Below, piece by piece: positions 1 through 64,000 of a DNA stretch of 64,000 nt. The translations under genes and the position numbers were made by a program. The stretch covers positions 2,232,001-2,296,000 of the forward strand of contig CP069419.1 of assembly GCA_017569285.1 (NCBI GenBank), read 5' to 3'. Every line of letters begins with the position of its first letter. The first letter of the stretch is position 1. Source of the DNA: Clostridiales bacterium. Its GTDB lineage: Bacteria; Bacillota; Clostridia; Christensenellales; Aristaeellaceae. Under the pieces are notes generated by a model. The model saw only the letters and a program-made list of their open reading frames with translations, had not been told where the DNA came from and did no database searches.

Positions 1-435
1 AAGCTGCAGATGGGCAACTCCTTCCTGCCGCTGTGGCTGTCCTTCGGCGCCAACGCGATGTACGTGATCCTGTTCGCGCAGTTCTTTGAATCCCTGCCGT
101 CCTCCATTATCGAGGCCAGCCGGATCGACGGCTGCAACCAGCTGCAGACCTTCTTCCGCATCGTGCTGCCCCTGTCCAAACCGATCTGCGCGGTGATTTC
201 GATCTTCGCGGTCAACGCGGCGTGGTCGGACTTCCTGCTGCCGTACCTGGTGCTGCGCGGCGCGGACAAGCAGACGGTGATGGTCCGCCTGTTCGTGTTC
301 AGCACGGAGCAGACGGTGAATGCGGACGCCATGATGCGCTCCGTCGTATTCGCGATGGTTCCCCCCATTATCCTGTTCTTCATCTTCCAGAAGCAGCTGA
401 CGGAGAACGCTGTTTCCGTGGGTATCAAGGGCTGA
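1..435 (+). CDS. Sugar ABC transporter permease, MalG type, 3' part
   Basis: The reading frame is open from the first base, so the gene starts before the window; the Met codon at position 10 is probably internal. About 144 residues remain. They contain the EAA-type cytoplasmic loop (ASRIDGCNQLQTFFRIVLPLSKP) that binds the ATPase, two further hydrophobic segments, and an end (SVGIKG) typical of MalG-family permeases of carbohydrate importers. It lies 25 bp upstream of the first GH65 gene, so the transporter probably imports the oligosaccharide that the two GH65 enzymes cleave. No ATPase gene is seen nearby. The family is clear; the substrate is inferred from context. Confidence 0.88.
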   Translation, partial: KLQMGNSFLPLWLSFGANAMYVILFAQFFESLPSSIIEASRIDGCNQLQTFFRIVLPLSKPICAVISIFAVNAAWSDFLLPYLVLRGADKQTVMVRLFVFSTEQTVNADAMMRSVVFAMVPPIILFFIFQKQLTENAVSVGIKG

Positions 436-460
436 GCAGGGCAGAAAGAGGTTTTCAGGC

Positions 461-2758
461 ATGGCAAAGACAGCAGACCGGTATTTTGCGGTGGACCCGT
501 GGAAGATTATTGAGGAGGGATTTGATCCCGCCTATTCCCGGGTGAGCGAATCCGTTTTCTCCCTGGCGAACGAGACCATGGGCGTGCGCGGATGTTTTGA
601 CGAGGGCGGCAGCGTGGACAGCCTGCGCGGCGCCTACGTCAACGGAATTTATGATATTGAAGAGCTCCGGCGGTCCTACCGGGGGATTATCGACCATACC
701 CATTTCATGATCCCCGCGGCGGACTGGCTGATGACGGATATCACGGTGGACGGCGAGAAGCTGGACCTGGGGAAGGTACGCTTCCGCGATTTCCGGCGGG
801 TGCTGGACATGCGCGCCGGCACGCTGGAGCGGAGCTTCGTATGGGAAACCAAAGGTGGGAAGGAACTGAAGCTTTCATTCCTGCGCTTTACGGATATGAC
901 GCGCCGGGAACGGGCGTACCAGCGGATTACCCTGGAGGCGCTGAACTTCTCCGGGAAGGCCGAGGTATCCTGCGGCCTGAGCTTTGACGTGATCCACGAG
1001 GGATACAAAAAATGCTTCTGGCAGGAAACGCGGGCGGAAGCGGAGGCGGATAAGCTGATGCTGCAGTCCCGCACGACGCTTTCCGGGCAGGAGGCGTTTG
1101 CCGGCGCGATCCTGGACATCCCCGGCGGATTCACCGCGGAAACCGGCGGAAAGACCGCCCGCGGAACCGGCACGGCGGCACTGGCGCAGGGCGTACCCTG
1201 CGTGATTGAAAAGCGGGTGGTGATCCTGTTTGACGGAAGTTCAGGGGAAGAACTGTGGGCCCGGGGCTTGAAAGCCCTGAAGTCCTGCGCCCGGACCTCC
1301 CTCAGCGGGGCACTGGCTGAGCAGAAGAAATACTGGGCCGCATACTGGAAGATCTCCGATATCCGGATCGAGGCGTCCGGCGCGGATACGCGGGACGCGG
1401 TGGAGGCGGAAACCCAGGGCATCCATTTCTGCAGCTTCCAGCTGGCCCAGACCTACAACGGCGGCAGCATGCGCCACAACATCGGCGCGAAGGGAATGAC
1501 GGGCGAGGCGTACAACGGGCATGCCTTCTGGGATACCGAAGCCTGCTGCCTGCCGTTCTACCTGTTCACAAATCCGGAAGCGGCCAGGGACCTGCTCCTG
1601 TTCCGCTACAACACGCTGCCGATGGCGCTGGAGCGCGCGAAGATGCTGGACTGCAAAGGCGCGTGCTACCCGATCGCCACACTGAACGGCGACGAGGCCT
1701 GTTCGCTCTGGCAGCATGCCAGCCTGCAGCTGCAGCCGAGCACGGCGGTGGCCTACGGCATCTGGCACTACGTGCACCTGACGGCGGACGAAGGCTTCCT
1801 GTGGGAATACGGCGCGGAGATGCTGCTGCAGATCGCCCGGTTCCTGGCCAGCCGGGCGGCCCCGGGCGGCATGAGCGGGAAATACGGCTTTTACGGCGTG
1901 ATGGGACCGGATGAGTTCCACATGATGGTGAACAACAACGCGTATACCAACTACATGGGCAAGCGCACGCTGGAGTATGCCGCGCAGGTTGTGGGACGGA
2001 TGCGGCTGGAAGAGCCGGCGGCATTTGCGGCGCTGGCGGAAAAGACCGCCCTGGATCCGGACGAGCCCGGCACCTGGACGCGGATCGCGGACAACATGTA
2101 TATCCCCGGCGGGGAGAACGGCCTGATTGAACAGCATGACGGCTTCTTCGACCTGCCGCATACGGAGATCAACGATGTGCCGGTCAGCGAATTCCCGCTG
2201 TATGAGCACTGGTCCTACGACCGGATCTACCGCACGGATATGATCAAGCAGCCGGACGTGCTGATGTTCCTGTACCTGTACAACTCCTCCTTCAGCACGG
2301 ACGTGAAGCGCGTGAACTATGAATACTATGAGCCGAAGACCATCCATGAATCCTCGCTTTCGCCGGCTATCCATTCCATCCTGGCGGCGGAACTGGGCAA
2401 AATGGACGACGCGGTGCGTTTCTTCGGGTTTGCCACGCGGCTGGACCTGGACAACTTCAACCGCAACACCCGCGAAGGCCTGCACACCACCAGCATTGCC
2501 ATGGCCTGGGCGAATATCGTGTACGGCTTTGCCGGCCTGCGCAGCGACGGGGATATGCTGTCCTTCGCGCCGCGGATGCCGGAACGCTGGAAGACGCTGG
2601 AATTCTCGCTGGTGTGCCGCGGCCGGGTGATCCGGGTACGGATGGAAAAGGAAGGAACGACCTTCTCCCTGGTGAAGGGCGAACCGCTGAACATCCAGGT
2701 GTACGGCCGGCAATACCTGCTGGGCAAAGGGGAACTGCCGGTTCCCCGGGATGACTGA
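461..2758 (+). CDS. Glycoside hydrolase family 65 disaccharide phosphorylase
   Basis: A 765-residue GH65 protein without signal peptide, so cytoplasmic. The family cleaves alpha-linked glucosyl disaccharides (maltose, kojibiose, nigerose, trehalose, glucosyl-rhamnose) with phosphate, giving beta-glucose-1-phosphate. Seen: an N-terminal beta-sandwich region, then the (alpha/alpha)6 barrel with WDTEACCLPFY near residue 357 and GPDEFH, whose Glu (about E485) is the expected general acid; MIKQPDV further on matches the phosphate-binding stretch. Length is normal for GH65. A second GH65 gene follows directly and beta-phosphoglucomutase lies at 9200-9844, which fits beta-G1P production. The exact linkage cannot be read from the sequence. 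Confidence 0.93.
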   Translation: MAKTADRYFAVDPWKIIEEGFDPAYSRVSESVFSLANETMGVRGCFDEGGSVDSLRGAYVNGIYDIEELRRSYRGIIDHTHFMIPAADWLMTDITVDGEKLDLGKVRFRDFRRVLDMRAGTLERSFVWETKGGKELKLSFLRFTDMTRRERAYQRITLEALNFSGKAEVSCGLSFDVIHEGYKKCFWQETRAEAEADKLMLQSRTTLSGQEAFAGAILDIPGGFTAETGGKTARGTGTAALAQGVPCVIEKRVVILFDGSSGEELWARGLKALKSCARTSLSGALAEQKKYWAAYWKISDIRIEASGADTRDAVEAETQGIHFCSFQLAQTYNGGSMRHNIGAKGMTGEAYNGHAFWDTEACCLPFYLFTNPEAARDLLLFRYNTLPMALERAKMLDCKGACYPIATLNGDEACSLWQHASLQLQPSTAVAYGIWHYVHLTADEGFLWEYGAEMLLQIARFLASRAAPGGMSGKYGFYGVMGPDEFHMMVNNNAYTNYMGKRTLEYAAQVVGRMRLEEPAAFAALAEKTALDPDEPGTWTRIADNMYIPGGENGLIEQHDGFFDLPHTEINDVPVSEFPLYEHWSYDRIYRTDMIKQPDVLMFLYLYNSSFSTDVKRVNYEYYEPKTIHESSLSPAIHSILAAELGKMDDAVRFFGFATRLDLDNFNRNTREGLHTTSIAMAWANIVYGFAGLRSDGDMLSFAPRMPERWKTLEFSLVCRGRVIRVRMEKEGTTFSLVKGEPLNIQVYGRQYLLGKGELPVPRDD

Positions 2759-2774
2759 CGGGAGGACCGGTGGA

Positions 2775-4934
2775 ATGGAGAACCGGATTCTGAAAAAAAC
2801 CGGATACGATCCGGAAAACATGGCTTCCGACGGAAACCGCTTCCTGTGCGCCAACGGGTACATGGGCATGCGGGGAACGCCGGAGGAGGCGGGACCGGAA
2901 CAGTTTGCGGCGGTCACCCTGGCCGGTGTGTACGACCGGAACGGCGACCGCTGGCGGGAGCCGGTGAACGCGCCGCACGGGCTGACGGTACGCCTGCGCT
3001 TTGACGGCGAGGCACTGGACTGCGCCGCGGCCGGGAAGCATGAGACGGCGCTGGACTACCGGTACGGGCTGTACAGCCGGGATACGGACTTCGGCCCGGT
3101 GCGCCTGATGAGCGAGCGCTTCCTGTCCATGGCCCGGGTCCACCTGATGGCAGGCCGCCTGCGGATCGAAGCGAAGCGGGACGGCATGCTGGAAATCCGC
3201 GCGGGCATTTCCGCGGAAATCTGGGATATCAACGGCCCGCACCTGTTCCGCATGCAGGCAGAGGGCGGGGAAATTCTGCGCTGCGGGGCAGTAACCGGGG
3301 AAAAGGGAATTGCCGTGGAGACTGCGCAGTGCGAAACGGCCGGCTTCAGCGGGGAGGAAAGCTGCGAAACCGGGCCGGAGGGTGCGTTCCGCGTATGGCG
3401 GAGGGCGGTCCGGCAGGGGGAAGCGCTGGCGCTGGATCTTTTCTCTGCGGTGTATACCTCCCTGGACGGGGAGGACCCGAAAGGGGCCGCCGCGGCGGAA
3501 TGCCGGGAGGCGGAACGGAAAGGCTATGACGCGTGCCTGTGGGAGCATATGCAGGCATGGGACGATATATGGGAAAAATCCGAAGCGGTGCTGGAAGGGG
3601 ACGACGCGGCGGCGTTCGCGCTGCGGGCCAGCCAGTACCACCTGAACTGTATCGCGCCGCGGCACGCGGGGAACATGTCCATTCCGGCCCGGGGACTGTC
3701 CGGGCAGACGTACAAGGGCGCCATCTTCTGGGATTCGGAAATTTTCTTTTTCCCGATGTTCGCGCATACCCAGCCGGAGATCGCGCGGTCACTGCTGGTG
3801 TATCGGATTGAGACGCTGCCGGGCGCGCTGCGGAAGGCGGCGGAATACGGATACCGCGGCGCGTTCTATGCCTGGGAAAGCCAGGAAGGCGGCACGGAGG
3901 GGTGCACGAACTTCAACGTGGTGGACGTATTTACCCACCGCCCGGTGCGGACGTATTTCCGCGATAAGCAGATCCATATCAGCGCGGATATCGTGTACGC
4001 GCTGCGCAGCTATTATGAGATGACCGGGGACCGTTCCCTGCTGGAAAACGGCGGGGCGGAGGTGATCCTGCAGTGCGCCCGGTTTTACCTCAGCCGGGCA
4101 AATGCCCACGCGGACAGCGATGAAGTGGATTTCGCGGACGTGATCGGCCCGGATGAGTACCATGAGCGGGTGACGAACAACGCGTTCACCAACCGCATGA
4201 TCCGCCACTGCGTCGAAAGCGCCCTGCGGCTGGAGGACGTCTTCCGGGACCGGCCGGAATGGTTTGCCTCGCTGCTGGAAAAGCTGGATTACCGGAGGGA
4301 CTGGCAACTGCTTCGCGGGCTGGTTTCCCGGATCCGCGGGGTTCGGAAACACGGGGAAATCATTGAGCAGTTTGACGGGTATTTTGACCTGGAAGACTGC
4401 CCGCTGGACACCGTCCGCAGCCGGCTCGTCCATCCGAAGGAATACTGGGGCGGCGACCACGGCGTGGCGGGAACCACGCAGGTGATCAAGCAGGCGGACG
4501 TCATCGCCATGATGGCGCTGTTCCCCGGGGATTTCACTGACGAAGAGGTGGACGCGAACTGGGCGTTCTACGAGCCCCGGACGGAGCACGGCTCCAGCCT
4601 CTCGGCCTGCATGTATGCCCTGGCGGCCTGCCGGACCGGAAGGCTGGACGCGGCCTGGGACCTGTTTGTCCGCACGGCGTCCATCGACGTGACCGGCGGC
4701 GGCAAACAGTGGGCCGGGGAAATCTATATCGGCGGAACGCATCCCGCCTCCAATGGCGGGGCGTGGATGATCGCCGCGCTGGGCTTTGGCGGCCTGCGGG
4801 TGGTGAACGGGGAGGCGGAGCTGCACCCCATGCTCCCGAAACAGGTGAAACGACTGGCTTTCCCCTTTACGGCCCGCGGAAAGCGGTTCATGGCGGAGAT
4901 CACGCACGAAGGCGCGGAGATCCGGGAACGGTAA
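2775..4934 (+). CDS. Second GH65 disaccharide phosphorylase
   Basis: A 719-residue GH65 paralogue. An earlier ATG at 2751 overlaps the preceding stop, but ATG 2775 has a Shine-Dalgarno GGGAGG nine bases upstream and begins MENRILKKTGYDPENM, typical of the family, so it is preferred. GPDEYH carries the predicted catalytic acid (about E461), VIKQADV is the phosphate-site motif, and IFWDSEIFFFP is the substrate-loop segment. It is co-transcribed with the first GH65, and the pair differs strongly in sequence, so they probably act on different linkages. Kojibiose- or glucosylrhamnose-phosphorylase activity is possible but undetermined. A strong hairpin terminator follows. Confidence 0.92.
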   Translation: MENRILKKTGYDPENMASDGNRFLCANGYMGMRGTPEEAGPEQFAAVTLAGVYDRNGDRWREPVNAPHGLTVRLRFDGEALDCAAAGKHETALDYRYGLYSRDTDFGPVRLMSERFLSMARVHLMAGRLRIEAKRDGMLEIRAGISAEIWDINGPHLFRMQAEGGEILRCGAVTGEKGIAVETAQCETAGFSGEESCETGPEGAFRVWRRAVRQGEALALDLFSAVYTSLDGEDPKGAAAAECREAERKGYDACLWEHMQAWDDIWEKSEAVLEGDDAAAFALRASQYHLNCIAPRHAGNMSIPARGLSGQTYKGAIFWDSEIFFFPMFAHTQPEIARSLLVYRIETLPGALRKAAEYGYRGAFYAWESQEGGTEGCTNFNVVDVFTHRPVRTYFRDKQIHISADIVYALRSYYEMTGDRSLLENGGAEVILQCARFYLSRANAHADSDEVDFADVIGPDEYHERVTNNAFTNRMIRHCVESALRLEDVFRDRPEWFASLLEKLDYRRDWQLLRGLVSRIRGVRKHGEIIEQFDGYFDLEDCPLDTVRSRLVHPKEYWGGDHGVAGTTQVIKQADVIAMMALFPGDFTDEEVDANWAFYEPRTEHGSSLSACMYALAACRTGRLDAAWDLFVRTASIDVTGGGKQWAGEIYIGGTHPASNGGAWMIAALGFGGLRVVNGEAELHPMLPKQVKRLAFPFTARGKRFMAEITHEGAEIRER

Positions 4935-4935
4935 A

Positions 4936-4967
4936 CAAAAAAAGAACGGCAGCTGCCGTTCTTTTTT
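4936..4967. terminator. Bidirectional intrinsic terminator
   Basis: A near-perfect inverted repeat (AAAGAACGGCAG / CTGCCGTTCTTT) flanked by A and T runs. It ends the GH65 operon on the plus strand and the LacI gene on the minus strand. Confidence 0.9.
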
Positions 4968-4981
4968 CTATATCCGGTTTT

Positions 4982-6010
4982 TTACCGGAAGGTCATCACA
5001 CTTCCGCGTTCCACCAGGTAGACCGGAAGGATGATGTTCTTTTCGTCAATGGGTTCCCCGCGCAGCTACTTCAGGATCAGGTCCGTGGCCAGGACGCCCT
5101 TGCGCTTGGCATCCTGGTGGATGGTGGTGAGGCTGGGGATGGTCAGCTGGGCCAGGTAGTTGTCATCGAAGCCGATGATGGATTTGTCCTCGGGGATCCG
5201 GACGCCGCGTTCGCTGAGGCCGGACATGATGCCGGCCGCCAGGATGTCGGCGGAGGCGAAGATCGCGGTGATATCCGGCCGGGAGGCCAGGGTGACGCCG
5301 AGCTTTTTGCCCTCGTCCACGGTGATTTCCTGGGTGAAGACCTTCGAGGCGTCGAAGGGGATTCCGTATTCCTCCAGCGCGCGGCGGTAGCCGATGAAGC
5401 GCTTTTCAATAACGCCGCCGGGACGGATGGACGGGGAGGCGAAGGCCACGGAGCGGTGGCCCTTTTCCAGCAGGTGCTTGGTGGCGATATATCCGCCGGT
5501 TTCATCCTCCAGGCCGATGCAGCAGGCTTTGGGATCTTCCACATAGCTGTCGATCAGCACATAGGGAATGCCCAGGCTGCTGGCGGTACGGAAGAAGTCA
5601 TCCTGGAACATACCGGTGAGGATCAGGCCGGAAAGGCGCCAGCTGCGGCTGAGCGAATCCAGTTCCGCCGCGTCCTCCACGGCGCGGATCATCAGGTAGT
5701 ACCCTTCCTCCCGCACGCGCTTCTCGATGCTGTCCACAAAGGAACTCATGAAGGGGTCGCCGATCGTGCTGCCGGGGTTCTGGGGGGTGATATGCGAAAT
5801 GACGCCAATGATGTTGGACTGGTCATTGGCCAGGGAACGGGCCGACATGCTGGGGGCGTAGTGCTCCCGCGCGATGATTTCCTCGATTTTTGCCACCATC
5901 TCCGGTGACACGCGGCTCTTCCGGTTGTGCACCACATTGGACACCGTGGTGATGCTGACCCCGGCTTCCGCGGCAATATCCTTCAGTGTGACCATGTTTT
6001 TCTCCGACAT
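4982..6010 (-). pseudogene. LacI-family repressor interrupted by in-frame amber codon
   Basis: The N-terminal helix-turn-helix (VTLKDIAAEAGVSITTVSNV, residues 7-26) and the periplasmic-binding-protein-like sensor domain are intact. The frame stops at a TAG (plus-strand CTA, 5066-5068) after residue 314. Reading through gives LRGEPIDEKNIILPVYLVER and a TAA at 4982-4984, exactly the C-terminus expected of a LacI/GalR protein (total about 342 residues). A one-base change CAG to TAG would explain it. Either the repressor lacks its last beta strand and is non-functional, or the codon is read through, or it is a sequence error. Likely targets are the GH65 operon and the operators at 6903 and 7061. 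Confidence 0.87.
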
Positions 6011-6059
6011 TTTCAGTGCCTGTTCTCCCGCAGGGAAGGCCCCCGGCGGAATTCATCCT

Positions 6060-6088
6060 ATTTTACCTTTTCTTTTTTGATTTCGCAA
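6060..6088 (-). promoter_or_regulatory. Promoter of the LacI gene
   Basis: On the minus strand, -35 TTGCGA and -10 TAAAAT are separated by 17 bases, about 50 bases upstream of the LacI start codon. Confidence 0.6.
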
Positions 6089-6105
6089 TATTCGGATACA
6101 GGAAA

Positions 6106-6133
6106 GGCGGAGGCAAAATGGATTGCCTCCGCC
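6106..6133 (-). terminator. Terminator of the secreted-protein gene
   Basis: Inverted repeat GGCGGAGGCAA / TTGCCTCCGCC just after the stop of the gene at 6148-6873, followed on the minus strand by a short T run. Confidence 0.65.
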
Positions 6134-6147
6134 CGTGAAAGCCTTGA

Positions 6148-6873
6148 TTATTCGAGCTCAGCCAGGTAGTCCTTGATCGGCAGGTCGCCGGGCTTGCCGG
6201 TTTCCGGCGCGGTCAGGCCGGCGAGGATGGTATCGGAGCCGGAGGCATCGATGGGAGCGACCGCCTCGGAGAAGGAGATCTCATCCAGCCAGATGACGCA
6301 CTTCGCGAAAGCGCGGATGTGGAAGGCGTTGGTCATGCCCGGGAATCCGGAGGCTTCCAGGTCGATCACCAGGTCCTGCCACTCGGTCGTGATGGCCGGA
6401 TGGGAACCGTCCGCCAGCACCAGGTCGGAGAAGCGGGCTGCGTAGTACTTGGAATCTTCGGGATGCCAGTCCATGATCAGCTTGTTTTCTTCGCCGCCTT
6501 CAGCACCCTTGATGCGGATGTTGAGGTACTTGCAGTAGGAGATGTTTTCCAGGGCCCACATGTTGACGGCTTCGCCCCAGTTGGCCATCCAGTCGGCGGC
6601 ATGGGCGAAATAGTCTTCTTCGCTCTCGTAGTCTTCGGGATCGAAGTCCTTGGGACGCATGTCGAGCTTGATGGCGCCGTCTTCATTCTTGGCGCGCAGG
6701 TTGGCCCAGTTGTCCCACCAGAGGTTGGCGCCGTTGGGGGCCAGGTCCGGCTTGGCGTTGGGGTCACGGTCGTCGAAGTTATCCCAGAGGAAGGTTTCGC
6801 CTTCGGCCAGGACGGAGGCGGTCATCGCGAACAGCATGATCGCCGCGAGCAGGATAGACAGGAACTTTTTCAT
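6148..6873 (-). CDS. Secreted protein of unknown function, beta-sandwich-like
   Basis: A 241-residue protein with a clear signal peptide (MKKFLSILLAAIMLFAMTASVLA, cleavage near residue 23, no lipobox Cys). The mature part is acidic and rich in Trp and aromatic residues (LWWDNW, WQDLVIDL, CVIWLDEISFSE). The phrase CVIWLDEISF near the C-terminal end resembles the last strand of galactose-binding/jelly-roll carbohydrate modules, so a carbohydrate-binding role is plausible. I do not recognise the family. The gene is divergent from the GH28 gene, and both promoters carry the same type of operator, so it probably belongs to the same regulon. Confidence 0.75.
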   Translation of the reverse strand: MKKFLSILLAAIMLFAMTASVLAEGETFLWDNFDDRDPNAKPDLAPNGANLWWDNWANLRAKNEDGAIKLDMRPKDFDPEDYESEEDYFAHAADWMANWGEAVNMWALENISYCKYLNIRIKGAEGGEENKLIMDWHPEDSKYYAARFSDLVLADGSHPAITTEWQDLVIDLEASGFPGMTNAFHIRAFAKCVIWLDEISFSEAVAPIDASGSDTILAGLTAPETGKPGDLPIKDYLAELE

Positions 6874-6902
6874 GAAGAGGACCTCCTTATTCGTTTGAAT
6901 CA

Positions 6903-6918
6903 GGTTTAACGCTAAACC
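6903..6918. promoter_or_regulatory. LacI-type operator, site 1
   Basis: Palindrome GGTTTAACGCTAAACC with six-base arms. It lies about 8-23 bases downstream of the expected start of the minus-strand transcript, a normal roadblock position. Twelve of 16 bases match the site at 7061-7076. Confidence 0.72.
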
Positions 6919-6932
6919 CTTTCGTTGGCTCG

Positions 6933-6961
6933 ATTATAGCAGACAGAAAAAACACTGTCAA
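6933..6961 (-). promoter_or_regulatory. Consensus sigma-A promoter for the secreted protein gene
   Basis: Minus strand: -35 TTGACA, 17-base spacer, -10 TATAAT, a full match to consensus. Confidence 0.85.
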
Positions 6962-7021
6962 TAGCCATTTGTAAAAATTTGTGAAAATTTACCAATTTTT
7001 CTATTTTTCAAAAATCGCGTC

Positions 7022-7049
7022 TTGCAAAGAAAGGAAAAAAGTGTATAAT
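7022..7049 (+). promoter_or_regulatory. Promoter of the GH28 operon
   Basis: -35 TTGCAA, 16-base spacer, -10 TATAAT, with transcription expected to start near 7056. Confidence 0.8.
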
Positions 7050-7060
7050 GAGCTTGAAAA

Positions 7061-7076
7061 AGTTGAACGTTAAACT
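7061..7076. promoter_or_regulatory. LacI-type operator, site 2
   Basis: Imperfect palindrome AGTTGAACGTTAAACT centred on AACGTT, immediately after the predicted transcription start of the GH28 operon; same consensus as the site at 6903. Confidence 0.7.
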
Positions 7077-7105
7077 CCAATAAATGAAAGGAGAAAAGTC
7101 ATAAT

Positions 7106-8569
7106 ATGAAGGGAAAGGGAATCCTGGCTGCCGTGCTGGCGGCGCTGCTGTGCCTGGCGGCGGCCTTCGCGGCCGGAGCTGAAGGGCAGCCGAAGAACAC
7201 GCTGACGATCTACGAGGGGCCGAAAACCATGGAAAGCTCGAAGACCGCCTCCGTCCGTGTGAACGGGTATGAGCTCTTTGTATATGATGTGATGGTGAAC
7301 CATGAGCATATCTGGAACGCCAACACCATTCCTTCCGATACCCCGATGACCTATTTCGACTTCAGCGGGAAGGTCCGGGTGGAAATCGAAATGCCCGGCC
7401 TGGGGCATCCGGTGGAAAGCGCCGCGGTGCTGCCCACCGCCGCGGGGATTGTGCCGGAGGTGGAAGGCGGTATCGTCCGCTTTGAGATTTCCGAACCGGG
7501 GCAGTACACGGTGGTGTTCAACGACAATGTGAACAAGGCGCTGCACCTGTTCGCGAATCCGCCGGAGGAGAACGTACCGAATCCAGATGATCCCGGCGTA
7601 TATTACATCGGCCCCGGCGAGTGGGTGATGGACGCCATCGCGCTGAAGGACAATGAAACGCTGTACATCTCCGGCGGCGCGGTGCTGCATTCCATCGTAT
7701 CGGTGACCAACGCGAAGAACGTGCGGATCTGCGGGCGCGGCATCCTGGACGGCAGCGACTATCCGGCCTGGAACCAGCCCGGCTCCTATGCCCGGGTGCC
7801 GATCAACCTGGACCATTCCAAGGACCTGAGCGTGGAAGGCATCATTGTGGCGAATTCCAACTGCTGGAACGTGAACTCCTATTCCAGCAAAAACGTGGAG
7901 ATCCGTAACGTGAAGGTGATCTCCGGCCGGCAGAACGGCGACGGATTCACCTTCCAGAGCTGCACGAACCACACCGTGACGGACTGCTTCGCCCGGACAT
8001 GGGACGACAGCCTGGTGCTCAAGAACTACTCCGGCTCCACAAAGGGCATCACCTTCCGGAACTGCCAGATCTGGACCGACCTGGCCCAGAGCATGGAAAT
8101 CGGCTATGAAACGGACAAGGGATACACGCTGGACCCGGAAATCAGCGAGGTGCTGTTTGAGGACATTACCGTGCTGTACAACTTCCACAAGCCGGTGATC
8201 AGCATCCACAACAGCGACGACTGTTTCGTGCACGACATCACCTACCGGAACATCATGGTGGAGAACGCCTTCATGCAGGGCGACAACGGCAACAACAAGG
8301 AACTGATTGAGATGTCGCTGGCAAAGTCCTCCTGGACCACGGTGCGCGACGAATTCGGCACGATCGACAACGTGCTCATCGACGGGCTGACCGTGGTGAA
8401 CACGGCCAACGGCAAGGTTCCGCGTTCCCGGATCGCCGGGCAGGATGAAGGCCACATGATCACCAATGTGACGCTGCAGAACGTGACCATCCTCGGAAAG
8501 CCCATGACAGATCTGGACGAGATGAAGATCGACGTGAACGACTTCTGCGACGGAATTACCGTCCGCTGA
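7106..8569 (+). CDS. Secreted GH28-type pectin hydrolase (polygalacturonase-like)
   Basis: A 487-residue protein. The start has an AAAGGAG Shine-Dalgarno site and is followed by a signal peptide (about residues 1-28, ending FAAGAEG). The rest is a right-handed parallel beta-helix with GH28 signatures: NGDGF (D279) and WDDS (D300-D301), the usual acidic catalytic cluster. The family hydrolyses galacturonan or rhamnogalacturonan backbones. The usual GHG histidine motif downstream is not obvious (EIGYETDKGY instead), so specificity may differ from classical endopolygalacturonase. It leads a short operon with a discoidin-like protein and beta-phosphoglucomutase, under LacI-type control. Confidence 0.87.
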   Translation: MKGKGILAAVLAALLCLAAAFAAGAEGQPKNTLTIYEGPKTMESSKTASVRVNGYELFVYDVMVNHEHIWNANTIPSDTPMTYFDFSGKVRVEIEMPGLGHPVESAAVLPTAAGIVPEVEGGIVRFEISEPGQYTVVFNDNVNKALHLFANPPEENVPNPDDPGVYYIGPGEWVMDAIALKDNETLYISGGAVLHSIVSVTNAKNVRICGRGILDGSDYPAWNQPGSYARVPINLDHSKDLSVEGIIVANSNCWNVNSYSSKNVEIRNVKVISGRQNGDGFTFQSCTNHTVTDCFARTWDDSLVLKNYSGSTKGITFRNCQIWTDLAQSMEIGYETDKGYTLDPEISEVLFEDITVLYNFHKPVISIHNSDDCFVHDITYRNIMVENAFMQGDNGNNKELIEMSLAKSSWTTVRDEFGTIDNVLIDGLTVVNTANGKVPRSRIAGQDEGHMITNVTLQNVTILGKPMTDLDEMKIDVNDFCDGITVR

Positions 8570-8584
8570 GAAAGGAGCCGGAAT

Positions 8585-9193
8585 ATGAAAATGAAATCCT
8601 GGATGATCATCCTGGCGGCCGTGCTGATTGCGGCGCTTCCGGCATTCGCGTGCGCGGAAGCCGATGAGGACACGGTAGTCACCATTGTGAAGGCGCCGGA
8701 GCAGGAAAAGGCGGAACGGCCCCCGTGCTTCCCGGACCCATCGGACAACTTTATCCGGCTGCCGGAAACGGAAAACATCGCGGAAGGCAAGCCAATCCAG
8801 GCCAGCGCCCACAACGACGTGTATGTTTCCTCCAACCTGAACGACGGGAAAACGACTACCTACTGGGAAAGCAAGGGCTTCCCGGCGGAAATGACGGTGG
8901 ACCTGCAGGGAACCTTCACGGTTTCCACCGCGGCGTTCTGCCTGAACCCCGCCTCCATCTGGGAGCCGCGGACCCAGGAGATCGCGGTGCTGGTGAGCAC
9001 GGACGGGGAAAACTTCACGGAGGTTTCCCCGGCAGCGGCGTATACCTTCGACGCGGAGACCGGCAACCGGATCCGCATCGATTTTGAGGCGGTGCAGGCT
9101 TCCCACGTCCGGGTCATCATTACATCCAACACGGCGGCTCCCGCCCACGCGAAGGGCGCACAGGTGGCGGAAATCTGTATTTACGGGGAATAA
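8585..9193 (+). CDS. Secreted F5/8-type C (discoidin, CBM32-like) domain protein
   Basis: A 202-residue protein with a signal peptide (about 1-24, ending FACAEA). The mature part is one galactose-binding-like domain: NIAEGKPIQASAHND, NDGKTTTYWESKG and the closing strand GAQVAEICIYGE are typical of the discoidin/CBM32 fold, including the NDGK..TYWES substrate-edge loop. There is no catalytic domain, so it probably binds pectin side-chain sugars or helps attach the neighbouring GH28 enzyme to substrate. The Cys (FACAEA) sits at the end of the signal peptide, but the context is not a good lipobox. It starts 15 bp after the GH28 stop. Confidence 0.8.
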   Translation: MKMKSWMIILAAVLIAALPAFACAEADEDTVVTIVKAPEQEKAERPPCFPDPSDNFIRLPETENIAEGKPIQASAHNDVYVSSNLNDGKTTTYWESKGFPAEMTVDLQGTFTVSTAAFCLNPASIWEPRTQEIAVLVSTDGENFTEVSPAAAYTFDAETGNRIRIDFEAVQASHVRVIITSNTAAPAHAKGAQVAEICIYGE

Positions 9194-9199
9194 GGCAGT

Positions 9200-9844
9200 A
9201 TGAAGTACAAGGGAATCATTTTTGACCTGGACGGAGTGATCTGCTCCACGGATGAATACCATTACCGGGCCTGGAAAGCCCTGGCGGACAAGCTGGGAAT
9301 CAGCTTTGACCGGGAGCGGAACAACCTGCTGCGCGGCGTGAGCCGGATGGCGAGCCTGGATATCCTGCTGGGCGACCGGTGGGATATTTACAGCGACCGC
9401 GCGAAGCAGGAAATGGCGGAGGAGAAGAACGACCTGTACCGGCAGATGCTGGGGCAGATGTCCCCCCTGGACCTGGAGAAGGAAGTGCGGAAAACGCTGT
9501 TCATGATCCGGAAATCCGGCATGCGGATGGCGATCGGCTCCTCCAGCAAGAACACGCCGTATATCCTGGACCGGATCGGCCTGGAGGAATTCTTCGACGC
9601 GGTATCGGACGGGAACAACATCACCCGGTCCAAGCCGGACCCGGAGGTGTTCCTGAAGGCGGCGCAGATGATCGGCCTGCAGCCGGCGGAATGTCTGGTG
9701 GTGGAGGACGCGCACTCCGGCGTGGAGGCAGCCGTGGAAGGCGGGTTTGACTGCGCAGCCATGGGCGACGCAAAGGAAGACACCCGGGCGACCTACCACC
9801 TGGGCGGCTTTGCGGACCTGCAGCGGATTGTGCTGCCGAGCTGA
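9200..9844 (+). CDS. pgmB: Beta-phosphoglucomutase
   Basis: A 214-residue HAD-superfamily enzyme. FDLDGVI (nucleophile D9, acid/base D11), the cap-domain segment NNLLRGVSRMASL, GSSSKN (phosphate-binding Ser), KPDPEVFLKAA and VVEDAHSGVEAA are all specific for beta-phosphoglucomutase. It converts beta-glucose-1-phosphate, the product of GH65 phosphorylases, into glucose-6-phosphate. It starts 6 bp after the discoidin gene and ends at a strong terminator. The presence of two GH65 genes 4 kb upstream makes the pathway assignment firm, although it is transcribed with GH28 rather than with the GH65 genes. Confidence 0.94.
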   Translation: MKYKGIIFDLDGVICSTDEYHYRAWKALADKLGISFDRERNNLLRGVSRMASLDILLGDRWDIYSDRAKQEMAEEKNDLYRQMLGQMSPLDLEKEVRKTLFMIRKSGMRMAIGSSSKNTPYILDRIGLEEFFDAVSDGNNITRSKPDPEVFLKAAQMIGLQPAECLVVEDAHSGVEAAVEGGFDCAAMGDAKEDTRATYHLGGFADLQRIVLPS

Positions 9845-9860
9845 AAAGACGGATGACACG

Positions 9861-9893
9861 AAAAAAAGACGACCGGAAATCCGGCCGTCTTTT
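9861..9893. terminator. Bidirectional terminator after pgmB
   Basis: Hairpin AGACGaCCGG/CCGGcCGTCT between an A run and a T run. It separates the convergent pgmB and amino-acid ABC genes. Confidence 0.85.
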
Positions 9894-9903
9894 GCATACC
9901 CGT

Positions 9904-10686
<783 letters not shown>

Positions 10687-10704
10687 GGGACCGTACCTCC
10701 TTTC

Positions 10705-11388
10705 TCAGCAGAAATATCCGAGCTTTTTCTCAATGCGGCCGAACACCAGCGTGAGGATGCCGGTGAAGACCAGGTAATAGACGCCGGTGAAGAACAGCGG
10801 CCAGATGACGCCGGAGATTCCCTGGCTGCCCTTCAGGAAGGACTGGCCTGCCCAGATGACCTCCTGCAGGGCGATGATCCGGGCCAGGGACGTATCCTTG
10901 ATCAGGGTGATAATCTCATTGGAGATGGGCGGCATGATCGCCTTGACCACCTGCAGCAGCTTGACCCGGAAGAAGATCTGGACCGGCTTCATGCCCAGCA
11001 CCAGGCCGGCTTCCTCCTGCCCGGCGGGGATCCCCTGGATGCCGCCGCGGAAGATCTCGCAGAAATAGCAGGCATAGTTGATGATGAAGGCGACGCCGGC
11101 CGCGGCGAAACGGCCGCTTTCCCCGCTGGGCCACAGCGGCGTTTTGAACACGAGGCCGGGGAAGTAGAAGATGATCAGCAGCTGGATCATCAGCGGGGAT
11201 CCGCGGATAATCCATACCAGCGTTTTAACGACTGCCCGCAGCGGCTTGAAGCGCGACATCTCCGCGACCGCCAGCAGCATTCCCAGCGGGAGCGCGCCAG
11301 CCAGCGTGACCACGAACAGGCGCAGCGTCTGCAGGAAGCCCGTGTTCAGGGACGCGAATACAATCGGGAACTGTTGGCCAAAGTTCAT
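10705..11388 (-). CDS. Polar amino-acid ABC transporter permease (HisM/GlnP family)
   Basis: 227 residues from the ATG at 11388, which has GGAGG five bases upstream; a TTG at 11409 is a weaker alternative. The sequence has the family membrane segments and the cytoplasmic EAA loop (QEEAGLVLGMKPVQIFFRVKLLQVVKAIMPP), which docks on the ATPase. It lies between the binding-protein gene and the ATPase gene. A hairpin in the gap before it would lower its expression relative to the binding protein. Confidence 0.93.
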   Translation of the reverse strand: MNFGQQFPIVFASLNTGFLQTLRLFVVTLAGALPLGMLLAVAEMSRFKPLRAVVKTLVWIIRGSPLMIQLLIIFYFPGLVFKTPLWPSGESGRFAAAGVAFIINYACYFCEIFRGGIQGIPAGQEEAGLVLGMKPVQIFFRVKLLQVVKAIMPPISNEIITLIKDTSLARIIALQEVIWAGQSFLKGSQGISGVIWPLFFTGVYYLVFTGILTLVFGRIEKKLGYFC

Positions 11389-11418
11389 GGGAACCTCCGG
11401 ATATTTCAAACAAAATAG

Positions 11419-11445
11419 CCGGCAGGCGGAGCTTCCGCCTGCCGG
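11419..11445 (-). terminator. Intercistronic attenuator between binding protein and permease
   Basis: Perfect 12-bp stem CCGGCAGGCGGA / TCCGCCTGCCGG with a 3-base loop, followed on the minus strand by CTATTTTG. A partial terminator or 3'-end stabiliser would give the binding protein in excess over membrane subunits. Confidence 0.7.
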
Positions 11446-11461
11446 AAAGGAATCAGGGGGA

Positions 11462-12241
11462 TTATTCCGCGATCAGGGCAGCCTGTACGCCGTAGGCTTC
11501 GGCCAGCTGCTGCAGCACGCCTTCTTCCGCGGCGGCCGCCAGGAAGGCGTCCAGCTCAGCGGCCAGGTCGGAGCCGGTGCGGAAACCGACGCCGTACACT
11601 TCGGAGTTCAGGGGCAGGGTGTAGCCCAGGTCTTCATAGCTGGTGCCTTCGCCGATCATGGCGGCGGCCATCAGGGCGTCGATGACGGCGGCATCGGAGG
11701 TGCCGGCCTTGACTTCCATCAGCGCGGCGGCCTGGTTCTGCACGGCGTTGGCCTGGTAGCCCAGGGCGCTGATTTCGGCTTCACCGGCGCTGCCGGCTTC
11801 CACAGCGAAGACCAGCTTGGACAGGTCTTCGATGGTGGCGAATTCCGGAATCCGGCTCATGGGCAGGACAACCACCTGCGCGTTGTTCATGTAGGGCTGG
11901 CTGCAGGCCATGGCGGCGAGCACTTCGTCCGTCAGGGTCATGCCGTTCCACACGCAGTCGATGCTCTTGCCGTTCAGCTCAAGGACCTTGTTGTCCCAGT
12001 CGATTTCCTGGAACTCGATTTCCACGCCGAGGTATTCGGCAAAGGCGCGGGCCAGGTCGGCATCGAAGCCGATCCACTCGCCGTTTTCATCCTTGTAGTC
12101 CATGGGCTCGAAATCGGTGATACCGACAATCAGCTTGCCTTTTCCGACGACATAATCCTTGTCGCTTTCGCCCTCGGCGAACACGGCAACGGAAACAGCG
12201 GCCAGCACCAGGCACAGCAGCAGGGCAATGATCTTCTTCAT
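11462..12241 (-). CDS. Polar amino-acid ABC transporter substrate-binding protein
   Basis: 259 residues of the family 3 extracellular solute-binding type: GKGKLIVGITDFEPMDYKDENG at the start of the mature part, then the FDADLARAFAEYLGVEIEF and ELNGKSIDCVWNGMT segments. The signal peptide (residues 1-23, cleavage after AVFA) has no lipobox; the only Cys is inside the hydrophobic core. For a monoderm that leaves the anchoring unexplained. The start has an AGGAGG site and a clear promoter upstream. It heads the operon with the permease and ATPase. Confidence 0.93.
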   Translation of the reverse strand: MKKIIALLLCLVLAAVSVAVFAEGESDKDYVVGKGKLIVGITDFEPMDYKDENGEWIGFDADLARAFAEYLGVEIEFQEIDWDNKVLELNGKSIDCVWNGMTLTDEVLAAMACSQPYMNNAQVVVLPMSRIPEFATIEDLSKLVFAVEAGSAGEAEISALGYQANAVQNQAAALMEVKAGTSDAAVIDALMAAAMIGEGTSYEDLGYTLPLNSEVYGVGFRTGSDLAAELDAFLAAAAEEGVLQQLAEAYGVQAALIAE

Positions 12242-12304
12242 AATAAACGTCCTCCTGTGTTGAAAAAATCATAACGGACAGCTTCCTCGTCCGTCTTCTT
12301 TGTT

Positions 12305-12333
12305 ACAATATCACTTTATCACGCTAAAGTCAA
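12305..12333 (-). promoter_or_regulatory. Promoter of the amino-acid ABC operon
   Basis: Minus strand: -35 TTGACT, 17-base spacer, -10 TATTGT, about 60 bases upstream of the start codon. Confidence 0.75.
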
Positions 12334-12455
12334 GAGAACTTTATGGGAATTCTAATCCAATTCTCATGTTGTTTTCACCGTTCCCAAAAGATCAGGACGC
12401 GGGAATATGCTAAGATACGTTTGCCGCCGGAGAGAGCGGCACGAGAGGAGAGAGA

Positions 12456-12728
12456 ATGGAGATGGGTACTTTTATGACAATCGCGGCAGGAGCGGCAATC
12501 GGATATTTCCTTTATCAGTATTTCACCGGAAAGAGCAGCGCGAAGTTCAGCGGAAAGCTGCACAAAAGCGCAAGTGACAAAAAGCTGGCCGGCGTATGCG
12601 GCGGCCTGGCGGAATCCCTGGGGATTGATTCCACGATCGTCCGCCTGGTATGGGCGCTGATGATCCTCGGATGGGGCATCGGTGTTCCGCTGTACATCAT
12701 CTGCGCGATCATCCTGCCGGAAGAATAA
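12456..12728 (+). CDS. PspC-domain small membrane protein
   Basis: 90 residues. A short N-terminal hydrophobic segment (AAGAAIGYFLYQYF) is followed by a PspC domain: KKLAGVCGGLAESLGIDSTIVRLVWAL, then the second membrane helix ending IICAIILPEE. PspC proteins are envelope-stress or membrane-associated regulators in many bacteria; the family name is secure but no specific role can be assigned here. The ATG at 12456 follows GAGAGGAGAG; an in-frame ATG two codons later is also possible. It stands alone with its own terminator. Confidence 0.86.
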   Translation: MEMGTFMTIAAGAAIGYFLYQYFTGKSSAKFSGKLHKSASDKKLAGVCGGLAESLGIDSTIVRLVWALMILGWGIGVPLYIICAIILPEE

Positions 12729-12755
12729 TCCGGCCGGGAACCGGCAATACAGGAA

Positions 12756-12784
12756 ATGGACTGCCACAGCGGCAGTCCATTTTG
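12756..12784. terminator. Terminator between convergent pspC-like and kinase genes
   Basis: Perfect 10-bp stem ATGGACTGCC / GGCAGTCCAT with a 5-base loop and a short T run. Confidence 0.75.
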
Positions 12785-12793
12785 CGTGCGCTC

Positions 12794-15481
12794 TTATTCT
12801 TCCACCGGCAGGAATTCGATGACCCCGCTGTAATCCGGCAGGGCGGAATCCGCATCTTCGCGGAAGGCGCGGACGGCTTCCCCGATCTGCCGCCAGAGGG
12901 CGATCAGCGGTGCATGGCCGTCCTGCAGCGCAGCGGTATCCCCCTCCCGGGCGGCGGTTTCCATGGCAGCAGCCGCCAGTGACAGGCGCACGGCGCCGAT
13001 GGTGCCGGCCGTGCCCTTGAGCGAATGGACCAGCAGCGCGTAGTCCTTCCACGCGCCGGTGGTGAAGCTCTTCTCCAGCTGCAAGATCTTTCCGGGTGCC
13101 TCGCCGGCGAACTCCGCAAGCATGGTGCGGTACAGGTTCACGTCCTGCTGGCAGTATCCCAGGCCCTGGGCGATATCAATATCCTCCGCGCGGAGCTTCG
13201 CAAGGCCGGGATCCTTTTCGGGGGACAGGAGGGCATCCGGCATGCGGAGCTGTTCATCCAGCTCGGAAAGGCGGGTGACCTTCTGCCGAGGGAGGTAGGT
13301 GAGCAGTTTGCGCCGGAACGCCTGGATATCGATGGGCTTGCTGAGGTAATCCGTGAAGCCCTCGGCCAGGTAGCGCTTTTTCGCGCCGGCCACAGCGTCG
13401 GCGGTCAGGCAGATGACCGGGGTCCGCAGGTTGGCGCCGCCCTCCTGCAGGCGGATGCGGTGCAGGGTTTCGATTCCGTCCATTCCGGGCATGCGCTGGT
13501 CCAGGAGGATCAGGTCGTAGGGGATGGAAAGCGTTTGTTCCAGGGCAGCTTCCCCGCCGAGGGCTGTGTCAATCTGCATGTCGGTCCGCTTCAGCAGGCC
13601 TTTCACCACGCTCAGGTTCATGCGGGTGTCATCCACGACCAGGATCCGCGCCGACGGCGCACGGAAGAGCTCCTGCGGGACGTCCATGTTTTCAGCACTC
13701 TGCGCGAACCGCTCCTGGAAATTGCCGACCGGCTCCGGGGAGACCACTTTCTGGGGAACGGTGACGGTGAACACGGAGCCTTCCCCGTAGCGGCTTTCCA
13801 CCCGGATGGAACCGCCCATCATATCCAGCAGGTTTTTCGTGATCGCGAGGCCCAGGCCGGAGCCTTCCGACGCGCTGCCGGAATCGTCCGGGTCGATGCG
13901 CTCAAACTTGGCAAACAGCTTGCCCATATCCTCCCGGCGGATGCCGATGCCGGTATCCTGCACGGAGATGACCAGGTTCATCACCTGGTCCTTCTCAAAG
14001 GACGATTTGCCGTCCGCGTAGACGGACAGGGTCACGGAGCCCTGCTCCGTATATTTCACGGCGTTGACCAGGACGTTCAGCATCACCTGCCGGACGCGGA
14101 CTGCATCCCCGTACAGGCTGTCCGGGAGGCGCCGGTCCACATTCACGCGGAAGGACAGGTTCCGGGCCATCGCGCGGACGCTGACCAGGTTGCAGACATC
14201 GTTCAGCAGGGAGCTGAGCGTGTAGTTTTCCTCCCGGATTTCCATTTTGCCGGACTCGATCCGGGAAATATCCAGGATATCGTTGATGATGGACAGCAGG
14301 TTTTTGCCGGCGGAGTTGATGATTCCGGCATAGCCGCAGATATCGCCGAACAGCCCGCGGATCTCGTCGCTGCTGTCCGGAAGGGCTTCATGGGCCTGCC
14401 GGCTTTCGCGCAGGACGATCTCGTTCATGCCCAGCACCGCGTTGATCGGGGTGCGGATTTCATGGCTCATCGCCGCCAGGAATTCGCTCTTGGCCGCGCT
14501 GGAACGCTCGGCGACCAGCCGGGCCTCCCGCAGGCGGCTGTTTTCAGCGGCGCGCTGGCTGGAATAGACCACAAAGATCATGGTGATGATAAAGATGATC
14601 AGCACCAGGGAGATGATAAACAGCACAATCGGGATGATGTCATAGATGCCGGAGGCGGAAGCGGGATCGATGTGCAGGACGATTTTATCGCGGATCCACG
14701 CACCCAGCAGGACGCCGCCGCCAGAGAGGAGCAGCACGACCCCCAGGCTGGCCGCCTTCAGGGTATTCTGGAAGCGCCGGTCGTCTGCGGTGAGCTCTTC
14801 CTTCTCCGCGGGCCCGACGGATCTGCGGATGCAGTATACCAGGAACAGGTAGGACAGGCTGCACAGGAAGGAGAAGGGATAATACAGGAAGGTGGACGGC
14901 TGGTCCACACCGGCGGTGATCCACATGGCAAAAGACATCAGCGCCGTGACAAAGCCGCCCAGGGCAATCCAGGGTTTATCCGCGCCGTCGGCCCGGTGCT
15001 TCCGGTACCAGCACAGGCCCTGCACGCTGACCGTGCCCGTGAGGGTGACGATGATGACCAGCCAGATATGGTTGAGGAAATAGCCGGTCCGGGAGGAGAA
15101 CAGCTGCCCCAGCTCGCTTTCCCCGGAGGGGGAGAAGAGGATTACCGCCAGAATGGCGGCATCCAGGGCCAGCGGAAACAGCATCAGGGGATGGATGAAC
15201 TTCCGTTCCTCCGGGGTCTGCGTATACCGGAGCAGGAGGAACAGGAACAGGTAGGCCAGGTCCCAGCCGGAATAGGTCATCAGGGTAAAGCCGGTCGGCC
15301 AGGTGTCCATGATGACCAGGTGGGTGGTCCAGTAATAGGTGCTCAGCAGGCCGCACAGGAAAAAGAGGAGGCCGTAGATCCATTCGCGGCGTTTATGAGT
15401 GATATAGAAGAAAAGGCACATCAGCAGCCCCAGCAGGTCTGCCAGCAGCTGGAAGATGTTCTCCGCATAATCCCAGGCCAT
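12794..15481 (-). CDS. Hybrid sensor histidine kinase with receiver and Hpt domains
   Basis: 895 residues from ATG 15481, which has AAAGGAG upstream. The N-terminal 250 or so residues hold about seven membrane helices, followed by another helix pair up to about residue 310. Next come HisKA with SHEIRTP (H340), a HATPase domain (DTGIGI, GSGLGLAI), a receiver domain (VVDDTRMN and LLDQRMPGMDG, phospho-acceptor D661) and a C-terminal Hpt domain (HSLKGTAG, H819). A complete phosphorelay is thus in one protein. No separate output regulator is adjacent. The divergent neighbour is a SpoIIE phosphatase, so the two may share a signalling role. Confidence 0.92.
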   Translation of the reverse strand: MAWDYAENIFQLLADLLGLLMCLFFYITHKRREWIYGLLFFLCGLLSTYYWTTHLVIMDTWPTGFTLMTYSGWDLAYLFLFLLLRYTQTPEERKFIHPLMLFPLALDAAILAVILFSPSGESELGQLFSSRTGYFLNHIWLVIIVTLTGTVSVQGLCWYRKHRADGADKPWIALGGFVTALMSFAMWITAGVDQPSTFLYYPFSFLCSLSYLFLVYCIRRSVGPAEKEELTADDRRFQNTLKAASLGVVLLLSGGGVLLGAWIRDKIVLHIDPASASGIYDIIPIVLFIISLVLIIFIITMIFVVYSSQRAAENSRLREARLVAERSSAAKSEFLAAMSHEIRTPINAVLGMNEIVLRESRQAHEALPDSSDEIRGLFGDICGYAGIINSAGKNLLSIINDILDISRIESGKMEIREENYTLSSLLNDVCNLVSVRAMARNLSFRVNVDRRLPDSLYGDAVRVRQVMLNVLVNAVKYTEQGSVTLSVYADGKSSFEKDQVMNLVISVQDTGIGIRREDMGKLFAKFERIDPDDSGSASEGSGLGLAITKNLLDMMGGSIRVESRYGEGSVFTVTVPQKVVSPEPVGNFQERFAQSAENMDVPQELFRAPSARILVVDDTRMNLSVVKGLLKRTDMQIDTALGGEAALEQTLSIPYDLILLDQRMPGMDGIETLHRIRLQEGGANLRTPVICLTADAVAGAKKRYLAEGFTDYLSKPIDIQAFRRKLLTYLPRQKVTRLSELDEQLRMPDALLSPEKDPGLAKLRAEDIDIAQGLGYCQQDVNLYRTMLAEFAGEAPGKILQLEKSFTTGAWKDYALLVHSLKGTAGTIGAVRLSLAAAAMETAAREGDTAALQDGHAPLIALWRQIGEAVRAFREDADSALPDYSGVIEFLPVEE

Positions 15482-15642
15482 CGGGTTACTCCTTTTCGGG
15501 CGTTTATCTGTGATCCAGCTGATCCGTTTTCTATCAATGCGATCGCCGGCTTCCATTATACGCACGGAAAGCCCAAAACACAAACACAAATTCGGTTTTG
15601 CGCGTCCTGACAGAGATGTATATATACTATCAAACAAATCGT

Positions 15643-15671
15643 TTGTCATCTGTGGAAATCCATGCTATACT
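15643..15671 (+). promoter_or_regulatory. Promoter of the SpoIIE-phosphatase gene
   Basis: -35 TTGTCA, 17-base spacer, extended -10 TGCTATACT. It leaves a leader of roughly 100 bases. Confidence 0.8.
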
Positions 15672-15779
15672 GATAAAAAACCAATCAAAATGTCCGGAAT
15701 CCGGAAAGGGGAAACGGCTCCTTTCCGCAAACGGATATTGTTCCCCGGCCGGCGGCGCCGGGAAGGCGAGGTGACATCG

Positions 15780-17939
15780 TTGAGAAAATTCCGGAAACTG
15801 GTGATCGGCGGGATTGAGAGCAAGATCGTCCTGCTGATTATTGCGGCGATGCTGCTGCTGGCCGGGGTATTCCTGGCCGTGACGCAGACCCAGAACAAGC
15901 TGCTGGTGGACCTGAGCGGGGAAACGAACGAGCGGCAGCTGGCCGCCATGAGCGGGACCACGGCCGGGGTGATCGATACCGTGATCACCCAGAACATGGA
16001 CAGCATCACGGACAAGGAAGCCCAGCTGGCGGACGAGATGTTCCGGGATGTGGCTGCCCGGGTCCGGATGGTGGGCGATTATGCGCAGAAGCTGCTGGAA
16101 AACGCGGATGGGTCCCCGCGCGCGCCCTGGAACCGGCCGGATCCGTCGAAGAACGGGGAGCTGTTTGCCAAGGTTCTGTTTGCCGAAGGCGTGGACGAGG
16201 CAGCCCTGGAAGACCGGGTGGGCATCATCGCCAATATGGGCGACATGATGATTTCCCTCTGCAAGGCTTACGGCGGGGACAACATCTGGTTCTCCCTGGC
16301 GGAGGGCGCCACGCTGATGGTTGATGACGTGCCGGATGAGTGGATCCTGGATGACGGCAGCTATGAAACCTACAATGCCACTGAACGGTACTGGTATAAG
16401 CAGGCAGCGCAGGAGGGGAAGCTCGTCTTCTCCGATGTGGAGATTGACCGGCGGACCTGGAAAAAGTGCGTTACATGCGCGCTGCCGGTATACGGCGCGG
16501 ACGGAAAGCTGCTGGGTGTTGCCGGCGCGGACATCTTCCTGACGGACATGCAGGCCAAGGCGGCCGCATCCTCAGACAGCGCCGGCATTCTCCTGATCGT
16601 GAACCAAAACGGCCATGTGGTGGTGGCTCCGGACAACCAGGACGTATTCCCGGTGCTGAAATCCGTGGAAGCCAGCGACCTGCGCGAATCGGACAATTCC
16701 GGGCTGGCATCTCTGGTGAAGGATGCGCTGCAGAGCAAGACCGACGTACGGATGGTCAGCCTGGATAACGGAACCTACTACATGATCGGCGTGCCGATGA
16801 AAACCCCCGGCTGGGCGATGATCACCGCCTTCAGCGAGGAAGTGGCCGGGCAACCCGTGCGGACGATCCGGGAAACCTATAACGGCATCCAGGCGGAAGC
16901 CGCCGAGGAATACCGCACCAAGACCACCCAGGGCCAGACGCTGATGTGGATTATCCTGGGCCTGCTGCTGGCCGCACTGGTGGGCGGCGCCCTGCTGGCC
17001 GGCCGGAAGATCGTCAAACCACTGAACACAATTACGAAGCGGATTTCCGAGATCGGCGGGGACAACCTGCAGTTCCGGATGGAAGACGAGTACCGGACCG
17101 GGGATGAGGTGGAGGTTCTCGCAAAGTCCTTTGCGGACCTTTCCGCGAAAACCATGGATTACATTGACCAGGTTACTACGGTGACGGCGGAAAAGGAACG
17201 GATCGGAACCGAACTGCATGTGGCACGGGAGATCCAGAAGGGAATGCTCCCCGGCATCTTCCCGCCCTATCCGGAACGGAGCGAGTTTGACCTGTATGCC
17301 GCGATGGACCCTGCCAAGGAAGTGGGCGGCGACTTCTACGACTTCTTCCTGATCGACCATGACCACCTGGCCATGGTGATGGCGGACGTGAGCGGCAAGG
17401 GCATCCCCGCAGCGCTGTTTATGATGGTTTCCAAAACCATCCTGAAGAACAACGCCATGCTGGGCAAGTCCCCCGCGGAAATCCTGGTTTCCGCCAATGA
17501 GACGATCTGCTCCAACAACAAGATGCAGATGTTTGTGACCGTGTGGATGGGCATCCTGGAGATCAGCACCGGGAAGATCACAGCAGCGAACGCCGGACAC
17601 GAGTATCCGGCCATCCGCCGGGCCGGCGCGGGCTTTGAGCTGCTGAAGGACAAGCACGGTTTCGTGGTCGGCGGTATGGAGGGCATCCGCTACAAGGAAT
17701 ATGAAATCCAGCTGAATCCGGGCGACAAGCTGTTCCTATACACCGACGGTGTGCCGGAGGCCACCAACGCGGAACAGGAGCTGTTTGGAACGGACCGGAT
17801 GGTCACCGCACTGGACACCGGCGCGGACGGCAGCGCCCGGGACGTGCTGGTGAACGTGCGGAAGAGCGTGGACGCATTTGTGCAGGATGCCGAGCAGTTT
17901 GACGACCTGACCATGCTGTGCCTGGATTACAAGGGATAA
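15780..17939 (+). CDS. Membrane sensor with SpoIIE-type PP2C phosphatase domain
   Basis: 719 residues if translation starts at TTG 15780 (GAGGTGA site just upstream); GTG 15771 is an alternative. Order of parts: one membrane helix (about 15-35), an extracytoplasmic dCache-like sensor (FSDVEIDRRTWKKCVTCALPV, VAGADIFL), a second helix (about residue 395), HAMP, then a PP2C/SpoIIE domain with GGDFYDFF, MADVSGKGIPAALFM, LYTDGVPEA and DDLTMLCLDY, which supply the metal-binding Asp residues. Such RsbU-like proteins dephosphorylate anti-anti-sigma factors. No STAS or anti-sigma partner is next to it. It is divergent from the hybrid kinase. Confidence 0.9.
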   Translation: MRKFRKLVIGGIESKIVLLIIAAMLLLAGVFLAVTQTQNKLLVDLSGETNERQLAAMSGTTAGVIDTVITQNMDSITDKEAQLADEMFRDVAARVRMVGDYAQKLLENADGSPRAPWNRPDPSKNGELFAKVLFAEGVDEAALEDRVGIIANMGDMMISLCKAYGGDNIWFSLAEGATLMVDDVPDEWILDDGSYETYNATERYWYKQAAQEGKLVFSDVEIDRRTWKKCVTCALPVYGADGKLLGVAGADIFLTDMQAKAAASSDSAGILLIVNQNGHVVVAPDNQDVFPVLKSVEASDLRESDNSGLASLVKDALQSKTDVRMVSLDNGTYYMIGVPMKTPGWAMITAFSEEVAGQPVRTIRETYNGIQAEAAEEYRTKTTQGQTLMWIILGLLLAALVGGALLAGRKIVKPLNTITKRISEIGGDNLQFRMEDEYRTGDEVEVLAKSFADLSAKTMDYIDQVTTVTAEKERIGTELHVAREIQKGMLPGIFPPYPERSEFDLYAAMDPAKEVGGDFYDFFLIDHDHLAMVMADVSGKGIPAALFMMVSKTILKNNAMLGKSPAEILVSANETICSNNKMQMFVTVWMGILEISTGKITAANAGHEYPAIRRAGAGFELLKDKHGFVVGGMEGIRYKEYEIQLNPGDKLFLYTDGVPEATNAEQELFGTDRMVTALDTGADGSARDVLVNVRKSVDAFVQDAEQFDDLTMLCLDYKG

Positions 17940-17960
17940 AACAGACGGAAAGACGACAGC

Positions 17961-17989
17961 GCCGCCCCGGCCTTTCCTGCCGGGGCGGC
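17961..17989 (+). terminator. GC-rich hairpin after the phosphatase gene
   Basis: Perfect 10-bp stem GCCGCCCCGG / CCGGGGCGGC, 20 bases after the stop. It lacks a T run, so it may stabilise the 3' end rather than terminate. Confidence 0.5.
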
Positions 17990-18055
17990 GTCCTGCTGTG
18001 GCGGAAGGCGGCTGGGAAGAAAACCGCGGAAGCATAAATGATCCAACGGAACCGG

Positions 18056-18086
18056 ACCGGGTACCCGACAGGGCACCCGGTTTTTT
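18056..18086 (+). terminator. Intrinsic terminator upstream of the GH3 gene
   Basis: Stem ACCGGGT / ACCCGGT with inner CCC/GGG pairing, followed by TTTTTT. Confidence 0.8.
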
Positions 18087-18108
18087 GTATCCCGGCGGCG
18101 CCGGGGTA

Positions 18109-18137
18109 TTGACCTCAAGTGAGCTTTAAGTTATAAA
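18109..18137 (+). promoter_or_regulatory. Promoter of the GH3-isomerase operon
   Basis: -35 TTGACC, 17-base spacer, -10 TATAAA. The predicted transcript start (about 18144) excludes any translation start upstream of it. Confidence 0.8.
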
Positions 18138-18233
18138 ATGAACCCGGAGAGAAAACAGAAACAGCGGCAGGAAGGCCGGAAGGGAGATAAAGGCCGGCCT
18201 GCTGGATCATATCCGTATCGGAGGAATGACTGT

Positions 18234-20843
18234 ATGGACCGCAACACACCCCTGTATGATCCCCGCCTGACGGACCGGGAACGGGCGGAATACCTGGTTT
18301 CCCAACTGACCATTGAGGAAAAGTTTGCCTGGTTCGGCCTGCGCATCCGCAACGAGCGCCTGGGCCTGGCCGTTTCCACCTGCGGCGGGGAAGGCGCGCA
18401 CGGCGTGCAGGCCAGGGCCGGGCAGGGGGAAATGCACCCGCCGACCCCGACCACGTCCTTAACCCAGCCGATCGGTATGGCGGCGTCCTTTGACAAAGAG
18501 CTGATTTTCAAGGCTGGCGACGTTACCGGAAAAGAATCCCGGGCATTCGCGAACGCGGTCAGCAAGGGCGGGCACTGCCGCCTGGCGCCTACAGTCGATA
18601 TGTGCCGCGATCCGCGGTGGGGCCGGAACGAGGAAGGCTACGGCGAGGATCCGTATCTTACCGGCAAAATGGCTTCCGCGTATATCCGGGGCATGCAGGA
18701 CGAGCACAACTATGACGGGACACCGGTGGCGCCCGGGGAGCGGGGCAGCCGCATCCGGACCGGTGCGGTACTCAAGCATTTCTACGCCAACAACCAGGAA
18801 TACCGGCGCGCCTACGACAGCTTCGACATCTCCGACAAGGTGAAGTACGACTACGAGCTGGAACCGTTCCGCTACTGCGCGCAGGAAGGCCACGCGGAAG
18901 GCGTGATGACCTCCTACAATGAGATCAACCACCTGCCGGCCATGCTGAACCACGAGGTACAGGATATCCTGAAGGACCGGTGGGGCATAAAGTATGCCAT
19001 GACGGACGGCGGCGACTTCCTGCAGACGGTGAACTTCCACCATTATTACGAGACCCACGCGGAAACCCTGGCGGAAGCGGTCCGGGCCGGCGTGGACGCG
19101 ATGCTGGACAATCCCTTTGAGGTGCAGAAGGCGGCCAAGGAAGCGTATGAGCGCGGCCTGGTTACGGAAGCGGAGCTGGACAAGGCGATCCTCTGCACGG
19201 TGACGGAGCTGATCCGCCAGGGCGCCTTTGACCCGGAGGATCCGTACGCGGAGCTGGACATGGCGGACGTGGGAACGGACGAGGCGAAGCGGATATCCCT
19301 GCAGATGAGCCGGGAATCCAACGTTTTGCTGAAGAACGAAAACGGCTTCCTGCCTTTCCACCGGGACGACGACATCGCCCTGATCGGCGACGTCGGCAAC
19401 AACTGGTATATGGACTGGTATGCCGGAAAGCCGATCTACAAGGTAACACTGAAGGCCGGCCTGGAAAAGCGGATGCACCGCGAGATCCCGTATGACAGCG
19501 GACTGAACATGTTCCGGCTGAAATACGGCGACAAATACATCGGCGGAAGCCATCCCGCACAGGCTTACTGGAGCTACAACAAGCCGGAGCCGGCGGAGCT
19601 GGTGCTGGTGGACAAGGCGGAGGATGCGATTGTCTTTGAACAGCGCAACTGGGGCTGGGGCAGCAATTTCCTGTATGCCCCCGCATACCGGAAGTACGCC
19701 CGGGTGGATGCCCTCGGGAAGATCACCCTTTCCTCCGATGAGCCGTTCACCTTTACCCTGATGGAGAACTTCACGATCGGTACGGCGGATGCTGTCCGCA
19801 GCACGGACACGCCGCGGAACGCGAATTGCGTGGAGCTGACCCGGTACTGGAACGACGAGGAATGCGGCATCAAAATCTACTGCTTCGGCAACCGGAACGT
19901 GTACATTGAGGACGGAAAGCTGACCACGAATCCCCTGGTCCGCAAAAAGCCCGAAAGCAACACCAAGGAAGGCGGCAACGTCGTGGAAGCCTGGGCGGGA
20001 TCCGAAAAGGAAGCCGCAACGCTGACGGTGGAGATCGTTTCCAGCGGAATCGAGCGCGCGAAGGAAATCGCGAAGAAGGCGAAGAAGGTCATCGTGGCGC
20101 TGGGCTGCAACCCGATGATGAACGCGAAGGAAGAGATCGACCGCAGCAGTATTGAGATGATCCCCCTGCAGCAGAAGCTGCTGGAGGAAGTGTGCGCGGT
20201 GAATCCGAATGTGGCGGTGGTGCTGATCACCAACTACCCGTACGCCATCAACTGGATGCAGGCGCATGTGCCTGCCATTCTCACGAACGCGACCGGTTCC
20301 CAGGACATGGGTAACGGCCTGGCGGACGCGATCTTCGGCGAGGCGAACCCTGCCGGACGCCTCCCGATGACCTGGTATCAGAGTGACGATGACCTGCCTC
20401 CGCTGGAGGACTATGACCTGATCAATCATCCCCGGACCTACCGGTACTTCGACAAGCCGGTGCTGTACCCGTTCGGATACGGTTTGAGCTACACGAAGTT
20501 TGACTACAGCGGCCTGCGGGTGGAAAAGTGCGGCGATGGACTGAAGGCATCCGTGACCGTGACAAACACCGGCGGCGTGCCCGGTGATGAGGTGGCCCAG
20601 CTGTATATCCAGCGGGTGTCGCCCTCCGGGACGGTGCATCCGATCCGCCGACTCATCGGGTTTGAGCGGCTGAAGGACCTGCAGCCGGGTGAAAGCCGGG
20701 AAGCCTGCTTCACGGTGAACCCGTGCGACCTGGAGATCTACATGGAATCCGAAGGAAAGAAGATCATTGAGTCCGGGGAGTACCGGGTATATGCCGGCGG
20801 AAACTGCCTGGACGAGCGGCTGTCGGTGAATACTGAACTGTAA
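18234..20843 (+). CDS. Glycoside hydrolase family 3 (beta-glucosidase/xylosidase type)
   Basis: 869 residues from ATG 18234, which follows GGAGG by nine bases; there is no signal peptide, so the enzyme is cytoplasmic. The GH3 N-terminal barrel has PTVDMCRDPRWGRNEEGYGEDP, KHF and YAMTDGGD, with the predicted nucleophile D258. The C-terminal half contains an inserted beta-sandwich of about 150 residues, GSQDMGNGLADAIFGEANPAGRLPMTWY, and a fibronectin-III-like end (VTNTGGVPGDEVAQLYIQ). GH3 enzymes release non-reducing beta-glucosyl, xylosyl or arabinosyl units. The large insert resembles xylosidase-type members, but the substrate is uncertain. A sugar isomerase gene follows 21 bp downstream. Confidence 0.92.
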   Translation: MDRNTPLYDPRLTDRERAEYLVSQLTIEEKFAWFGLRIRNERLGLAVSTCGGEGAHGVQARAGQGEMHPPTPTTSLTQPIGMAASFDKELIFKAGDVTGKESRAFANAVSKGGHCRLAPTVDMCRDPRWGRNEEGYGEDPYLTGKMASAYIRGMQDEHNYDGTPVAPGERGSRIRTGAVLKHFYANNQEYRRAYDSFDISDKVKYDYELEPFRYCAQEGHAEGVMTSYNEINHLPAMLNHEVQDILKDRWGIKYAMTDGGDFLQTVNFHHYYETHAETLAEAVRAGVDAMLDNPFEVQKAAKEAYERGLVTEAELDKAILCTVTELIRQGAFDPEDPYAELDMADVGTDEAKRISLQMSRESNVLLKNENGFLPFHRDDDIALIGDVGNNWYMDWYAGKPIYKVTLKAGLEKRMHREIPYDSGLNMFRLKYGDKYIGGSHPAQAYWSYNKPEPAELVLVDKAEDAIVFEQRNWGWGSNFLYAPAYRKYARVDALGKITLSSDEPFTFTLMENFTIGTADAVRSTDTPRNANCVELTRYWNDEECGIKIYCFGNRNVYIEDGKLTTNPLVRKKPESNTKEGGNVVEAWAGSEKEAATLTVEIVSSGIERAKEIAKKAKKVIVALGCNPMMNAKEEIDRSSIEMIPLQQKLLEEVCAVNPNVAVVLITNYPYAINWMQAHVPAILTNATGSQDMGNGLADAIFGEANPAGRLPMTWYQSDDDLPPLEDYDLINHPRTYRYFDKPVLYPFGYGLSYTKFDYSGLRVEKCGDGLKASVTVTNTGGVPGDEVAQLYIQRVSPSGTVHPIRRLIGFERLKDLQPGESREACFTVNPCDLEIYMESEGKKIIESGEYRVYAGGNCLDERLSVNTEL

Positions 20844-20864
20844 TCAGGAAAGGAGCATCAGAGC

Positions 20865-21626
20865 ATGGAAATCGGCGCCCAGCTGTATACCCTGAAGACA
20901 TACTGCCAGAATGAGAAGGACCTGGCCCGGTCCCTGGAAAAGGTGGCCGGGATGGGCTATTCCTGCGTGCAGCTTTCCGCGATCGGCCCCATCGCCCCGG
21001 AACGGATCAAAACTATCTGCGACGATAACGGCCTGAAAATTGTGCTGACCCATACGCCGGAGGCGGAGGTGCACGGACGCCCGGAAGAAACCATCGAGAA
21101 GCACCGGCTGTTCGGCTGCCGGTATATCGGCATCGGCTCCCTGCCGGAGCGGTACCGCAACCCGGACTTCCTGCCGTACTTTGCGGAGGACTTCCTGCCC
21201 GCCGCCGAAAAGTTCAAAGCGGCCGGGATGAAGCTGATGTACCACAACCACTGCTTTGAGTTTGAACGCCTGCCGGAAGGGGACACGATGATGGACCGGC
21301 TGCTGGCCATGATGCCGGCGGACCTGATGGGCCTGACTGCGGATACCTACTGGCTGCAGTACGGGGGTGTGGACGTGAATCAGTGGCTGAAGGAGCATGC
21401 GGAGCGGCTGCACTGCGTCCACCTGAAGGACTACGGGGTTAAGGGATTTACGGTCCGCATGGAAGCAGTCGGCTCCGGGAACCTGGACTTCCCGGTGATC
21501 CTGGAAACCCTGCGGAATAACGGAATCACCGAGTATGCCCTGGTGGAGCAGGATGACTGCAATGGGGAATCTCCTTTCGCCTGCCTGAAGCGGAGCCTGG
21601 ATTACCTCCGGACACTGCCGGAATGA
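20865..21626 (+). CDS. Sugar phosphate isomerase/epimerase (xylose-isomerase-like TIM barrel)
   Basis: 253 residues. MEIGAQLYTLKTYCQ, GYSCVQLSAIG, YHNHCFEFE (metal-ligand region), DTYWLQYGGVD and HLKDY are typical of the AP-endonuclease-2/xylose isomerase-like superfamily, members of which isomerise or epimerise free or phosphorylated sugars. It is translated from an AAGGAG site directly after the GH3 gene and probably acts on the sugar released by it. No specific substrate can be assigned. A hairpin follows. Confidence 0.85.
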   Translation: MEIGAQLYTLKTYCQNEKDLARSLEKVAGMGYSCVQLSAIGPIAPERIKTICDDNGLKIVLTHTPEAEVHGRPEETIEKHRLFGCRYIGIGSLPERYRNPDFLPYFAEDFLPAAEKFKAAGMKLMYHNHCFEFERLPEGDTMMDRLLAMMPADLMGLTADTYWLQYGGVDVNQWLKEHAERLHCVHLKDYGVKGFTVRMEAVGSGNLDFPVILETLRNNGITEYALVEQDDCNGESPFACLKRSLDYLRTLPE

Positions 21627-22151
21627 ACTGAATAACTTGCTCACACAACGCCGTTTGGGGGACAAAACGCCATGTCCAACAAACGGCGTGTTCTGATTCC
21701 GGCATTTTCCGGGATGTGTGCGCGGGAGCAACATACGGCATTCAGATTGCAAACATATTCTGTATACAATTCTCCCCGAAAGAACAAATTGAACAAATTA
21801 AATATTTGGCAAAACCAAAAAACATGAAAATATTGATAGAAAAAGGATTTTTATTCGAGATGTCCATCAGATTCGTGGCGGCCTTTTCGCGTTGAAACTG
21901 CGCCGTTCCAGGCGTGTTGTCCATCTGATGTCCATCAGAGAAATTGACTAAAAATGCCCAAAAGTGACCAAGAACAACAATGTACGTATTTACTTGTACA
22001 AAAAAAGTTGATATTATATCAGCGTAGAAGTATCTCCGGAATTTGCAAAAGGAGCAGATACACGGATTGTTACTACTGAACAGACCAGCAATATGAGCCG
22101 GCATTCAGCGATTGAGATGAGATTACAAAGACTCTTAAGGAGGGGACAGTT
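21627..22151. other. AT-rich intergenic stretch before the RiPP-like locus
   Basis: About 525 bases without a convincing gene. It contains a hairpin (ACGCCGTTTG at 21648 pairing with CAAACGGCGT at 21680), which probably ends the GH3 transcript; three copies of TGTCCATC at 21861, 21918 and 21929; and an open frame without start codon (about 22018-22155, ending RLQRLLRRGQF) that may be the remnant of a gene. Base composition falls clearly below that of the flanking genes from about 21730. Confidence 0.6.
22137..22143 (+). promoter_or_regulatory. Shine-Dalgarno site deciding a TTG start
   Basis: AAGGAGG eight bases before TTG 22152. It is the strongest ribosome-binding site in this stretch and supports the small peptide gene despite its non-ATG start. 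Confidence 0.75.
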
Positions 22152-22340
22152 TTGAAGAGAAAGTATGAAAAGCCTTTTGCCGAAAAGATGGAATTCGACT
22201 ATAGGGAAAACGTAGTTGCTGCATCTGATGGCAACGGCGATGTTGGCAGAGGTAGAGGACGGGGTGGCGGATGTGATGGTGTACCTTATCATCGCAACCA
22301 AAGAAGTTTCAGTAGTGGAAGAAATTCGGGCTGCAATTAA
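22152..22340 (+). CDS. Putative RiPP precursor peptide, Gly/Arg-rich with two Cys
   Basis: 62 residues, TTG start. The N-terminal part (MKRKYEKPFAEKMEFDYREN) looks like a leader; I recall KYEKP-type leaders on small peptides next to radical SAM enzymes in Clostridia. After VVAASDGN comes a possible core with GDVGRGRGRGGGCDG, an aromatic/His segment (VPYHRNQRSF) and a terminal SSGRNSGCN. It has no signal peptide or membrane helix. A terminator-like hairpin (22363-22397) separates it from the radical SAM gene, as is usual where precursor must exceed enzyme. Assignment as a substrate of that enzyme is inference. No exporter or immunity gene is visible. Confidence 0.62.
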   Translation: MKRKYEKPFAEKMEFDYRENVVAASDGNGDVGRGRGRGGGCDGVPYHRNQRSFSSGRNSGCN

Positions 22341-22362
22341 GGGAAAATTTCTGGAATGGATT

Positions 22363-22397
22363 ACCGGGGTCTGGGAAACCAGACTTCCGGTTTTTTT
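22363..22397 (+). terminator. Attenuator between precursor and radical SAM gene
   Basis: Stem built from ACCGG, GGTCTGG and CCAGAC, CCGGT, with a GAAA loop and seven Ts. Partial read-through is needed to express the enzyme unless a second promoter exists. Confidence 0.8.
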
Positions 22398-22522
22398 ATC
22401 GGAGAAATGTTGTATAATCAAAATAACCATAAGATTCGTTCTACATATAAACCATAGATTGGTAAATGATTGGGATGGACTGAGAGATTCGGCCGAGAAG
22501 ATAAGACTTGCGGAGGGAACAT

Positions 22523-23668
22523 ATGAATGACCCGATCAATGGACAGGCATACTTGGAAATGATGCTGCGGCAAGAGAAGGAAAAGAGGCCGGGTTTTTCA
22601 GGGTTTTCGGAATACCTTGAATCAAAGGCCCGCAAGAGAGGAATACCCATCCACGGACAGTTTGAATTGACACCGTTTTGTAATTTTAACTGCAAGATGT
22701 GTTATGTCCATTTGCTTCCTGAGCAGATGAACGGTCGCTCGGTGCTAACGGCAGGGCAATGGAAGGAACTGATTCTTGAGGCGTGGAAAAGCGGAATGTT
22801 TCAAGCGACACTTACTGGAGGCGAATGTCTGACATATCCGTGGTTTGATGAGATCTACTTATATCTGCATAGTTTGGGATGCGAAGTTAATGTAATGACA
22901 AACGGATTGTTGCTGGATGATAACAGGATCAGTTTCTTCAAAAAGCATCCACCAGCGTCCGTACAAATCACACTTTACGGCAGTAACAACGATGCGTATG
23001 AAAAGGTTACTGGCCGGCGGGCGTTCAGCATGGTGGCCGAGAATATCCGGCGGGTGGAAGAAGCAGATTTGCCTGTTGTTTTATCCATGACACCATGCAG
23101 TTACCTGGGCGAGGATGCGCTTGAAACACTTCGGTTTGCTTATGGTACCGAACATGAGGTGCTGATCAACTCAATGCTGTTTACACCGCATCAGGAGACC
23201 GGGCGCACCGGCACAGGTGCTGAAGCGGATATTGATCTGTATGTGAGACTTTATCGGTTGCAAGCTGAATTGAAGGGAAAGAAACTGGACGATCATTATG
23301 AAGGCAGTTTGCCTGAACCGGGCGGACCATTTCATGAGTGTGCGGAATGTGGGCTGCAGTGTGGCGGTGGGCGATCTGGTTTTATAATGAACTGGAAAGG
23401 CGAGATGATTCCATGCAACCGATTGGATATGATTATGGAGTATCCCTTGCGGGATGGTTTCGCAACAGCATGGACAAACCTGAACAGACGGGCGGAAAAC
23501 TGGCCACGGATTCCTGAATGCGATGGTTGCGCTTATGAAACGGTTTGCAGAAATTGTGCGGCTAATACTCTTCAGTTTGGTGAACCCGGGAAAAAGCCGG
23601 AGAAATTGTGTGAGCGAACCATGTATTTTGTCCGTCATGGAGTATGGGAAATCCCGGAATGCGAGTAA
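22523..23668 (+). CDS. Radical SAM/SPASM enzyme, putative RiPP maturase
   Basis: 381 residues; ATG 22523 has GGAGG six bases upstream. CNFNCKMCY (C53, C57, C60) is the radical SAM 4Fe-4S motif, and TGGE and MTNG are SAM-binding segments. The C-terminal SPASM region has CAECGLQCGGG, a Cys in MIPCNRL, then CDGCAYETVCRNC and a last Cys near LC, enough ligands for two auxiliary clusters. Such enzymes form thioether or C-C crosslinks in peptides. The N-terminal 50 residues may contain the precursor-binding element, but this is not clear. The gene is AT-richer than its surroundings, suggesting acquisition with the peptide gene. Confidence 0.88.
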   Translation: MNDPINGQAYLEMMLRQEKEKRPGFSGFSEYLESKARKRGIPIHGQFELTPFCNFNCKMCYVHLLPEQMNGRSVLTAGQWKELILEAWKSGMFQATLTGGECLTYPWFDEIYLYLHSLGCEVNVMTNGLLLDDNRISFFKKHPPASVQITLYGSNNDAYEKVTGRRAFSMVAENIRRVEEADLPVVLSMTPCSYLGEDALETLRFAYGTEHEVLINSMLFTPHQETGRTGTGAEADIDLYVRLYRLQAELKGKKLDDHYEGSLPEPGGPFHECAECGLQCGGGRSGFIMNWKGEMIPCNRLDMIMEYPLRDGFATAWTNLNRRAENWPRIPECDGCAYETVCRNCAANTLQFGEPGKKPEKLCERTMYFVRHGVWEIPECE

Positions 23669-23684
23669 GTGATGTGTTATTCTT

Positions 23685-23705
23685 CCCGGTGCTCTATGCA
23701 CCGGG
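23685..23705 (+). terminator. Hairpin after the radical SAM gene
   Basis: Perfect stem CCCGGTGC / GCACCGGG with a 5-base loop; no T run follows. Confidence 0.45.
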
Positions 23706-23864
23706 ATCAGGTCAGTCTGGTCTGCATCTTATTATGACATATCAGCAAGTAATGTAGAAGGACCGGAAGCTGTAAGATTGGTGCATTGAGTATTTGAAAG
23801 CAGAGAGTGAAAATGCTGCTGCGTGATGGGAAACAACAGTACAATGGAAATACAATCGGGCATA

Positions 23865-23893
23865 TTGACAGAATCATGGAGCCATGGTATCTT
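23865..23893 (+). promoter_or_regulatory. Promoter of the T-box leader
   Basis: -35 TTGACA, 17-base spacer, -10 TATCTT. Transcription is expected near 23900. The 160 bases between the radical SAM hairpin and this promoter show no gene. Confidence 0.75.
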
Positions 23894-23899
23894 TCATCC

Positions 23900-24169
23900 A
23901 ACATATTGAAACCTTAGAGGCGAAAGTCAAACCGGAAGGGACGCCCACAGAGAGCGGGGGCAGCTGAAAACCCGCGGAAGGTTCACCGGCAAATGGTTCG
24001 CTGAGGGAAAGGGGAAACGGGGTAACCCGGAGTATCCGGACCGTATGCCTGCGTTAAAGGCAGAGCGTGTGTTGGCACGTTCGTGAGAGATGAACCGGTT
24101 TTCCGGTTCAAAAAAGGTGGCACCATGGATGATCACATCCGTCCTTTGACAAGGACGGATTTTGTTTTT
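23900..24169 (+). ncRNA. Tryptophan T-box riboswitch
   Basis: The leader has the ordered T-box elements: AGAGAG (AG bulge) and GCTGAAA in the stem I head, then the specifier loop GCAAATGGTTCGCTGAG in which TGG (23994-23996) is the codon read by tRNA-Trp, CGTTA before the later stems, and the T-box sequence AAGGTGGCACC at 24114-24124, whose TGGC part pairs with the tRNA acceptor end. The terminator is ATCCGTCCTT / AAGGACGGAT at 24137-24160 plus TTTGTTTTT. Uncharged tRNA-Trp would favour the antiterminator and switch on the tryptophan transporter downstream. Confidence 0.92.
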
Positions 24170-24263
24170 ATCCGCCTCCTCTCTTTCACCGACCGGGACG
24201 GCATCCGGCACCAACGGAAATTTATGGACAGCCCACAGAGGCGAAAGAAAGGAAGGATTCCCC

Positions 24264-24803
24264 ATGGCAGAAAAACGTGTACTCACCAAAGAAGAAACCA
24301 AAGGCTTTTCCGTTCAGGACCTGATCATCGTGGCGGTGCTGCTGGCCGCCGGAACTGTGCTGAAGCTGTTTGTCGGCAGCGTGATCAACTTCTTCGGCAT
24401 GAAGCCGAACTTCATCATTGCTTCCTATTGCCTGGCCATCCTGCTGGTACGGCCGAAGCTTCCCGGATGCGCGATTATCGGCATCCTTGCCGGCGCGATC
24501 TGCCAGTTCCTGCCCGGAACCCCGTGGCTGAATTTCATCAGCGAGCTGCTGGGCGCGGTCACCATGTTCTTCATGATGAAGGTGCCGTTCAAATTTGGCA
24601 AGCTGGACCTGAACCCGCTGCTGTCCACCTTCGTTTCCACAGTGGTTTCCGGCGGAAGCTTCGTGCTCTGCCTGCTGCTGTTCATGGGCGCGGCCACTTC
24701 GAGCCTGGTGGCCTATATCCCGATCGTGCTGGGCACGGCGGCCATCGGCGCGGTGCTGGTGCAGCTGCTTTACCTGCCCCTGCGGAAGGTTCTGAACCGC
24801 TGA
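24264..24803 (+). CDS. trpP: Tryptophan ECF transporter substrate-binding component
   Basis: 179 residues from ATG 24264 (GAAAGGAAGG upstream). It has about five to six membrane helices. DLIIVAVLLAAGTVLK at the N-terminus and GMKPNF after the first helix match the TrpP family of ECF S components. Control by a T-box with a UGG specifier supports tryptophan as the substrate. The energising module genes follow directly, which is notable because S components of this type often share a module encoded elsewhere. Confidence 0.88.
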   Translation: MAEKRVLTKEETKGFSVQDLIIVAVLLAAGTVLKLFVGSVINFFGMKPNFIIASYCLAILLVRPKLPGCAIIGILAGAICQFLPGTPWLNFISELLGAVTMFFMMKVPFKFGKLDLNPLLSTFVSTVVSGGSFVLCLLLFMGAATSSLVAYIPIVLGTAAIGAVLVQLLYLPLRKVLNR

Positions 24804-24834
24804 GGCAGCCGATACCGGAAGGAGCTTGTTTTCC

Positions 24835-25674
24835 ATGATTACGATTCAGGATTTTTCCTTTACCTATAAGGGGGAGAAAAAGCCTGCCCTGCAGGATGTC
24901 TGCCTGACGGTTCCGGAAGGCGGATTCCTGGGGGTGATCGGTCCGGCCGGCGCGGGGAAAACCACGCTGGCCCGGGCCGTGAGCGGCATGATTCCCCATC
25001 ACTATACCGGGGACTACTACGGCCGGGTGTCGGTGAACGGGCTGGACACGGTGGAAACCTCCCTGTCGGATATCTCCCGGCAGGTGGGCATGGTATTCCA
25101 GGACGTGGAAAGCCAGATCATCTCCCCCATGGTGGAGGATGAAATCCTCTACGGGCTGGAGAACTTCGGCGTGCCGCGGGAGGAAATCCCCGCGCGGATG
25201 GAAGAGGCGCTGGAGCGGGTCGGCATCGCGGACCTGCGGGACCGGACCATCGGATCACTGTCCGGCGGACAGCGGCAGAAGGTGGCCATCGCCTCCATCA
25301 TTGTCCTGAAGCCCCGCGTCCTGGTACTGGATGAACCCACGGGTGAACTGGATCCCCGCAGCAGCCGGCAGGTGTTCTCCCTGCTGAAGGAACTGAACGA
25401 GGAACAGGGGATCACCGTGATCGTGATCGAACAGAAGATTATGCTGCTGGGCGAATTCGCGAAGCAGCTGGCCGTGCTTTCCGACGGGAAGGTCCTCCGG
25501 CAGGGGGAGACCCGCGAAGTACTGGCCCACTCGGATGAACTGGAAGCCGCCGGCGTCAACTGCCCGCGGGTGACCACCCTGAGCCGCCTCCTGAAGGAGA
25601 AGACCGGCGAGGAACAGCCCGTCTGCGTCAACCTGGATGAGGCGGAGGATATGGTAAGGAGGCTGATCCCATGA
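24835..25674 (+). CDS. ECF transporter ATPase EcfA (first)
   Basis: 279 residues from ATG 24835 (AAGGAG upstream). Walker A GPAGAGKTTLA, Q-loop VFQDVESQI, signature LSGGQRQKVAIAS, Walker B VLVLDEPTGELD and the H-region VIVIEQK mark an energy-coupling-factor ATPase. The Q-loop has the ECF-type form. It pairs with the second ATPase and the EcfT scaffold to power the TrpP component. Its stop overlaps the next start (ATGA), showing translational coupling. Confidence 0.92.
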   Translation: MITIQDFSFTYKGEKKPALQDVCLTVPEGGFLGVIGPAGAGKTTLARAVSGMIPHHYTGDYYGRVSVNGLDTVETSLSDISRQVGMVFQDVESQIISPMVEDEILYGLENFGVPREEIPARMEEALERVGIADLRDRTIGSLSGGQRQKVAIASIIVLKPRVLVLDEPTGELDPRSSRQVFSLLKELNEEQGITVIVIEQKIMLLGEFAKQLAVLSDGKVLRQGETREVLAHSDELEAAGVNCPRVTTLSRLLKEKTGEEQPVCVNLDEAEDMVRRLIP

Positions 25675-26501
25675 TTCAGGTGGAGAACGTCAGCTTTGCC
25701 TATTCCGACCAGGCCGCCACGGTGAAGGACCTGAGCTTCCATATTGAAAAGGGCGAGTTTGTGGCGCTCCTCGGCGCCAACGGCACCGGGAAAACCACCA
25801 CGGTCCGCCTGATCGACGGACTGCTCCGGCCGACCAAGGGCCGGGTGCTGATCCAGGGCGCGGATACGGCCGCGACCTCCGTGAGCGAACGGGCGCGGCA
25901 TGTGGGATTCCTGTTCCAGAACCCGGACCGGCAGATCTGCAAAAACACGGTGCGGGAAGAGATTATGTTCGGCCTGCGGACGGTGCGGGACGATGAGAGC
26001 GAGGAACAGCTGAATGCCCGCTGCGACAAAGTGCTGGAGGACTTCGGCTTCACCGGGGAGGAAGAACCTTTCTCCCTCAGCCGCGGACAGCGGCAGCGCG
26101 TGGCGCTGGCCTCCATCCTGGCGGTGGAACCGGAAATCCTGATCCTGGATGAGCCGACCACCGGCATGGATTACCGGGAATGCTGCCATATCATGGACCG
26201 GATCCGCCGGATGAATGAGGAACAGCAGGTAACGGTGATCATGGTGTGCCATGACATGGAAGTTGTGCTGGACTATGCCAGCCGCGCGCTGGTGATGGCG
26301 CACGGACAGCTGCTGGCGGACGGCCCGGTGGCGGAGATTTTCCGGAAGGACGAACTGATGGAGGAAGCCTCCATCCTGCCGCCGCAGATGATCGGCCTGG
26401 CGCAGCGGCTGGGGGACGGATTTGAACAGGCCGACAGCCCGGAAGCCATGGCGGAAGCGGTTCTCGCCCGCCGCGCGGAAGGAGGGAAACGGCATGAATA
26501 A
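25671..26501 (+). CDS. ECF transporter ATPase EcfA' (second)
   Basis: 276 residues. Walker A GANGTGKTTTV, Q-loop LFQNPDRQI, signature LSRGQRQRVALAS, Walker B ILILDEPTTGMD and H-loop VCHDME are present. The signature has Arg in place of the usual first Gly (LSRGQ), an asymmetry that also occurs in paired ECF ATPases. It overlaps the first ATPase gene by four bases and the EcfT gene by eight. Confidence 0.92.
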   Translation: MIQVENVSFAYSDQAATVKDLSFHIEKGEFVALLGANGTGKTTTVRLIDGLLRPTKGRVLIQGADTAATSVSERARHVGFLFQNPDRQICKNTVREEIMFGLRTVRDDESEEQLNARCDKVLEDFGFTGEEEPFSLSRGQRQRVALASILAVEPEILILDEPTTGMDYRECCHIMDRIRRMNEEQQVTVIMVCHDMEVVLDYASRALVMAHGQLLADGPVAEIFRKDELMEEASILPPQMIGLAQRLGDGFEQADSPEAMAEAVLARRAEGGKRHE

Positions 26502-27240
26502 CCTGTTCCAGTACGTGCCGGGAAACTCCGTGATCCACCGGCTGAACCCGGTGACGAAACTGCTGCTGGCCATCGTGATCTGCATCGCAGCGTTCCTTTC
26601 CGGCAATCTGATTTTCCTGGCGGCGCTGCTGGTGATTGACCTGCTGATCGGCATCGTGGCCGGCGTGGCCTGGAAGACCTGGACCATTTTCCGCGGGCTG
26701 CTGAAGATTGCCCTCTTCCTGTTTGTGCTGCAGATCCTGCTGGTGCGGGGCGGCACGCCGGTTTTCTGGATTATTACGGATGAAGGCCTGCTGACCGCCG
26801 CGCGGGTGGTAATCCGCCTGGTGGTGGTGTGCATGCCGCTGGCGCTGGTGCTGGCGGTAACAAGGATTACCGACCTGACCAACGCCCTGGTGCAGGTGCT
26901 GCATGTGCCGTACCAGTACGCGTTTACCCTTTCCACCGCGATCCGGTTTGTGCCCCTGTTCCTGGAGGAAATGAGCGGGATCATGGAAGCGCAGACATCC
27001 CGGGGTGTGGCCTTTGACAAGGCAAAGGGCCTGAAGAAATTCTCGATGATGCTGCCGCTGTGCGTACCGCTGCTGGTTTCCTCCATCCGGAAGACGGATC
27101 AGACCGCCGCGGCGGCGGAGGTGCGCGGATTCCGCCTGCGGACCCGGGAATGCGCCTGGAAGCGGTATCCGTTCCACGGGATTGACCTGGCGGCGGCGCT
27201 GTTCTGCGCCGTGCTGCTGGCGGCCGCGATTATCCTGTAA
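26494..27240 (+). CDS. ECF transporter transmembrane scaffold EcfT
   Basis: 248 residues from ATG 26494, preceded by GGAAGGAGG. It has about five to six membrane helices, starting GNSVIHRLNPVTKLLLAIV, as in EcfT proteins. The cytoplasmic coupling helices carry the ARG-type motifs (AQTSRG and AAEVRGFRLR) that contact the two ATPases. It ends the T-box operon; a bidirectional terminator follows. Confidence 0.9.
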   Translation: MNNLFQYVPGNSVIHRLNPVTKLLLAIVICIAAFLSGNLIFLAALLVIDLLIGIVAGVAWKTWTIFRGLLKIALFLFVLQILLVRGGTPVFWIITDEGLLTAARVVIRLVVVCMPLALVLAVTRITDLTNALVQVLHVPYQYAFTLSTAIRFVPLFLEEMSGIMEAQTSRGVAFDKAKGLKKFSMMLPLCVPLLVSSIRKTDQTAAAAEVRGFRLRTRECAWKRYPFHGIDLAAALFCAVLLAAAIIL

Positions 27241-27258
27241 CCTTTCTATTGGAATATG

Positions 27259-27293
27259 AAAAAGCCCGGTGCATATCCGCACCGGACTTTTTT
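27259..27293. terminator. Bidirectional terminator after the ECF operon
   Basis: Stem CCGGTGC / GCACCGG between AAAAAG and CTTTTTT. It serves the convergent ECF and DUF4129 operons. Confidence 0.88.
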
Positions 27294-27307
27294 CGTGGTT
27301 CAGATGA

Positions 27308-28537
27308 TCAGCCGACAATCCGTTCCAGGCAGGCCTGGGCCTCCTGGACCTGCTCGCGGGTGACCGCGGAGGGGTTGCCGTAGCGGGCGGCAAGATAAAG
27401 CTCGCGGAGACGAGCCGCGTCTTTGCTTTCGGCCATCTGCAGGTCCTTCTCCAGCACTTCCGCGGAGGTGTCGGAGGGGTAGACGGCGACGCCCTTGTCC
27501 CGCCGGTATTCCAGATAGGTCTTGTAGATGCGGCGAAGCTGGCGCGCGCTGCCGGCCAGGAGCGGCAGGCGATTCTTCCGGCGCTTCCGGCCTTTGACCG
27601 GGGCGCTTTCGTATTCCTCATACATCAGCTCTTCGTCCGCTTTGGCCTCGTTCTTCCGCGCGTGGTGCCAGATCAGCAGGAGGACGATGACCAGCAGGAT
27701 GACCAGCAGGATCCAGCCGCCGATTGCGGCGGCGCGCTCGATAAGCAGTTCATTAAAGTTGGAAATCTCGATGGCGCGCATCTCTTCGCTAACCGAGCCG
27801 GACTCTTCCAGGGCTACGGGCTGGGCAACGGAGAAAGGCTGCATGGCTTCTTCCAGCGTCATTTCGTCAATGGGCGAATTCCCGGTGGGGAACAGCTGGT
27901 GGAACAGCCAGATGAAGAAACGGCCGACCGGGGCGAGTATCGCGCCCAGCGCGTATGTGCTGAAGCGCAGGAGCAGGAAGACTGCCAGGGAGGCGCCGAT
28001 GGCCAGCAGCGGGATGCCGACCACGGACAGGACGTTCCGCACCTGCCAGCGCATATCCATCTGCGCGCCCATCCGCAGCCTGCGCATGACGAAGATGCCC
28101 AGGATCAGGAAAACGAGAGCATAGACCAGGCTCTCCGCGGAGATGACCTGGTTGCGCATGAGCGTGGAGTTGGCGATGTTGGCCGCGACAAAGAACAGGC
28201 TGATGGACAGCATAAAGATGAAGGCCTTGCGGTATTCCTCCAGCGGGATGGCGTAATGCCCCAGGACCATGACGATGATATAGTAGATCCAGGCAAATAC
28301 CGGGAGGATCAGCAGCCACGTGAACGGCGCGAGGAGGAAACAAAGGCCCGGCAGGAGCGCCAGGACGCCCCGGATGACCGGGTTACTGATCCGGACGATG
28401 ACCAGGCCCAGCAGCAGGCAGGCAGCCGCGAACAGCGCCATGGGCAGGGTGAACGCATTTGCGAGCGTTGCCGCGTGCAGGACGGAGAAATAGAAACAGA
28501 TTTCCGCCGCAATCCGGAAGACAAATGTCAGCTTCAT
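27308..28537 (-). CDS. Multi-pass membrane protein with C-terminal DUF4129-like domain
   Basis: 409 residues. About seven hydrophobic segments fill the first 210 residues, an extracytoplasmic loop follows, then another helix near residue 275 (GGWILLVILLVIVLLLIW) and a basic cytoplasmic tail. The tail has RRIYKTYLEYRRDKGV, PSDTSAEVLEKDL and ARLRELYLAARYG, the pattern of DUF4129 in MoxR-DUF58 operons. There is no transglutaminase core. The gene is the last of a three-gene operon and starts 18 bp after the DUF58 stop. It may be a membrane platform for the MoxR/DUF58 pair; no biochemical function is known to me. Confidence 0.78.
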   Translation of the reverse strand: MKLTFVFRIAAEICFYFSVLHAATLANAFTLPMALFAAACLLLGLVIVRISNPVIRGVLALLPGLCFLLAPFTWLLILPVFAWIYYIIVMVLGHYAIPLEEYRKAFIFMLSISLFFVAANIANSTLMRNQVISAESLVYALVFLILGIFVMRRLRMGAQMDMRWQVRNVLSVVGIPLLAIGASLAVFLLLRFSTYALGAILAPVGRFFIWLFHQLFPTGNSPIDEMTLEEAMQPFSVAQPVALEESGSVSEEMRAIEISNFNELLIERAAAIGGWILLVILLVIVLLLIWHHARKNEAKADEELMYEEYESAPVKGRKRRKNRLPLLAGSARQLRRIYKTYLEYRRDKGVAVYPSDTSAEVLEKDLQMAESKDAARLRELYLAARYGNPSAVTREQVQEAQACLERIVG

Positions 28538-28555
28538 GGAAAAACCTCCCTTGAA

Positions 28556-29605
28556 TCACGCGATGTCTTCTTCCGCACAGAGAACAACAGGTTTTCGGTC
28601 GATGTGGCCCGCGAGGCGGTGAATGGCCGCCTGCGTGCTTTCATCCAGGGTCGGGGTGATGACGATATAGGTCCGGCTGGGCTTCTTCATGCGCAGGCAG
28701 GCATCCACCGCATTGGAAAAACGGGTGTAGCCCGTCAGGCCGGACAGGCCGATTCGCCGCTGGATAAAGAACAGGTGACTGCTTCCCAGGCCTTCCGTGA
28801 GGGAGAAGAGGTCGCCGTTGCTCTGCATGGCATAGGGGACCTTCTGCTGCTCCAGCATCCGGCAGACCGTGGAGGTCATGGACAGGCACTGCTCCATGAG
28901 CCGGCGGGAAGTCGGGTCGATATTGACGACAACCACGGCAGCGTGGTCGGCAGTGTAGTCATTCTGGCGCACGATGAGCCGGCCGACCTTGGCACTCTGG
29001 TTCCAGGAGATCTGCTTCAGGGGTTCCCGGCCGGAGTAGTCGCGGTATCCCTGGACCATGGTGGGGTCATCATACAGGAAGCGCCGGACGGAGAATGTGC
29101 CCAGCTCGCCTCCCAGGGCCCGGATGGAGGGCACATCGCACGATGCCGCGGTGCAGATGATCCGGAGGCCAACATCCCCGGCGCGGACCTTCGGGCTCAG
29201 GCCCAGGAAATCGCCGGATTCCAGGTAGTACCGGCCCAGGTCATACAGGCCCCGCCGGCGGACGGAGAACCGTACCCGGCCGGAGAACTGCCGCTTGGGC
29301 GGCAGGAAGAAATGATGCGAGATGCGGACGCCCGTGAAATCGGTGACGGTGTACCGCTTCATGAATGCCTCGTCCTCTTCCGGCGCGAAGTCCGTATCCA
29401 GCCGCAGGGAGAGCCCGCCGTACATGACGGGGAGGATGCCGGTGTTGCGGACGGTATAGCGGAGGGTAATCACTTCCCCCGGCTCCGCAAGATCCGTATC
29501 AATGGCAAAATGGACATAAAGATTCCGGAAATAGTCCCGGCGGCTGATGATTTCGACGACGCCCAGGATCACGACTGTGAGCAGCAGGACAACTGCGACC
29601 ATCAT
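28556..29605 (-). CDS. DUF58 domain protein
   Basis: 349 residues from ATG 29605, which overlaps the MoxR stop (ATGA). One N-terminal membrane helix (VAVVLLLTVVILGVVEI) leads into a region with IDTDLAEPGEVITLRYTVRN, and then the DUF58 motif YRDYSGREPLKQISWNQSAKVGRLIVR, followed by a von Willebrand A-like segment (AAVVVVNIDPTSRRLMEQ). DUF58 proteins are the regular partners of MoxR ATPases and may serve assembly or chaperoning of cell-surface or enzyme complexes. Length and order are normal for the family. Confidence 0.87.
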   Translation of the reverse strand: MMVAVVLLLTVVILGVVEIISRRDYFRNLYVHFAIDTDLAEPGEVITLRYTVRNTGILPVMYGGLSLRLDTDFAPEEDEAFMKRYTVTDFTGVRISHHFFLPPKRQFSGRVRFSVRRRGLYDLGRYYLESGDFLGLSPKVRAGDVGLRIICTAASCDVPSIRALGGELGTFSVRRFLYDDPTMVQGYRDYSGREPLKQISWNQSAKVGRLIVRQNDYTADHAAVVVVNIDPTSRRLMEQCLSMTSTVCRMLEQQKVPYAMQSNGDLFSLTEGLGSSHLFFIQRRIGLSGLTGYTRFSNAVDACLRMKKPSRTYIVITPTLDESTQAAIHRLAGHIDRKPVVLCAEEDIA

Positions 29606-30543
29606 AGCTGTTCGAGGGGGACGGGAATCTCGTCCAGCAGGTTCTGCAGGTACTGGACATTGTCCAGGTGGCTCTGGTTGACCAGGGTGAGCCGGTGAGG
29701 CAGGACGCACAGCGCTTCCAGCTTCACGTCCTCGGGAATCACATAATCCCGGCCGCGCAGCGCCGCGATGATCTGGCAGGCGCGGTACAGGGCGAGGGTG
29801 CCGCGGGTGGAGATGCCGGTGAGCAGCATCTCGCTGGAGCGGGTGGCGTCCACGAGGTTCATGATATAGGCGGCGATGTCATCGCTGACCCGGACTTCGG
29901 GATAGCTCTTCCGCAATTCTTCCAGCTCGCCGGGTTCAACGACGGGCTGCAGGCCTTCCAGCAGGGTGCGGGTATCCGGGCGGCGCAGCACGCCGATTTC
30001 CTGCTCCCGGGTCATGTAGCCCAGCTTCAGCCGCATGAAGAAGCGGTCCAGCTGCGCCTCGGGCAGCGGGAAGGTGCCGTAGGATTCCAGCGGGTTCTGG
30101 CTGGCCATGACCAGGTAGGGCTCCTGCATGGGATAGGTGGTGCCGTCCACGGTGATCTGCTTTTCCTCCATCACTTCCAGCAGCGCCGACTGGCTGCGGG
30201 GCGTGGCACGGTTGATCTCATCCGCCAGGATGACCTGGGCGAAAAGGGGACCGGGACGGAACTCGAACTCACTCTTTTTCTGGTTGAAGAAGTTGATGCC
30301 GGTAAGGTCGGAGGGCATCAGGTCCGGGGTGAACTGGATGCGGCGGAATTCCCCGCCGATGCTGCGGGCGAAGGCACGGAGCAGCATGGTTTTGCCGGTG
30401 CCGGGTACGTCCTCCAGCAGGATATGGCCCGAGGCGACCAGGCAGACGACGATCTGCTCGATAACGTCTTCCTTGCCGACGATGATGCGGCTGCAGTTTT
30501 CCAGGATTTTATCCTTCAGTTTCACAAAGGGCTGTGTCTGCAT
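29602..30543 (-). CDS. MoxR-family AAA+ ATPase
   Basis: 313 residues from ATG 30543 (GGAGG seven bases upstream). LLEDVPGTGKTMLLRAFA (Walker A), FTPDLMPSDLTGINF, GPLFAQVILADEINRATPRSQSALLEVMEE (Walker B with sensor region) and MASQNPLESYGTFPLPEAQLDRF are characteristic of MoxR. The C-terminal lid domain ends PVPLEQL. It leads the MoxR-DUF58-DUF4129 operon and is likely a chaperone-like ATPase; the client is unknown. Confidence 0.93.
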   Translation of the reverse strand: MQTQPFVKLKDKILENCSRIIVGKEDVIEQIVVCLVASGHILLEDVPGTGKTMLLRAFARSIGGEFRRIQFTPDLMPSDLTGINFFNQKKSEFEFRPGPLFAQVILADEINRATPRSQSALLEVMEEKQITVDGTTYPMQEPYLVMASQNPLESYGTFPLPEAQLDRFFMRLKLGYMTREQEIGVLRRPDTRTLLEGLQPVVEPGELEELRKSYPEVRVSDDIAAYIMNLVDATRSSEMLLTGISTRGTLALYRACQIIAALRGRDYVIPEDVKLEALCVLPHRLTLVNQSHLDNVQYLQNLLDEIPVPLEQL

Positions 30544-30601
30544 GAATGATCCTCCGGATGCAAATATGGATATTGGGTTTTCCCGATTCTGAACATCTTT
30601 T

Positions 30602-30630
30602 ATCATATCATTTTTCCGGCATGCGGGCAA
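30602..30630 (-). promoter_or_regulatory. Promoter of the MoxR operon
   Basis: Minus strand: -35 TTGCCC, 17-base spacer, -10 TATGAT. Confidence 0.65.
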
Positions 30631-30658
30631 TACCCGCCGCAGAAAGCACCGGAAATGA

Positions 30659-30687
30659 TTGACCGCGGGCGGTCGTTCGTTTACAAT
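30659..30687 (+). promoter_or_regulatory. Promoter of the cysteine hydrolase gene
   Basis: -35 TTGACC, 17-base spacer, -10 TACAAT, divergent from the MoxR promoter. Confidence 0.72.
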
Positions 30688-30725
30688 ATTGTCTGCATTC
30701 ATTTGCAGGAGGCGCGTGAGCTGAA

Positions 30726-31250
30726 ATGATTTTACTGGTTGTGGATATGCAAAAAGCCCTGACCGAGGACGAGGAGCTGTACGACGCGGAAGCGTTCATG
30801 GACCGGAATATCCGGCTGATCGACGCCGCCCGGAAGAACCATGTGGAAGTGATCTTCGTGCAGCATGACGCGGGCGAAGGCTCCGGCTTCTCCGCCGGGG
30901 ACGAGGACTTCGAGATCGATCCGCGGGTTGCGCCGAAGGAAGGCGAGAAGGTCTTCGTGAAGACCATCAACAGCTGCTTCGGGAACAAGGAGTTCAAGGC
31001 CTACATGGAGCAGCAGGAAGACAAGCGCCTGATGGTGATCGGCCTGCAGACGAACTACTGCATCGACGCCACGGTGAAATCCGCTTTTGAGCGGGGATTT
31101 GAGGTGATCGTTCCCGAGGGAACCAATTCCACCTTCGACAACGACTACATGACCGGGGAAACCACCGTTGCGTACTACAACGAGGATGTGTGGGACGGCG
31201 TGGCCGAGCTGCCGACATTTGACGAAGCGATGGAAATGATTGAAAAGTAA
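30726..31250 (+). CDS. Isochorismatase-family cysteine hydrolase
   Basis: 174 residues. LLVVDMQKALT (catalytic D7), FVQHDAGEGSGF, VFVKTINSCFGN (probable catalytic Lys) and GLQTNYCIDATVKSAFERG (nucleophile C112, cis-peptide before it) define the cysteine hydrolase fold shared by isochorismatases, nicotinamidases and N-carbamoyl hydrolases. There is no signal peptide. GGAGG lies upstream of the ATG. It is transcribed alone. The substrate is not evident: no quinone, siderophore or NAD salvage genes are adjacent. Confidence 0.88.
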   Translation: MILLVVDMQKALTEDEELYDAEAFMDRNIRLIDAARKNHVEVIFVQHDAGEGSGFSAGDEDFEIDPRVAPKEGEKVFVKTINSCFGNKEFKAYMEQQEDKRLMVIGLQTNYCIDATVKSAFERGFEVIVPEGTNSTFDNDYMTGETTVAYYNEDVWDGVAELPTFDEAMEMIEK

Positions 31251-31265
31251 AAACCACATTGCAGG

Positions 31266-31301
31266 TCCCGGGAAACCGTGAAAAGGGTTCCCGGGATTTT
31301 T
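31266..31301 (+). terminator. Terminator of the cysteine hydrolase gene
   Basis: Stem TCCCGGGAA / TTCCCGGGA followed by TTTTT. Confidence 0.85.
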
Positions 31302-31378
31302 GGTGAAGAGTTTAGAGTTTAGAGTTGAAAAAGCCCGGAAAGCCGATGAAACGGTTTATGGTCTTTTTCAGTGAAGAG

Positions 31379-31410
31379 TTATCGTGCAGGGGCGGGCCCC
31401 TGCACGATAA
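31379..31410. repeat. Perfect 15-bp inverted repeat
   Basis: Arms TTATCGTGCAGGGGC and GCCCCTGCACGATAA, separated by GG. It is far longer than needed for a terminator and has no T run. It resembles REP- or MITE-like palindromic repeats, but only one copy occurs in the window. Confidence 0.75.
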
Positions 31411-31443
31411 GCAAATATATTGCATATTGCCCATAGGGAAAGG

Positions 31444-31457
31444 GTTAATGGTCGAAA
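31444..31457 (+). promoter_or_regulatory. Candidate activator box upstream of rhaB
   Basis: GTTAATGGTCGAAA occurs here, 41 bases before the -35 hexamer, and again at 37354-37367, 40 bases before the -35 of the ABC-GH112 operon. It is a probable binding site of the AraC protein encoded at 36247-37209 (inference). Confidence 0.6.
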
Positions 31458-31484
31458 ACGCACCGGAAATGATCGGAAAAGCGG

Positions 31485-31513
31485 TTGACCATTCTTTTTT
31501 TATCTGGCAAAAT
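31485..31513 (+). promoter_or_regulatory. Promoter of the rhamnose operon
   Basis: -35 TTGACC, 17-base spacer, weak -10 CAAAAT. The weak -10 fits a promoter needing an activator. Confidence 0.6.
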
Positions 31514-31570
31514 GATTCATTGAAAGAGTATCAAAAATTGACCTGATCCGGATAAAGGGGGGACCAGCCT

Positions 31571-32848
31571 TTGGAGCGCTTTCTTGCGGTTGATATCGGC
31601 GCGACCAGCGGCCGGCACATTGTCGGCTGGAAGGAAAACGGGGAACTGAAGACCGAAGAGGTCTACCGTTTCCCGAACGGTGTCGCGGAAAAGGACGGGC
31701 ACCTGACATGGGATATCGGAGCACTGGAAAGCCATGTCCGGGCCGGGATCGACGCGGCGCTGGAAAAGTATCCGAAGATTGAGAGCCTCAGCATTGACAC
31801 CTGGGGCGTGGACTACGTGCTGATGAACGGCAGTGAGCCGATTCTTCCATGCTATGCCTACCGGGACAGCCGGACGGAGCCTGCAATTGAGGAAGTGCAT
31901 AAAATCCTGCCGTTCGCGGAGCTGTACCGCCGGACGGGCATCCAGTTCCAGCCCTTCAACACCATTTACCAGCTGTATGCTGACAAGATGGCCGGGCGGC
32001 TGGAAAAGGCCACAGGTTTCCTGATGATGCCGGAATACCTGATGTACCGGCTGTGCGGCGCGGAGAGCCATGAGTACACCAACGCGACGACCGGCGGAAT
32101 GGTCAGTGCGGAAACCGGGGCATTCGACCCGGAAATCATCCGGGCGCTGGGCCTGCCGGAACACCTGTTCCATTCCCTGCAGCAGCCGGGGACGGCAATC
32201 GGGGAATACAAGGGAATCCAGGTCGTGCTATGCGCGACGCACGACACCGGCAGCGCGGTGGAAGGCATTCCCATGGAAGGGAACGAGCTCTACATTTCCT
32301 CCGGTACCTGGTCCCTGCTGGGCGTGAAGACGCCGAAGCCGCTGACGGACGAGGGCAGCCAGGCGGCCAACTGGTCCAACGAGGGCGGCGTGGGATACAA
32401 CCGGTACCAGAAGAACATCATGGGCATGTGGCTGGTGAACCGGCTGCGTGACGAGCTCTGCCCGGGCAAGCCGTGGGACGAGATTACCGCGGAGGCAGCG
32501 GAAAAGCATTTCGATCCCCTGGTGGATGTGAATGATCCGGTGTTCCTGGCGCCGGAGAGCATGAAGGTGGCGTTCGATTCGAAACTGCCGCATCCGCCGA
32601 AGTGCACGGCCGGATATTTCCGGTGTGCGTACCGGTCGCTGGCGGAGGGATACCGCACGGCGATTGAGGAACTGGAGCGGAACACCGAGAAACACTACAC
32701 GAAACTGTATATTGTGGGCGGAGGCGCGAAGAACAGGTACCTGAACCGGCTGACGGAAGAAGCCATCGGCCGGCAGGTGATCGCACTGCCCATTGAAGCA
32801 ACGGCACTCGGAAATCTCAGAATTCAGATGGAGGCGGAAAAGGCATGA
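31571..32848 (+). CDS. rhaB: Rhamnulokinase
   Basis: 425 residues, TTG start with AAAGGGGGG nine bases upstream. FLAVDIGATSGRHIVGW is the FGGY-kinase phosphate-1 loop; SIDTWGVDYVLM, THDTGSAVEGIP (catalytic Asp in the HDT motif), SSGTWSLLG and YIVGGGAKNRYLN are typical of RhaB. It phosphorylates L-rhamnulose to rhamnulose-1-phosphate. It is about 60 residues shorter than the Bacillus and E. coli enzymes, partly because it ends just after the ATALGN helix; all core motifs are present. Its stop overlaps the rhaA start (ATGA). Confidence 0.93.
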   Translation: MERFLAVDIGATSGRHIVGWKENGELKTEEVYRFPNGVAEKDGHLTWDIGALESHVRAGIDAALEKYPKIESLSIDTWGVDYVLMNGSEPILPCYAYRDSRTEPAIEEVHKILPFAELYRRTGIQFQPFNTIYQLYADKMAGRLEKATGFLMMPEYLMYRLCGAESHEYTNATTGGMVSAETGAFDPEIIRALGLPEHLFHSLQQPGTAIGEYKGIQVVLCATHDTGSAVEGIPMEGNELYISSGTWSLLGVKTPKPLTDEGSQAANWSNEGGVGYNRYQKNIMGMWLVNRLRDELCPGKPWDEITAEAAEKHFDPLVDVNDPVFLAPESMKVAFDSKLPHPPKCTAGYFRCAYRSLAEGYRTAIEELERNTEKHYTKLYIVGGGAKNRYLNRLTEEAIGRQVIALPIEATALGNLRIQMEAEKA

Positions 32849-34101
32849 GTTACGAAGAAGCAAAGAAACGGTACGCGGCACTGGGCATCGACACGGACGC
32901 GGCAATGAAAAAGCTGAAGGGCGTTCCGGTTTCCCTGCACTGCTGGCAGGGGGACGACGTGCGGGGATTTGACACGGATCCCTCCAAGCCCCTGACCGGC
33001 GGCATCCAGACCACCGGCAACTATCCGGGCCGCGCGCGGACGCCCGAAGAACTGATGGCGGACCTGGACAAGGTGATAAGCCTGATTCCCGGCACGCCGA
33101 AAATGAACTTGCATGCCAGCTACGCCATCTTTGAAAACGGCGAGTGGGCGGACCGGGACAAGCTGGAGCCGAAGCACTTCCGGAAATGGGTGGAGTTCTG
33201 CAAGGAGCGCGGCCTGGGCTGCGACTTCAACCCCACGTTCTTCTCCCATCCGAAATGCGACCCGCTGACGCTGTCGTCCCCGAACGAGGAAACCCGGAAA
33301 TTCTGGATTGAGCACGGCAAGGCCTGCATCCGCATCAGCACCTACCTGGCGGAGGAGCTGGGCCAGCCCTGCGTGATGAACATCTGGACCGGCGACGGAT
33401 TCAAGGACGTTCCCGGCGACCGGATGGGTCCCCGGGTGCGCTACCGCGAGAGCATCGATGAGATCCTGCGCGAGCCGTATGACTTCAAGAAGGTGAAGCC
33501 CTGTGTGGAAAGCAAGGTGTTCGGCATCGGCGTGGAAGCCTACACCACCGGCAGCGCGGAATTCTGCCTGAGCTATGCGGCGATGAACATGGACAAGTGC
33601 ATCCCGCTGATGGACAACGGCCACTACCATCCCACCGAGGTGGTTTCCGACAAGATCCCGGCGCTGCTGACGTTCTTCCCGGAAATCGCACTGCATGTGA
33701 CCCGGCCGATCCGCTGGGACAGCGACCATGTGGTGCTGTTTGACGACGAGACGAAGGAGATTGCCCGGGAGATCGTCCGCTGCGGCGGGCTGGACGGCCG
33801 GGTGAACATCGCGCTGGACTACTTCGACGCGAGCATCAACCGCATCGCGGCGTGGACCGTGGGATACCGCAACCTGCAGAAGGCGCTGCTGTTTGCGCTG
33901 CTGCAGCCGGCGGACGAGCTGAAGAAGCTGCAGGATGAGAGCCGCTTCACCGAGCTGATGGCGGCCCAGGAAGAAATGAAGACCATGCCCTTCGGCGAGG
34001 TGTGGGATGAATACTGCCGCCTGTGCGGAAAGCCCGCGGACGGCGAATGGATGCCGGAAGTACTGGCTTACGAGAAGAAGGTTCTGGAGGCACGGGCATG
34101 A
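32845..34101 (+). CDS. rhaA: L-rhamnose isomerase
   Basis: 418 residues. YEEAKKRYAALGIDTDAAM, VSLHCWQGDDVRGFD, LHASYAIFENGEWADRD, DFNPTFFSHPK and MDNGHYHPTEVVSDKIPA are almost signature segments of RhaA; the acidic and His residues in them bind the two metals. It converts L-rhamnose to L-rhamnulose in the cytoplasm. It is translationally coupled to rhaB upstream and rhaD downstream by four-base overlaps. Length matches the family. Confidence 0.97.
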   Translation: MSYEEAKKRYAALGIDTDAAMKKLKGVPVSLHCWQGDDVRGFDTDPSKPLTGGIQTTGNYPGRARTPEELMADLDKVISLIPGTPKMNLHASYAIFENGEWADRDKLEPKHFRKWVEFCKERGLGCDFNPTFFSHPKCDPLTLSSPNEETRKFWIEHGKACIRISTYLAEELGQPCVMNIWTGDGFKDVPGDRMGPRVRYRESIDEILREPYDFKKVKPCVESKVFGIGVEAYTTGSAEFCLSYAAMNMDKCIPLMDNGHYHPTEVVSDKIPALLTFFPEIALHVTRPIRWDSDHVVLFDDETKEIAREIVRCGGLDGRVNIALDYFDASINRIAAWTVGYRNLQKALLFALLQPADELKKLQDESRFTELMAAQEEMKTMPFGEVWDEYCRLCGKPADGEWMPEVLAYEKKVLEARA

Positions 34102-34910
34102 AAGACGTAATGACGGCTCCCTTTATGGTGGAAATGATCCGCACGGCGACCAACATGTATGACCATGGCTGGGATGAGCGCAACGGCGGGAATATCTCCC
34201 TGATGCTGGAAGAAAAAGAAGTGAAGGAATACCTGGACCCGGCCCAGGTGCTGCGGACAATCCCGACGGGCTTTGAGGCGCCGGCGCTGGAAGGGAAGTA
34301 TTTCCTGGTGACCGGTACGGGCAAGTATTTCAAGAACGTGCAGTACGCGCCGGAGGTCAACCTGGGCATCGTGCGCCTGCGGGACAACGGGCAGAACGCG
34401 GACCTGCTGTGGGGATTCACCGACGGCGGGAAGTTCACCAGCGAATTCCCGGCCCACATGATGAGCCATGCCGCACGGCTGGCGGTGGACCCGGACAACC
34501 GCGTGGTGATGCACTGCCATCCCGCGAACCTGCTGGCGATGACGTATGTGCACACGCTGGACGAAAAGGAATTCACCCGCACGCTGTGGCAGATGTGCAC
34601 GGAATGCATCGTGGTGTTCCCGGAGGGCGTGAACGTGCTGCCCTGGATGCTGTGCGGCACCAATGAAATCGGCGAGGCGACCGCCGAAAAGATGAAGACG
34701 GCGCGCCTGGTGGTGTGGAGCCAGCACGGGATCTACGGCGCCGGCAAGGACCTGGACGAGACCTTCGGCCTGATTGAAACCGCCGAGAAGGCTGCGGAGA
34801 TCTATATGAAGATCGCGCACCTTCCGCGGGTGAACACGATTACCGATGAACAGATGCACCAGCTGGAAAAGCGGTTTGGCATCAAGGCCCGGGAGGGCTA
34901 CCTGGACTGA
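34098..34910 (+). CDS. rhaD: Rhamnulose-1-phosphate aldolase
   Basis: 270 residues from ATG 34098, overlapping the rhaA stop. The class II aldolase fold is shown by WDERNGGNISLML, FLVTGTGKYFKNV, HMMSHAARLAVDPDNRVVMHCHPANLLA (zinc ligands HxH) and WSQHGIYGAGKDLDE (third His). It splits rhamnulose-1-phosphate into dihydroxyacetone phosphate and L-lactaldehyde. The aldo/keto reductase gene that follows 12 bp later may dispose of the aldehyde. Confidence 0.96.
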   Translation: MKDVMTAPFMVEMIRTATNMYDHGWDERNGGNISLMLEEKEVKEYLDPAQVLRTIPTGFEAPALEGKYFLVTGTGKYFKNVQYAPEVNLGIVRLRDNGQNADLLWGFTDGGKFTSEFPAHMMSHAARLAVDPDNRVVMHCHPANLLAMTYVHTLDEKEFTRTLWQMCTECIVVFPEGVNVLPWMLCGTNEIGEATAEKMKTARLVVWSQHGIYGAGKDLDETFGLIETAEKAAEIYMKIAHLPRVNTITDEQMHQLEKRFGIKAREGYLD

Positions 34911-34922
34911 GGAGGTGCAGGA

Positions 34923-35909
34923 ATGTACATTCCGGATGAAAACCGGTACGGAAAGATGACCTACCGCCGCTGCGGCAACAGCGGCGTGATGCTGCCGGTG
35001 CTGTCCCTGGGATTGTGGCACAATTTCGGGAACATCACCCCGTACACCACGCAGCAGGCGCTGCTGCGCACGGCGTTTGACTGCGGGATTACACACTTTG
35101 ACCTGGCCAACAACTACGGCCCGCCCTATGGGGAGGCCGAGCGAAACTTCGGCCGGCTGATGGACGAGGACTGGCGGCCCCACCGGGACGAGCTGTTCAT
35201 CTCCACCAAGGCGGGGTATGACATGTGGCCCGGCCCGTACGGCGACCACGGCAGCCGGAAATACCTGATTTCCAGCCTGGACCAGAGCCTGAAGCGGATG
35301 CGGCTGGACTATGTGGACCTGTTCTACCACCACCGGCCCGATCCGGAAACCCCCATCGAGGAAACGATGGGCGCGCTGGACCAGATCGTGCGCAGCGGCA
35401 AGGCGTTGTATGTGGGAATCTCCAATTACGGTCCGGCACAGGCCGAGGCGGCGATCAAAGAGCTGAAGCGCCTGGGAACACCGTGCCTGATCCACCAGCC
35501 GCGGTACTCCATGCTGGACCGGCATATCGAGAACGGACTGACGGACGTGCTGAGGAAGGAAAAGGTCGGCTGCATTGTGTTCCAGCCGCTGGCCGGCGGC
35601 ATGCTGACCGGCAAGTACCTGGCCGGGATCCCTGCGGATTCCCGGATGGCGAAGGACAACCGGTATATGAAGCCGGACAGCCTGACCGAGGACATCCAGC
35701 GGAAGGTGGCCGCGCTGAAGGAGATTGCCGACGCGCGGGGCGAGAAGCTCCACCAGCTGGCGCTGCAGTGGGTGCTGCGGGACGAGGTGGTTACCTCCGC
35801 CCTGATCGGCGCGAGCCGGCCCGAGCAGATTACCGACAACGCGGAAATCCTGTCCATGCCGCCGCTGAGCGACGAGGAAATCAAGAAAATCGACAGTATC
35901 CTGAAGTAA
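34923..35909 (+). CDS. Aldo/keto reductase, YghZ type
   Basis: 328 residues. MTYRRCGNSGVMLPVLSLGLWHNFG, HFDLANNYGPPYGEAERNFG (catalytic Asp and Tyr), ISTKAGYDMWPGPYGD (Lys) and LFYHHRPDPETP (His) give the full AKR tetrad and match the L-glyceraldehyde-3-phosphate reductase (YghZ) subgroup. In this operon the likely job is reduction of L-lactaldehyde from rhamnose to 1,2-propanediol, which would recycle NAD(P)H; that is inferred from position. It has a GGAGG site upstream. Confidence 0.9.
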   Translation: MYIPDENRYGKMTYRRCGNSGVMLPVLSLGLWHNFGNITPYTTQQALLRTAFDCGITHFDLANNYGPPYGEAERNFGRLMDEDWRPHRDELFISTKAGYDMWPGPYGDHGSRKYLISSLDQSLKRMRLDYVDLFYHHRPDPETPIEETMGALDQIVRSGKALYVGISNYGPAQAEAAIKELKRLGTPCLIHQPRYSMLDRHIENGLTDVLRKEKVGCIVFQPLAGGMLTGKYLAGIPADSRMAKDNRYMKPDSLTEDIQRKVAALKEIADARGEKLHQLALQWVLRDEVVTSALIGASRPEQITDNAEILSMPPLSDEEIKKIDSILK

Positions 35910-35948
35910 TCCGACCGACCGCTTTCCTGAAAGGGGCGCAGGATTCCC

Positions 35949-36232
35949 ATGAACAAACGGGAACGCGTGACCGCGGCTTTCCGGGGACAGGAGACCGACC
36001 ATGTGCCGGTGTGCATGTGGAAACATGTGCCGCAGGCATTCTGGGCGGCTTTGACAACCGGCCCGGCACGCTGCTGTATACCGCGGAAAAGGAAGAAATA
36101 GAAAAAGAAACTGCCTCGCTGATTGAACAGGGAGGCAGGAAAGGGTATATCATCGGGGCGGACTGCAGCCTGCATGACGAGCTGCAGGAGGAACGGATCC
36201 GGTGGGTAGCGGACGCCGCGCACCGGATCTGA
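35949..36232 (+). pseudogene. Uroporphyrinogen-decarboxylase-like gene with large internal deletion
   Basis: The first 33 codons (MNKRERVTAAFRGQETDHVP, then VCMWKHVPQAFW) are the N-terminus of a URO-D/methyltransferase-like protein. From about 36036 a different frame encodes the family C-terminus: ILGGFDNRPGTLLYTAEK, YIIGADCSLHDEL and ERIRWVADAAHRI, ending at TGA 36232. Roughly 250 codons are missing between the two parts. The bases GCATTCTGG at the joint could have belonged to both ends, as expected of a short-homology deletion. In the intact family such proteins often sit in sugar or methyl-transfer operons. It is no longer functional. Confidence 0.82.
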
Positions 36233-36246
36233 TACCGTCCGGGAGG

Positions 36247-37209
36247 TCAGGAAAACGCGGGCTCCGCGTTTTTCTGCAGGATCTCGTCGGAGGTTTCCGG
36301 CTGGACCCAGCCGGTGAACGTCAGCACGGAGCGGCGGACGTTCTCATCGTCCGCATGGCGCCACCGGGACGGTGAAGTGCCCATGAACCGGAGGAAATGC
36401 CGGTTGAAACAGCTGAGGGAGGAATAGCCCACGGCGGTGGCGACCTCCGCGATGCTGTCCGTGGACGTGAGCAGCATGGAGCAGCTGGTGGCGATGCGCA
36501 CCTGGTGCAGGAAATCCAGCGGCGTGGTGCCGAGCTGCTGCAGGAACAGGCGGCGGAAGTGCGTCGGACTCAGGTGGCACAGCTCCGCCAGGGACTCAAT
36601 ATAGAAATCTTCCGCGTAATTCGTACGGATGTAATCGAGCGCGGGTGTCAGGACCCCGGTACGGGGCTGGACGCCCGCGTTTTCCTTTGGCGCGTTGCGA
36701 AGCAGGTAGACCGCCATGGAGAGAAGGAGCCCGCGGACGCTGGTTTTGTAGCCGGGTTTGCAGTCCACCACCTCGCGGATGAGGCCGGAGACGAGGGGTT
36801 CCGCCCAGGGATCGGTATCCGGACGGAGCATCAGGCCGCCGTTGATGACCAGCTCGGTGAAGTCCTGGTAGTTCGGAAGCTCCAGGGCCATGCTGTCCAG
36901 CAGGCGGGCATAATCCACAAACAGGTAGCTCCACAGGCTGTGGGAATCCGGGGAGGACCAGGTGGTGTGGTGCACATGGGGCGCGACAAAGGTGACGGTG
37001 CCCTCGGAGAAGGAAAGGTGATCCTCGCCGATGATCATCTCCCCGCTGCCGCGGCGGCATAAGCCGATTTCCACGCAGTTATGGAAATGCAGCCGCGGGC
37101 TCTGCACCGGGCTGATGAGCCAGTTGTCCCCGTGCAGGGCAAGGATCGGGAAATCTGCCGGAAGCTCATAATTCCGGTATTCAGAAAAGATGATCCGCGG
37201 TCTGGCCAT
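36247..37209 (-). CDS. AraC-family transcriptional regulator
   Basis: 320 residues from ATG 37209 (GGAGGAG upstream). The N-terminal cupin-like sensor has LHFHNCVEIGLCRRGSGEMI and FVAPHVHHTTWSS. The C-terminal double helix-turn-helix is LAELCHLSPTHFRRLFLQQLG and IAEVATAVGYSSLSCFNRHFLRFMGTSPSRWR. It sits between the rhamnose operon and the divergent ABC-GH112 operon, and both have the same 14-nt box at the same distance from their promoters. It is therefore the best candidate for a rhamnose- or galactosyl-rhamnose-responsive activator; the ligand is inferred. Confidence 0.9.
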   Translation of the reverse strand: MARPRIIFSEYRNYELPADFPILALHGDNWLISPVQSPRLHFHNCVEIGLCRRGSGEMIIGEDHLSFSEGTVTFVAPHVHHTTWSSPDSHSLWSYLFVDYARLLDSMALELPNYQDFTELVINGGLMLRPDTDPWAEPLVSGLIREVVDCKPGYKTSVRGLLLSMAVYLLRNAPKENAGVQPRTGVLTPALDYIRTNYAEDFYIESLAELCHLSPTHFRRLFLQQLGTTPLDFLHQVRIATSCSMLLTSTDSIAEVATAVGYSSLSCFNRHFLRFMGTSPSRWRHADDENVRRSVLTFTGWVQPETSDEILQKNAEPAFS

Positions 37210-37252
37210 GGCGCGGCTCCTCCTGTGATGTTGTCTGCGATGCAGCGGATTC

Positions 37253-37281
37253 ATTATACGCCACATGGTGAAAAATGACAA
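37253..37281 (-). promoter_or_regulatory. Promoter of the AraC gene
   Basis: Minus strand: -35 TTGTCA, 17-base spacer, -10 TATAAT. Confidence 0.8.
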
Positions 37282-37353
37282 TTCTTCTTTTTTACGAATG
37301 AAAAATGGAAAAAATGGTACGGATAACACCGGATTGTAACTTATTACAGGATC

Positions 37354-37367
37354 GTTAATGGTCGAAA
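37354..37367 (+). promoter_or_regulatory. Candidate activator box upstream of the ABC-GH112 operon
   Basis: GTTAATGGTCGAAA, identical to 31444-31457, located 40 bases before a plausible -35. Confidence 0.6.
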
Positions 37368-37393
37368 CGAGTCAGTCCTGGGTCCAAAAAGAG

Positions 37394-37423
37394 TTGAAGG
37401 AAGGTGGAAACGGGCATTAAGAT
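37394..37423 (+). promoter_or_regulatory. Weak promoter of the ABC-GH112 operon
   Basis: -35 TTGAAG, 18-base spacer, -10 TAAGAT. Poor hexamers fit an activated promoter. Confidence 0.45.
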
Positions 37424-37480
37424 AAGGGCAGAACAAAAACGTTTGCATATTCCGGAAACTGAACAAGGGGGAAGGCAGAT

Positions 37481-38422
37481 TTGCAGAAGACTGCAGCTGA
37501 GCGGAAACGGATGAGAACCCGCCTGTATTTCAAGGACAACTGGCAGATGTATCTCATGATCCTGGTTCCGATTATTTTCGTTTTCCTGTTTAAATACGCT
37601 GCCTACCCGGGCCTGCGCGTTGCCTTCATGAACTACAAGCCGGCCAAAGGCTTTGAAGGAAGCGAATACGTCGGTTTCCAGATTTTTGAGAAGATTTTCA
37701 AGGACCGGGACTTCCTCCGGGCGCTGAAGAACAGCCTGGTGTTCAACTTCCTGGACCTGCTGGTCGGCTTCCCGGTACCGATCATCCTGGCCCTGCTGCT
37801 GAATGAGCTCCGCTTCCCGCGGTACAAGAAGCTGACCCAGACGGTGCTGTACCTGCCGCACTTCCTGAGCTGGGTCATCATCGGCAGCGTGGCGCTGAGC
37901 CTTTTCAAACCCCAGACCGGCCTCGTCAACATACTGCTGCGGGATCTCCTGGGCTGGGTGGACAAGGGCGTTCCTTTCCTGACGGAAAAGTGGCACTGGG
38001 GCGCGACCTACCTGCTGATCGGCGTATGGCAGAACATGGGATGGGGATCCATCATCTACCTGGCGGCCATCACCGGCATCAGCCCGGACCTGTATGAAGC
38101 GGCAACCATCGACGGCGCCGGCCGCTGGCGCAAAATCTGGAATGTGACGCTGCCGTGCATCCGCGGCACGATGGTGACCCTGCTGATTATGAACCTCGGC
38201 CGGGTAATGGGCAGCAACTTTGAACGGCTGGATTCCCTGGGCAACGTCCAGGTGAAGGAATTCCAGTACCAGCTGGCCATCTACACCTACGAGAAGGGAC
38301 TTGCGGGCGGCAACTTCAGCCGGGCCACGGCGGTCGGCCTGTTCCAGTCCCTGGTAGGCCTGATCCTTGTACTTGCGTCCGACCGGGCAGCGAAAGCGCT
38401 CGGCGAGGACGGACTGCTGTGA
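37481..38422 (+). CDS. Sugar ABC transporter permease, LplB type
   Basis: 313 residues; TTG start after GGGGGAAGG. Six membrane helices are expected: the first is MYLMILVPIIFVFLFKY, and the EAA loop is YEAATIDGAGRWRKIWNVTLPCIRG. The protein is of the LplB family, which typically pairs with a YtcP/LplC-type permease and a large binding protein and imports complex oligosaccharides, often pectic ones. It is the first gene of the operon with a second permease, binding protein, GH112 and rhaM. The cargo is probably galactosyl-rhamnose-containing RG-I fragments (inferred). Confidence 0.92.
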   Translation: MQKTAAERKRMRTRLYFKDNWQMYLMILVPIIFVFLFKYAAYPGLRVAFMNYKPAKGFEGSEYVGFQIFEKIFKDRDFLRALKNSLVFNFLDLLVGFPVPIILALLLNELRFPRYKKLTQTVLYLPHFLSWVIIGSVALSLFKPQTGLVNILLRDLLGWVDKGVPFLTEKWHWGATYLLIGVWQNMGWGSIIYLAAITGISPDLYEAATIDGAGRWRKIWNVTLPCIRGTMVTLLIMNLGRVMGSNFERLDSLGNVQVKEFQYQLAIYTYEKGLAGGNFSRATAVGLFQSLVGLILVLASDRAAKALGEDGLL

Positions 38423-38438
38423 GGAAGGGGGAAGAAAG

Positions 38439-39347
38439 ATGACGACGATTTCCCCGGCCAAGAAGACCGGCGCTTTCAGCGGTGTAAAGCGGCTCCGGAT
38501 CAGCGATTTCGTGATCGCGTTCATTATCCTGGTGCTTTCCCTGACCTGTGTGATCCCGTTCCTGCATGTCGGCGCCAAGAGCATCTCCTCCAACACGGCG
38601 GTGATGAGCAAGCAGGTGTACCTGTGGCCAAAGGACCTGAATTTCAACGCGTATGAAGCTGTTTTCAAGGACGGGCAGCTGACGCACTCCATGGTCTACA
38701 CGATCTGGATGACGGTCCTGTTCACTGTGATCGGCATGATCATCACGATCCTGGCGGCGTATCCGCTGGCCCGGAAGGAACTGAAGGGACGCAGCCTTTT
38801 CGCCTTCATCCTGATGTTTACGATGTACTTCAGCGCCGGCCTGATCCCCGAGTACCTGCTGTACCGGGACCTGGGCCTGATCAACTCCATGTGGGTGCTG
38901 GTGCTGCCGCTGTCGTTCTCCCCGTACAACATGCTGATCATGCGGTCCTTCATCCGCTCCACGATTCCGGACAGCCTGTACGAGGCGGCCAACCTGGACG
39001 GCGCTTCGCACTTCCAGATCCTGTTCAAGGTGGTGCTTCCGCTGTCCAAGCCGATCCTGGCAACGCTGGCCCTGTTCTACGCGGTGGGCCGCTGGAACGC
39101 CTACGCGGACGCCAAGTACTACATTACGACGAAATCCCTGCAGCCGCTGCAGTACCTGCTGAGTAACATGGTGCTCAACAGCGGGCAGGAAGCCATGAGC
39201 CTTTCCGAAGCCAGCGCGGCCGAATCCACCCCCGAGGTGCTGCAGTCCGCGGTGGTCATGTTCGCAACGATCCCGATCATCCTGGTGTATCCCTTCGTGC
39301 AGAAGTACTTTGTGCAGGGTACCATGATCGGCGCTGTGAAGGGATGA
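38439..39347 (+). CDS. Sugar ABC transporter permease, YtcP/LplC type
   Basis: 302 residues from ATG 38439 (AGGGGGAAG upstream). MalG-like: the first helix is FVIAFIILVLSLTCVIPFLHV, the EAA loop is YEAANLDGASHFQILFKVVLPLSKP, and the end YFVQGTMIGAVKG is typical. It partners the preceding LplB-type permease. The stop codon is at once followed by a structured RNA element (39348-39443) that separates it from the binding-protein gene. Confidence 0.92.
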   Translation: MTTISPAKKTGAFSGVKRLRISDFVIAFIILVLSLTCVIPFLHVGAKSISSNTAVMSKQVYLWPKDLNFNAYEAVFKDGQLTHSMVYTIWMTVLFTVIGMIITILAAYPLARKELKGRSLFAFILMFTMYFSAGLIPEYLLYRDLGLINSMWVLVLPLSFSPYNMLIMRSFIRSTIPDSLYEAANLDGASHFQILFKVVLPLSKPILATLALFYAVGRWNAYADAKYYITTKSLQPLQYLLSNMVLNSGQEAMSLSEASAAESTPEVLQSAVVMFATIPIILVYPFVQKYFVQGTMIGAVKG

Positions 39348-39443
39348 ACATCTGACGACCCGCAGTGCGGGGAGTTTCGTCAGATGTGAATTCAACCGAA
39401 AGGGAGCAAGCTCCCCGGTGGGGAGTTGCGACCATTGAGGTTG
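39348..39443 (+). ncRNA. Structured RNA element, copy 1 (undescribed, intercistronic)
   Basis: Stem A: ACATCTGACGA (39348-39358) pairs with TCGTCAGATGT (39377-39387), enclosing hairpin CCCGCAGTGCGGG (39359-39371). Stem B: CAACC (39393) pairs with GGTTG (39439), enclosing GAAAGG, AGCAAG, hairpin CTCCCCGGTGGGGAG (39411-39425) and the unpaired TTGCGACCATTGA. A second copy at 46827-46923 keeps the loops and unpaired bases but changes both members of many pairs. It starts one base after the permease stop and lies about 95 bases before the binding-protein Shine-Dalgarno site. I do not recognise it as a named RNA class. Confidence 0.75.
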
Positions 39444-39538
39444 CGGATGCATGGAAAAAGCCAATTGCCTTACCTGCTCTATATATTTCGGAACCCTGGG
39501 CGCGGAATGCCCTGAATGATAAAAAGGAGGTTACCCTA

Positions 39539-41182
39539 ATGAAAAAACTCGTATCTGTGCTGCTGACACTGTGCCTGCTCATGAGCCTGGTCGCGGTTGC
39601 GGCGGCGGAAGCCCCCGCCGGCATCGAAGGCTGGGAACCCTTCGCGGAGCGCGTGAAGATCACCGTGCCCGTGTATGACCGTTCCAAGGCCGGCTATCCT
39701 GCCGTGGATGACAACTACTGGACCAAGTGGATCCAGGAGAACTTCGGTGACAAGTACAACATCGACGTGCAGTATGTCGCCATCCCCCGCGGTGACGTGA
39801 TGATGAAGTACTCCACCCTGATCGCCGCGAAGGAAACCCCCACCATCATGATGGAATACGACTATCCGAAGGTTGCGCAGTGGGCCAATGACGGCGCGAT
39901 GCAGGTGATCGACCTGGAAGCCTTCGCCAAGGTTGCCCCGACGTTCTACCAGGCGATGGTGGACAACAACCAGCTGGGCTACACCGACATCAACGGAAAG
40001 ACCTACTTCGTGCTGACCGAGCGTCCCTACTACAACACCACCTTCGCTTTCGCCACCTTCGTTCGGATGGACTGGCTGCGCAAGGTTGGCTATGACCATG
40101 TGCCCGCGAATTACACCGAGTATGTGGATGCCATCAACAAGATGATTGAGGCCGGCCTGACCAAGAACCCCGTTGGCGCCGGTATCCCCACCAGCGCCTA
40201 CATCACCAACTTCGGCTTCCGTGATTTCCCGGTCAGCGATGAAGGTGAAAAGGAATGGGCCATGCACTCTTCCCTGGGAACGCCCGGCTTCCCCTGGTAT
40301 CCCACCAAGCGGCTGCTGCAGCGCGCGAACGCTGAGTACCACATGGGCTGGTATTCCGAAGAGTTCGACCTGGACAAGAACTCCTCCGGTATGGCGACCG
40401 ACCAGACCCAGACCGACTTCATCAACGGCCTGACCTATTCCTATGGCGGATACATCGGCACCAACATGGCGTGGCTGACCGCTTTCTATGAAAACAATCC
40501 CGATGCCGAACTCGCGCTGGCCAGCCCCTACGGCGGCGTTGAGGAAGGCGTCAACACCGGCTGCATCCGCGCGGACAACCCCTTCGGCATGATCGTCGGC
40601 TTCTCCAACCTGGCAACGGAAGACCAGCTGAAGGCTGCCTGGATGCTGATGGAGTGGATGATCCAGCCTGAAAACCTCTTCGTGCTGGAGAACGGCGTCG
40701 AAGGCAAGACCTACGAACTCGGCGAAGACGGCCTGCCCCGGATGCTGGAGTACACCGGCGAGGAAATGATGAACCACAACAACAACATCGACATGACCTG
40801 CCTCGTGCATGCTTCCAAGAAGGTCGGCACGATCGAGCAGACCATCGCCCAGATGAGCCCCGTGGGCCTGCCCCAGGATTTCACCCAGGCGCTGATCGAC
40901 AACTACTACCAGCTGAAGGAAATCGCGGATTCCGGCAAGGCCTACTCTGACCCGGTGTTCGCGGTGGCCATCGAGAGCGAGAGCGAATACTCCGCCACCC
41001 TGCTGAGCCTGTACCAGGAATACTACGCAAAGCTCGTGAAGTGTGATCCGGCTGAATTCGACGGCCTGTTCGACCAGTTCAGCCAGGAATTCCTGGATGC
41101 CGGTTACCAGGAGATCATGGACGAGCGCCTGGCGGCGTTTGAAGCCGGCCAGACCACCCGCCTGCCCGCCAACGCGAAGTAA
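39539..41182 (+). CDS. Extracellular solute-binding protein of sugar ABC transporter (LplA-like)
   Basis: 547 residues from ATG 39539 with AAAAAGGAGG upstream. The signal peptide (MKKLVSVLLTLCLLMSLVAV, cleavage near AAA-EAP) has no lipobox; its Cys lies inside the hydrophobic core. The mature part is the large family 1 type with VPVYDRSKAGYP, PTIMMEYDYPKVAQWANDGA, YFVLTERPYYNTTFAF and a C-terminal helical region. It works with the two upstream permeases. High expression is suggested by the structured element before it and a terminator after it. Confidence 0.91.
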   Translation: MKKLVSVLLTLCLLMSLVAVAAAEAPAGIEGWEPFAERVKITVPVYDRSKAGYPAVDDNYWTKWIQENFGDKYNIDVQYVAIPRGDVMMKYSTLIAAKETPTIMMEYDYPKVAQWANDGAMQVIDLEAFAKVAPTFYQAMVDNNQLGYTDINGKTYFVLTERPYYNTTFAFATFVRMDWLRKVGYDHVPANYTEYVDAINKMIEAGLTKNPVGAGIPTSAYITNFGFRDFPVSDEGEKEWAMHSSLGTPGFPWYPTKRLLQRANAEYHMGWYSEEFDLDKNSSGMATDQTQTDFINGLTYSYGGYIGTNMAWLTAFYENNPDAELALASPYGGVEEGVNTGCIRADNPFGMIVGFSNLATEDQLKAAWMLMEWMIQPENLFVLENGVEGKTYELGEDGLPRMLEYTGEEMMNHNNNIDMTCLVHASKKVGTIEQTIAQMSPVGLPQDFTQALIDNYYQLKEIADSGKAYSDPVFAVAIESESEYSATLLSLYQEYYAKLVKCDPAEFDGLFDQFSQEFLDAGYQEIMDERLAAFEAGQTTRLPANAK

Positions 41183-41207
41183 TTCGGAAGGCTTCAGGTA
41201 AAACCCC

Positions 41208-41240
41208 GGGGGCCGGACATCCGGTCCGGCCCCCTTTTTT
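41208..41240 (+). terminator. Terminator/attenuator after the binding protein
   Basis: Stem GGGGGCCGGAC / GTCCGGCCCCC followed by TTTTTT. GH112 and rhaM must rely on read-through or an unseen promoter. Confidence 0.85.
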
Positions 41241-41267
41241 CCCGGGAAAGAGAGAGGATGTGTGTGT

Positions 41268-43415
41268 ATGAAAGCTGAGAGGCGCGGGGATTTCACCCTT
41301 CCGGGCGAAGCAGGCTATGAGAAGCTGACCCTGGAACTTGCGGAAAAATGGGGCGCCGACGTCATCCGCGACAGCGACGGCACCAAGCTCTCTCCCGAAA
41401 TTACGGCAGCCGGCTACCGGATCTACTCCACGATCTGCATCATCCGCGAGCACAACGGGTTTGCGGAGGCCCATCCCGACGCGCAGCAGCAGACGTTCCT
41501 CTGCTCCGACGCGGAGGTGGCGGAAGGGGATACCGTGCGGATTGAGCCGCTGAAGGGCTATTTTGAGGAACAGTTCACCATCAACGACAGTGCGGACGCC
41601 ATGGAATACTGGCAGGTCTATGACCGGACGGCGGACTGCCCGGTGCCGCGGGAGAAGTGGCAGTGGGACGGAAAAGCCGTGACGGTGACAGGCTGCGCGA
41701 AATGGCACCGTTACACGGTCTCCTTCCTGTGCTGGCGCATCTGGGAAGAGATCAACATGTACAACCACACCACGAACCACTGGACCAGCGAGCACCTGCG
41801 GCAGCTGGATCCGCGGCATCCGGAAGCCTGGGCCTTCCTGCAGGAATGGCTGGACACCTGGTGCCGGAACAATCCGCAGACGGACGTCGTGCGGCTGACG
41901 TCCCTGTTCTACAACTTTGTATGGATTTTCGGCAGCGATATGCGCCGGAGGACCCGGTTCTCCGACTGGGCCAGCTATGATTTTACGGTCAGCCCCGCCG
42001 CCCTGCGGGCATTCCGTGACGAATACGGATACGCGCTGACCGCGGAGGATTTCATCCAGAAAGGGCACCTGCAGGCCGCGCACCGGCCGCCGACGCCCGC
42101 GAAACGGGACTACATGGACTTTATCTCCCGCTTTGTGGCGGAAAAGGCCAAGGTGCTGGTGGATATCATCCACCGCTACGGCAAGAAAGCGTACGTCTTC
42201 TGTGACGACAGCTGGGTCGGCATGGAGCCGTACGGAAAGTATTTCCCGTCCGTCGGGTTTGACGGATTCATCAAATGCGTATTTTCCGGGTTTGAGTGCC
42301 GCTTCTGCGCGGGAACCGACGTTCCGGTGCACGAGCTGCGCTTCCACCCGTATTTATTCCCGGTGGGCCTCGGCGGACTGCCCACCTTCTCGGAAGGCGG
42401 AAAGCCGGAGCTGGACGCCCTCCGCTACTGGATGCATGTCCGCCGCGCACTGGTGCGCCAGTGCGTGGACCGGATCGGCTTCGGCGGATACCTGCACCTG
42501 ACGCAGGGATTCCCGGCGTTTACCGAGACCGTAACCGAAATGGCCGATGAGTTCCGGACGATCAAGGCGCTGCACGCGCAGGGAGCGCCGGCGGTGCTGC
42601 CGGTCCGCGTGGCCGTGCTCCACGGATGGGGCGCGCTGCGGCCCTGGACGCTGTCCGGCCACTTCCACGAGACGGACGGCAACATCCTGATCCACCTGAA
42701 CGAGGCGCTGTCCGGCCTGCCGGTGGACGTTCGGTTTATCTGCTTTGAGGATGTGAAGAACGGCGCGCTGCGCGACGCGGACGTGGTGATCAACGCGGGC
42801 CGCGCGGGCGACGTATGGAGTGGCGGGGACGCCTGGAAGGATCCGGAGCTGATATCTGAGCTGACCCGCTTCGTATATGAAGGCGGCGCACTGATCGGCG
42901 CCGGGGAACCCTCCGCGGTCCGCGGCGGGGAATACTGCCTGGCGCTGGCGCCGGTGCTGGGCGTTGATATTGACGACGGAACGTGGGCCTGCCACGGGGC
43001 CTGGGAGTTTGCGGAAGAGAAAGCGCCCTTCCCGGTGGCGGACGAAGCACTGGCCGTGAAACCCGGGGTACGGCTGACCGATCCGGAAACAAGCGTGTTC
43101 CGGGTGAAGGACGGCAGCCCGCAGCTGACGGTTCACCGCTTCGGCCGCGGCAAAGCCGCGTACCTGTCCGGGTTCACCTACAGCCCGGAGGCGGCGCGGA
43201 TGCTGCTGGACCTGCTGCTATACCTGACCGGAACGGACGGGACGGCCGCGGCGATCTGCGGAAGCCCGGAGGCGGAAGCCGCCTGGTTCCCGGAAAGCAA
43301 AACGCTGGTCGTGATGAACAATGCGGAAACCGCCGTGCGGACGCGGGTTACCTGGCCCGGCGGCAGCACGGAAATGACCCTGAACCCGATGGAAACACGG
43401 ATTACGGAGGGATGA
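41268..43415 (+). CDS. GH112 phosphorylase, probably galactosyl-rhamnose phosphorylase
   Basis: 715 residues from ATG 41268. GDFTLPGEAGYEKLTLELAEKWGADVIRDSDGT, WQVYDRT, MYNHTTNHWT, FYNFVWIFG, SDWASYDFTVSP and AYVFCDDSWVGMEPYG are diagnostic of GH112 (lacto-N-biose phosphorylase family), with the catalytic Asp in the CDD segment. The barrel is followed by a Rossmann-like domain and a beta-sandwich. GH112 enzymes cleave beta-galactosides of HexNAc or of L-rhamnose. Adjacent rhaM, the rhamnose operon and RG-I enzymes make D-galactosyl-1,4-L-rhamnose phosphorylase far more likely than a mucin or milk-sugar enzyme. Products would be galactose-1-phosphate and rhamnose. Confidence 0.9.
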   Translation: MKAERRGDFTLPGEAGYEKLTLELAEKWGADVIRDSDGTKLSPEITAAGYRIYSTICIIREHNGFAEAHPDAQQQTFLCSDAEVAEGDTVRIEPLKGYFEEQFTINDSADAMEYWQVYDRTADCPVPREKWQWDGKAVTVTGCAKWHRYTVSFLCWRIWEEINMYNHTTNHWTSEHLRQLDPRHPEAWAFLQEWLDTWCRNNPQTDVVRLTSLFYNFVWIFGSDMRRRTRFSDWASYDFTVSPAALRAFRDEYGYALTAEDFIQKGHLQAAHRPPTPAKRDYMDFISRFVAEKAKVLVDIIHRYGKKAYVFCDDSWVGMEPYGKYFPSVGFDGFIKCVFSGFECRFCAGTDVPVHELRFHPYLFPVGLGGLPTFSEGGKPELDALRYWMHVRRALVRQCVDRIGFGGYLHLTQGFPAFTETVTEMADEFRTIKALHAQGAPAVLPVRVAVLHGWGALRPWTLSGHFHETDGNILIHLNEALSGLPVDVRFICFEDVKNGALRDADVVINAGRAGDVWSGGDAWKDPELISELTRFVYEGGALIGAGEPSAVRGGEYCLALAPVLGVDIDDGTWACHGAWEFAEEKAPFPVADEALAVKPGVRLTDPETSVFRVKDGSPQLTVHRFGRGKAAYLSGFTYSPEAARMLLDLLLYLTGTDGTAAAICGSPEAEAAWFPESKTLVVMNNAETAVRTRVTWPGGSTEMTLNPMETRITEG

Positions 43416-43419
43416 AAGC

Positions 43420-43737
43420 ATGGAGAGATTTGCCTGGAAGGGACGGATCAAACCGGGAATGCAGGCGGAATACAAACGCCGTCATGACGAGATCTGGCCG
43501 GAAATGCTGGCGCTGCTGAAGCAGGCGGGCATCCGGAACTACAGCATCTGGAGCGACGGATCGGAAGTGTTCGGCTACTACGAATGCGAACAGGGCGTTG
43601 CCTTCGCGGAGAAGACCCAGGCCGGAAGCCCGGTGGTGGACTGCTGGAACGATTACATGCAGGACGTGCTGGAGCTGGAAATGGACCCGGAAACCGGCGC
43701 CCAGCCGAAGCTCCGGCAGATGTTCCTGATGGAATAA
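43420..43737 (+). CDS. rhaM: L-rhamnose mutarotase
   Basis: 105 residues. RFAWKGRIKPGMQAEYKRRHDEIWPEM, with the catalytic-region His, IRNYSIWSDGSEVFGYYE and VVDCWNDYMQDVLE match RhaM. It interconverts the anomers of L-rhamnose so that rhaA can use the anomer released by the preceding enzyme. It starts 4 bp after the GH112 stop with GGAGGG upstream, which directly links GH112 to rhamnose release. Confidence 0.95.
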   Translation: MERFAWKGRIKPGMQAEYKRRHDEIWPEMLALLKQAGIRNYSIWSDGSEVFGYYECEQGVAFAEKTQAGSPVVDCWNDYMQDVLELEMDPETGAQPKLRQMFLME

Positions 43738-43743
43738 TCCGGT

Positions 43744-43773
43744 TTGACAAAAGCCGTTTGCGGCCGGTATAAT
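43744..43773 (+). promoter_or_regulatory. Consensus promoter of the GH105 operon
   Basis: -35 TTGACA, 18-base spacer, -10 TATAAT, beginning six bases after the rhaM stop. Confidence 0.87.
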
Positions 43774-43838
43774 GTTTGCACAGAAAAATACAAATGCATA
43801 TCCGGCACACCAATCATAGAAAAAACGGGAGTTTTATT

Positions 43839-44894
43839 ATGAAATACAGTGAAATCGCGGCGAAAGTTCTGGGAATGCTGCAGCGGGCGGACGGGAATGA
43901 CCCGTCCCGCGGGCACCTGACGATGAACAACTGGGAGTGGCCGACCGGCGTGGCGCTGTACGGCATATACAAGACCTACCAGCAGGACGGAAATAAAGAA
44001 ACGCTGGATTACCTGCTGGGCTGGTATGACGATTTCCTCTCCCGGGAAGAGAAGCCGCACCGCAACGTGAACACCGTTGCCCCGGTGCTGACGCTGACCT
44101 GCCTGTATGACGAGACAAAAAACGAAAAGTACCTGCCGGTGATCGAAAGCTGGATCGACTGGGTGATGAAGGAAATGCCCCGCACGGAGTACGGCGGGCT
44201 GCAGCACTGCACGGTGTGGAACAAGCATTACCAGCAGCTGTGGTGCGACACGCTGTTCATGGTGTGCCTGTTCCTGGCCAAGGCCGGCGTGGTGCTGGAG
44301 CGGCCGGAACTGATTGAGGAAGCGGAGTACCAGTTCCTGATCCACATCCGCTACCTGCAGAACAAGGTGAACGGCCTGTTCTACCACGGATGGACGTTCG
44401 ACCGGCGGCACAATTTCGCAGAGGCCTTCTGGGCCCGCGGCAACGCCTGGTTCACGGCGGCCGCGATTGAACTGTACGATATCACGAAACGCGACAACGC
44501 CGCGATGCGGATGATCCGCTCCGCCTGGCTGGACCAGGTGCTGGCGCTGTGGAAATACCAGCGGGTGAACGGCCTGTACACGACGCTGATCAACGTGGAG
44601 GAAACCTACTGCGAGACCAGCGCCACCGCGGCCATCGCCTACGGCGTGCTGAAGGGAATCCGGCTGGGCTGGCTGCCCCAGGAACCCTACCAGGATATGG
44701 GCATGCTGAGCGCGGGCGCCGTGCTGGACCAGATTGACGAAACCGGCGCGGTGCAGGGCGTCTCCGGCGGAACCGGAATGGGACACAACCTGCAGCATTA
44801 CAAGGACATCATCGTAACGCCGACGGCGTACGGCCAGGGACTCACGTTCCTGATGCTGACCGAACTGATGATCCGGGATACCAGACGGGATTGA
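43839..44894 (+). CDS. Unsaturated rhamnogalacturonyl hydrolase, GH105
   Basis: 351 residues from ATG 43839; no signal peptide. The (alpha/alpha)6 barrel shows WEWPTGVALYGI, LWCDTLFMVCLFL (D137, the expected catalytic Asp), FYHGWTFDRRHNFAEAFWARGNAWF and YCETSATAAIAYGV, closely matching the YteR/YesR group. It removes the unsaturated galacturonyl residue from RG-I disaccharides made by rhamnogalacturonan lyase, releasing rhamnose. It leads an operon of ten genes running to 52707. Confidence 0.95.
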   Translation: MKYSEIAAKVLGMLQRADGNDPSRGHLTMNNWEWPTGVALYGIYKTYQQDGNKETLDYLLGWYDDFLSREEKPHRNVNTVAPVLTLTCLYDETKNEKYLPVIESWIDWVMKEMPRTEYGGLQHCTVWNKHYQQLWCDTLFMVCLFLAKAGVVLERPELIEEAEYQFLIHIRYLQNKVNGLFYHGWTFDRRHNFAEAFWARGNAWFTAAAIELYDITKRDNAAMRMIRSAWLDQVLALWKYQRVNGLYTTLINVEETYCETSATAAIAYGVLKGIRLGWLPQEPYQDMGMLSAGAVLDQIDETGAVQGVSGGTGMGHNLQHYKDIIVTPTAYGQGLTFLMLTELMIRDTRRD

Positions 44895-44914
44895 GCGAAA
44901 GGGGGGAAACACAC

Positions 44915-45871
44915 GTGAGCTCCAAAGCAGCTGAACGAAGAGCCGTGCACGGGACCGGGAAGCAATACTGGCGGCGCCTCGGCAGCGAAGTGAAGCGGGA
45001 CAGGTGGCTGTACCTGCTGCTGCTTCCGGGTCTGATCTACTTTATCGTGTTCAAGTACCTGCCCATGTTCGGCATCGTCATCGCCTTCGAGAACTACGTG
45101 CCGTTCTCCGGCGTACTCGGAAGCCAGTGGGTGGGACTGAAATGGTTCCAGTATTTCTTCAAGTTCCCGGCATGGATCAACTACCTGAAGAATACGCTGG
45201 TCCTGAGCGTGATGAACCTGGTTTTCTACTTCCCGGCGCCGATTATCCTGGCGCTGCTGCTGAATGAAATGCGGAATGTGCACTACAAGAAGACACTGCA
45301 GACCATGCTGTACGTGCCGCACTTCATCTCCATCGTGATCGTGGTGTCGATCACCTTCGTGATGTTCGGCACCTCCGGCATCATCTACAAGCTGACCGAA
45401 AAGGTGCTGGGGCATACGATTCCCTACATGGGCAGCCCGGACACCTTCCGCTGGATGATCATCGGCCAGACGATCTGGAAGGAAACCGGGTGGGGCACCA
45501 TCATCTTCCTGGCTGCCCTGACCAACGTGGATACCCAGCTGTACGAAGCCGCCATGGTGGACGGCGCAGGGCGGTTCCGCCGCCTGTGGCACATCACCCT
45601 GCCGGCCATCCGCTCTACAATCGTGCTGATGCTGATCCTGCGGATGGGCAGCATGCTGGATACCGGCTATGACCACCTGATCCTGATGGCCAACCCGCTG
45701 AACCGATCCGCCAGCCAGACACTGGACGTGTTCGTGTACCAGCAGGGTATCCAGCAGGGCCAGTTCAGCTACGCTTCAGCCATCGGCCTGATGAAGGCGG
45801 TCGTGAGCGTGACGCTGGTGGTTACCTCCAACAAGATCGCGCACCTGCTCGGCGAGCAGGGGCTGTACTGA
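44915..45871 (+). CDS. Sugar ABC transporter permease, LplB type
   Basis: 318 residues; GTG start at 44915 with AAAGGGGGG about ten bases upstream. LYLLLLPGLIYFIVFKYLPMFGIVIAFENY and the EAA loop YEAAMVDGAGRFRRLWHITLPAIRS are typical of the LplB/YtcQ-linked pectic oligosaccharide importers. It pairs with the next permease and the binding protein at 47027. Following GH105, the likely cargo is unsaturated rhamnogalacturonan oligosaccharides (inferred). Confidence 0.92.
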   Translation: MSSKAAERRAVHGTGKQYWRRLGSEVKRDRWLYLLLLPGLIYFIVFKYLPMFGIVIAFENYVPFSGVLGSQWVGLKWFQYFFKFPAWINYLKNTLVLSVMNLVFYFPAPIILALLLNEMRNVHYKKTLQTMLYVPHFISIVIVVSITFVMFGTSGIIYKLTEKVLGHTIPYMGSPDTFRWMIIGQTIWKETGWGTIIFLAALTNVDTQLYEAAMVDGAGRFRRLWHITLPAIRSTIVLMLILRMGSMLDTGYDHLILMANPLNRSASQTLDVFVYQQGIQQGQFSYASAIGLMKAVVSVTLVVTSNKIAHLLGEQGLY

Positions 45872-45889
45872 GAAGGGAGGGACAAGCGC

Positions 45890-46828
45890 ATGACAACGAT
45901 ACCTGCCTCCCAGAAAAAGATGAAGATCTCCACCGGCCCGGTCGGCCAGAACGCCACCTTCGGAAGCCGGCTCTTCGACATCGCGAACTACCTGATTGTA
46001 ACCATCATCGCGCTGACGACGATCTTCCCGTTCATCTATATCATCGGCGCATCGTTCGCAACGGAGTATGAAATCGCCACCCGGCCGATGTTCATCATTC
46101 CCCAGAACGCGAGTACCGCTGCCTATGAGTACATCTTCTCCTCGAACAAGATCCTCCGCGGCTTCGGCAACTCCATCTTCATCACGGTCTGCGGTACGGC
46201 GATCAACCTGTTCTTCACCGTGACCATGGCGTACGCCCTGTCCAAGACGCGGCTGCGCGGCCGGAACTTCTTCCTGAACATGGTCATCATCTCGATGTTC
46301 TTCTCCGGCGGCATGATCCCGGGATACATCGTGGTGGCCAATATCCTGAACCTGAAGAACACCTACTGGTCCGTGCTGCTGCCCGGCGCGATCAGCGCGT
46401 ACAACATGATGATCGTGAAGAACTTCTTCCAGGGCATCCCGCAGGAGCTGGAGGAATCCGCCTCCATGGACGGGTGTACGGACATGGGCGTCCTCTGGAA
46501 GATTGTGCTTCCGCTGTCCCTGCCGGTGCTGGCGACCTTCGGCCTGTTCTACGCGGTGGGCCACTGGAACGCCTACTTCGGCGCCATGATCTATATGAAG
46601 ACCGCCAAGGAGAAGTGGCCGCTGCAGGTGCTGCTGCGTGAACTGATCATCCTGTCCAGCGGTACGGCCGGCGACATGAACAACCTGGATCCCGAGTTCG
46701 TCCAGCCGCCGGAACAGTCCGTGAAGATGGCGGTGATCGTGGTCTCCACCGTTCCGATCATGATGGTTTACCCCTTCCTGCAGAAGTACTTCGTGAAGGG
46801 CGTAATGGTCGGTGCTCTCAAAGGATAA
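45890..46828 (+). CDS. Sugar ABC transporter permease, YtcP/LplC type
   Basis: 312 residues, with GGGAGG upstream. The MalG-like EAA loop LEESASMDGCTDMGVLWKIVLPLSLP and the end YFVKGVMVGALKG are clear. The last two bases of its stop codon are the first bases of stem A of the second structured RNA element, so translation termination and RNA folding may interfere with each other. Confidence 0.92.
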   Translation: MTTIPASQKKMKISTGPVGQNATFGSRLFDIANYLIVTIIALTTIFPFIYIIGASFATEYEIATRPMFIIPQNASTAAYEYIFSSNKILRGFGNSIFITVCGTAINLFFTVTMAYALSKTRLRGRNFFLNMVIISMFFSGGMIPGYIVVANILNLKNTYWSVLLPGAISAYNMMIVKNFFQGIPQELEESASMDGCTDMGVLWKIVLPLSLPVLATFGLFYAVGHWNAYFGAMIYMKTAKEKWPLQVLLRELIILSSGTAGDMNNLDPEFVQPPEQSVKMAVIVVSTVPIMMVYPFLQKYFVKGVMVGALKG

Positions 46829-46923
46829 TATTCGATGACCCGCAGTGCGGGAAATCTCATCGAATATTATCTCAAGCGAAAGGAAGCAAGCTCCGCAGTG
46901 CGGAGTTGCGACCATTGAGCTTG
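46827..46923 (+). ncRNA. Structured RNA element, copy 2 (undescribed, intercistronic)
   Basis: Stem A: AATATTCGATGA (46827-46838) pairs with TCATCGAATATT (46857-46868) around CCCGCAGTGCGGG (46839-46851). Stem B: CAAGC (46873) pairs with GCTTG (46919) around hairpin CTCCGCAGTGCGGAG (46891-46905). GAAAGG, AGCAAG and TTGCGACCATTGA are as in copy 1, while stem A is wholly different in sequence and stem B and the inner hairpin show C-G to G-C swaps. A further hairpin (GACCTAA / TTAGGTT, about 46929-46967) follows here but not in copy 1. Its position, between permease and binding protein, is the same. Confidence 0.76.
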
Positions 46924-47026
46924 CGTTGCGACCTAAGAGCATCGGATTTGGCAAACCAATTTAGGTTGTCATCAGCGATGAGAAGCGCTGTTGAACGATA
47001 AATAAATTACTTAAGGAGGCTTACCC

Positions 47027-48535
47027 ATGAAGAAACTTCTCTCTGTGATCCTGGCTCTGCTCCTTGCCCTCGGCATGATGAGCTTTGCCGCCGCGGAAGA
47101 ACCCTTCGAAATCACCGTAATGGTGCCCGAGTTCACGTATGACGCGGACTATGTGGAAGAAGGCAACCCCATCCTCGCGAAGATCGAGGAGCTGACCGGC
47201 GTGAAGCTGAAGATGCAGTTCATGGCCAATGAAGGCTATGGCGACACCATCAGCACCACCATGACCGAGAACAATCCCCCCATGGTGATGGCGGTGACGG
47301 ATGCCCGCGCTCCCATCATTGTGGAATCCGCCCGTGCCGGCGCGTTCTGGGATCTGACTGATTTCGTGTCTGACGCGGAAAACTATCCCTACCTGGCTGC
47401 CGGTTCCCCCGCTGTTTACCAGAACATCGCGGTGGACGGCCGTGTGTACGGCATCTTCCGCGGCCGTGCCTTCCCGCGCGGCGGCGTCTACTATCGCTGC
47501 GACATCGCGAAGGAAGCCGGATTTGACCGCGAAGTCAAGACCATCGACGACCTGACCGAACTGGCTGAGAAGCTGGCGAAGTACAGCGATGACACCTATG
47601 CCCTGAATATGTGCTCCTACACCGCCGGCACGATCAACGTGATCACCGTCATGATGGGCGCTCCGAACGGCTGGGGCATCGACGAGAACGGCGACATCTA
47701 TCCCGCCCACCTGTCCCCCGCTTACCTCGAAGGCCTGAACTGGCTGCGCCACCTGTATGAAATCGGCGGCATCGACCCCGACTTCTCCCAGATCCCGACC
47801 TCCGAGTGGGACAATATCGAGCGGACCGGCAAGGCGTTCATGCGGTTTGACTGCCTGGACAACGCACATCGTCAGCAGTGGTGGTTCGAAGACAACGCCG
47901 GTGTGACCGAACAGGTCTGGCAGTCCTGCGGACCGATCGCCAAGGCAGACGGCTCCATCACCACATGGCCGCAGAACAACGGCTTCGCCGGTGAGATCCT
48001 GATCAACAAGAAGAGCGTCTCCGAAGAAGACCTGCCCAAGGTTGTGAAGTTCCTCGACTGGTGCAACGGCCCCGAAGGCCAGACGATCCTGAATGCCGGT
48101 CTCGAAGGCGTGACCTTCGACATCAACGAAGACGGCCTCCGTTATGTGCCCGAAGACAAGTCTGAAGAATACGGAAAGAACAGCAAGGCTTACCTGCATG
48201 ACTTCAACCAGCTGGGCATGGGCGTTCCCGGAAACCTGGAGAACCCGAAGGCTGTGCTGAGCCGCGGTTACACCAAGCTGCGTGACCGTTATGACGAACT
48301 GAACATCGAGCTGGCTCCCTACGCGGTGGCCAACCCCTGCTTCCCGTTCGTGAGCGAGACCTACCAGGCATTCGGCACCCAGCTGGATCCCATTATCTCC
48401 GACGCGGCTGTGCAGTACATCGCAGGCCTGATCGACGAAGCTGGCCTCCGTGCTGCCTGGGCTGACTGGGCTGCGCAGGGCGGCGACCAGGTAACTGCTG
48501 AGTACAACGAAGCCTATCATGCTTCCATCCAGTAA
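47027..48535 (+). CDS. Extracellular solute-binding protein of sugar ABC transporter
   Basis: 502 residues with AAGGAGG upstream. The signal peptide MKKLLSVILALLLALGMMSF (cleavage near AAA-EEP) contains no Cys. The mature protein begins FEITVMVPEFTYDADYVEEG and has ENNPPMVMAVTDARAPII and WGIDENGDIYPAHLSP, typical of the LplA-like family that works with LplB/YtcP permeases. A hairpin follows the gene, probably stabilising its mRNA end while letting some transcription continue into the enzyme genes. Confidence 0.91.
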   Translation: MKKLLSVILALLLALGMMSFAAAEEPFEITVMVPEFTYDADYVEEGNPILAKIEELTGVKLKMQFMANEGYGDTISTTMTENNPPMVMAVTDARAPIIVESARAGAFWDLTDFVSDAENYPYLAAGSPAVYQNIAVDGRVYGIFRGRAFPRGGVYYRCDIAKEAGFDREVKTIDDLTELAEKLAKYSDDTYALNMCSYTAGTINVITVMMGAPNGWGIDENGDIYPAHLSPAYLEGLNWLRHLYEIGGIDPDFSQIPTSEWDNIERTGKAFMRFDCLDNAHRQQWWFEDNAGVTEQVWQSCGPIAKADGSITTWPQNNGFAGEILINKKSVSEEDLPKVVKFLDWCNGPEGQTILNAGLEGVTFDINEDGLRYVPEDKSEEYGKNSKAYLHDFNQLGMGVPGNLENPKAVLSRGYTKLRDRYDELNIELAPYAVANPCFPFVSETYQAFGTQLDPIISDAAVQYIAGLIDEAGLRAAWADWAAQGGDQVTAEYNEAYHASIQ

Positions 48536-48557
48536 TTCCTGAATCCAACGGTTATCC

Positions 48558-48583
48558 GGGGCTGCCGCGGGTGCGGCAGCCCC
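48558..48583 (+). terminator. Strong hairpin after the second binding protein
   Basis: Stem GGGGCTGCCGC / GCGGCAGCCCC. The following sequence TAACAATTTG is a poor T run, so read-through is likely. Confidence 0.55.
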
Positions 48584-48629
48584 TAACAATTTGATGTTGT
48601 GAGGACCATATCATCACAGGAGAATGAAA

Positions 48630-49430
48630 ATGAACAGAGTATACTGCTGCTACCCCGGGGGAAAGCACAAGGCGCTGACCATGAGCTATGACGACGGCCG
48701 TTCCTATGACCGCCGCCTGGTGGAGATTTTCAACAAAAACGGGATCAAGGGGACGTTCCACCTGAACAGCGGCCTGTTTGACCGGGGCGACCGGGTGATG
48801 CCGGAGGAGATTTCCACCCTGTACGCGGGCCATGAGGTGGCGTGCCACACCGTGACGCACCCGACGATTGCCCGCTGCCCGCTGCCGGAGGTGGCGCAGG
48901 AAGTGCTCGAGGACCGGAAATTCCTGGAGAAATACACCGGCTATCCGGTGCGGGGACTGAGCTATCCGAACGGCTCCGTGACCAAGGACATCGAAAACCT
49001 GCTGCCGTCGCTGGGAATCCGCTATTCCCGTGTGGTAGGCTCTTCGGATTCCTTCGGGCTGCCCGAGAATCCGTACCGCTGGCAGGCCACCTGCCACCAC
49101 AATCACCGGCTGATGGAACTGGGCGAACAGTTCCTGGGCCTTTTCAAGAAACAGTACCTGTATCTGATGTATGTATGGGGACACAGCTACGAATTCAACG
49201 ACAAGAACAACTGGGATCTGATGGAATCCTTCTGCGAAATGATGGGCGGCAAGGAGGACATCTGGTACTGCACGAATATCGAGTTCATGGACTGCATGGA
49301 CGATTTCGCCCGCCTGCAGTTTGCGGCGGACAACAGCTTTGTATATAATCCCAACGCCAGGGACTGCTATATATCCGTGAACGACCAGCCTGCCATCCGG
49401 ATCCCCGGGGGTCAGTGCATGACACTGTAA
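48630..49430 (+). CDS. Polysaccharide deacetylase family protein (NodB fold)
   Basis: 266 residues. ATG 48630 is preferred over 48624 because AGGAG lies seven bases before it. ALTMSYDDGRSYDRRLVEIF (catalytic Asp in YDDG), GIKGTFHLNSGLF, and HEVACHTVTHPTIAR (metal His residues) are the NodB motifs. There is no signal peptide, so it acts on imported oligosaccharides. In this operon it may deacetylate a pectic fragment, complementing the two CE12 enzymes; that is inference. The C-terminal beta segment ends GGQCMTL. Confidence 0.86.
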   Translation: MNRVYCCYPGGKHKALTMSYDDGRSYDRRLVEIFNKNGIKGTFHLNSGLFDRGDRVMPEEISTLYAGHEVACHTVTHPTIARCPLPEVAQEVLEDRKFLEKYTGYPVRGLSYPNGSVTKDIENLLPSLGIRYSRVVGSSDSFGLPENPYRWQATCHHNHRLMELGEQFLGLFKKQYLYLMYVWGHSYEFNDKNNWDLMESFCEMMGGKEDIWYCTNIEFMDCMDDFARLQFAADNSFVYNPNARDCYISVNDQPAIRIPGGQCMTL

Positions 49431-49442
49431 GGAGAGAAAACC

Positions 49443-50513
49443 ATGGAACTGTACCGCGATCCGGTGACCGGCTATGAAATCCGTCGCTACACGGAAGGCC
49501 CGGAACGGAATGCCAAGCTTTACTTTACCTGTGAAAACTTCTCGACGGACGACCAATACTTCTTCTTCATGAAGCAGCAGATGTCGGACGGCAGTAAGGA
49601 ACTGTCCGGCGGATGCTACCGGGCCAACGTGGAAACCGGCGAGCTGGAACGCGTGACGGACAATACCTACCGCGGCTTTGCCACCGACCGGGAGAAGAAC
49701 ATCGGCTACACCTGCCGGAATGAGACGGAAGTGTACGCCGTGGACCTTGCCACGATGGAGATGAGGAAGATCGGCGACCTGCCGAAGGGCGGCCAGATCA
49801 CCGGCCACCTTACCGCGGCGGACACCGGGCGCATCGCATGCAGCTACCACCTGGCCAACAAGTACTACGGCCTGGTGATCATGGATCCCGGCAAGGAAGC
49901 GGAAGTGGTGTACCAGAGCGACTACCGCCTGGGCCACGCGCAGATCTGCCCGTCGGACGAGAACCTGATCTTCTACATCCACGAGACGGAGGGAGACGCT
50001 TTCCAGCGCACCTGGATGTTCGACGTGAAGGAACGGTATGTGCGTCCCTACTACGTGGAGCATCCCAACGAGTGGATTACCCACGAGGTGTGGTCCTCCG
50101 ATGGGAAGGAAATGGCGCTCATGAAGCTGGATCCCGCCGGGCCTGTGGACGGGAGCAAAGGCGAGTTCCACACCGGCAACATCATCATCGCCGATAAGGA
50201 CGGCCGGCACTTTGACGTGGCGGCGCAGAGCATGCAGATCCTGCACCCCTGCATCAGCCGGGACCATAAATGGCTGTGCGCGGACCGCATCAGCTACCTG
50301 GGCACCAAAGTGCAGGAAGGCGTGGTCCTGTTTGAACGCGCCACGGGCAAATCCAAGTTCATCGCGTCCACCGGAAACTGCAAAACCGGTGCGGACCACC
50401 AGCATCCCTCCTTCAACCGCCGGGGTGACCAGATCCTCTTCTCCAACCCGGACGCGAACGGGAATGCCCAGGTGTGTGTGATTGACCTGAATCAGGTATG
50501 GAAGGACTGGTAA
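49443..50513 (+). CDS. Oligogalacturonate-lyase-like seven-bladed beta-propeller (PL22 type)
   Basis: 356 residues without signal peptide. WD40-like blades recur (for example YFTCENFSTDDQYFFF, GHAQICPSDENLIFYIHE, WITHEVWSSDGKEMAL, DHQHPSFNRRGDQILFSNP). The conserved His-rich loops GHAQ and HQHPSF and the FQRTWMFD segment resemble cytoplasmic oligogalacturonate lyase, which splits short unsaturated galacturonides using Mn. It is about 30 residues shorter than classical Ogl, so a related activity on rhamnogalacturonides is possible. Its place among RG-I genes supports a pectic substrate. Confidence 0.74.
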   Translation: MELYRDPVTGYEIRRYTEGPERNAKLYFTCENFSTDDQYFFFMKQQMSDGSKELSGGCYRANVETGELERVTDNTYRGFATDREKNIGYTCRNETEVYAVDLATMEMRKIGDLPKGGQITGHLTAADTGRIACSYHLANKYYGLVIMDPGKEAEVVYQSDYRLGHAQICPSDENLIFYIHETEGDAFQRTWMFDVKERYVRPYYVEHPNEWITHEVWSSDGKEMALMKLDPAGPVDGSKGEFHTGNIIIADKDGRHFDVAAQSMQILHPCISRDHKWLCADRISYLGTKVQEGVVLFERATGKSKFIASTGNCKTGADHQHPSFNRRGDQILFSNPDANGNAQVCVIDLNQVWKDW

Positions 50514-50517
50514 GCAT

Positions 50518-51174
50518 ATGCCTTCGATTTATATCATCGGTGATTCCACGGTGGAGGACAACAAGCCGCCGTTCCGGGGCTGGGGATGGGCCCTGCCGAA
50601 GTATGTGAAGGAAGGCGTGGAGGTGAAGAACCACGCGCTCTCCGGCCGCAGCACCCGTTCCTTCCGGGAGGAAGGCCTGTGGGATCCGGTGGAAAAGGGA
50701 CTTTCCGCCGGGGACCTGCTGCTGATCCAGTTCGGCCACAACGACGAAAAGGACGACGAGCGCCACACGGATCCGGACACGACCTATCCGGAAAACCTGT
50801 GGAACTACTGCAAGGCCGCGCTGGACAAAGGCGCGCAGCCGGTGCTGCTGACGCCGGTTTCCCGCCGGTTCTTCGTGGGCGGCGGCGCTATGCTGTACAC
50901 CCACGGGGAATATCCCCGGGCGGTGCGGCAGCTGGCGGAGGAAAAGCATATTCCCCTGATTGACCTGAAGAAGGAAAGCCGGGAGCTGTACCTCTCCCTG
51001 GGTGAGGAGAAGACGGCGGAGCTGTTTGTGCGCCTGGCGCCGGGCGAAAACCCGGACTTCCCGGACGGACATGACGACAAGACCCATTTTAACGCAACCG
51101 GCGCGGACAAAATCTGCGCCCTGGTGGTGGAAGGGATGCGCCGTATTCCCGAATGCGCGAAATTCCTGAAATAA
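50518..51174 (+). CDS. Rhamnogalacturonan acetylesterase, CE12 (first)
   Basis: 218 residues of the SGNH fold: IIGDSTVEDN (nucleophile S10), GWGWALPKY, NHALSGRSTRSF, LIQFGHND (block III) and DDKTHFNATGADKI (Asp-x-x-His dyad). These match the RhgT/YesT group, which removes acetyl esters from galacturonic acid in RG-I. It is cytoplasmic (no signal peptide) and so acts on imported oligosaccharides. It starts five bases after the propeller gene. Confidence 0.92.
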   Translation: MPSIYIIGDSTVEDNKPPFRGWGWALPKYVKEGVEVKNHALSGRSTRSFREEGLWDPVEKGLSAGDLLLIQFGHNDEKDDERHTDPDTTYPENLWNYCKAALDKGAQPVLLTPVSRRFFVGGGAMLYTHGEYPRAVRQLAEEKHIPLIDLKKESRELYLSLGEEKTAELFVRLAPGENPDFPDGHDDKTHFNATGADKICALVVEGMRRIPECAKFLK

Positions 51175-51197
51175 CCGCCGCGGAACGGAGGAAAACG

Positions 51198-52037
51198 ATG
51201 AATATCGGTATTCGCCTGCATGACACAAAGCCCGGAACGCTGAAGGAACGCCTGGCCTTTGCAAAGGCCCAGGGTTTTACCTGCGCGCATGTGGCGCTGA
51301 GCAAGGTGCTGGACGATTTTGCCATGGAGGACGCGCCAGGGAAGCTGACGGATGAGTACGCGGCGGCGGTGCGGAAGGATTTTGACGAATCCGGCCTGGA
51401 ATGCGCGGTGCTCGGCTGCTACCTGAACCTGACGGACCCGAACCCGGAGCGCCGGGCACGGACCCAGGAGATCTACAAGGCGCACCTGCGCTTTGCCCCG
51501 AAGATCGGCGCGCGGGTGGTCGGCTCCGAAACCTTTGCCAACCCGGAAATGAAGCTGACCGAACCGGCCGGGCAGAGCGAGGAAGCCTTCCGCCTGTTTA
51601 TGGACAGCCTGCGGCCGATCATCCGCTGCGCGGAGGAAAACGGCGCCGTAATGGCCATCGAGCCGGTGTGGAACCATGTGATCGCCACGCCGGAGCGCGC
51701 CGCGCGCATGCTGGAGGAGATGCCCTCGGACAACCTGCAGATCATCCTGGACGCGGTGAACCTGATTGCCCCGGATAACGCGGGGAAGGCGGATGAGATC
51801 ATCCGGAACGCAGTTTCCCTGCTGGGAGACCGGGTGCGCATCCTGCATATGAAGGATTTCGTACTGACCCCGGAAGGAAAGATGGACGCCTGCGCCTGCG
51901 GCACGGGTTCCATGCGGTATGACCGGCTGCTGGCCTTCGGAAAGGCAAAGGCCCTGCCCATGACGCTGGAGAACACAGTGCCGGACAACGCGGAGGCCGC
52001 GCGGCTGTACCTGGAGAAGGCGGCTGAAGCCCTGTAA
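51198..52037 (+). CDS. Sugar phosphate isomerase/epimerase, TIM barrel
   Basis: 279 residues from ATG 51198 with GGAGG upstream. MNIGIRLHDTKPGTLKERLAFAKAQGF, GCYLNLTDP, GARVVGSETF, VMAIEPVWNHVIATPE (metal Glu and His region) and RILHMKDFV belong to the xylose-isomerase-like superfamily. It is not close to the protein at 20865-21626. Lying between two acetylesterase genes, it probably handles a uronic acid or deoxy-sugar from RG-I. The exact reaction is unknown. Confidence 0.82.
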   Translation: MNIGIRLHDTKPGTLKERLAFAKAQGFTCAHVALSKVLDDFAMEDAPGKLTDEYAAAVRKDFDESGLECAVLGCYLNLTDPNPERRARTQEIYKAHLRFAPKIGARVVGSETFANPEMKLTEPAGQSEEAFRLFMDSLRPIIRCAEENGAVMAIEPVWNHVIATPERAARMLEEMPSDNLQIILDAVNLIAPDNAGKADEIIRNAVSLLGDRVRILHMKDFVLTPEGKMDACACGTGSMRYDRLLAFGKAKALPMTLENTVPDNAEAARLYLEKAAEAL

Positions 52038-52053
52038 GCGGAGGAAAAGCGAA

Positions 52054-52707
52054 ATGCGGATTTACGTCTGCGGCGATTCCACCGCCGCTTCCTATAACCC
52101 GGAGGAAACCCGGATGGTGGGCTGGGGACAGCTGCTGGGGGATTTCCTTCCCGGGGCCACCGTGGTGAACCTTTCCATGGCCGGGCGCAGCACAAAGACC
52201 TTCCTGGCGGAAGGCCGGCTGGAGCCGGCGGGGCAGGCGGACCCCGGCGACCTGGTGCTGATCCAGTTTGCGCATAACGATGAGAACGAAAAAAAGCCGG
52301 AGCGCTATACGGCGCCCTGGACAGAATTTACGGACAACCTGAAGTACTTTATCCGCTTTGCGCGGGAGCACGGCGCGGTGCCGGTGCTGCTGACGCCCAT
52401 CTGCATGCGCATCTGGCAGGACGGAAAGCTGCAGCCGACCCACGGGGAATACCCGGCGGCCATGCGCGCGGTGGCGGAAGAAACGGACGTTCCGCTGATC
52501 GACCTGTATACGGAGAGCTTCCGGATTGTGGAGGCGATGGGCGAGGAAGGGAGCAAGGCACTGTTTATGCACTTTGCCCCCGGCGAAGACCCCGCATACC
52601 CGGACGGATCGGAGGACAACGCCCACACGAAACGCGCCGGCGCGGAACGCTTTGCCGAAGCGGCCGCACGGGGACTGAAGAAGTTGGGCCTCGTTCCGCA
52701 GGCCTGA
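52054..52707 (+). CDS. Rhamnogalacturonan acetylesterase, CE12 (second)
   Basis: 217 residues. YVCGDSTAASYNPEETRMVGWGQLLGDFL (nucleophile S9), NLSMAGRSTKTFLAEG, LIQFAHNDE and DNAHTKRAGAERFA (catalytic His) define a CE12 SGNH hydrolase. It differs clearly from the first CE12 enzyme, so the two may remove acetyl groups at different positions (O-2 and O-3). Its stop codon is directly followed, with no spacer, by the stop of the convergent GH2 gene. Confidence 0.91.
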   Translation: MRIYVCGDSTAASYNPEETRMVGWGQLLGDFLPGATVVNLSMAGRSTKTFLAEGRLEPAGQADPGDLVLIQFAHNDENEKKPERYTAPWTEFTDNLKYFIRFAREHGAVPVLLTPICMRIWQDGKLQPTHGEYPAAMRAVAEETDVPLIDLYTESFRIVEAMGEEGSKALFMHFAPGEDPAYPDGSEDNAHTKRAGAERFAEAAARGLKKLGLVPQA

Positions 52708-55386
52708 TTACCGCCAGGGCAGGAAGCCCTTTGCTTCCTCCATGGATATCTCCTCTTCCGGATGGAAAAGACCTGAAGCCATATAGTCATATATGGCTTT
52801 TTGCATGGCCCGGACGTTCGGCGCCTGCGGTCCCTGGTGCAGGCCCAGGGAGGAAACCAGCAGGCGGCCGCCGCCACATTTACATTCAAACAGCTGCGCC
52901 ATCGGGCGGAGCAGCGCGCAGGAATCCATCTCCGTGACGATGGCCTTCATCCGGCGCGGAAGCAGGATCGCTCGGCGGCAGGCCATGGGCTTCCACTGCC
53001 AGGAGCTGAACTCATTGGTGGGGAAACTGCGGAACAGCGGATGGCCCGCGTCGATCAGCTGCCCCATGCAGCCAGACTGGGAAGGGAAGGTGCAGACCGA
53101 CCAGAAATCCGGGCTGAACTGGGCCTGCACGGAGCAGGGAAGGGCTTCGGCCGTACTGTCCGGCGCAAGATACACCTTCCCGCCGGCGGCAAGCACCTGG
53201 CGGGCCTGCTCATCCAGCACGCGGCATTCCAGCACATCCCCCGGGCAGACCGGTTCTTCATCCGGGTAGACCCAGAGGGGATAGGTGTTCGCGTTTCCGC
53301 AGAAGTTCAGCGCCAGGTCCAGGCGCGCGGCGGCCGGCAGATCCGGCAGGCGGAAACAGATCTCCAGGTCTCCGGACAGGGAAACGGCCGGGACGCGGAG
53401 GGATGCGGTTTCCCCGAAAAGGGAAACCCCGTCCCCGGAGAGCGACCAGGCGCAGGGACCGTCCAGGCCGGCCTTGCCGTAATTCGCGATCCGGACCGGG
53501 AAGGAGACTTCCTCGCCGGAGGTGAACACAAACCGGGGCAGCAGCGCCAGGGGCAGCACATCCCGGAAGAAGGCGGCAAAGCGCGCCGGATCCGCAAAGG
53601 GAAACGGCTTCGGATGCAGGTGCGCGTTCATCATGCCGACCAGCGCGGTGCCCTGGCCGGGGAAATCCTGCAGGCTGAGCAGGGAGATGCCGCTGTAGCC
53701 TTCCGTGCGCATGGCGGCCTCGACCTCGGCCCGGTAGCACTGCAGCGCGTTTTCACCGGTGGCGCGGACCATCCGCGGCCAGAGATCCGAAAGCCCGGCG
53801 GCGCGCATTTTCCGCTCCATGTGCATGAGGTTGCACGGCTCGGTCACGCCGCGGTAGTCCGCAATTTCCCCGAAGTCCGGCAGGACTTCGTACTGCCCGA
53901 CCTCAAAGGAGAAGACCGGCACGCCGGAAACCTGCCGGAGACGCTCCACGGCGCCGGAGTAGTCGATATCAAAGCCGGATTCCTCCCGGTTCAGCCAGCC
54001 GGTGAAGTTGGCGGAGGTCGCGCGGAGCGTCACCTTCCGGTCATCCGAGGCGGTGTAGAAATCATCCCCCGGGTTCGGTCCCTTTTCACCGTAGAACGCG
54101 TTGGAGCCCGCGGCGTACAGCCGGGTGGGGTCCTCTTCCTTCAGTTCCCGGAGCAGGTGACCGACAAAGGGGCGGACCTCATCGCGGTAATGCAGCTCGT
54201 TGCCGAAGCTGAGCATGACAAAGGACGGATGATTAGCCAGGGCACGGAGGATTCGTCTGGCCTCGAAAGCGTAATACCCGCGGGCCTCTCCGGAGCCGAA
54301 GGCATCCTTTGGGTCCCAGTGGGAAAGCTCGGGCTGCATCAGCATGCCAAGCCGGTCCGCGGCAGCAAAGGCGGCCTCCGGCGGGCAGTGGCTGTGGAAA
54401 CGGACGCAGTTGACGCCGTAGGCGCGGTACTGCTGCAGGATGGAAATCCAGGTATCCTCATCAGTGGGAATATATCCCGTTTCCGGGAAGGCGGCGCAAT
54501 TGGCTTCCCCGCGGAGGAAGATCCGCCGCCCGTTCAGCGTGAGGTGCCCGTCCCGGGCGGCAAAGGTGCGCACGCCGAAGGACACGGTGCGGCTTTCCAG
54601 GCCGCCTGCGGACACGGTGAGGGGAAGGAGGTTCCCCTCTTCGATATCCCAGCGGGGAACGTCCGGGCGCAGGGGCAGGGTGCAGCGCACCTCAAAGACC
54701 CCGGTCTTTTCGGGCACCGGGATTTCCGCGTCCGAAACGAGGGCGGGGGAAGATATGTGAAGGGGGTACGTTAATGCCCGGGAAAGGTCCAGGGTGATGC
54801 GGATCTCCGCCCTGCCGTTTCCGGGATAAACCCGGACGCCGGCAATATAGTCCGGCTGCTCAATGCGCAGGCGGATATATCCAAGGATGCCGTTCCAGTT
54901 GGTCTGCGTTTCGTCCGAGGCGGCGGAGGCATACACGATGGCGTCCCGCGGCCAGCCGGGATAGCTGTTGTCCGAAAGGAAGGAGAACTCATCCTCCCCG
55001 GTCGCCAGGCCGGTGATTTCGAACACGGCGGGGGCGGAGAGGCAGGACGGCTCCGCGGCGGGCGCTTCCTTCCCGTTGACGGTGAGGCGCAGCTGGCGCG
55101 TGCGTTCGCACTCCAGGAAGACCCGGGCTCCGGCGGGACAGTCCCAGGAAAGCTTCCGGGTCAACCGCACCGGTCCCTCGAAGGTATGCCGGCGGGTGAG
55201 CCGCGTGACGATCGGGTCGCCCTCCTGCCAGAAACCGAGGCGCTTTACGTCTTCAGCCTGCCACTGGTTCGCGGGATCATCCGGGAAGCCGAGGCCGGCT
55301 TCGTCCAGCGTTCCGGGCAGGCGGACTGCACCGGACTGCCCGGCAAAGGAACATTCCCAGATTCCCGAAAGGTCTATGGTTTTCAT
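52708..55386 (-). CDS. Glycoside hydrolase family 2 (beta-galactosidase-like)
   Basis: 892 residues, no signal peptide. An N-terminal jelly-roll (LSGIWECSFAGQSGAVRLPG, RRHTFEGPVRLTRKL), immunoglobulin-like domain and TIM barrel are followed by extra beta domains. In the barrel, LNGRRIFLRGEANC, VNCVRFHSHCPPEAAF and SFGNELH (acid/base E397), and FSFEVGQYE (nucleophile E495) fit GH2. It is an exo-enzyme on beta-galactosides, glucuronides or related sugars; with RG-I genes around it, removal of galactan side-chain or uronic residues is likely. It is transcribed towards the CE12 gene with no gap. Confidence 0.85.
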   Translation of the reverse strand: MKTIDLSGIWECSFAGQSGAVRLPGTLDEAGLGFPDDPANQWQAEDVKRLGFWQEGDPIVTRLTRRHTFEGPVRLTRKLSWDCPAGARVFLECERTRQLRLTVNGKEAPAAEPSCLSAPAVFEITGLATGEDEFSFLSDNSYPGWPRDAIVYASAASDETQTNWNGILGYIRLRIEQPDYIAGVRVYPGNGRAEIRITLDLSRALTYPLHISSPALVSDAEIPVPEKTGVFEVRCTLPLRPDVPRWDIEEGNLLPLTVSAGGLESRTVSFGVRTFAARDGHLTLNGRRIFLRGEANCAAFPETGYIPTDEDTWISILQQYRAYGVNCVRFHSHCPPEAAFAAADRLGMLMQPELSHWDPKDAFGSGEARGYYAFEARRILRALANHPSFVMLSFGNELHYRDEVRPFVGHLLRELKEEDPTRLYAAGSNAFYGEKGPNPGDDFYTASDDRKVTLRATSANFTGWLNREESGFDIDYSGAVERLRQVSGVPVFSFEVGQYEVLPDFGEIADYRGVTEPCNLMHMERKMRAAGLSDLWPRMVRATGENALQCYRAEVEAAMRTEGYSGISLLSLQDFPGQGTALVGMMNAHLHPKPFPFADPARFAAFFRDVLPLALLPRFVFTSGEEVSFPVRIANYGKAGLDGPCAWSLSGDGVSLFGETASLRVPAVSLSGDLEICFRLPDLPAAARLDLALNFCGNANTYPLWVYPDEEPVCPGDVLECRVLDEQARQVLAAGGKVYLAPDSTAEALPCSVQAQFSPDFWSVCTFPSQSGCMGQLIDAGHPLFRSFPTNEFSSWQWKPMACRRAILLPRRMKAIVTEMDSCALLRPMAQLFECKCGGGRLLVSSLGLHQGPQAPNVRAMQKAIYDYMASGLFHPEEEISMEEAKGFLPWR

Positions 55387-55481
55387 GCGCGTATCCCCCG
55401 CTCTTTTCTGCCTCTATCATACGCCCGCGGGCGCGCTTCGGCAAGGGGATTCATCAGTTATTGCGGACTTTCTGAAAAGCC

Positions 55482-55511
55482 TTGCGGGGAAACACCCGCA
55501 GCGGATATAAT
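55482..55511 (+). promoter_or_regulatory. Promoter of the GH51 gene
   Basis: -35 TTGCGG, 18-base spacer, -10 TATAAT, about 30 bases before the start codon. Confidence 0.6.
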
Positions 55512-55541
55512 CAAAAAAACAAACAGGGAGAGGAAAAACAG

Positions 55542-57005
55542 ATGACAAGGATCAATATCAGGCGGGACCAGTCCGCCGGGACGATTTCCCGGTATATCTA
55601 CGGCAATTTCTCGGAGCACCTGGGCCACTGCATCTACGGGGGCATCTTCGTCGGGAAGGACAGCGATATCCCCAACGTGAACGGCATCCGCACGGACGTT
55701 GTGGAGGCCATGAAGGCCATTCATATGCCGGTGCTGCGCTGGCCGGGCGGCTGCTTCGCGGATGAGTACCACTGGCGGGACGGCATCGGCCCGCAGGAGC
55801 AGCGCCGCAACATGGTGAACACCAACTGGGGCGGCGTGACGGAGGACAACTCCTTCGGCACGCACGAATTCATGGAGCTGTGCAGCCAGGTCGGGTGCGA
55901 GCCCTACATCACGGGCAACGTCGGCAGCGGCACGGCGCAGGAAATGAGCGAGTGGGTGGAATACCTGAACTCCGACGGGGACTCCACCGTGGTGCGCGAA
56001 CGCCGGGCGAACGGCCGGCAGGACAGCTGGGGCGTGAAGTACTGGGGCGTCGGCAACGAGAGCTGGGGCTGCGGCGGCATCATGCGGCCGGAGTACTACG
56101 CGGACGTGTACCGCCGGTACCAGAACTTCTGCCGGAAATACGGGGACAACAAACTCTACAAGATCGCCTGCGGCCCCAACGGCGCGGACACCAACTGGAC
56201 CGACGTGGTGATGAAGAACGCCGCGTTCTGCATGGACGGCCTGAGCCTGCACTTCTACACCGTTCCGGGCAGCTGGGAGCACAAGAACAAGGCCACGGAA
56301 TTCACGAAGGACGATTACATTGAAACCCTGGCGATCGCTTCCCGGATGGACCAGCTGGTGACGGACCACGCCGCGATCATGGACAAGTACGATCCCGACA
56401 AGCGGGTTGGCCTGATCGTGGACGAGTGGGGCACCTGGTTTGAAGTGGAACCCGGCACGAACCCCGGCTTCCTCTACCAGCAGAACACCATGCGCGACGC
56501 GATGGTCGCAGCCCTCACGCTGGATATCTTCAACAAGCACTGCGACCGGGTGCACATGGCCAATATCGCCCAGACGGTCAACGTGCTGCAGGCCATCATC
56601 CTCACCGAGGACGGAAAGATGGTCCTGACCCCGACCTACTACGTGTTCGACCTGTACCAGCACCACATGGACGCGAAGGAGCTGGCGTGCGAAGTGGAGG
56701 CCGCGCAGCTCGGGACAGAGAAGTTCCAGGTGCCCGGCGTAACGGCTTCCGCCTCCGAAAAAGATGGGTTTGTCACCGTGACGCTGAGCAACCTCGATCC
56801 CGAAAAGGGAGACGAAGTGGTGATCAGCCTGCCGGGCGCCGCGGAAGTGACCGGCCGCATCCTGCAGGGAAAGATGGACGCGTACAACGACTTCGGCAAT
56901 TCCCCGCTGAAGACGGAAACCTTCAGCGATTTCGAAATCCGCGGGGATGAAATCCATGTGCGGATGCCGGCATGCTCCGTGGCGGAGCTCCGCGTGAAGA
57001 TCTGA
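55542..57005 (+). CDS. abfA: Alpha-L-arabinofuranosidase, GH51
   Basis: 487 residues from ATG 55542 (GGGAGAGG upstream), cytoplasmic. [52 protein letters not shown] (acid/base E173), SLHFYTVPG and [13 protein letters not shown] (nucleophile E295) are GH51 signatures, followed by the C-terminal beta-sandwich. It removes arabinofuranosyl units from pectic arabinan or arabinogalactan side chains. It is transcribed alone from its own promoter to a strong terminator. Confidence 0.95.
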
Positions 57006-57020
57006 AGAACCGTATGAGAA

Positions 57021-57058
57021 GAGAGCCCGGGAGTGAATTCCCCGGGCTCTTTTCTTTT
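57021..57058 (+). terminator. Terminator of the GH51 gene
   Basis: Stem AGAGCCCGGG / CCCGGGCTCT followed by TTTCTTTT. Confidence 0.85.
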
Positions 57059-57067
57059 GGCCCAATA

Positions 57068-57096
57068 TTGAAAAAACAACTGTGATATGGTATAAA
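57068..57096 (+). promoter_or_regulatory. Promoter of the coiled-coil protein gene
   Basis: -35 TTGAAA, 17-base spacer, -10 TATAAA. Confidence 0.72.
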
Positions 57097-57186
57097 CAAT
57101 AACAGAAACAGTATATGCCCAACGGGACCGGAAGAAAAACAAATACGCTGCAGTCGTGTTTCACGACGGAGGACAGGAGAAAGAAC

Positions 57187-58944
57187 ATGAAAAAAGGGAT
57201 CTTTATCACCGTGATCTGCGTTCTTGCCGTGGCAGCTATCGCACTGGGAATGCTGTACTATACGAGCAATGAGGACAAAACCCGGCAGATCAAAACCCTG
57301 ATGGCCGATGCGGACAGGCAGGCGGACCAGATTGAACGGCTCAGCGCGGACGTGGAGGACAAAGCGCTGCGGATCGAGGGCCTGGACGCGGACGCCGCAG
57401 ACAAGGCCGCGCAGATCGAGACACTGAACGCGGATGTGTCCGACAAGGCGGCACAGATCGAAACGCTGAACGCGGATGTGTCCGACAAGGCGGCACAGAT
57501 CGAAACGCTGAACGCGGACGTGTCCGACAAGGCGGCACAGATCGAAACGCTGAACGCGGACGTGTCCGACAAGGCGGCGCAGATTGAAACGCTGAACGCG
57601 GACGTGGCGGACAAAGCCGCGCAGATTGAGACACTGAATGCGGATGTCTCGGACAAAGCCGCGCAGATTGAGACACTGAACGCGGATGTGGCGGACAAGG
57701 CGGCGCAGATTGAAACGCTGAACGCGGATGTGGCGGACAAGGCGGCGCAGATCGAGACGCTGAACGCGGATATGGCGGACCAGGCAACGCAGATTGAAAC
57801 ACTGAAAGCCGAAGCGGCAGACAAGGCCGCCGAGATTGAGACGCTGAAGGCGGACGCCGCGGACAAGGCCGCCGAGATTGAGACGCTGAAGGCCGACGCA
57901 GCAGAAAAAGCCGTTCAGGCTGAGACGCCGGCTGCGGATGCCGCAGACAAGGCGGAACAGGCGGATGCTCCGGACGCGGAGACCGCGGAACAGGCGGCCC
58001 GGATGGATGAACTGAGCGCGGATGCCGCCGAGCAGATTGAGACGCTGAAGGCGGAGGTTGCGGACAAGGCAGCCCTGATCGATGCCCTGAACGCCAATAT
58101 CACCGAGCAGGTTGAGACCCTGAAGGCGCAGATTACGGAGAAGGAAGACCTGATCCAGAAACTGGAAACGGACGCCAAAGACAAAGCGGCGCAGATTGAT
58201 GCGCTGAACGCGGATATCGCGGACAAGGCGGCGCAGATCGACGCGCTGAGTGCGGACGTTGCGGACAAAACCGCCCGGATGGATGCCATGGACGCGGATG
58301 CCGCGGAAAGAGCCAAACTGGTGGAGACGCTGCAGGCAGACGTGGAAAGCAAGACGGAACAGATCGGAATCCTGAACACGGATATTGCGGAGAAGGCCAC
58401 ACAGATTGAAACGCTGAACGCGGATATCACAGAGAAGGCTGCACAGATTGAGACGCTGAACGCGGACATCGCGGACAAGGCCGCGCAGATCGACACGCTG
58501 AATACGGCCGTTGCGGACCAGACCGCGCAGATTGAAGCCCTGAACACCGATGTGGACACTCTGCAGAAGGCGCAGGAAGACAGCACATACCGGTTTGAGG
58601 AGCTGAAGAAGCTGTTTATGACGACATTCAGCGCTTCTTCGGACAACGCGCTGGCCAACCTGGAAGGCAATGAAAATGTGGAAGTGATCCGCCGTTTCCG
58701 GATCCGGGAGGAAGACAATCCCAACGCGCGCTCGTACCCCGGCATCGCGGCGGACAATATCCTGGGCCATGCCACCGCTTCCCAGGAGTACACGATCCTG
58801 GACGTTTCGGACAACGGATGGTACCTGATCCGGCTGGACAGCGGGGAAACCGCCTGGGTCAACGGAAAGATGGGAAGCGTGGTGGAAATCGGATTCAACT
58901 TCGCATCCGACACGCCTGACGCGGCAGCTGAAGGCGGGGAATGA
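57187..58944 (+). CDS. Membrane-anchored long coiled-coil protein with C-terminal SH3-like domain
   Basis: 585 residues. One N-terminal membrane helix (GIFITVICVLAVAAIALGMLYY) anchors it with the rest outside. Residues of about 35-470 are a nearly unbroken coiled coil built of 14-residue units (DVSDKAAQIETLNA and variants), two heptads each, about 30 in all. The end (RFRIREEDNPNARSYPGIAA, EYTILDVSDNGWYLIRLDSG, ETAWVNGKMG) is a bacterial SH3 domain, which usually binds peptidoglycan or other wall polymers. A rod of this length would span roughly 60 nm. Its role is unknown; a wall tether or spacer is plausible. Confidence 0.83.
   Translation: MKKGIFITVICVLAVAAIALGMLYYTSNEDKTRQIKTLMADADRQADQIERLSADVEDKALRIEGLDADAADKAAQIETLNADVSDKAAQIETLNADVSDKAAQIETLNADVSDKAAQIETLNADVSDKAAQIETLNADVADKAAQIETLNADVSDKAAQIETLNADVADKAAQIETLNADVADKAAQIETLNADMADQATQIETLKAEAADKAAEIETLKADAADKAAEIETLKADAAEKAVQAETPAADAADKAEQADAPDAETAEQAARMDELSADAAEQIETLKAEVADKAALIDALNANITEQVETLKAQITEKEDLIQKLETDAKDKAAQIDALNADIADKAAQIDALSADVADKTARMDAMDADAAERAKLVETLQADVESKTEQIGILNTDIAEKATQIETLNADITEKAAQIETLNADIADKAAQIDTLNTAVADQTAQIEALNTDVDTLQKAQEDSTYRFEELKKLFMTTFSASSDNALANLEGNENVEVIRRFRIREEDNPNARSYPGIAADNILGHATASQEYTILDVSDNGWYLIRLDSGETAWVNGKMGSVVEIGFNFASDTPDAAAEGGE
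57406..57780 (+). repeat. Tandem 42-bp repeats inside the coiled-coil gene
   Basis: About nine consecutive 42-bp units (GCAGATYGARACRCTGAACG core) encode nearly identical 14-residue units, then the repeats decay towards the 3' side. Several adjacent copies are identical or differ by one or two bases, indicating recent expansion by slippage or unequal recombination. Confidence 0.9.
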
Positions 58945-58987
58945 CCGGGAAGGCCGGTGCGCCTGTAAAACATGACAAACGGTAAAC

Positions 58988-59020
58988 AAAAAAGACCTGC
59001 CCGATCCGGGCAGGCCTTTT
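58988..59020. terminator. Bidirectional terminator between convergent genes
   Basis: Stem CCTGCCCG / CGGGCAGG between an A run and TTTT. Confidence 0.82.
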
Positions 59021-59049
59021 CCATATCCGGAAGAGAATCAGGTGCGCGG

Positions 59050-60006
59050 TCAGACCACCGTGCGGAGCAGGTCCCGCTGCGCTTCCGTGAGCATGGCGTC
59101 CCCGGCTTCCCGCAGGGCCAGCACATGTTCCACTTTACTGGCGCCGACGAGCGGGAAGGCCGGGAAGGGCTGGCTGATGAGCCAGGCCAGGGCGATGCTG
59201 CTCACGGACAGGCCGGTTTCTTCCCGGATCGCCCGGATCCGCTCCAGGATGGCGCGGTTTTCCGGACAGTCGAATTCCCGGCGCAGGTTATCGGTGAGGG
59301 CGTCTCCGTCCCGGGTGTCCAGCCGGGTGAAATACCCGTGGGCCTGGGAGGAGAAGCAGAAGCAGGGCATGCCGGTTTCCCGGTGCATGCGCCATGTTTC
59401 CGCGTCCATGCCCCGGGTGGTGGGGTCCAGGAAGAAACGCTGCTCCGCCAGGCTGAACTGGGGCTGGTTGGCGGAAAGGCGGGTGAGCCCGTGGGCGTCG
59501 GCCCAGGCGTTGGCCTCCCGGATTCGCGCCGGCGCCCAATTGGAAACGCCGACCATGCGGGCAGAGCCGTTCTCCACGAGGCTGTGCAGGGTTTCCATGA
59601 TCTGCCCGACCGGGCGGGACGGATCATCCCGGTGGAGGAAGTAAATATCCACATGATCCGTCCGCAGGTCCTCCAGGCTGGCGGCCATATCGCCCCGGAT
59701 CTCCTCCGGGGACAGGCGGCTGCGCTGCATATCATTGAACGGCGGATGGCCGCCCTTGGTGCTCAGGAAAATCTGCCGGCGGTTGCCCCGGGCTTCCATC
59801 CAGCGGCCGACGATTTTCTCGCTTTCCCCGTTCTTCGGGGTCACAAAATCGCCGTATACCCGGGCGGTATCGACCAGGTTTCCGCCCAGGGAGACATAGG
59901 CGTCCAGCAGGTCCCGGGCGAGCCCTTCCGGGTGCCGCCCGCCAAACTCCGCCGTGCCCATGCCAATGACGGATATCTCATATTTTCCGAATGACTGCTT
60001 TCTCAT
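59050..60006 (-). CDS. Aldo/keto reductase
   Basis: 318 residues. ISVIGMGTAEFGG, GGNLVDTARVYGDF (Asp and Tyr), IFLSTKGGHPPFND (Lys) and VDIYFLHRDDPSRP (His) form the AKR catalytic tetrad, and the end QPFPAFPLVGASKVEHV is the cofactor-binding region. It is distinct from the YghZ-type reductase of the rhamnose operon. It is the last gene of a minus-strand group with a discoidin-like protein and LacI. The substrate is likely a sugar or sugar-derived aldehyde but is not identifiable. Confidence 0.9.
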   Translation of the reverse strand: MRKQSFGKYEISVIGMGTAEFGGRHPEGLARDLLDAYVSLGGNLVDTARVYGDFVTPKNGESEKIVGRWMEARGNRRQIFLSTKGGHPPFNDMQRSRLSPEEIRGDMAASLEDLRTDHVDIYFLHRDDPSRPVGQIMETLHSLVENGSARMVGVSNWAPARIREANAWADAHGLTRLSANQPQFSLAEQRFFLDPTTRGMDAETWRMHRETGMPCFCFSSQAHGYFTRLDTRDGDALTDNLRREFDCPENRAILERIRAIREETGLSVSSIALAWLISQPFPAFPLVGASKVEHVLALREAGDAMLTEAQRDLLRTVV

Positions 60007-60030
60007 AAAGGGTCATCCTTTCCGGAGGCG

Positions 60031-60807
60031 TTACGCCTCCCGGCCGAAGACCTCCCACTGCCGCAGGGCGGGGAAGGCGGAGGGGTCGTCGCTCTTGATC
60101 ATCCGCTCCAGGCGCAGCCAGCGGACGGTGCGGTTTCCCAGGTCGATCCACTGGCGGTTGCCGGTCTTTTCCAGGTCAAAGGAAAGCTCCGTCCCGTCCG
60201 ACAGGACGGCATGGCCGGAGACCCAGTAGGCATCGTGCGGGAAGTCCGCCCGGAGGGTCAGCGCCATCCTTTCGGCAACGACCGGGCGGCCCAGGTCCAG
60301 CAGGCACCAGGCATCCTCCCGGGCGCCGATGCCCCAGCTTTCAAAGGGCCATTCCCCGTGGAACGTATTGTGGCGGAGCCCGTCGATGACGTTGCGGGCG
60401 CAGAAGCACGCCTCATTGCGGGTTTCCACGTTGGCGGTGCAGTGGGGGAAGAAATCCGTATCCCCGCGCAGGTCCGCCGGGTTGAGGGCAACGTTGCGGA
60501 CTTCGCGGAGCGTTTCTTCCGGAACCGCCGCGGCGCGGATGATATGCCGGGGCTGGTCAAACAGGCCCGGCGCGTAGGCCAGGCGGTGCTCCCCGGCGGG
60601 AACGGTCCAGGTCATGCTTCCCTCCGGGAGGAAAACCTCCCCGGCGGGGATGGACTGGTCCATCTGCACGGTGAGGTGCTTCGCGCCGGAAATGCGGATG
60701 ACGTCCCCGGGCTCGTATACGCGGTCGACGGACAGGAGGGCTTCCTCCGGGTGCTCCGCGGAGGCGAGGACGGCGCCGTCCGGCGCCTGGACAAGAATCG
60801 TAATCAT
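60031..60807 (-). CDS. Intracellular discoidin-like domain protein of unknown function
   Basis: 258 residues without a signal peptide. The N-terminal 90 residues are beta-rich (ILVQAPDGAVLASAEHPEEA, VYEPGDVIRI, WTVPAGEHRLAYAPG). The rest resembles a galactose-binding-like fold: NVALNPADLRGDTDFFPH, ARNVIDGLRHNTFHGEWPFESWG, DAWCLLDLGRPVVAERMALTL and FPALRQWEVFG. Such domains usually bind sugars outside the cell, so a cytoplasmic one is odd. It lies 19 bp downstream of the LacI gene. No family name can be given with confidence. Confidence 0.7.
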   Translation of the reverse strand: MITILVQAPDGAVLASAEHPEEALLSVDRVYEPGDVIRISGAKHLTVQMDQSIPAGEVFLPEGSMTWTVPAGEHRLAYAPGLFDQPRHIIRAAAVPEETLREVRNVALNPADLRGDTDFFPHCTANVETRNEACFCARNVIDGLRHNTFHGEWPFESWGIGAREDAWCLLDLGRPVVAERMALTLRADFPHDAYWVSGHAVLSDGTELSFDLEKTGNRQWIDLGNRTVRWLRLERMIKSDDPSAFPALRQWEVFGREA

Positions 60808-60825
60808 GGCAGTTTTCCTCCGGTA

Positions 60826-61872
60826 TTACAGTTTGCGGAAGCCCAGGTGCACGCCGCAGCTTTCGCGGACGATGAGCGTGGCTTCCCGGACCATGGCAAA
60901 GGAACGGGACGAGGATTCGCGGGCCAGCAGCAGCTCCCGCACGGCGCTCTGGGCCATTTCCTCCGGGTGGAGGTCCACCGAGGTGAGGGCGGGATCCGTA
61001 TAGGCGCAGAAGAACTGGTTGTCGCAGCCGATGATGGCCATATCCTCCGGGAGGGTGAGGCCCATTTTCTTCAGCTGCTTCATAACGCCCAGGGCGACCA
61101 GGTCGTTGAAGGTGACGATGGCGGTGGGCCAGCGGTTCCGGTCCAGGCCGGAGAGCATCCGCAGCACGGCGCGCTCGCCGCTTTCCATATCATATCCGGC
61201 GTCCACGTGGTAGGCGGGATCGTCCGGCAGGTCCATCATGCGGAGCTGTTCCAGGAAGCCGACGCCGCGGCGGGAGGTATCCTTGCTGTGCATGGAGCCG
61301 CCCAGGAATGCGATGCGCCGGTGGCCCAGGGTGTGCAGGTGCCGGACCGGCAGGCGGGAACAGTTGACCAGGTCGCTCTGGATGCAGATGCAGTCCAGGG
61401 AGACGTCCGGCGGGCAGATGGTGGCGACGGGCATATATTTGCCGAGCTTTTCCAGGGCGGTGTTCAGGTCGCCCCGGTCCTCAGACCAGATGCTGCCGGC
61501 AAAGAGCACGCCGTCCATCCGGCAGCGGATCAGCTCGTTGACAATCTCGGGGGAGATGGCCTGGTTTTCCATCGTCTGGAACAGGCGGAGGCTGCAGCCG
61601 TTCTTTTCCGCCTCCCACCAGGCAGCATCGAAGATCCGGTTGAAATACAGGTTGGATATTACGGGAAGCACAACCGCCAGGGTGCGGCTGCGGCCGCCCT
61701 CCAGGTTCTGGGCGGAGATGCTGGGGGAGTAGGCGTGGGCGTCGATGACCTGCTGCACCTTCAGGCGGGTGGCTTCCTTTACATGCGGGTCCTTCCGGAC
61801 GACGCGCGTGACGGTGGCGGTGGAGACGCCGGCTTCCCGGGCAATGTCGTAGATGGTGGCTTTCTTTGTCAT
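60826..61872 (-). CDS. LacI-family transcriptional regulator
   Basis: 348 residues from ATG 61872 (GGAGG eight bases upstream). The helix-turn-helix and hinge are ATIYDIAREAGVSTATVTRV and YSPSISAQNLEGGRSRT; the sensor domain follows with LAVVLPVISNLYFNRIFDA and IAFLGGS. It is complete, unlike the LacI protein at 4982-6010. It is divergent from the sugar ABC operon at 62143, and sites with GGTAACA lie in the shared intergenic region, so it probably represses that operon and itself. Confidence 0.92.
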   Translation of the reverse strand: MTKKATIYDIAREAGVSTATVTRVVRKDPHVKEATRLKVQQVIDAHAYSPSISAQNLEGGRSRTLAVVLPVISNLYFNRIFDAAWWEAEKNGCSLRLFQTMENQAISPEIVNELIRCRMDGVLFAGSIWSEDRGDLNTALEKLGKYMPVATICPPDVSLDCICIQSDLVNCSRLPVRHLHTLGHRRIAFLGGSMHSKDTSRRGVGFLEQLRMMDLPDDPAYHVDAGYDMESGERAVLRMLSGLDRNRWPTAIVTFNDLVALGVMKQLKKMGLTLPEDMAIIGCDNQFFCAYTDPALTSVDLHPEEMAQSAVRELLLARESSSRSFAMVREATLIVRESCGVHLGFRKL

Positions 61873-61898
61873 GCGGTTTTCCTCCGATGAGAATGAAT

Positions 61899-62109
61899 CC
61901 GGTAACAATATAGCATGATCTCCCGCGAAAAGCAAGAAAAATGTTACCGATAACATGAATTATGTTCAGAATTTTTGATACATTTTTGGGAAAAATACTT
62001 GACAGAACGGGGGCTAAAACATAAAATAAGGACAAATACAGGGAAAAATACGCGGTCAACCGGTCCGAAAGCAAGGAACGGAATGCCCAGGACTATGAAA
62101 CCGGTAACA
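61899..62109. promoter_or_regulatory. Operator cluster for the divergent LacI regulator
   Basis: A full palindrome ATGTTACCGATAACAT (61941-61956) lies between two identical half sites CCGGTAACA at 61899-61907 and 62101-62109. The spacing of the outer sites, about 200 bases around the promoter, would allow looping. Confidence 0.66.
61999..62027 (+). promoter_or_regulatory. Promoter of the sugar ABC operon
   Basis: -35 TTGACA, 17-base spacer, -10 TAAAAT. Confidence 0.8.
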
Positions 62110-62142
62110 TTTCCCCGACATCATTACAGAGGAGGAACCCCC

Positions 62143-63372
62143 ATGAAGAAAATGTTGTCCCTGCTGCTGGCGGCCATGCTGGTGCTGCTGGCCATCCCCG
62201 CCATGGCGGAAGACCAGGTGATCACCGTGGTGACCTGGGACGCCACCACCACCCCCTACCTGATTGCCCAGAAGGAAGCTTTTGAAGCGGCCAACCCCGG
62301 CATCAAAATCGAGTATGTGGACGTTGCTTCCCAGGACTACGCGGTGAAGACGACCACCATGCTCGAAGGCGGCGACAAGAGCGACGTCTACATGATCAAG
62401 GAAATCGACAACCTGATCAATTGGCAGGCCCAGGGCTTCGCGGCCCCGCTGGATACCGCTGACTACGACATGTCCGGTTTTGTCGGAACCGAAGCGAACT
62501 ACGCGGTGGACGGCGTGCAGTACGCGATCCCCTTCCGCAGCGACTTCTGGGTGCTGTTCTACAACAAGGACCTGTTCGACGCGGCCGGTGTGGAATATCC
62601 CACCAACGACATGACCTGGGACCAGTACGCTGAACTGGCCAAGAAGATGACCAATCCCGAGAAGGAAATCTACGGCACCCACTATCACACCTGGCTGTCC
62701 GCGGTTGCCAACTGGGCGGTCTGCGACGGCGTGAATACCCTGGCTGACGGTCAGTATGACGACCTGCTTTACTTCTACAAGCTGTACCAGGATCTGGAAG
62801 ACAGCGGCGCCTGCATGAGCTTCGCGGACCTGAAGGCCGCCGGCCTGCACTACTCCGGCGCGTTCGCCAACGGCAACATCGCCATGATGCCCATGGGCTA
62901 CTGGTACGTTTCCACCCTGATCGGCTACAACAAGGACGGCACCTGCAGCTTCAACTGGGGCATCACCGCTGTTCCGCACCTGGAAGGCGTGCCTGCCGGA
63001 TCTTCCTTCGGCAACCTGACCGGCGCGATGATCAACGCGAAGTCCGAGAACAAGGACCTGGCCTGGAAGTATGTTGCATGGCTGGGCGGCCCCGAAGGCG
63101 CGAAGGCGACCGCTTCTGTCGGCGCCCGTCCCGCGTGGGTTTCCGAGGATGTTGCCGGCGCGATGGCTTCCGTGGAAGGCTTCCCGGCGGACGAGACCAG
63201 CAAGGGCGCTCTGCTGCCCTCCGGCGTCGCGATGGAGTGGCCGGTGGCTGAAAAGGTCGCGGACATCAAGACCATCGTCAACGAAGAGCACAGCATGATC
63301 ATGGCCCGCGAAATCACCCCCGAAGAGGGCATCGAAGAGATGAACGAGCGGGTTGCGGAACTGTTTGAATAA
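62143..63372 (+). CDS. Extracellular solute-binding protein of sugar ABC transporter (MalE type)
   Basis: 409 residues with GAGGAGG upstream. The signal peptide (about 1-22, ending IPAMA-EDQ) has no Cys, so it is not a lipoprotein. The mature part is family 1: VITVVTWDATTTPYLIAQKEAFEAANPGIKIEYV, YAIPFRSDFWVLFYNKDLFDAAG and MMPMGYWYVSTL. It heads an operon with at least one permease and is under the divergent LacI. The likely cargo is an oligosaccharide; the identity is not shown. Confidence 0.93.
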   Translation: MKKMLSLLLAAMLVLLAIPAMAEDQVITVVTWDATTTPYLIAQKEAFEAANPGIKIEYVDVASQDYAVKTTTMLEGGDKSDVYMIKEIDNLINWQAQGFAAPLDTADYDMSGFVGTEANYAVDGVQYAIPFRSDFWVLFYNKDLFDAAGVEYPTNDMTWDQYAELAKKMTNPEKEIYGTHYHTWLSAVANWAVCDGVNTLADGQYDDLLYFYKLYQDLEDSGACMSFADLKAAGLHYSGAFANGNIAMMPMGYWYVSTLIGYNKDGTCSFNWGITAVPHLEGVPAGSSFGNLTGAMINAKSENKDLAWKYVAWLGGPEGAKATASVGARPAWVSEDVAGAMASVEGFPADETSKGALLPSGVAMEWPVAEKVADIKTIVNEEHSMIMAREITPEEGIEEMNERVAELFE

Positions 63373-63397
63373 TCCGGTAAGATAAACAGAACCCCAG

Positions 63398-63432
63398 GGC
63401 AGGGAAGGCGGCTTGCCTTCCCTGCCTTTTTC
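63398..63432 (+). terminator. Attenuator between binding protein and permease
   Basis: Perfect 12-bp stem GGCAGGGAAGGC / GCCTTCCCTGCC followed by TTTTT. It would make the binding protein far more abundant than the permeases. Confidence 0.85.
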
Positions 63433-63458
63433 AGGACAAGGGAAAGGAAAGATGACAC

Positions 63459-64000
63459 ATGAGCCAGGCCGAAGTGAAGAAAGTCCGGCGGAAGATGGGT
63501 AAGCTGGAGCGGAAAAACACGCTCGTGGCCTATTCCTTCCTGGCACCGAACTTTATCGGTTTCGCGGTCTTTACGCTGGTGCCGGTAATCTGCGCGATCC
63601 TGCTTTCGCTGTTTGAGTGGAACGGCGGCGACATCTCCAAGATGAAGTACGTGGGGCTGGACAACTACGCCACGATCTTTGCCACGAAAAAGGTGGCGGA
63701 GAAGGGGATTGAGTACTTCTTCAACCGGGCGGACCTGGGCATCGCGCTGAAGAATACCGTGTACTACACGATTGTGACCGTGCCGCTGACGATCGCCTGC
63801 GCGCTGGCGCTGGCCCTGCTGCTGAACAAGATCAAAGGCGCGGTGTTCTTCCGGACCGTCTTTTTCTTCCCCTATGTTTCCTCCATGGTGGCCATCTGCG
63901 TGTGCTGGTCCTTCATGCTGATGAAGAACGGACCGGTGAACCAGATTATCATGGCCCTGGGAATCGATTTCAACAAAGGCTGGACCGCGGACAGCACGAT
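63459..64000 (+). CDS. Sugar ABC transporter permease, MalF type, 5' part
   Basis: The first 180 residues of a MalF-family permease; the gene runs past the window end. ATG 63459 follows GGAAAGGAAAG. The first helix is VAYSFLAPNFIGFAVFTLVPVIC, and then LSLFEWNGGDISKMKYVGLDNY and the second and third helices (NTVYYTIVTVPLTIACALALALLL) are typical. It pairs with the binding protein upstream; a second permease is expected beyond the edge. Confidence 0.92.
   Translation, partial: MSQAEVKKVRRKMGKLERKNTLVAYSFLAPNFIGFAVFTLVPVICAILLSLFEWNGGDISKMKYVGLDNYATIFATKKVAEKGIEYFFNRADLGIALKNTVYYTIVTVPLTIACALALALLLNKIKGAVFFRTVFFFPYVSSMVAICVCWSFMLMKNGPVNQIIMALGIDFNKGWTADST

Follow-up and report, generated by a model that had tools for sequence, protein, structure and literature searches.

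A dispersed two-hairpin element at ABC permease stop codons is probably a new kind of mobile-type structured DNA repeat

The window analysed here, a 64,000-nucleotide stretch of a Clostridiales genome (contig CP069419.1), carries on its forward strand an ABC transporter permease gene (38367-39347, PF00528) followed by a binding-protein gene (39539-41182, PF01547), and a second permease gene (45890-46828, PF00528) likewise followed by a binding-protein gene (47027-48535, PF13416). A lacto-N-biose-phosphorylase-type enzyme and a GH88-type hydrolase are encoded nearby, and the company of these enzymes with the ABC permeases and binding proteins makes a pectin-linked role for the two operons plausible. 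Between permease and binding-protein gene, each operon contains one copy of a two-domain structure of about 100 nt on the same strand. With 72-75% DNA likeness between the two permease genes, both copies may go back to one insertion followed by operon duplication.

Copy 1 (39348-39446) starts one base past the permease stop TGA (39345-39347), as the preliminary description had noted, and the preceding GGGATGA (39341-39347), a Gly codon plus the stop, is the presumed insertion target, read from the sequence and from a register common to 11 permease stops within one base. The first hairpin, P1 (39348-39387), consists of the 11-bp outer stem ACATCTGACGA/TCGTCAGATGT (39348-39358 with 39377-39387) around the inner hairpin CCCGCAGTGCGGG (39359-39371) and a 3′ bulge GAGTT (39372-39376). 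The second hairpin, P2 (39393-39443), is closed by the base stem CAACC/GGTTG and holds GAAAGG, AGCAAG and internal loops with opposed GA steps below the 15-nt apical hairpin CTCCCCGGTGGGGAG. This layout of outer stem and second domain agrees with the earlier reading of 39348-39443, except that TTGCGACCATTGA, previously taken to be unpaired, proved to be mostly the 3′ strand of P2, in which TTGC/GCAA, CC/GG and TT/AA are paired and the opposed GA steps separate the helices. A conserved right end, CGG (39444-39446), follows, and information content places the end of conservation about here; the covariance-model match to copy 1 spans 39339-39451.

Copy 2 (46827-46926, P2 at 46873-46923, model match 46819-46931) lies 7,480 bp away at the equivalent gene position, as had also been reported, its P1 stem overlapping the permease stop TAA (46826-46828), and is 80% identical to copy 1 over 99 nt. 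A 29-base core pattern occurred twice in the window against 0.00 expected. Folded as RNA, the two copies reached z-scores of −5.6 and −5.9, equalled by none of 200 shuffles, and folded as DNA on either strand both reached −6.0 to −7.7 relative to shuffles. Rfam at gathering scores gave no match over the whole window, and permissive settings over 39300-39600 gave a single chance-level L19-leader match (13.9 bits against a cut-off of 36, E 3.6) lying mostly within the permease gene, in keeping with the earlier statement that no named RNA class was known with this consensus. No paper describing the double-hairpin repeat was found in open-access PMC text. The double-hairpin element is a real, previously undescribed structured element.

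A simple pattern search found 8 copies in the element's own genome, and a covariance model built on 10 copies found 49 matches there at E≤1, on both strands. At E≤0.01 each of the 25 genus genomes yielded between 2 and 47 matches, and 16 genomes from other families yielded none. A coarser order-wide search, with 12 candidates scored per genome, returned matches in 7 of 297 genomes, five belonging to the genus and two, both weak (E about 2e-4), to other genera of the same family. Scanning a wider collection of genome contigs with the pattern yielded 37 stretches, of which the covariance model confirmed 35, all in Clostridia, Clostridiales or Christensenellaceae records, many of which refer to gut samples from goats, sheep, deer or buffalo; the pattern matches in Burkholderiaceae (L092) and Chitinophagales (L112) were set aside as chance, the model matching neither.

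These dispersed copies have defined ends, as expected of a MITE or other mobile repeat. Conservation drops sharply at both ends: across 30 own-genome copies no column outside the element (GG...TGCGGA) carries more than 0.4 bits of information. Tandem copies repeat with a unit of 103-104 nt. Some copies sit within other hairpin repeats that are also known in element-free form: among the matches listed, the host sites of L062, L222, L221 and L186:2803 have element-free versions in L213, L193, L115 and L224, respectively, each pair being homologous repeats rather than one site in two strains. Among these listed matches, the element stands after TTTGG where L213 reads TTTGGGTAAC and after GCACGG where L115 reads GCACGGTTC, so that the insertion point at the hairpin-repeat sites is the 3′ foot of the hairpin, with two or three target bases apparently replaced. 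Because the host sites are just about 70-90% alike, the element ends are fixed only to within a few bases, and no target duplication was demonstrated at these insertion sites. Around the copy at L186:2803, genome G001 aligns straight across (93% over 5.1 kb), and in G002 the blocks flanking the same region lie 33 nt apart versus 568 nt in the query; the 568-nt stretch, which carries other repeats besides the element copy, was gained or lost between G023/G001 and G002. The empty sites expected of a mobile repeat were thus found both as homologous element-free host repeats, among the matches listed, and as one orthologous stretch absent from G002.

In two own-genome copies (L014 and L018) P2 is interrupted by another structured sequence, roughly 65 nt long, and repeats therefore nest within one another. 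Four other own-genome matches (L147, L148, L150 and L151) are composite relatives in which a P2 module of this kind (TCAACCGAA...GATTGAGGTTGCGG) is joined to a different 5′ module; several of them lie near tRNA genes or beside sequence resembling a 5S rRNA end, with duplications that resemble tRNA 3′ ends.

Gene context was classified for 92 of the 112 model matches using a simple codon-usage gene caller trained on Pfam-supported genes, which replaced an earlier caller, trained on long ORFs, that called shadow genes. The copies were oriented sense in 33 cases, antisense in 21, convergent in 13 and divergent in 7, with 17 at an edge and 1 inside a gene. Eleven of the 92, all sense, sit on permease ends of the form Lys-Gly-stop (AAR-GGN-TGA/TAA) in one register within one base, the ABC-permease assignment at these sites being by C-terminus likeness, with Pfam run only on the window permeases. 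Once this group is taken out, same-direction copies show no bias (22 sense, 21 antisense); with it included, 46 of 74 copies agree in sense with the gene on their 5′ side (p 0.047) and 40 of 74 with the gene on their 3′ side (p 0.56). The genes after the 11 permease-stop copies comprise seven with a binding-protein match (counting L071, whose match falls just under the curated cut-off), two without a Pfam match, one GH43 and one MalK-like ATPase. The regular sense placement ahead of genes of related function that a riboswitch or leader would show was not found.

The genus offered 26 related junctions between permease and binding-protein genes, of which 22 gave no model match at E≤1. Of the four that did, two matched strongly (the own junction and L125) and two weakly (L123 and L120). 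All four belong to the seven closest junctions, those with binding proteins at least 52% identical; four of these seven thus retain the element or a remnant, and the element can persist at related junctions. Other small hairpin repeats occupy the permease-end spot in L131, L137, L138 and L139, and many further junctions are short and empty. The constant feature is thus the permease end, as expected of an insertion target. At L131 and L137 the permease terminus directly abuts its own inverted copy, which measures about 20 bp at L131 and is imperfect at L137; beyond it lie hairpin arrays with differing stems and a constant linker (TGAATTAT or GTGAAATAT).

Covariation is commonly read as proof of functional RNA. 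Across 103 distinct copies, in an alignment that was fitted to the structure, 97.7% of cells were paired and 670 cells carried a double change, which was seen in 30 of 35 pairs; none of 500 shuffles reached any of these values. Together with the folding and the Rfam result, this supports the earlier view of a structured element outside the known classes and shows that it covaries. The preliminary description had reasoned that hits scattered without gene context and without significant covariation would indicate a simple repeat; the scatter is there, but the covariation is strong. Pairing kept in RNA is expected to leave G·U above A·C, as an A·C mismatch corresponds to G·U only on the opposite strand. 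The copies contained 25 G·U, 39 A·C and 42 other mismatches, the A·C total being inflated by the single pair 79-193, which contributes 15 A·C in a variant subgroup of doubtful alignment and without which the ratio of G·U to A·C is 25:24. By contrast, 27 distinct tRNAs of the same genome gave 30:3, or 26:2 with the register set on Watson-Crick pairs only. Fisher p-values for element versus tRNA, indicative only because the copies are mutually related, were 8.5e-7 for all pairs, 1.3e-4 without pair 79-193 and 1.4e-4 with the stricter tRNA count. By helix, G·U:A·C was 15:11 in the P1 outer stem, 2:4 in the P1 inner stem and 8:24 in P2 (8:9 without pair 79-193). A structure kept as RNA, with G·U tolerated on the transcribed strand, is not what these counts describe; with G·U no commoner than A·C, unlike in the tRNA control, they suggest that pairing is maintained at the DNA level.

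Single-sided mismatches stayed at about one per comparison and double changes rose with copy divergence. This pattern would follow from decay of individual copies alongside preserved hairpins in the lineages that spread, or from correction of one arm by the other. In the closest copy pairs (divergence up to 6%) single-sided changes were at least as common as double ones. Unpaired positions, namely the GA steps and an AGT loop, are also conserved. The opposed GA steps of P2 are nearly invariant (0.85-0.98; alignment columns 74-81 with 190-199) and flank a short covarying helix, which hints that recognition may require sheared G·A pairs.

The search for a mobilising transposase covered the Y1_Tnp family only. 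Y1 transposases, many of RAYT size, were found in 18 of the 25 genus genomes, several of which are incomplete, and the repeat in all 25. Among 29 Y1-transposase loci searched with the model, just two hold a copy: one of 23 RAYT-size loci, at a distance of 1.6 kb, and one of six IS200-type loci (L168), at 0.2 kb. Neither a mobiliser nor an autonomous relative with the ends of this element was found among the Y1 loci searched. By eye, all 19 of the RAYT genes whose flanks were read (L165-L167 and L169-L184) adjoin a different palindrome with GGGACRG, and these palindromes differ from gene to gene. In the 103 distinct copies the left end lacks a GTAG tag, its consensus being GGGCGAA, and no unpaired CGTC tag is present, CGTC where it occurs lying inside a paired P1 arm. 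CGTC-tagged REPs, too, are reported to flank no transposase gene (PMC3733652).

Several explanations have to be set against these data. A cis-acting RNA of sugar ABC operons, either a pectic-sugar riboswitch or a 5′ structure that stabilises or processes binding-protein mRNA, would fit the two window copies, both sense between permease and binding-protein genes, as well as the strong folding and covariation and the retention at four of the seven closest junctions. We regard it as improbable, however: most of the classified copies lie elsewhere in any orientation, two of the 11 permease-stop copies precede a GH43 or a MalK-like ATPase gene, 22 of 26 junctions have no match, Rfam offers none, and the mismatches show no preference for G·U over A·C. 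The earlier proposals of a ligand-sensing riboswitch and of a 5′ structure raising binding-protein mRNA are accordingly unsupported by context, and of the third, a mobile RNA-like repeat, the mobile repeat stands and the RNA nature gives way to a pairing pattern that points to DNA.

Mobilisation as a REP-like repeat by a RAYT (TnpA_REP) transposase of these genomes draws on the frequency of RAYT-size Y1 genes in the genus and on the requirement of E. coli TnpA_REP for the bulge of its palindrome, as reported in PMC8266576, bulged palindromes being what the element offers. Yet the inspected RAYT genes adjoin another palindrome, the left end has no GTAG tag and a single RAYT-size locus holds a copy, so a RAYT as mobiliser is not supported and we consider this explanation unlikely. 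It is more doubtful still that the element is simply palindromic DNA rewritten by replication template switching, its covariation being mutational and requiring neither RNA function nor transposase. Template switching has been proposed as a source of multibase compensatory changes (PMC8794818), and it would suit both the growth of double changes with divergence at a steady level of single-sided mismatches and the permease ends in L131 and L137 that abut their own inverted copies; but conserved unpaired GA steps and AGT loop, persistent bulges and an excess or parity of single-sided changes in the closest pairs speak against it, and sharp ends at a fixed permease-stop position require a defined insertion process.

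Taking these observations together, we consider the element to be probably a non-autonomous, genus-specific DNA repeat of mobile type, about 104 nt long and made of the two bulged hairpins P1 and P2, and a new family of mobile-type structured DNA repeat is the best reading of its kind. Such a repeat would move in single-stranded form, its recognition depending on correctly paired hairpins in the manner of IS200/IS605-type or REP systems, and would enter after GG, the site being either AAR-GGN-stop at a permease gene end or the 3′ foot of a hairpin already in place. The single orientation of this target in permease genes would account for the uniformly sense copies at their stops. In the window operons the element would be carried in mRNA, and any influence on how the binding proteins are expressed would be secondary. 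This mobility model is weakest at the transposase step. More tentatively, we speculate that a single-stranded-DNA mobile system of one gut genus chooses targets by AAR-GGN-stop or by hairpin shape, with elements nesting in each other's bulges and stems rewritten arm from arm, giving covariation of RNA strength even within one genome.

Here, compensatory changes in 30 of 35 pairs belong to a dispersed DNA repeat. Simply comparing the numbers of G·U and A·C mismatches tells this repeat apart from tRNAs of the same genome and could serve as a filter in metagenome searches for structured RNA, and the permease-stop hot spot shows that repeats can lodge in nutrient operons with the genes left unbroken.

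Non-autonomous IS200/IS605-type elements have two subterminal hairpins and a short sequence ahead of the left end, as does this element, for which, however, the Y1 loci searched yielded no autonomous relative with these ends. With riboswitches and leader RNAs it shares a conserved fold, strong covariation and, at some sites, a place in mRNA, but it differs in having no constant downstream gene, no orientation bias beyond permease stops, no G·U preference and no Rfam match; a likeness to hammerhead ribozymes or integron attC sites was weighed and dropped. REP/BIME and RAYT systems (PMC8266576, PMC3733652) similarly comprise many short extragenic bulged palindromes per genome, arranged as heads, tails and clusters, whereas the present element is about 104 nt long, combines two unlike hairpins, lacks the GTAG and unpaired CGTC tags and does not flank the inspected RAYT genes. 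Stem-loop families of bacterial genomes such as Bcr1, ERIC and RPE, covered in a survey (PMC2267715), resemble the element in being intergenic, dispersed repeats with a common fold; relative to these, the element described here belongs to another lineage, has a hot spot at ABC permease stops and carries stems that vary among copies with compensation.
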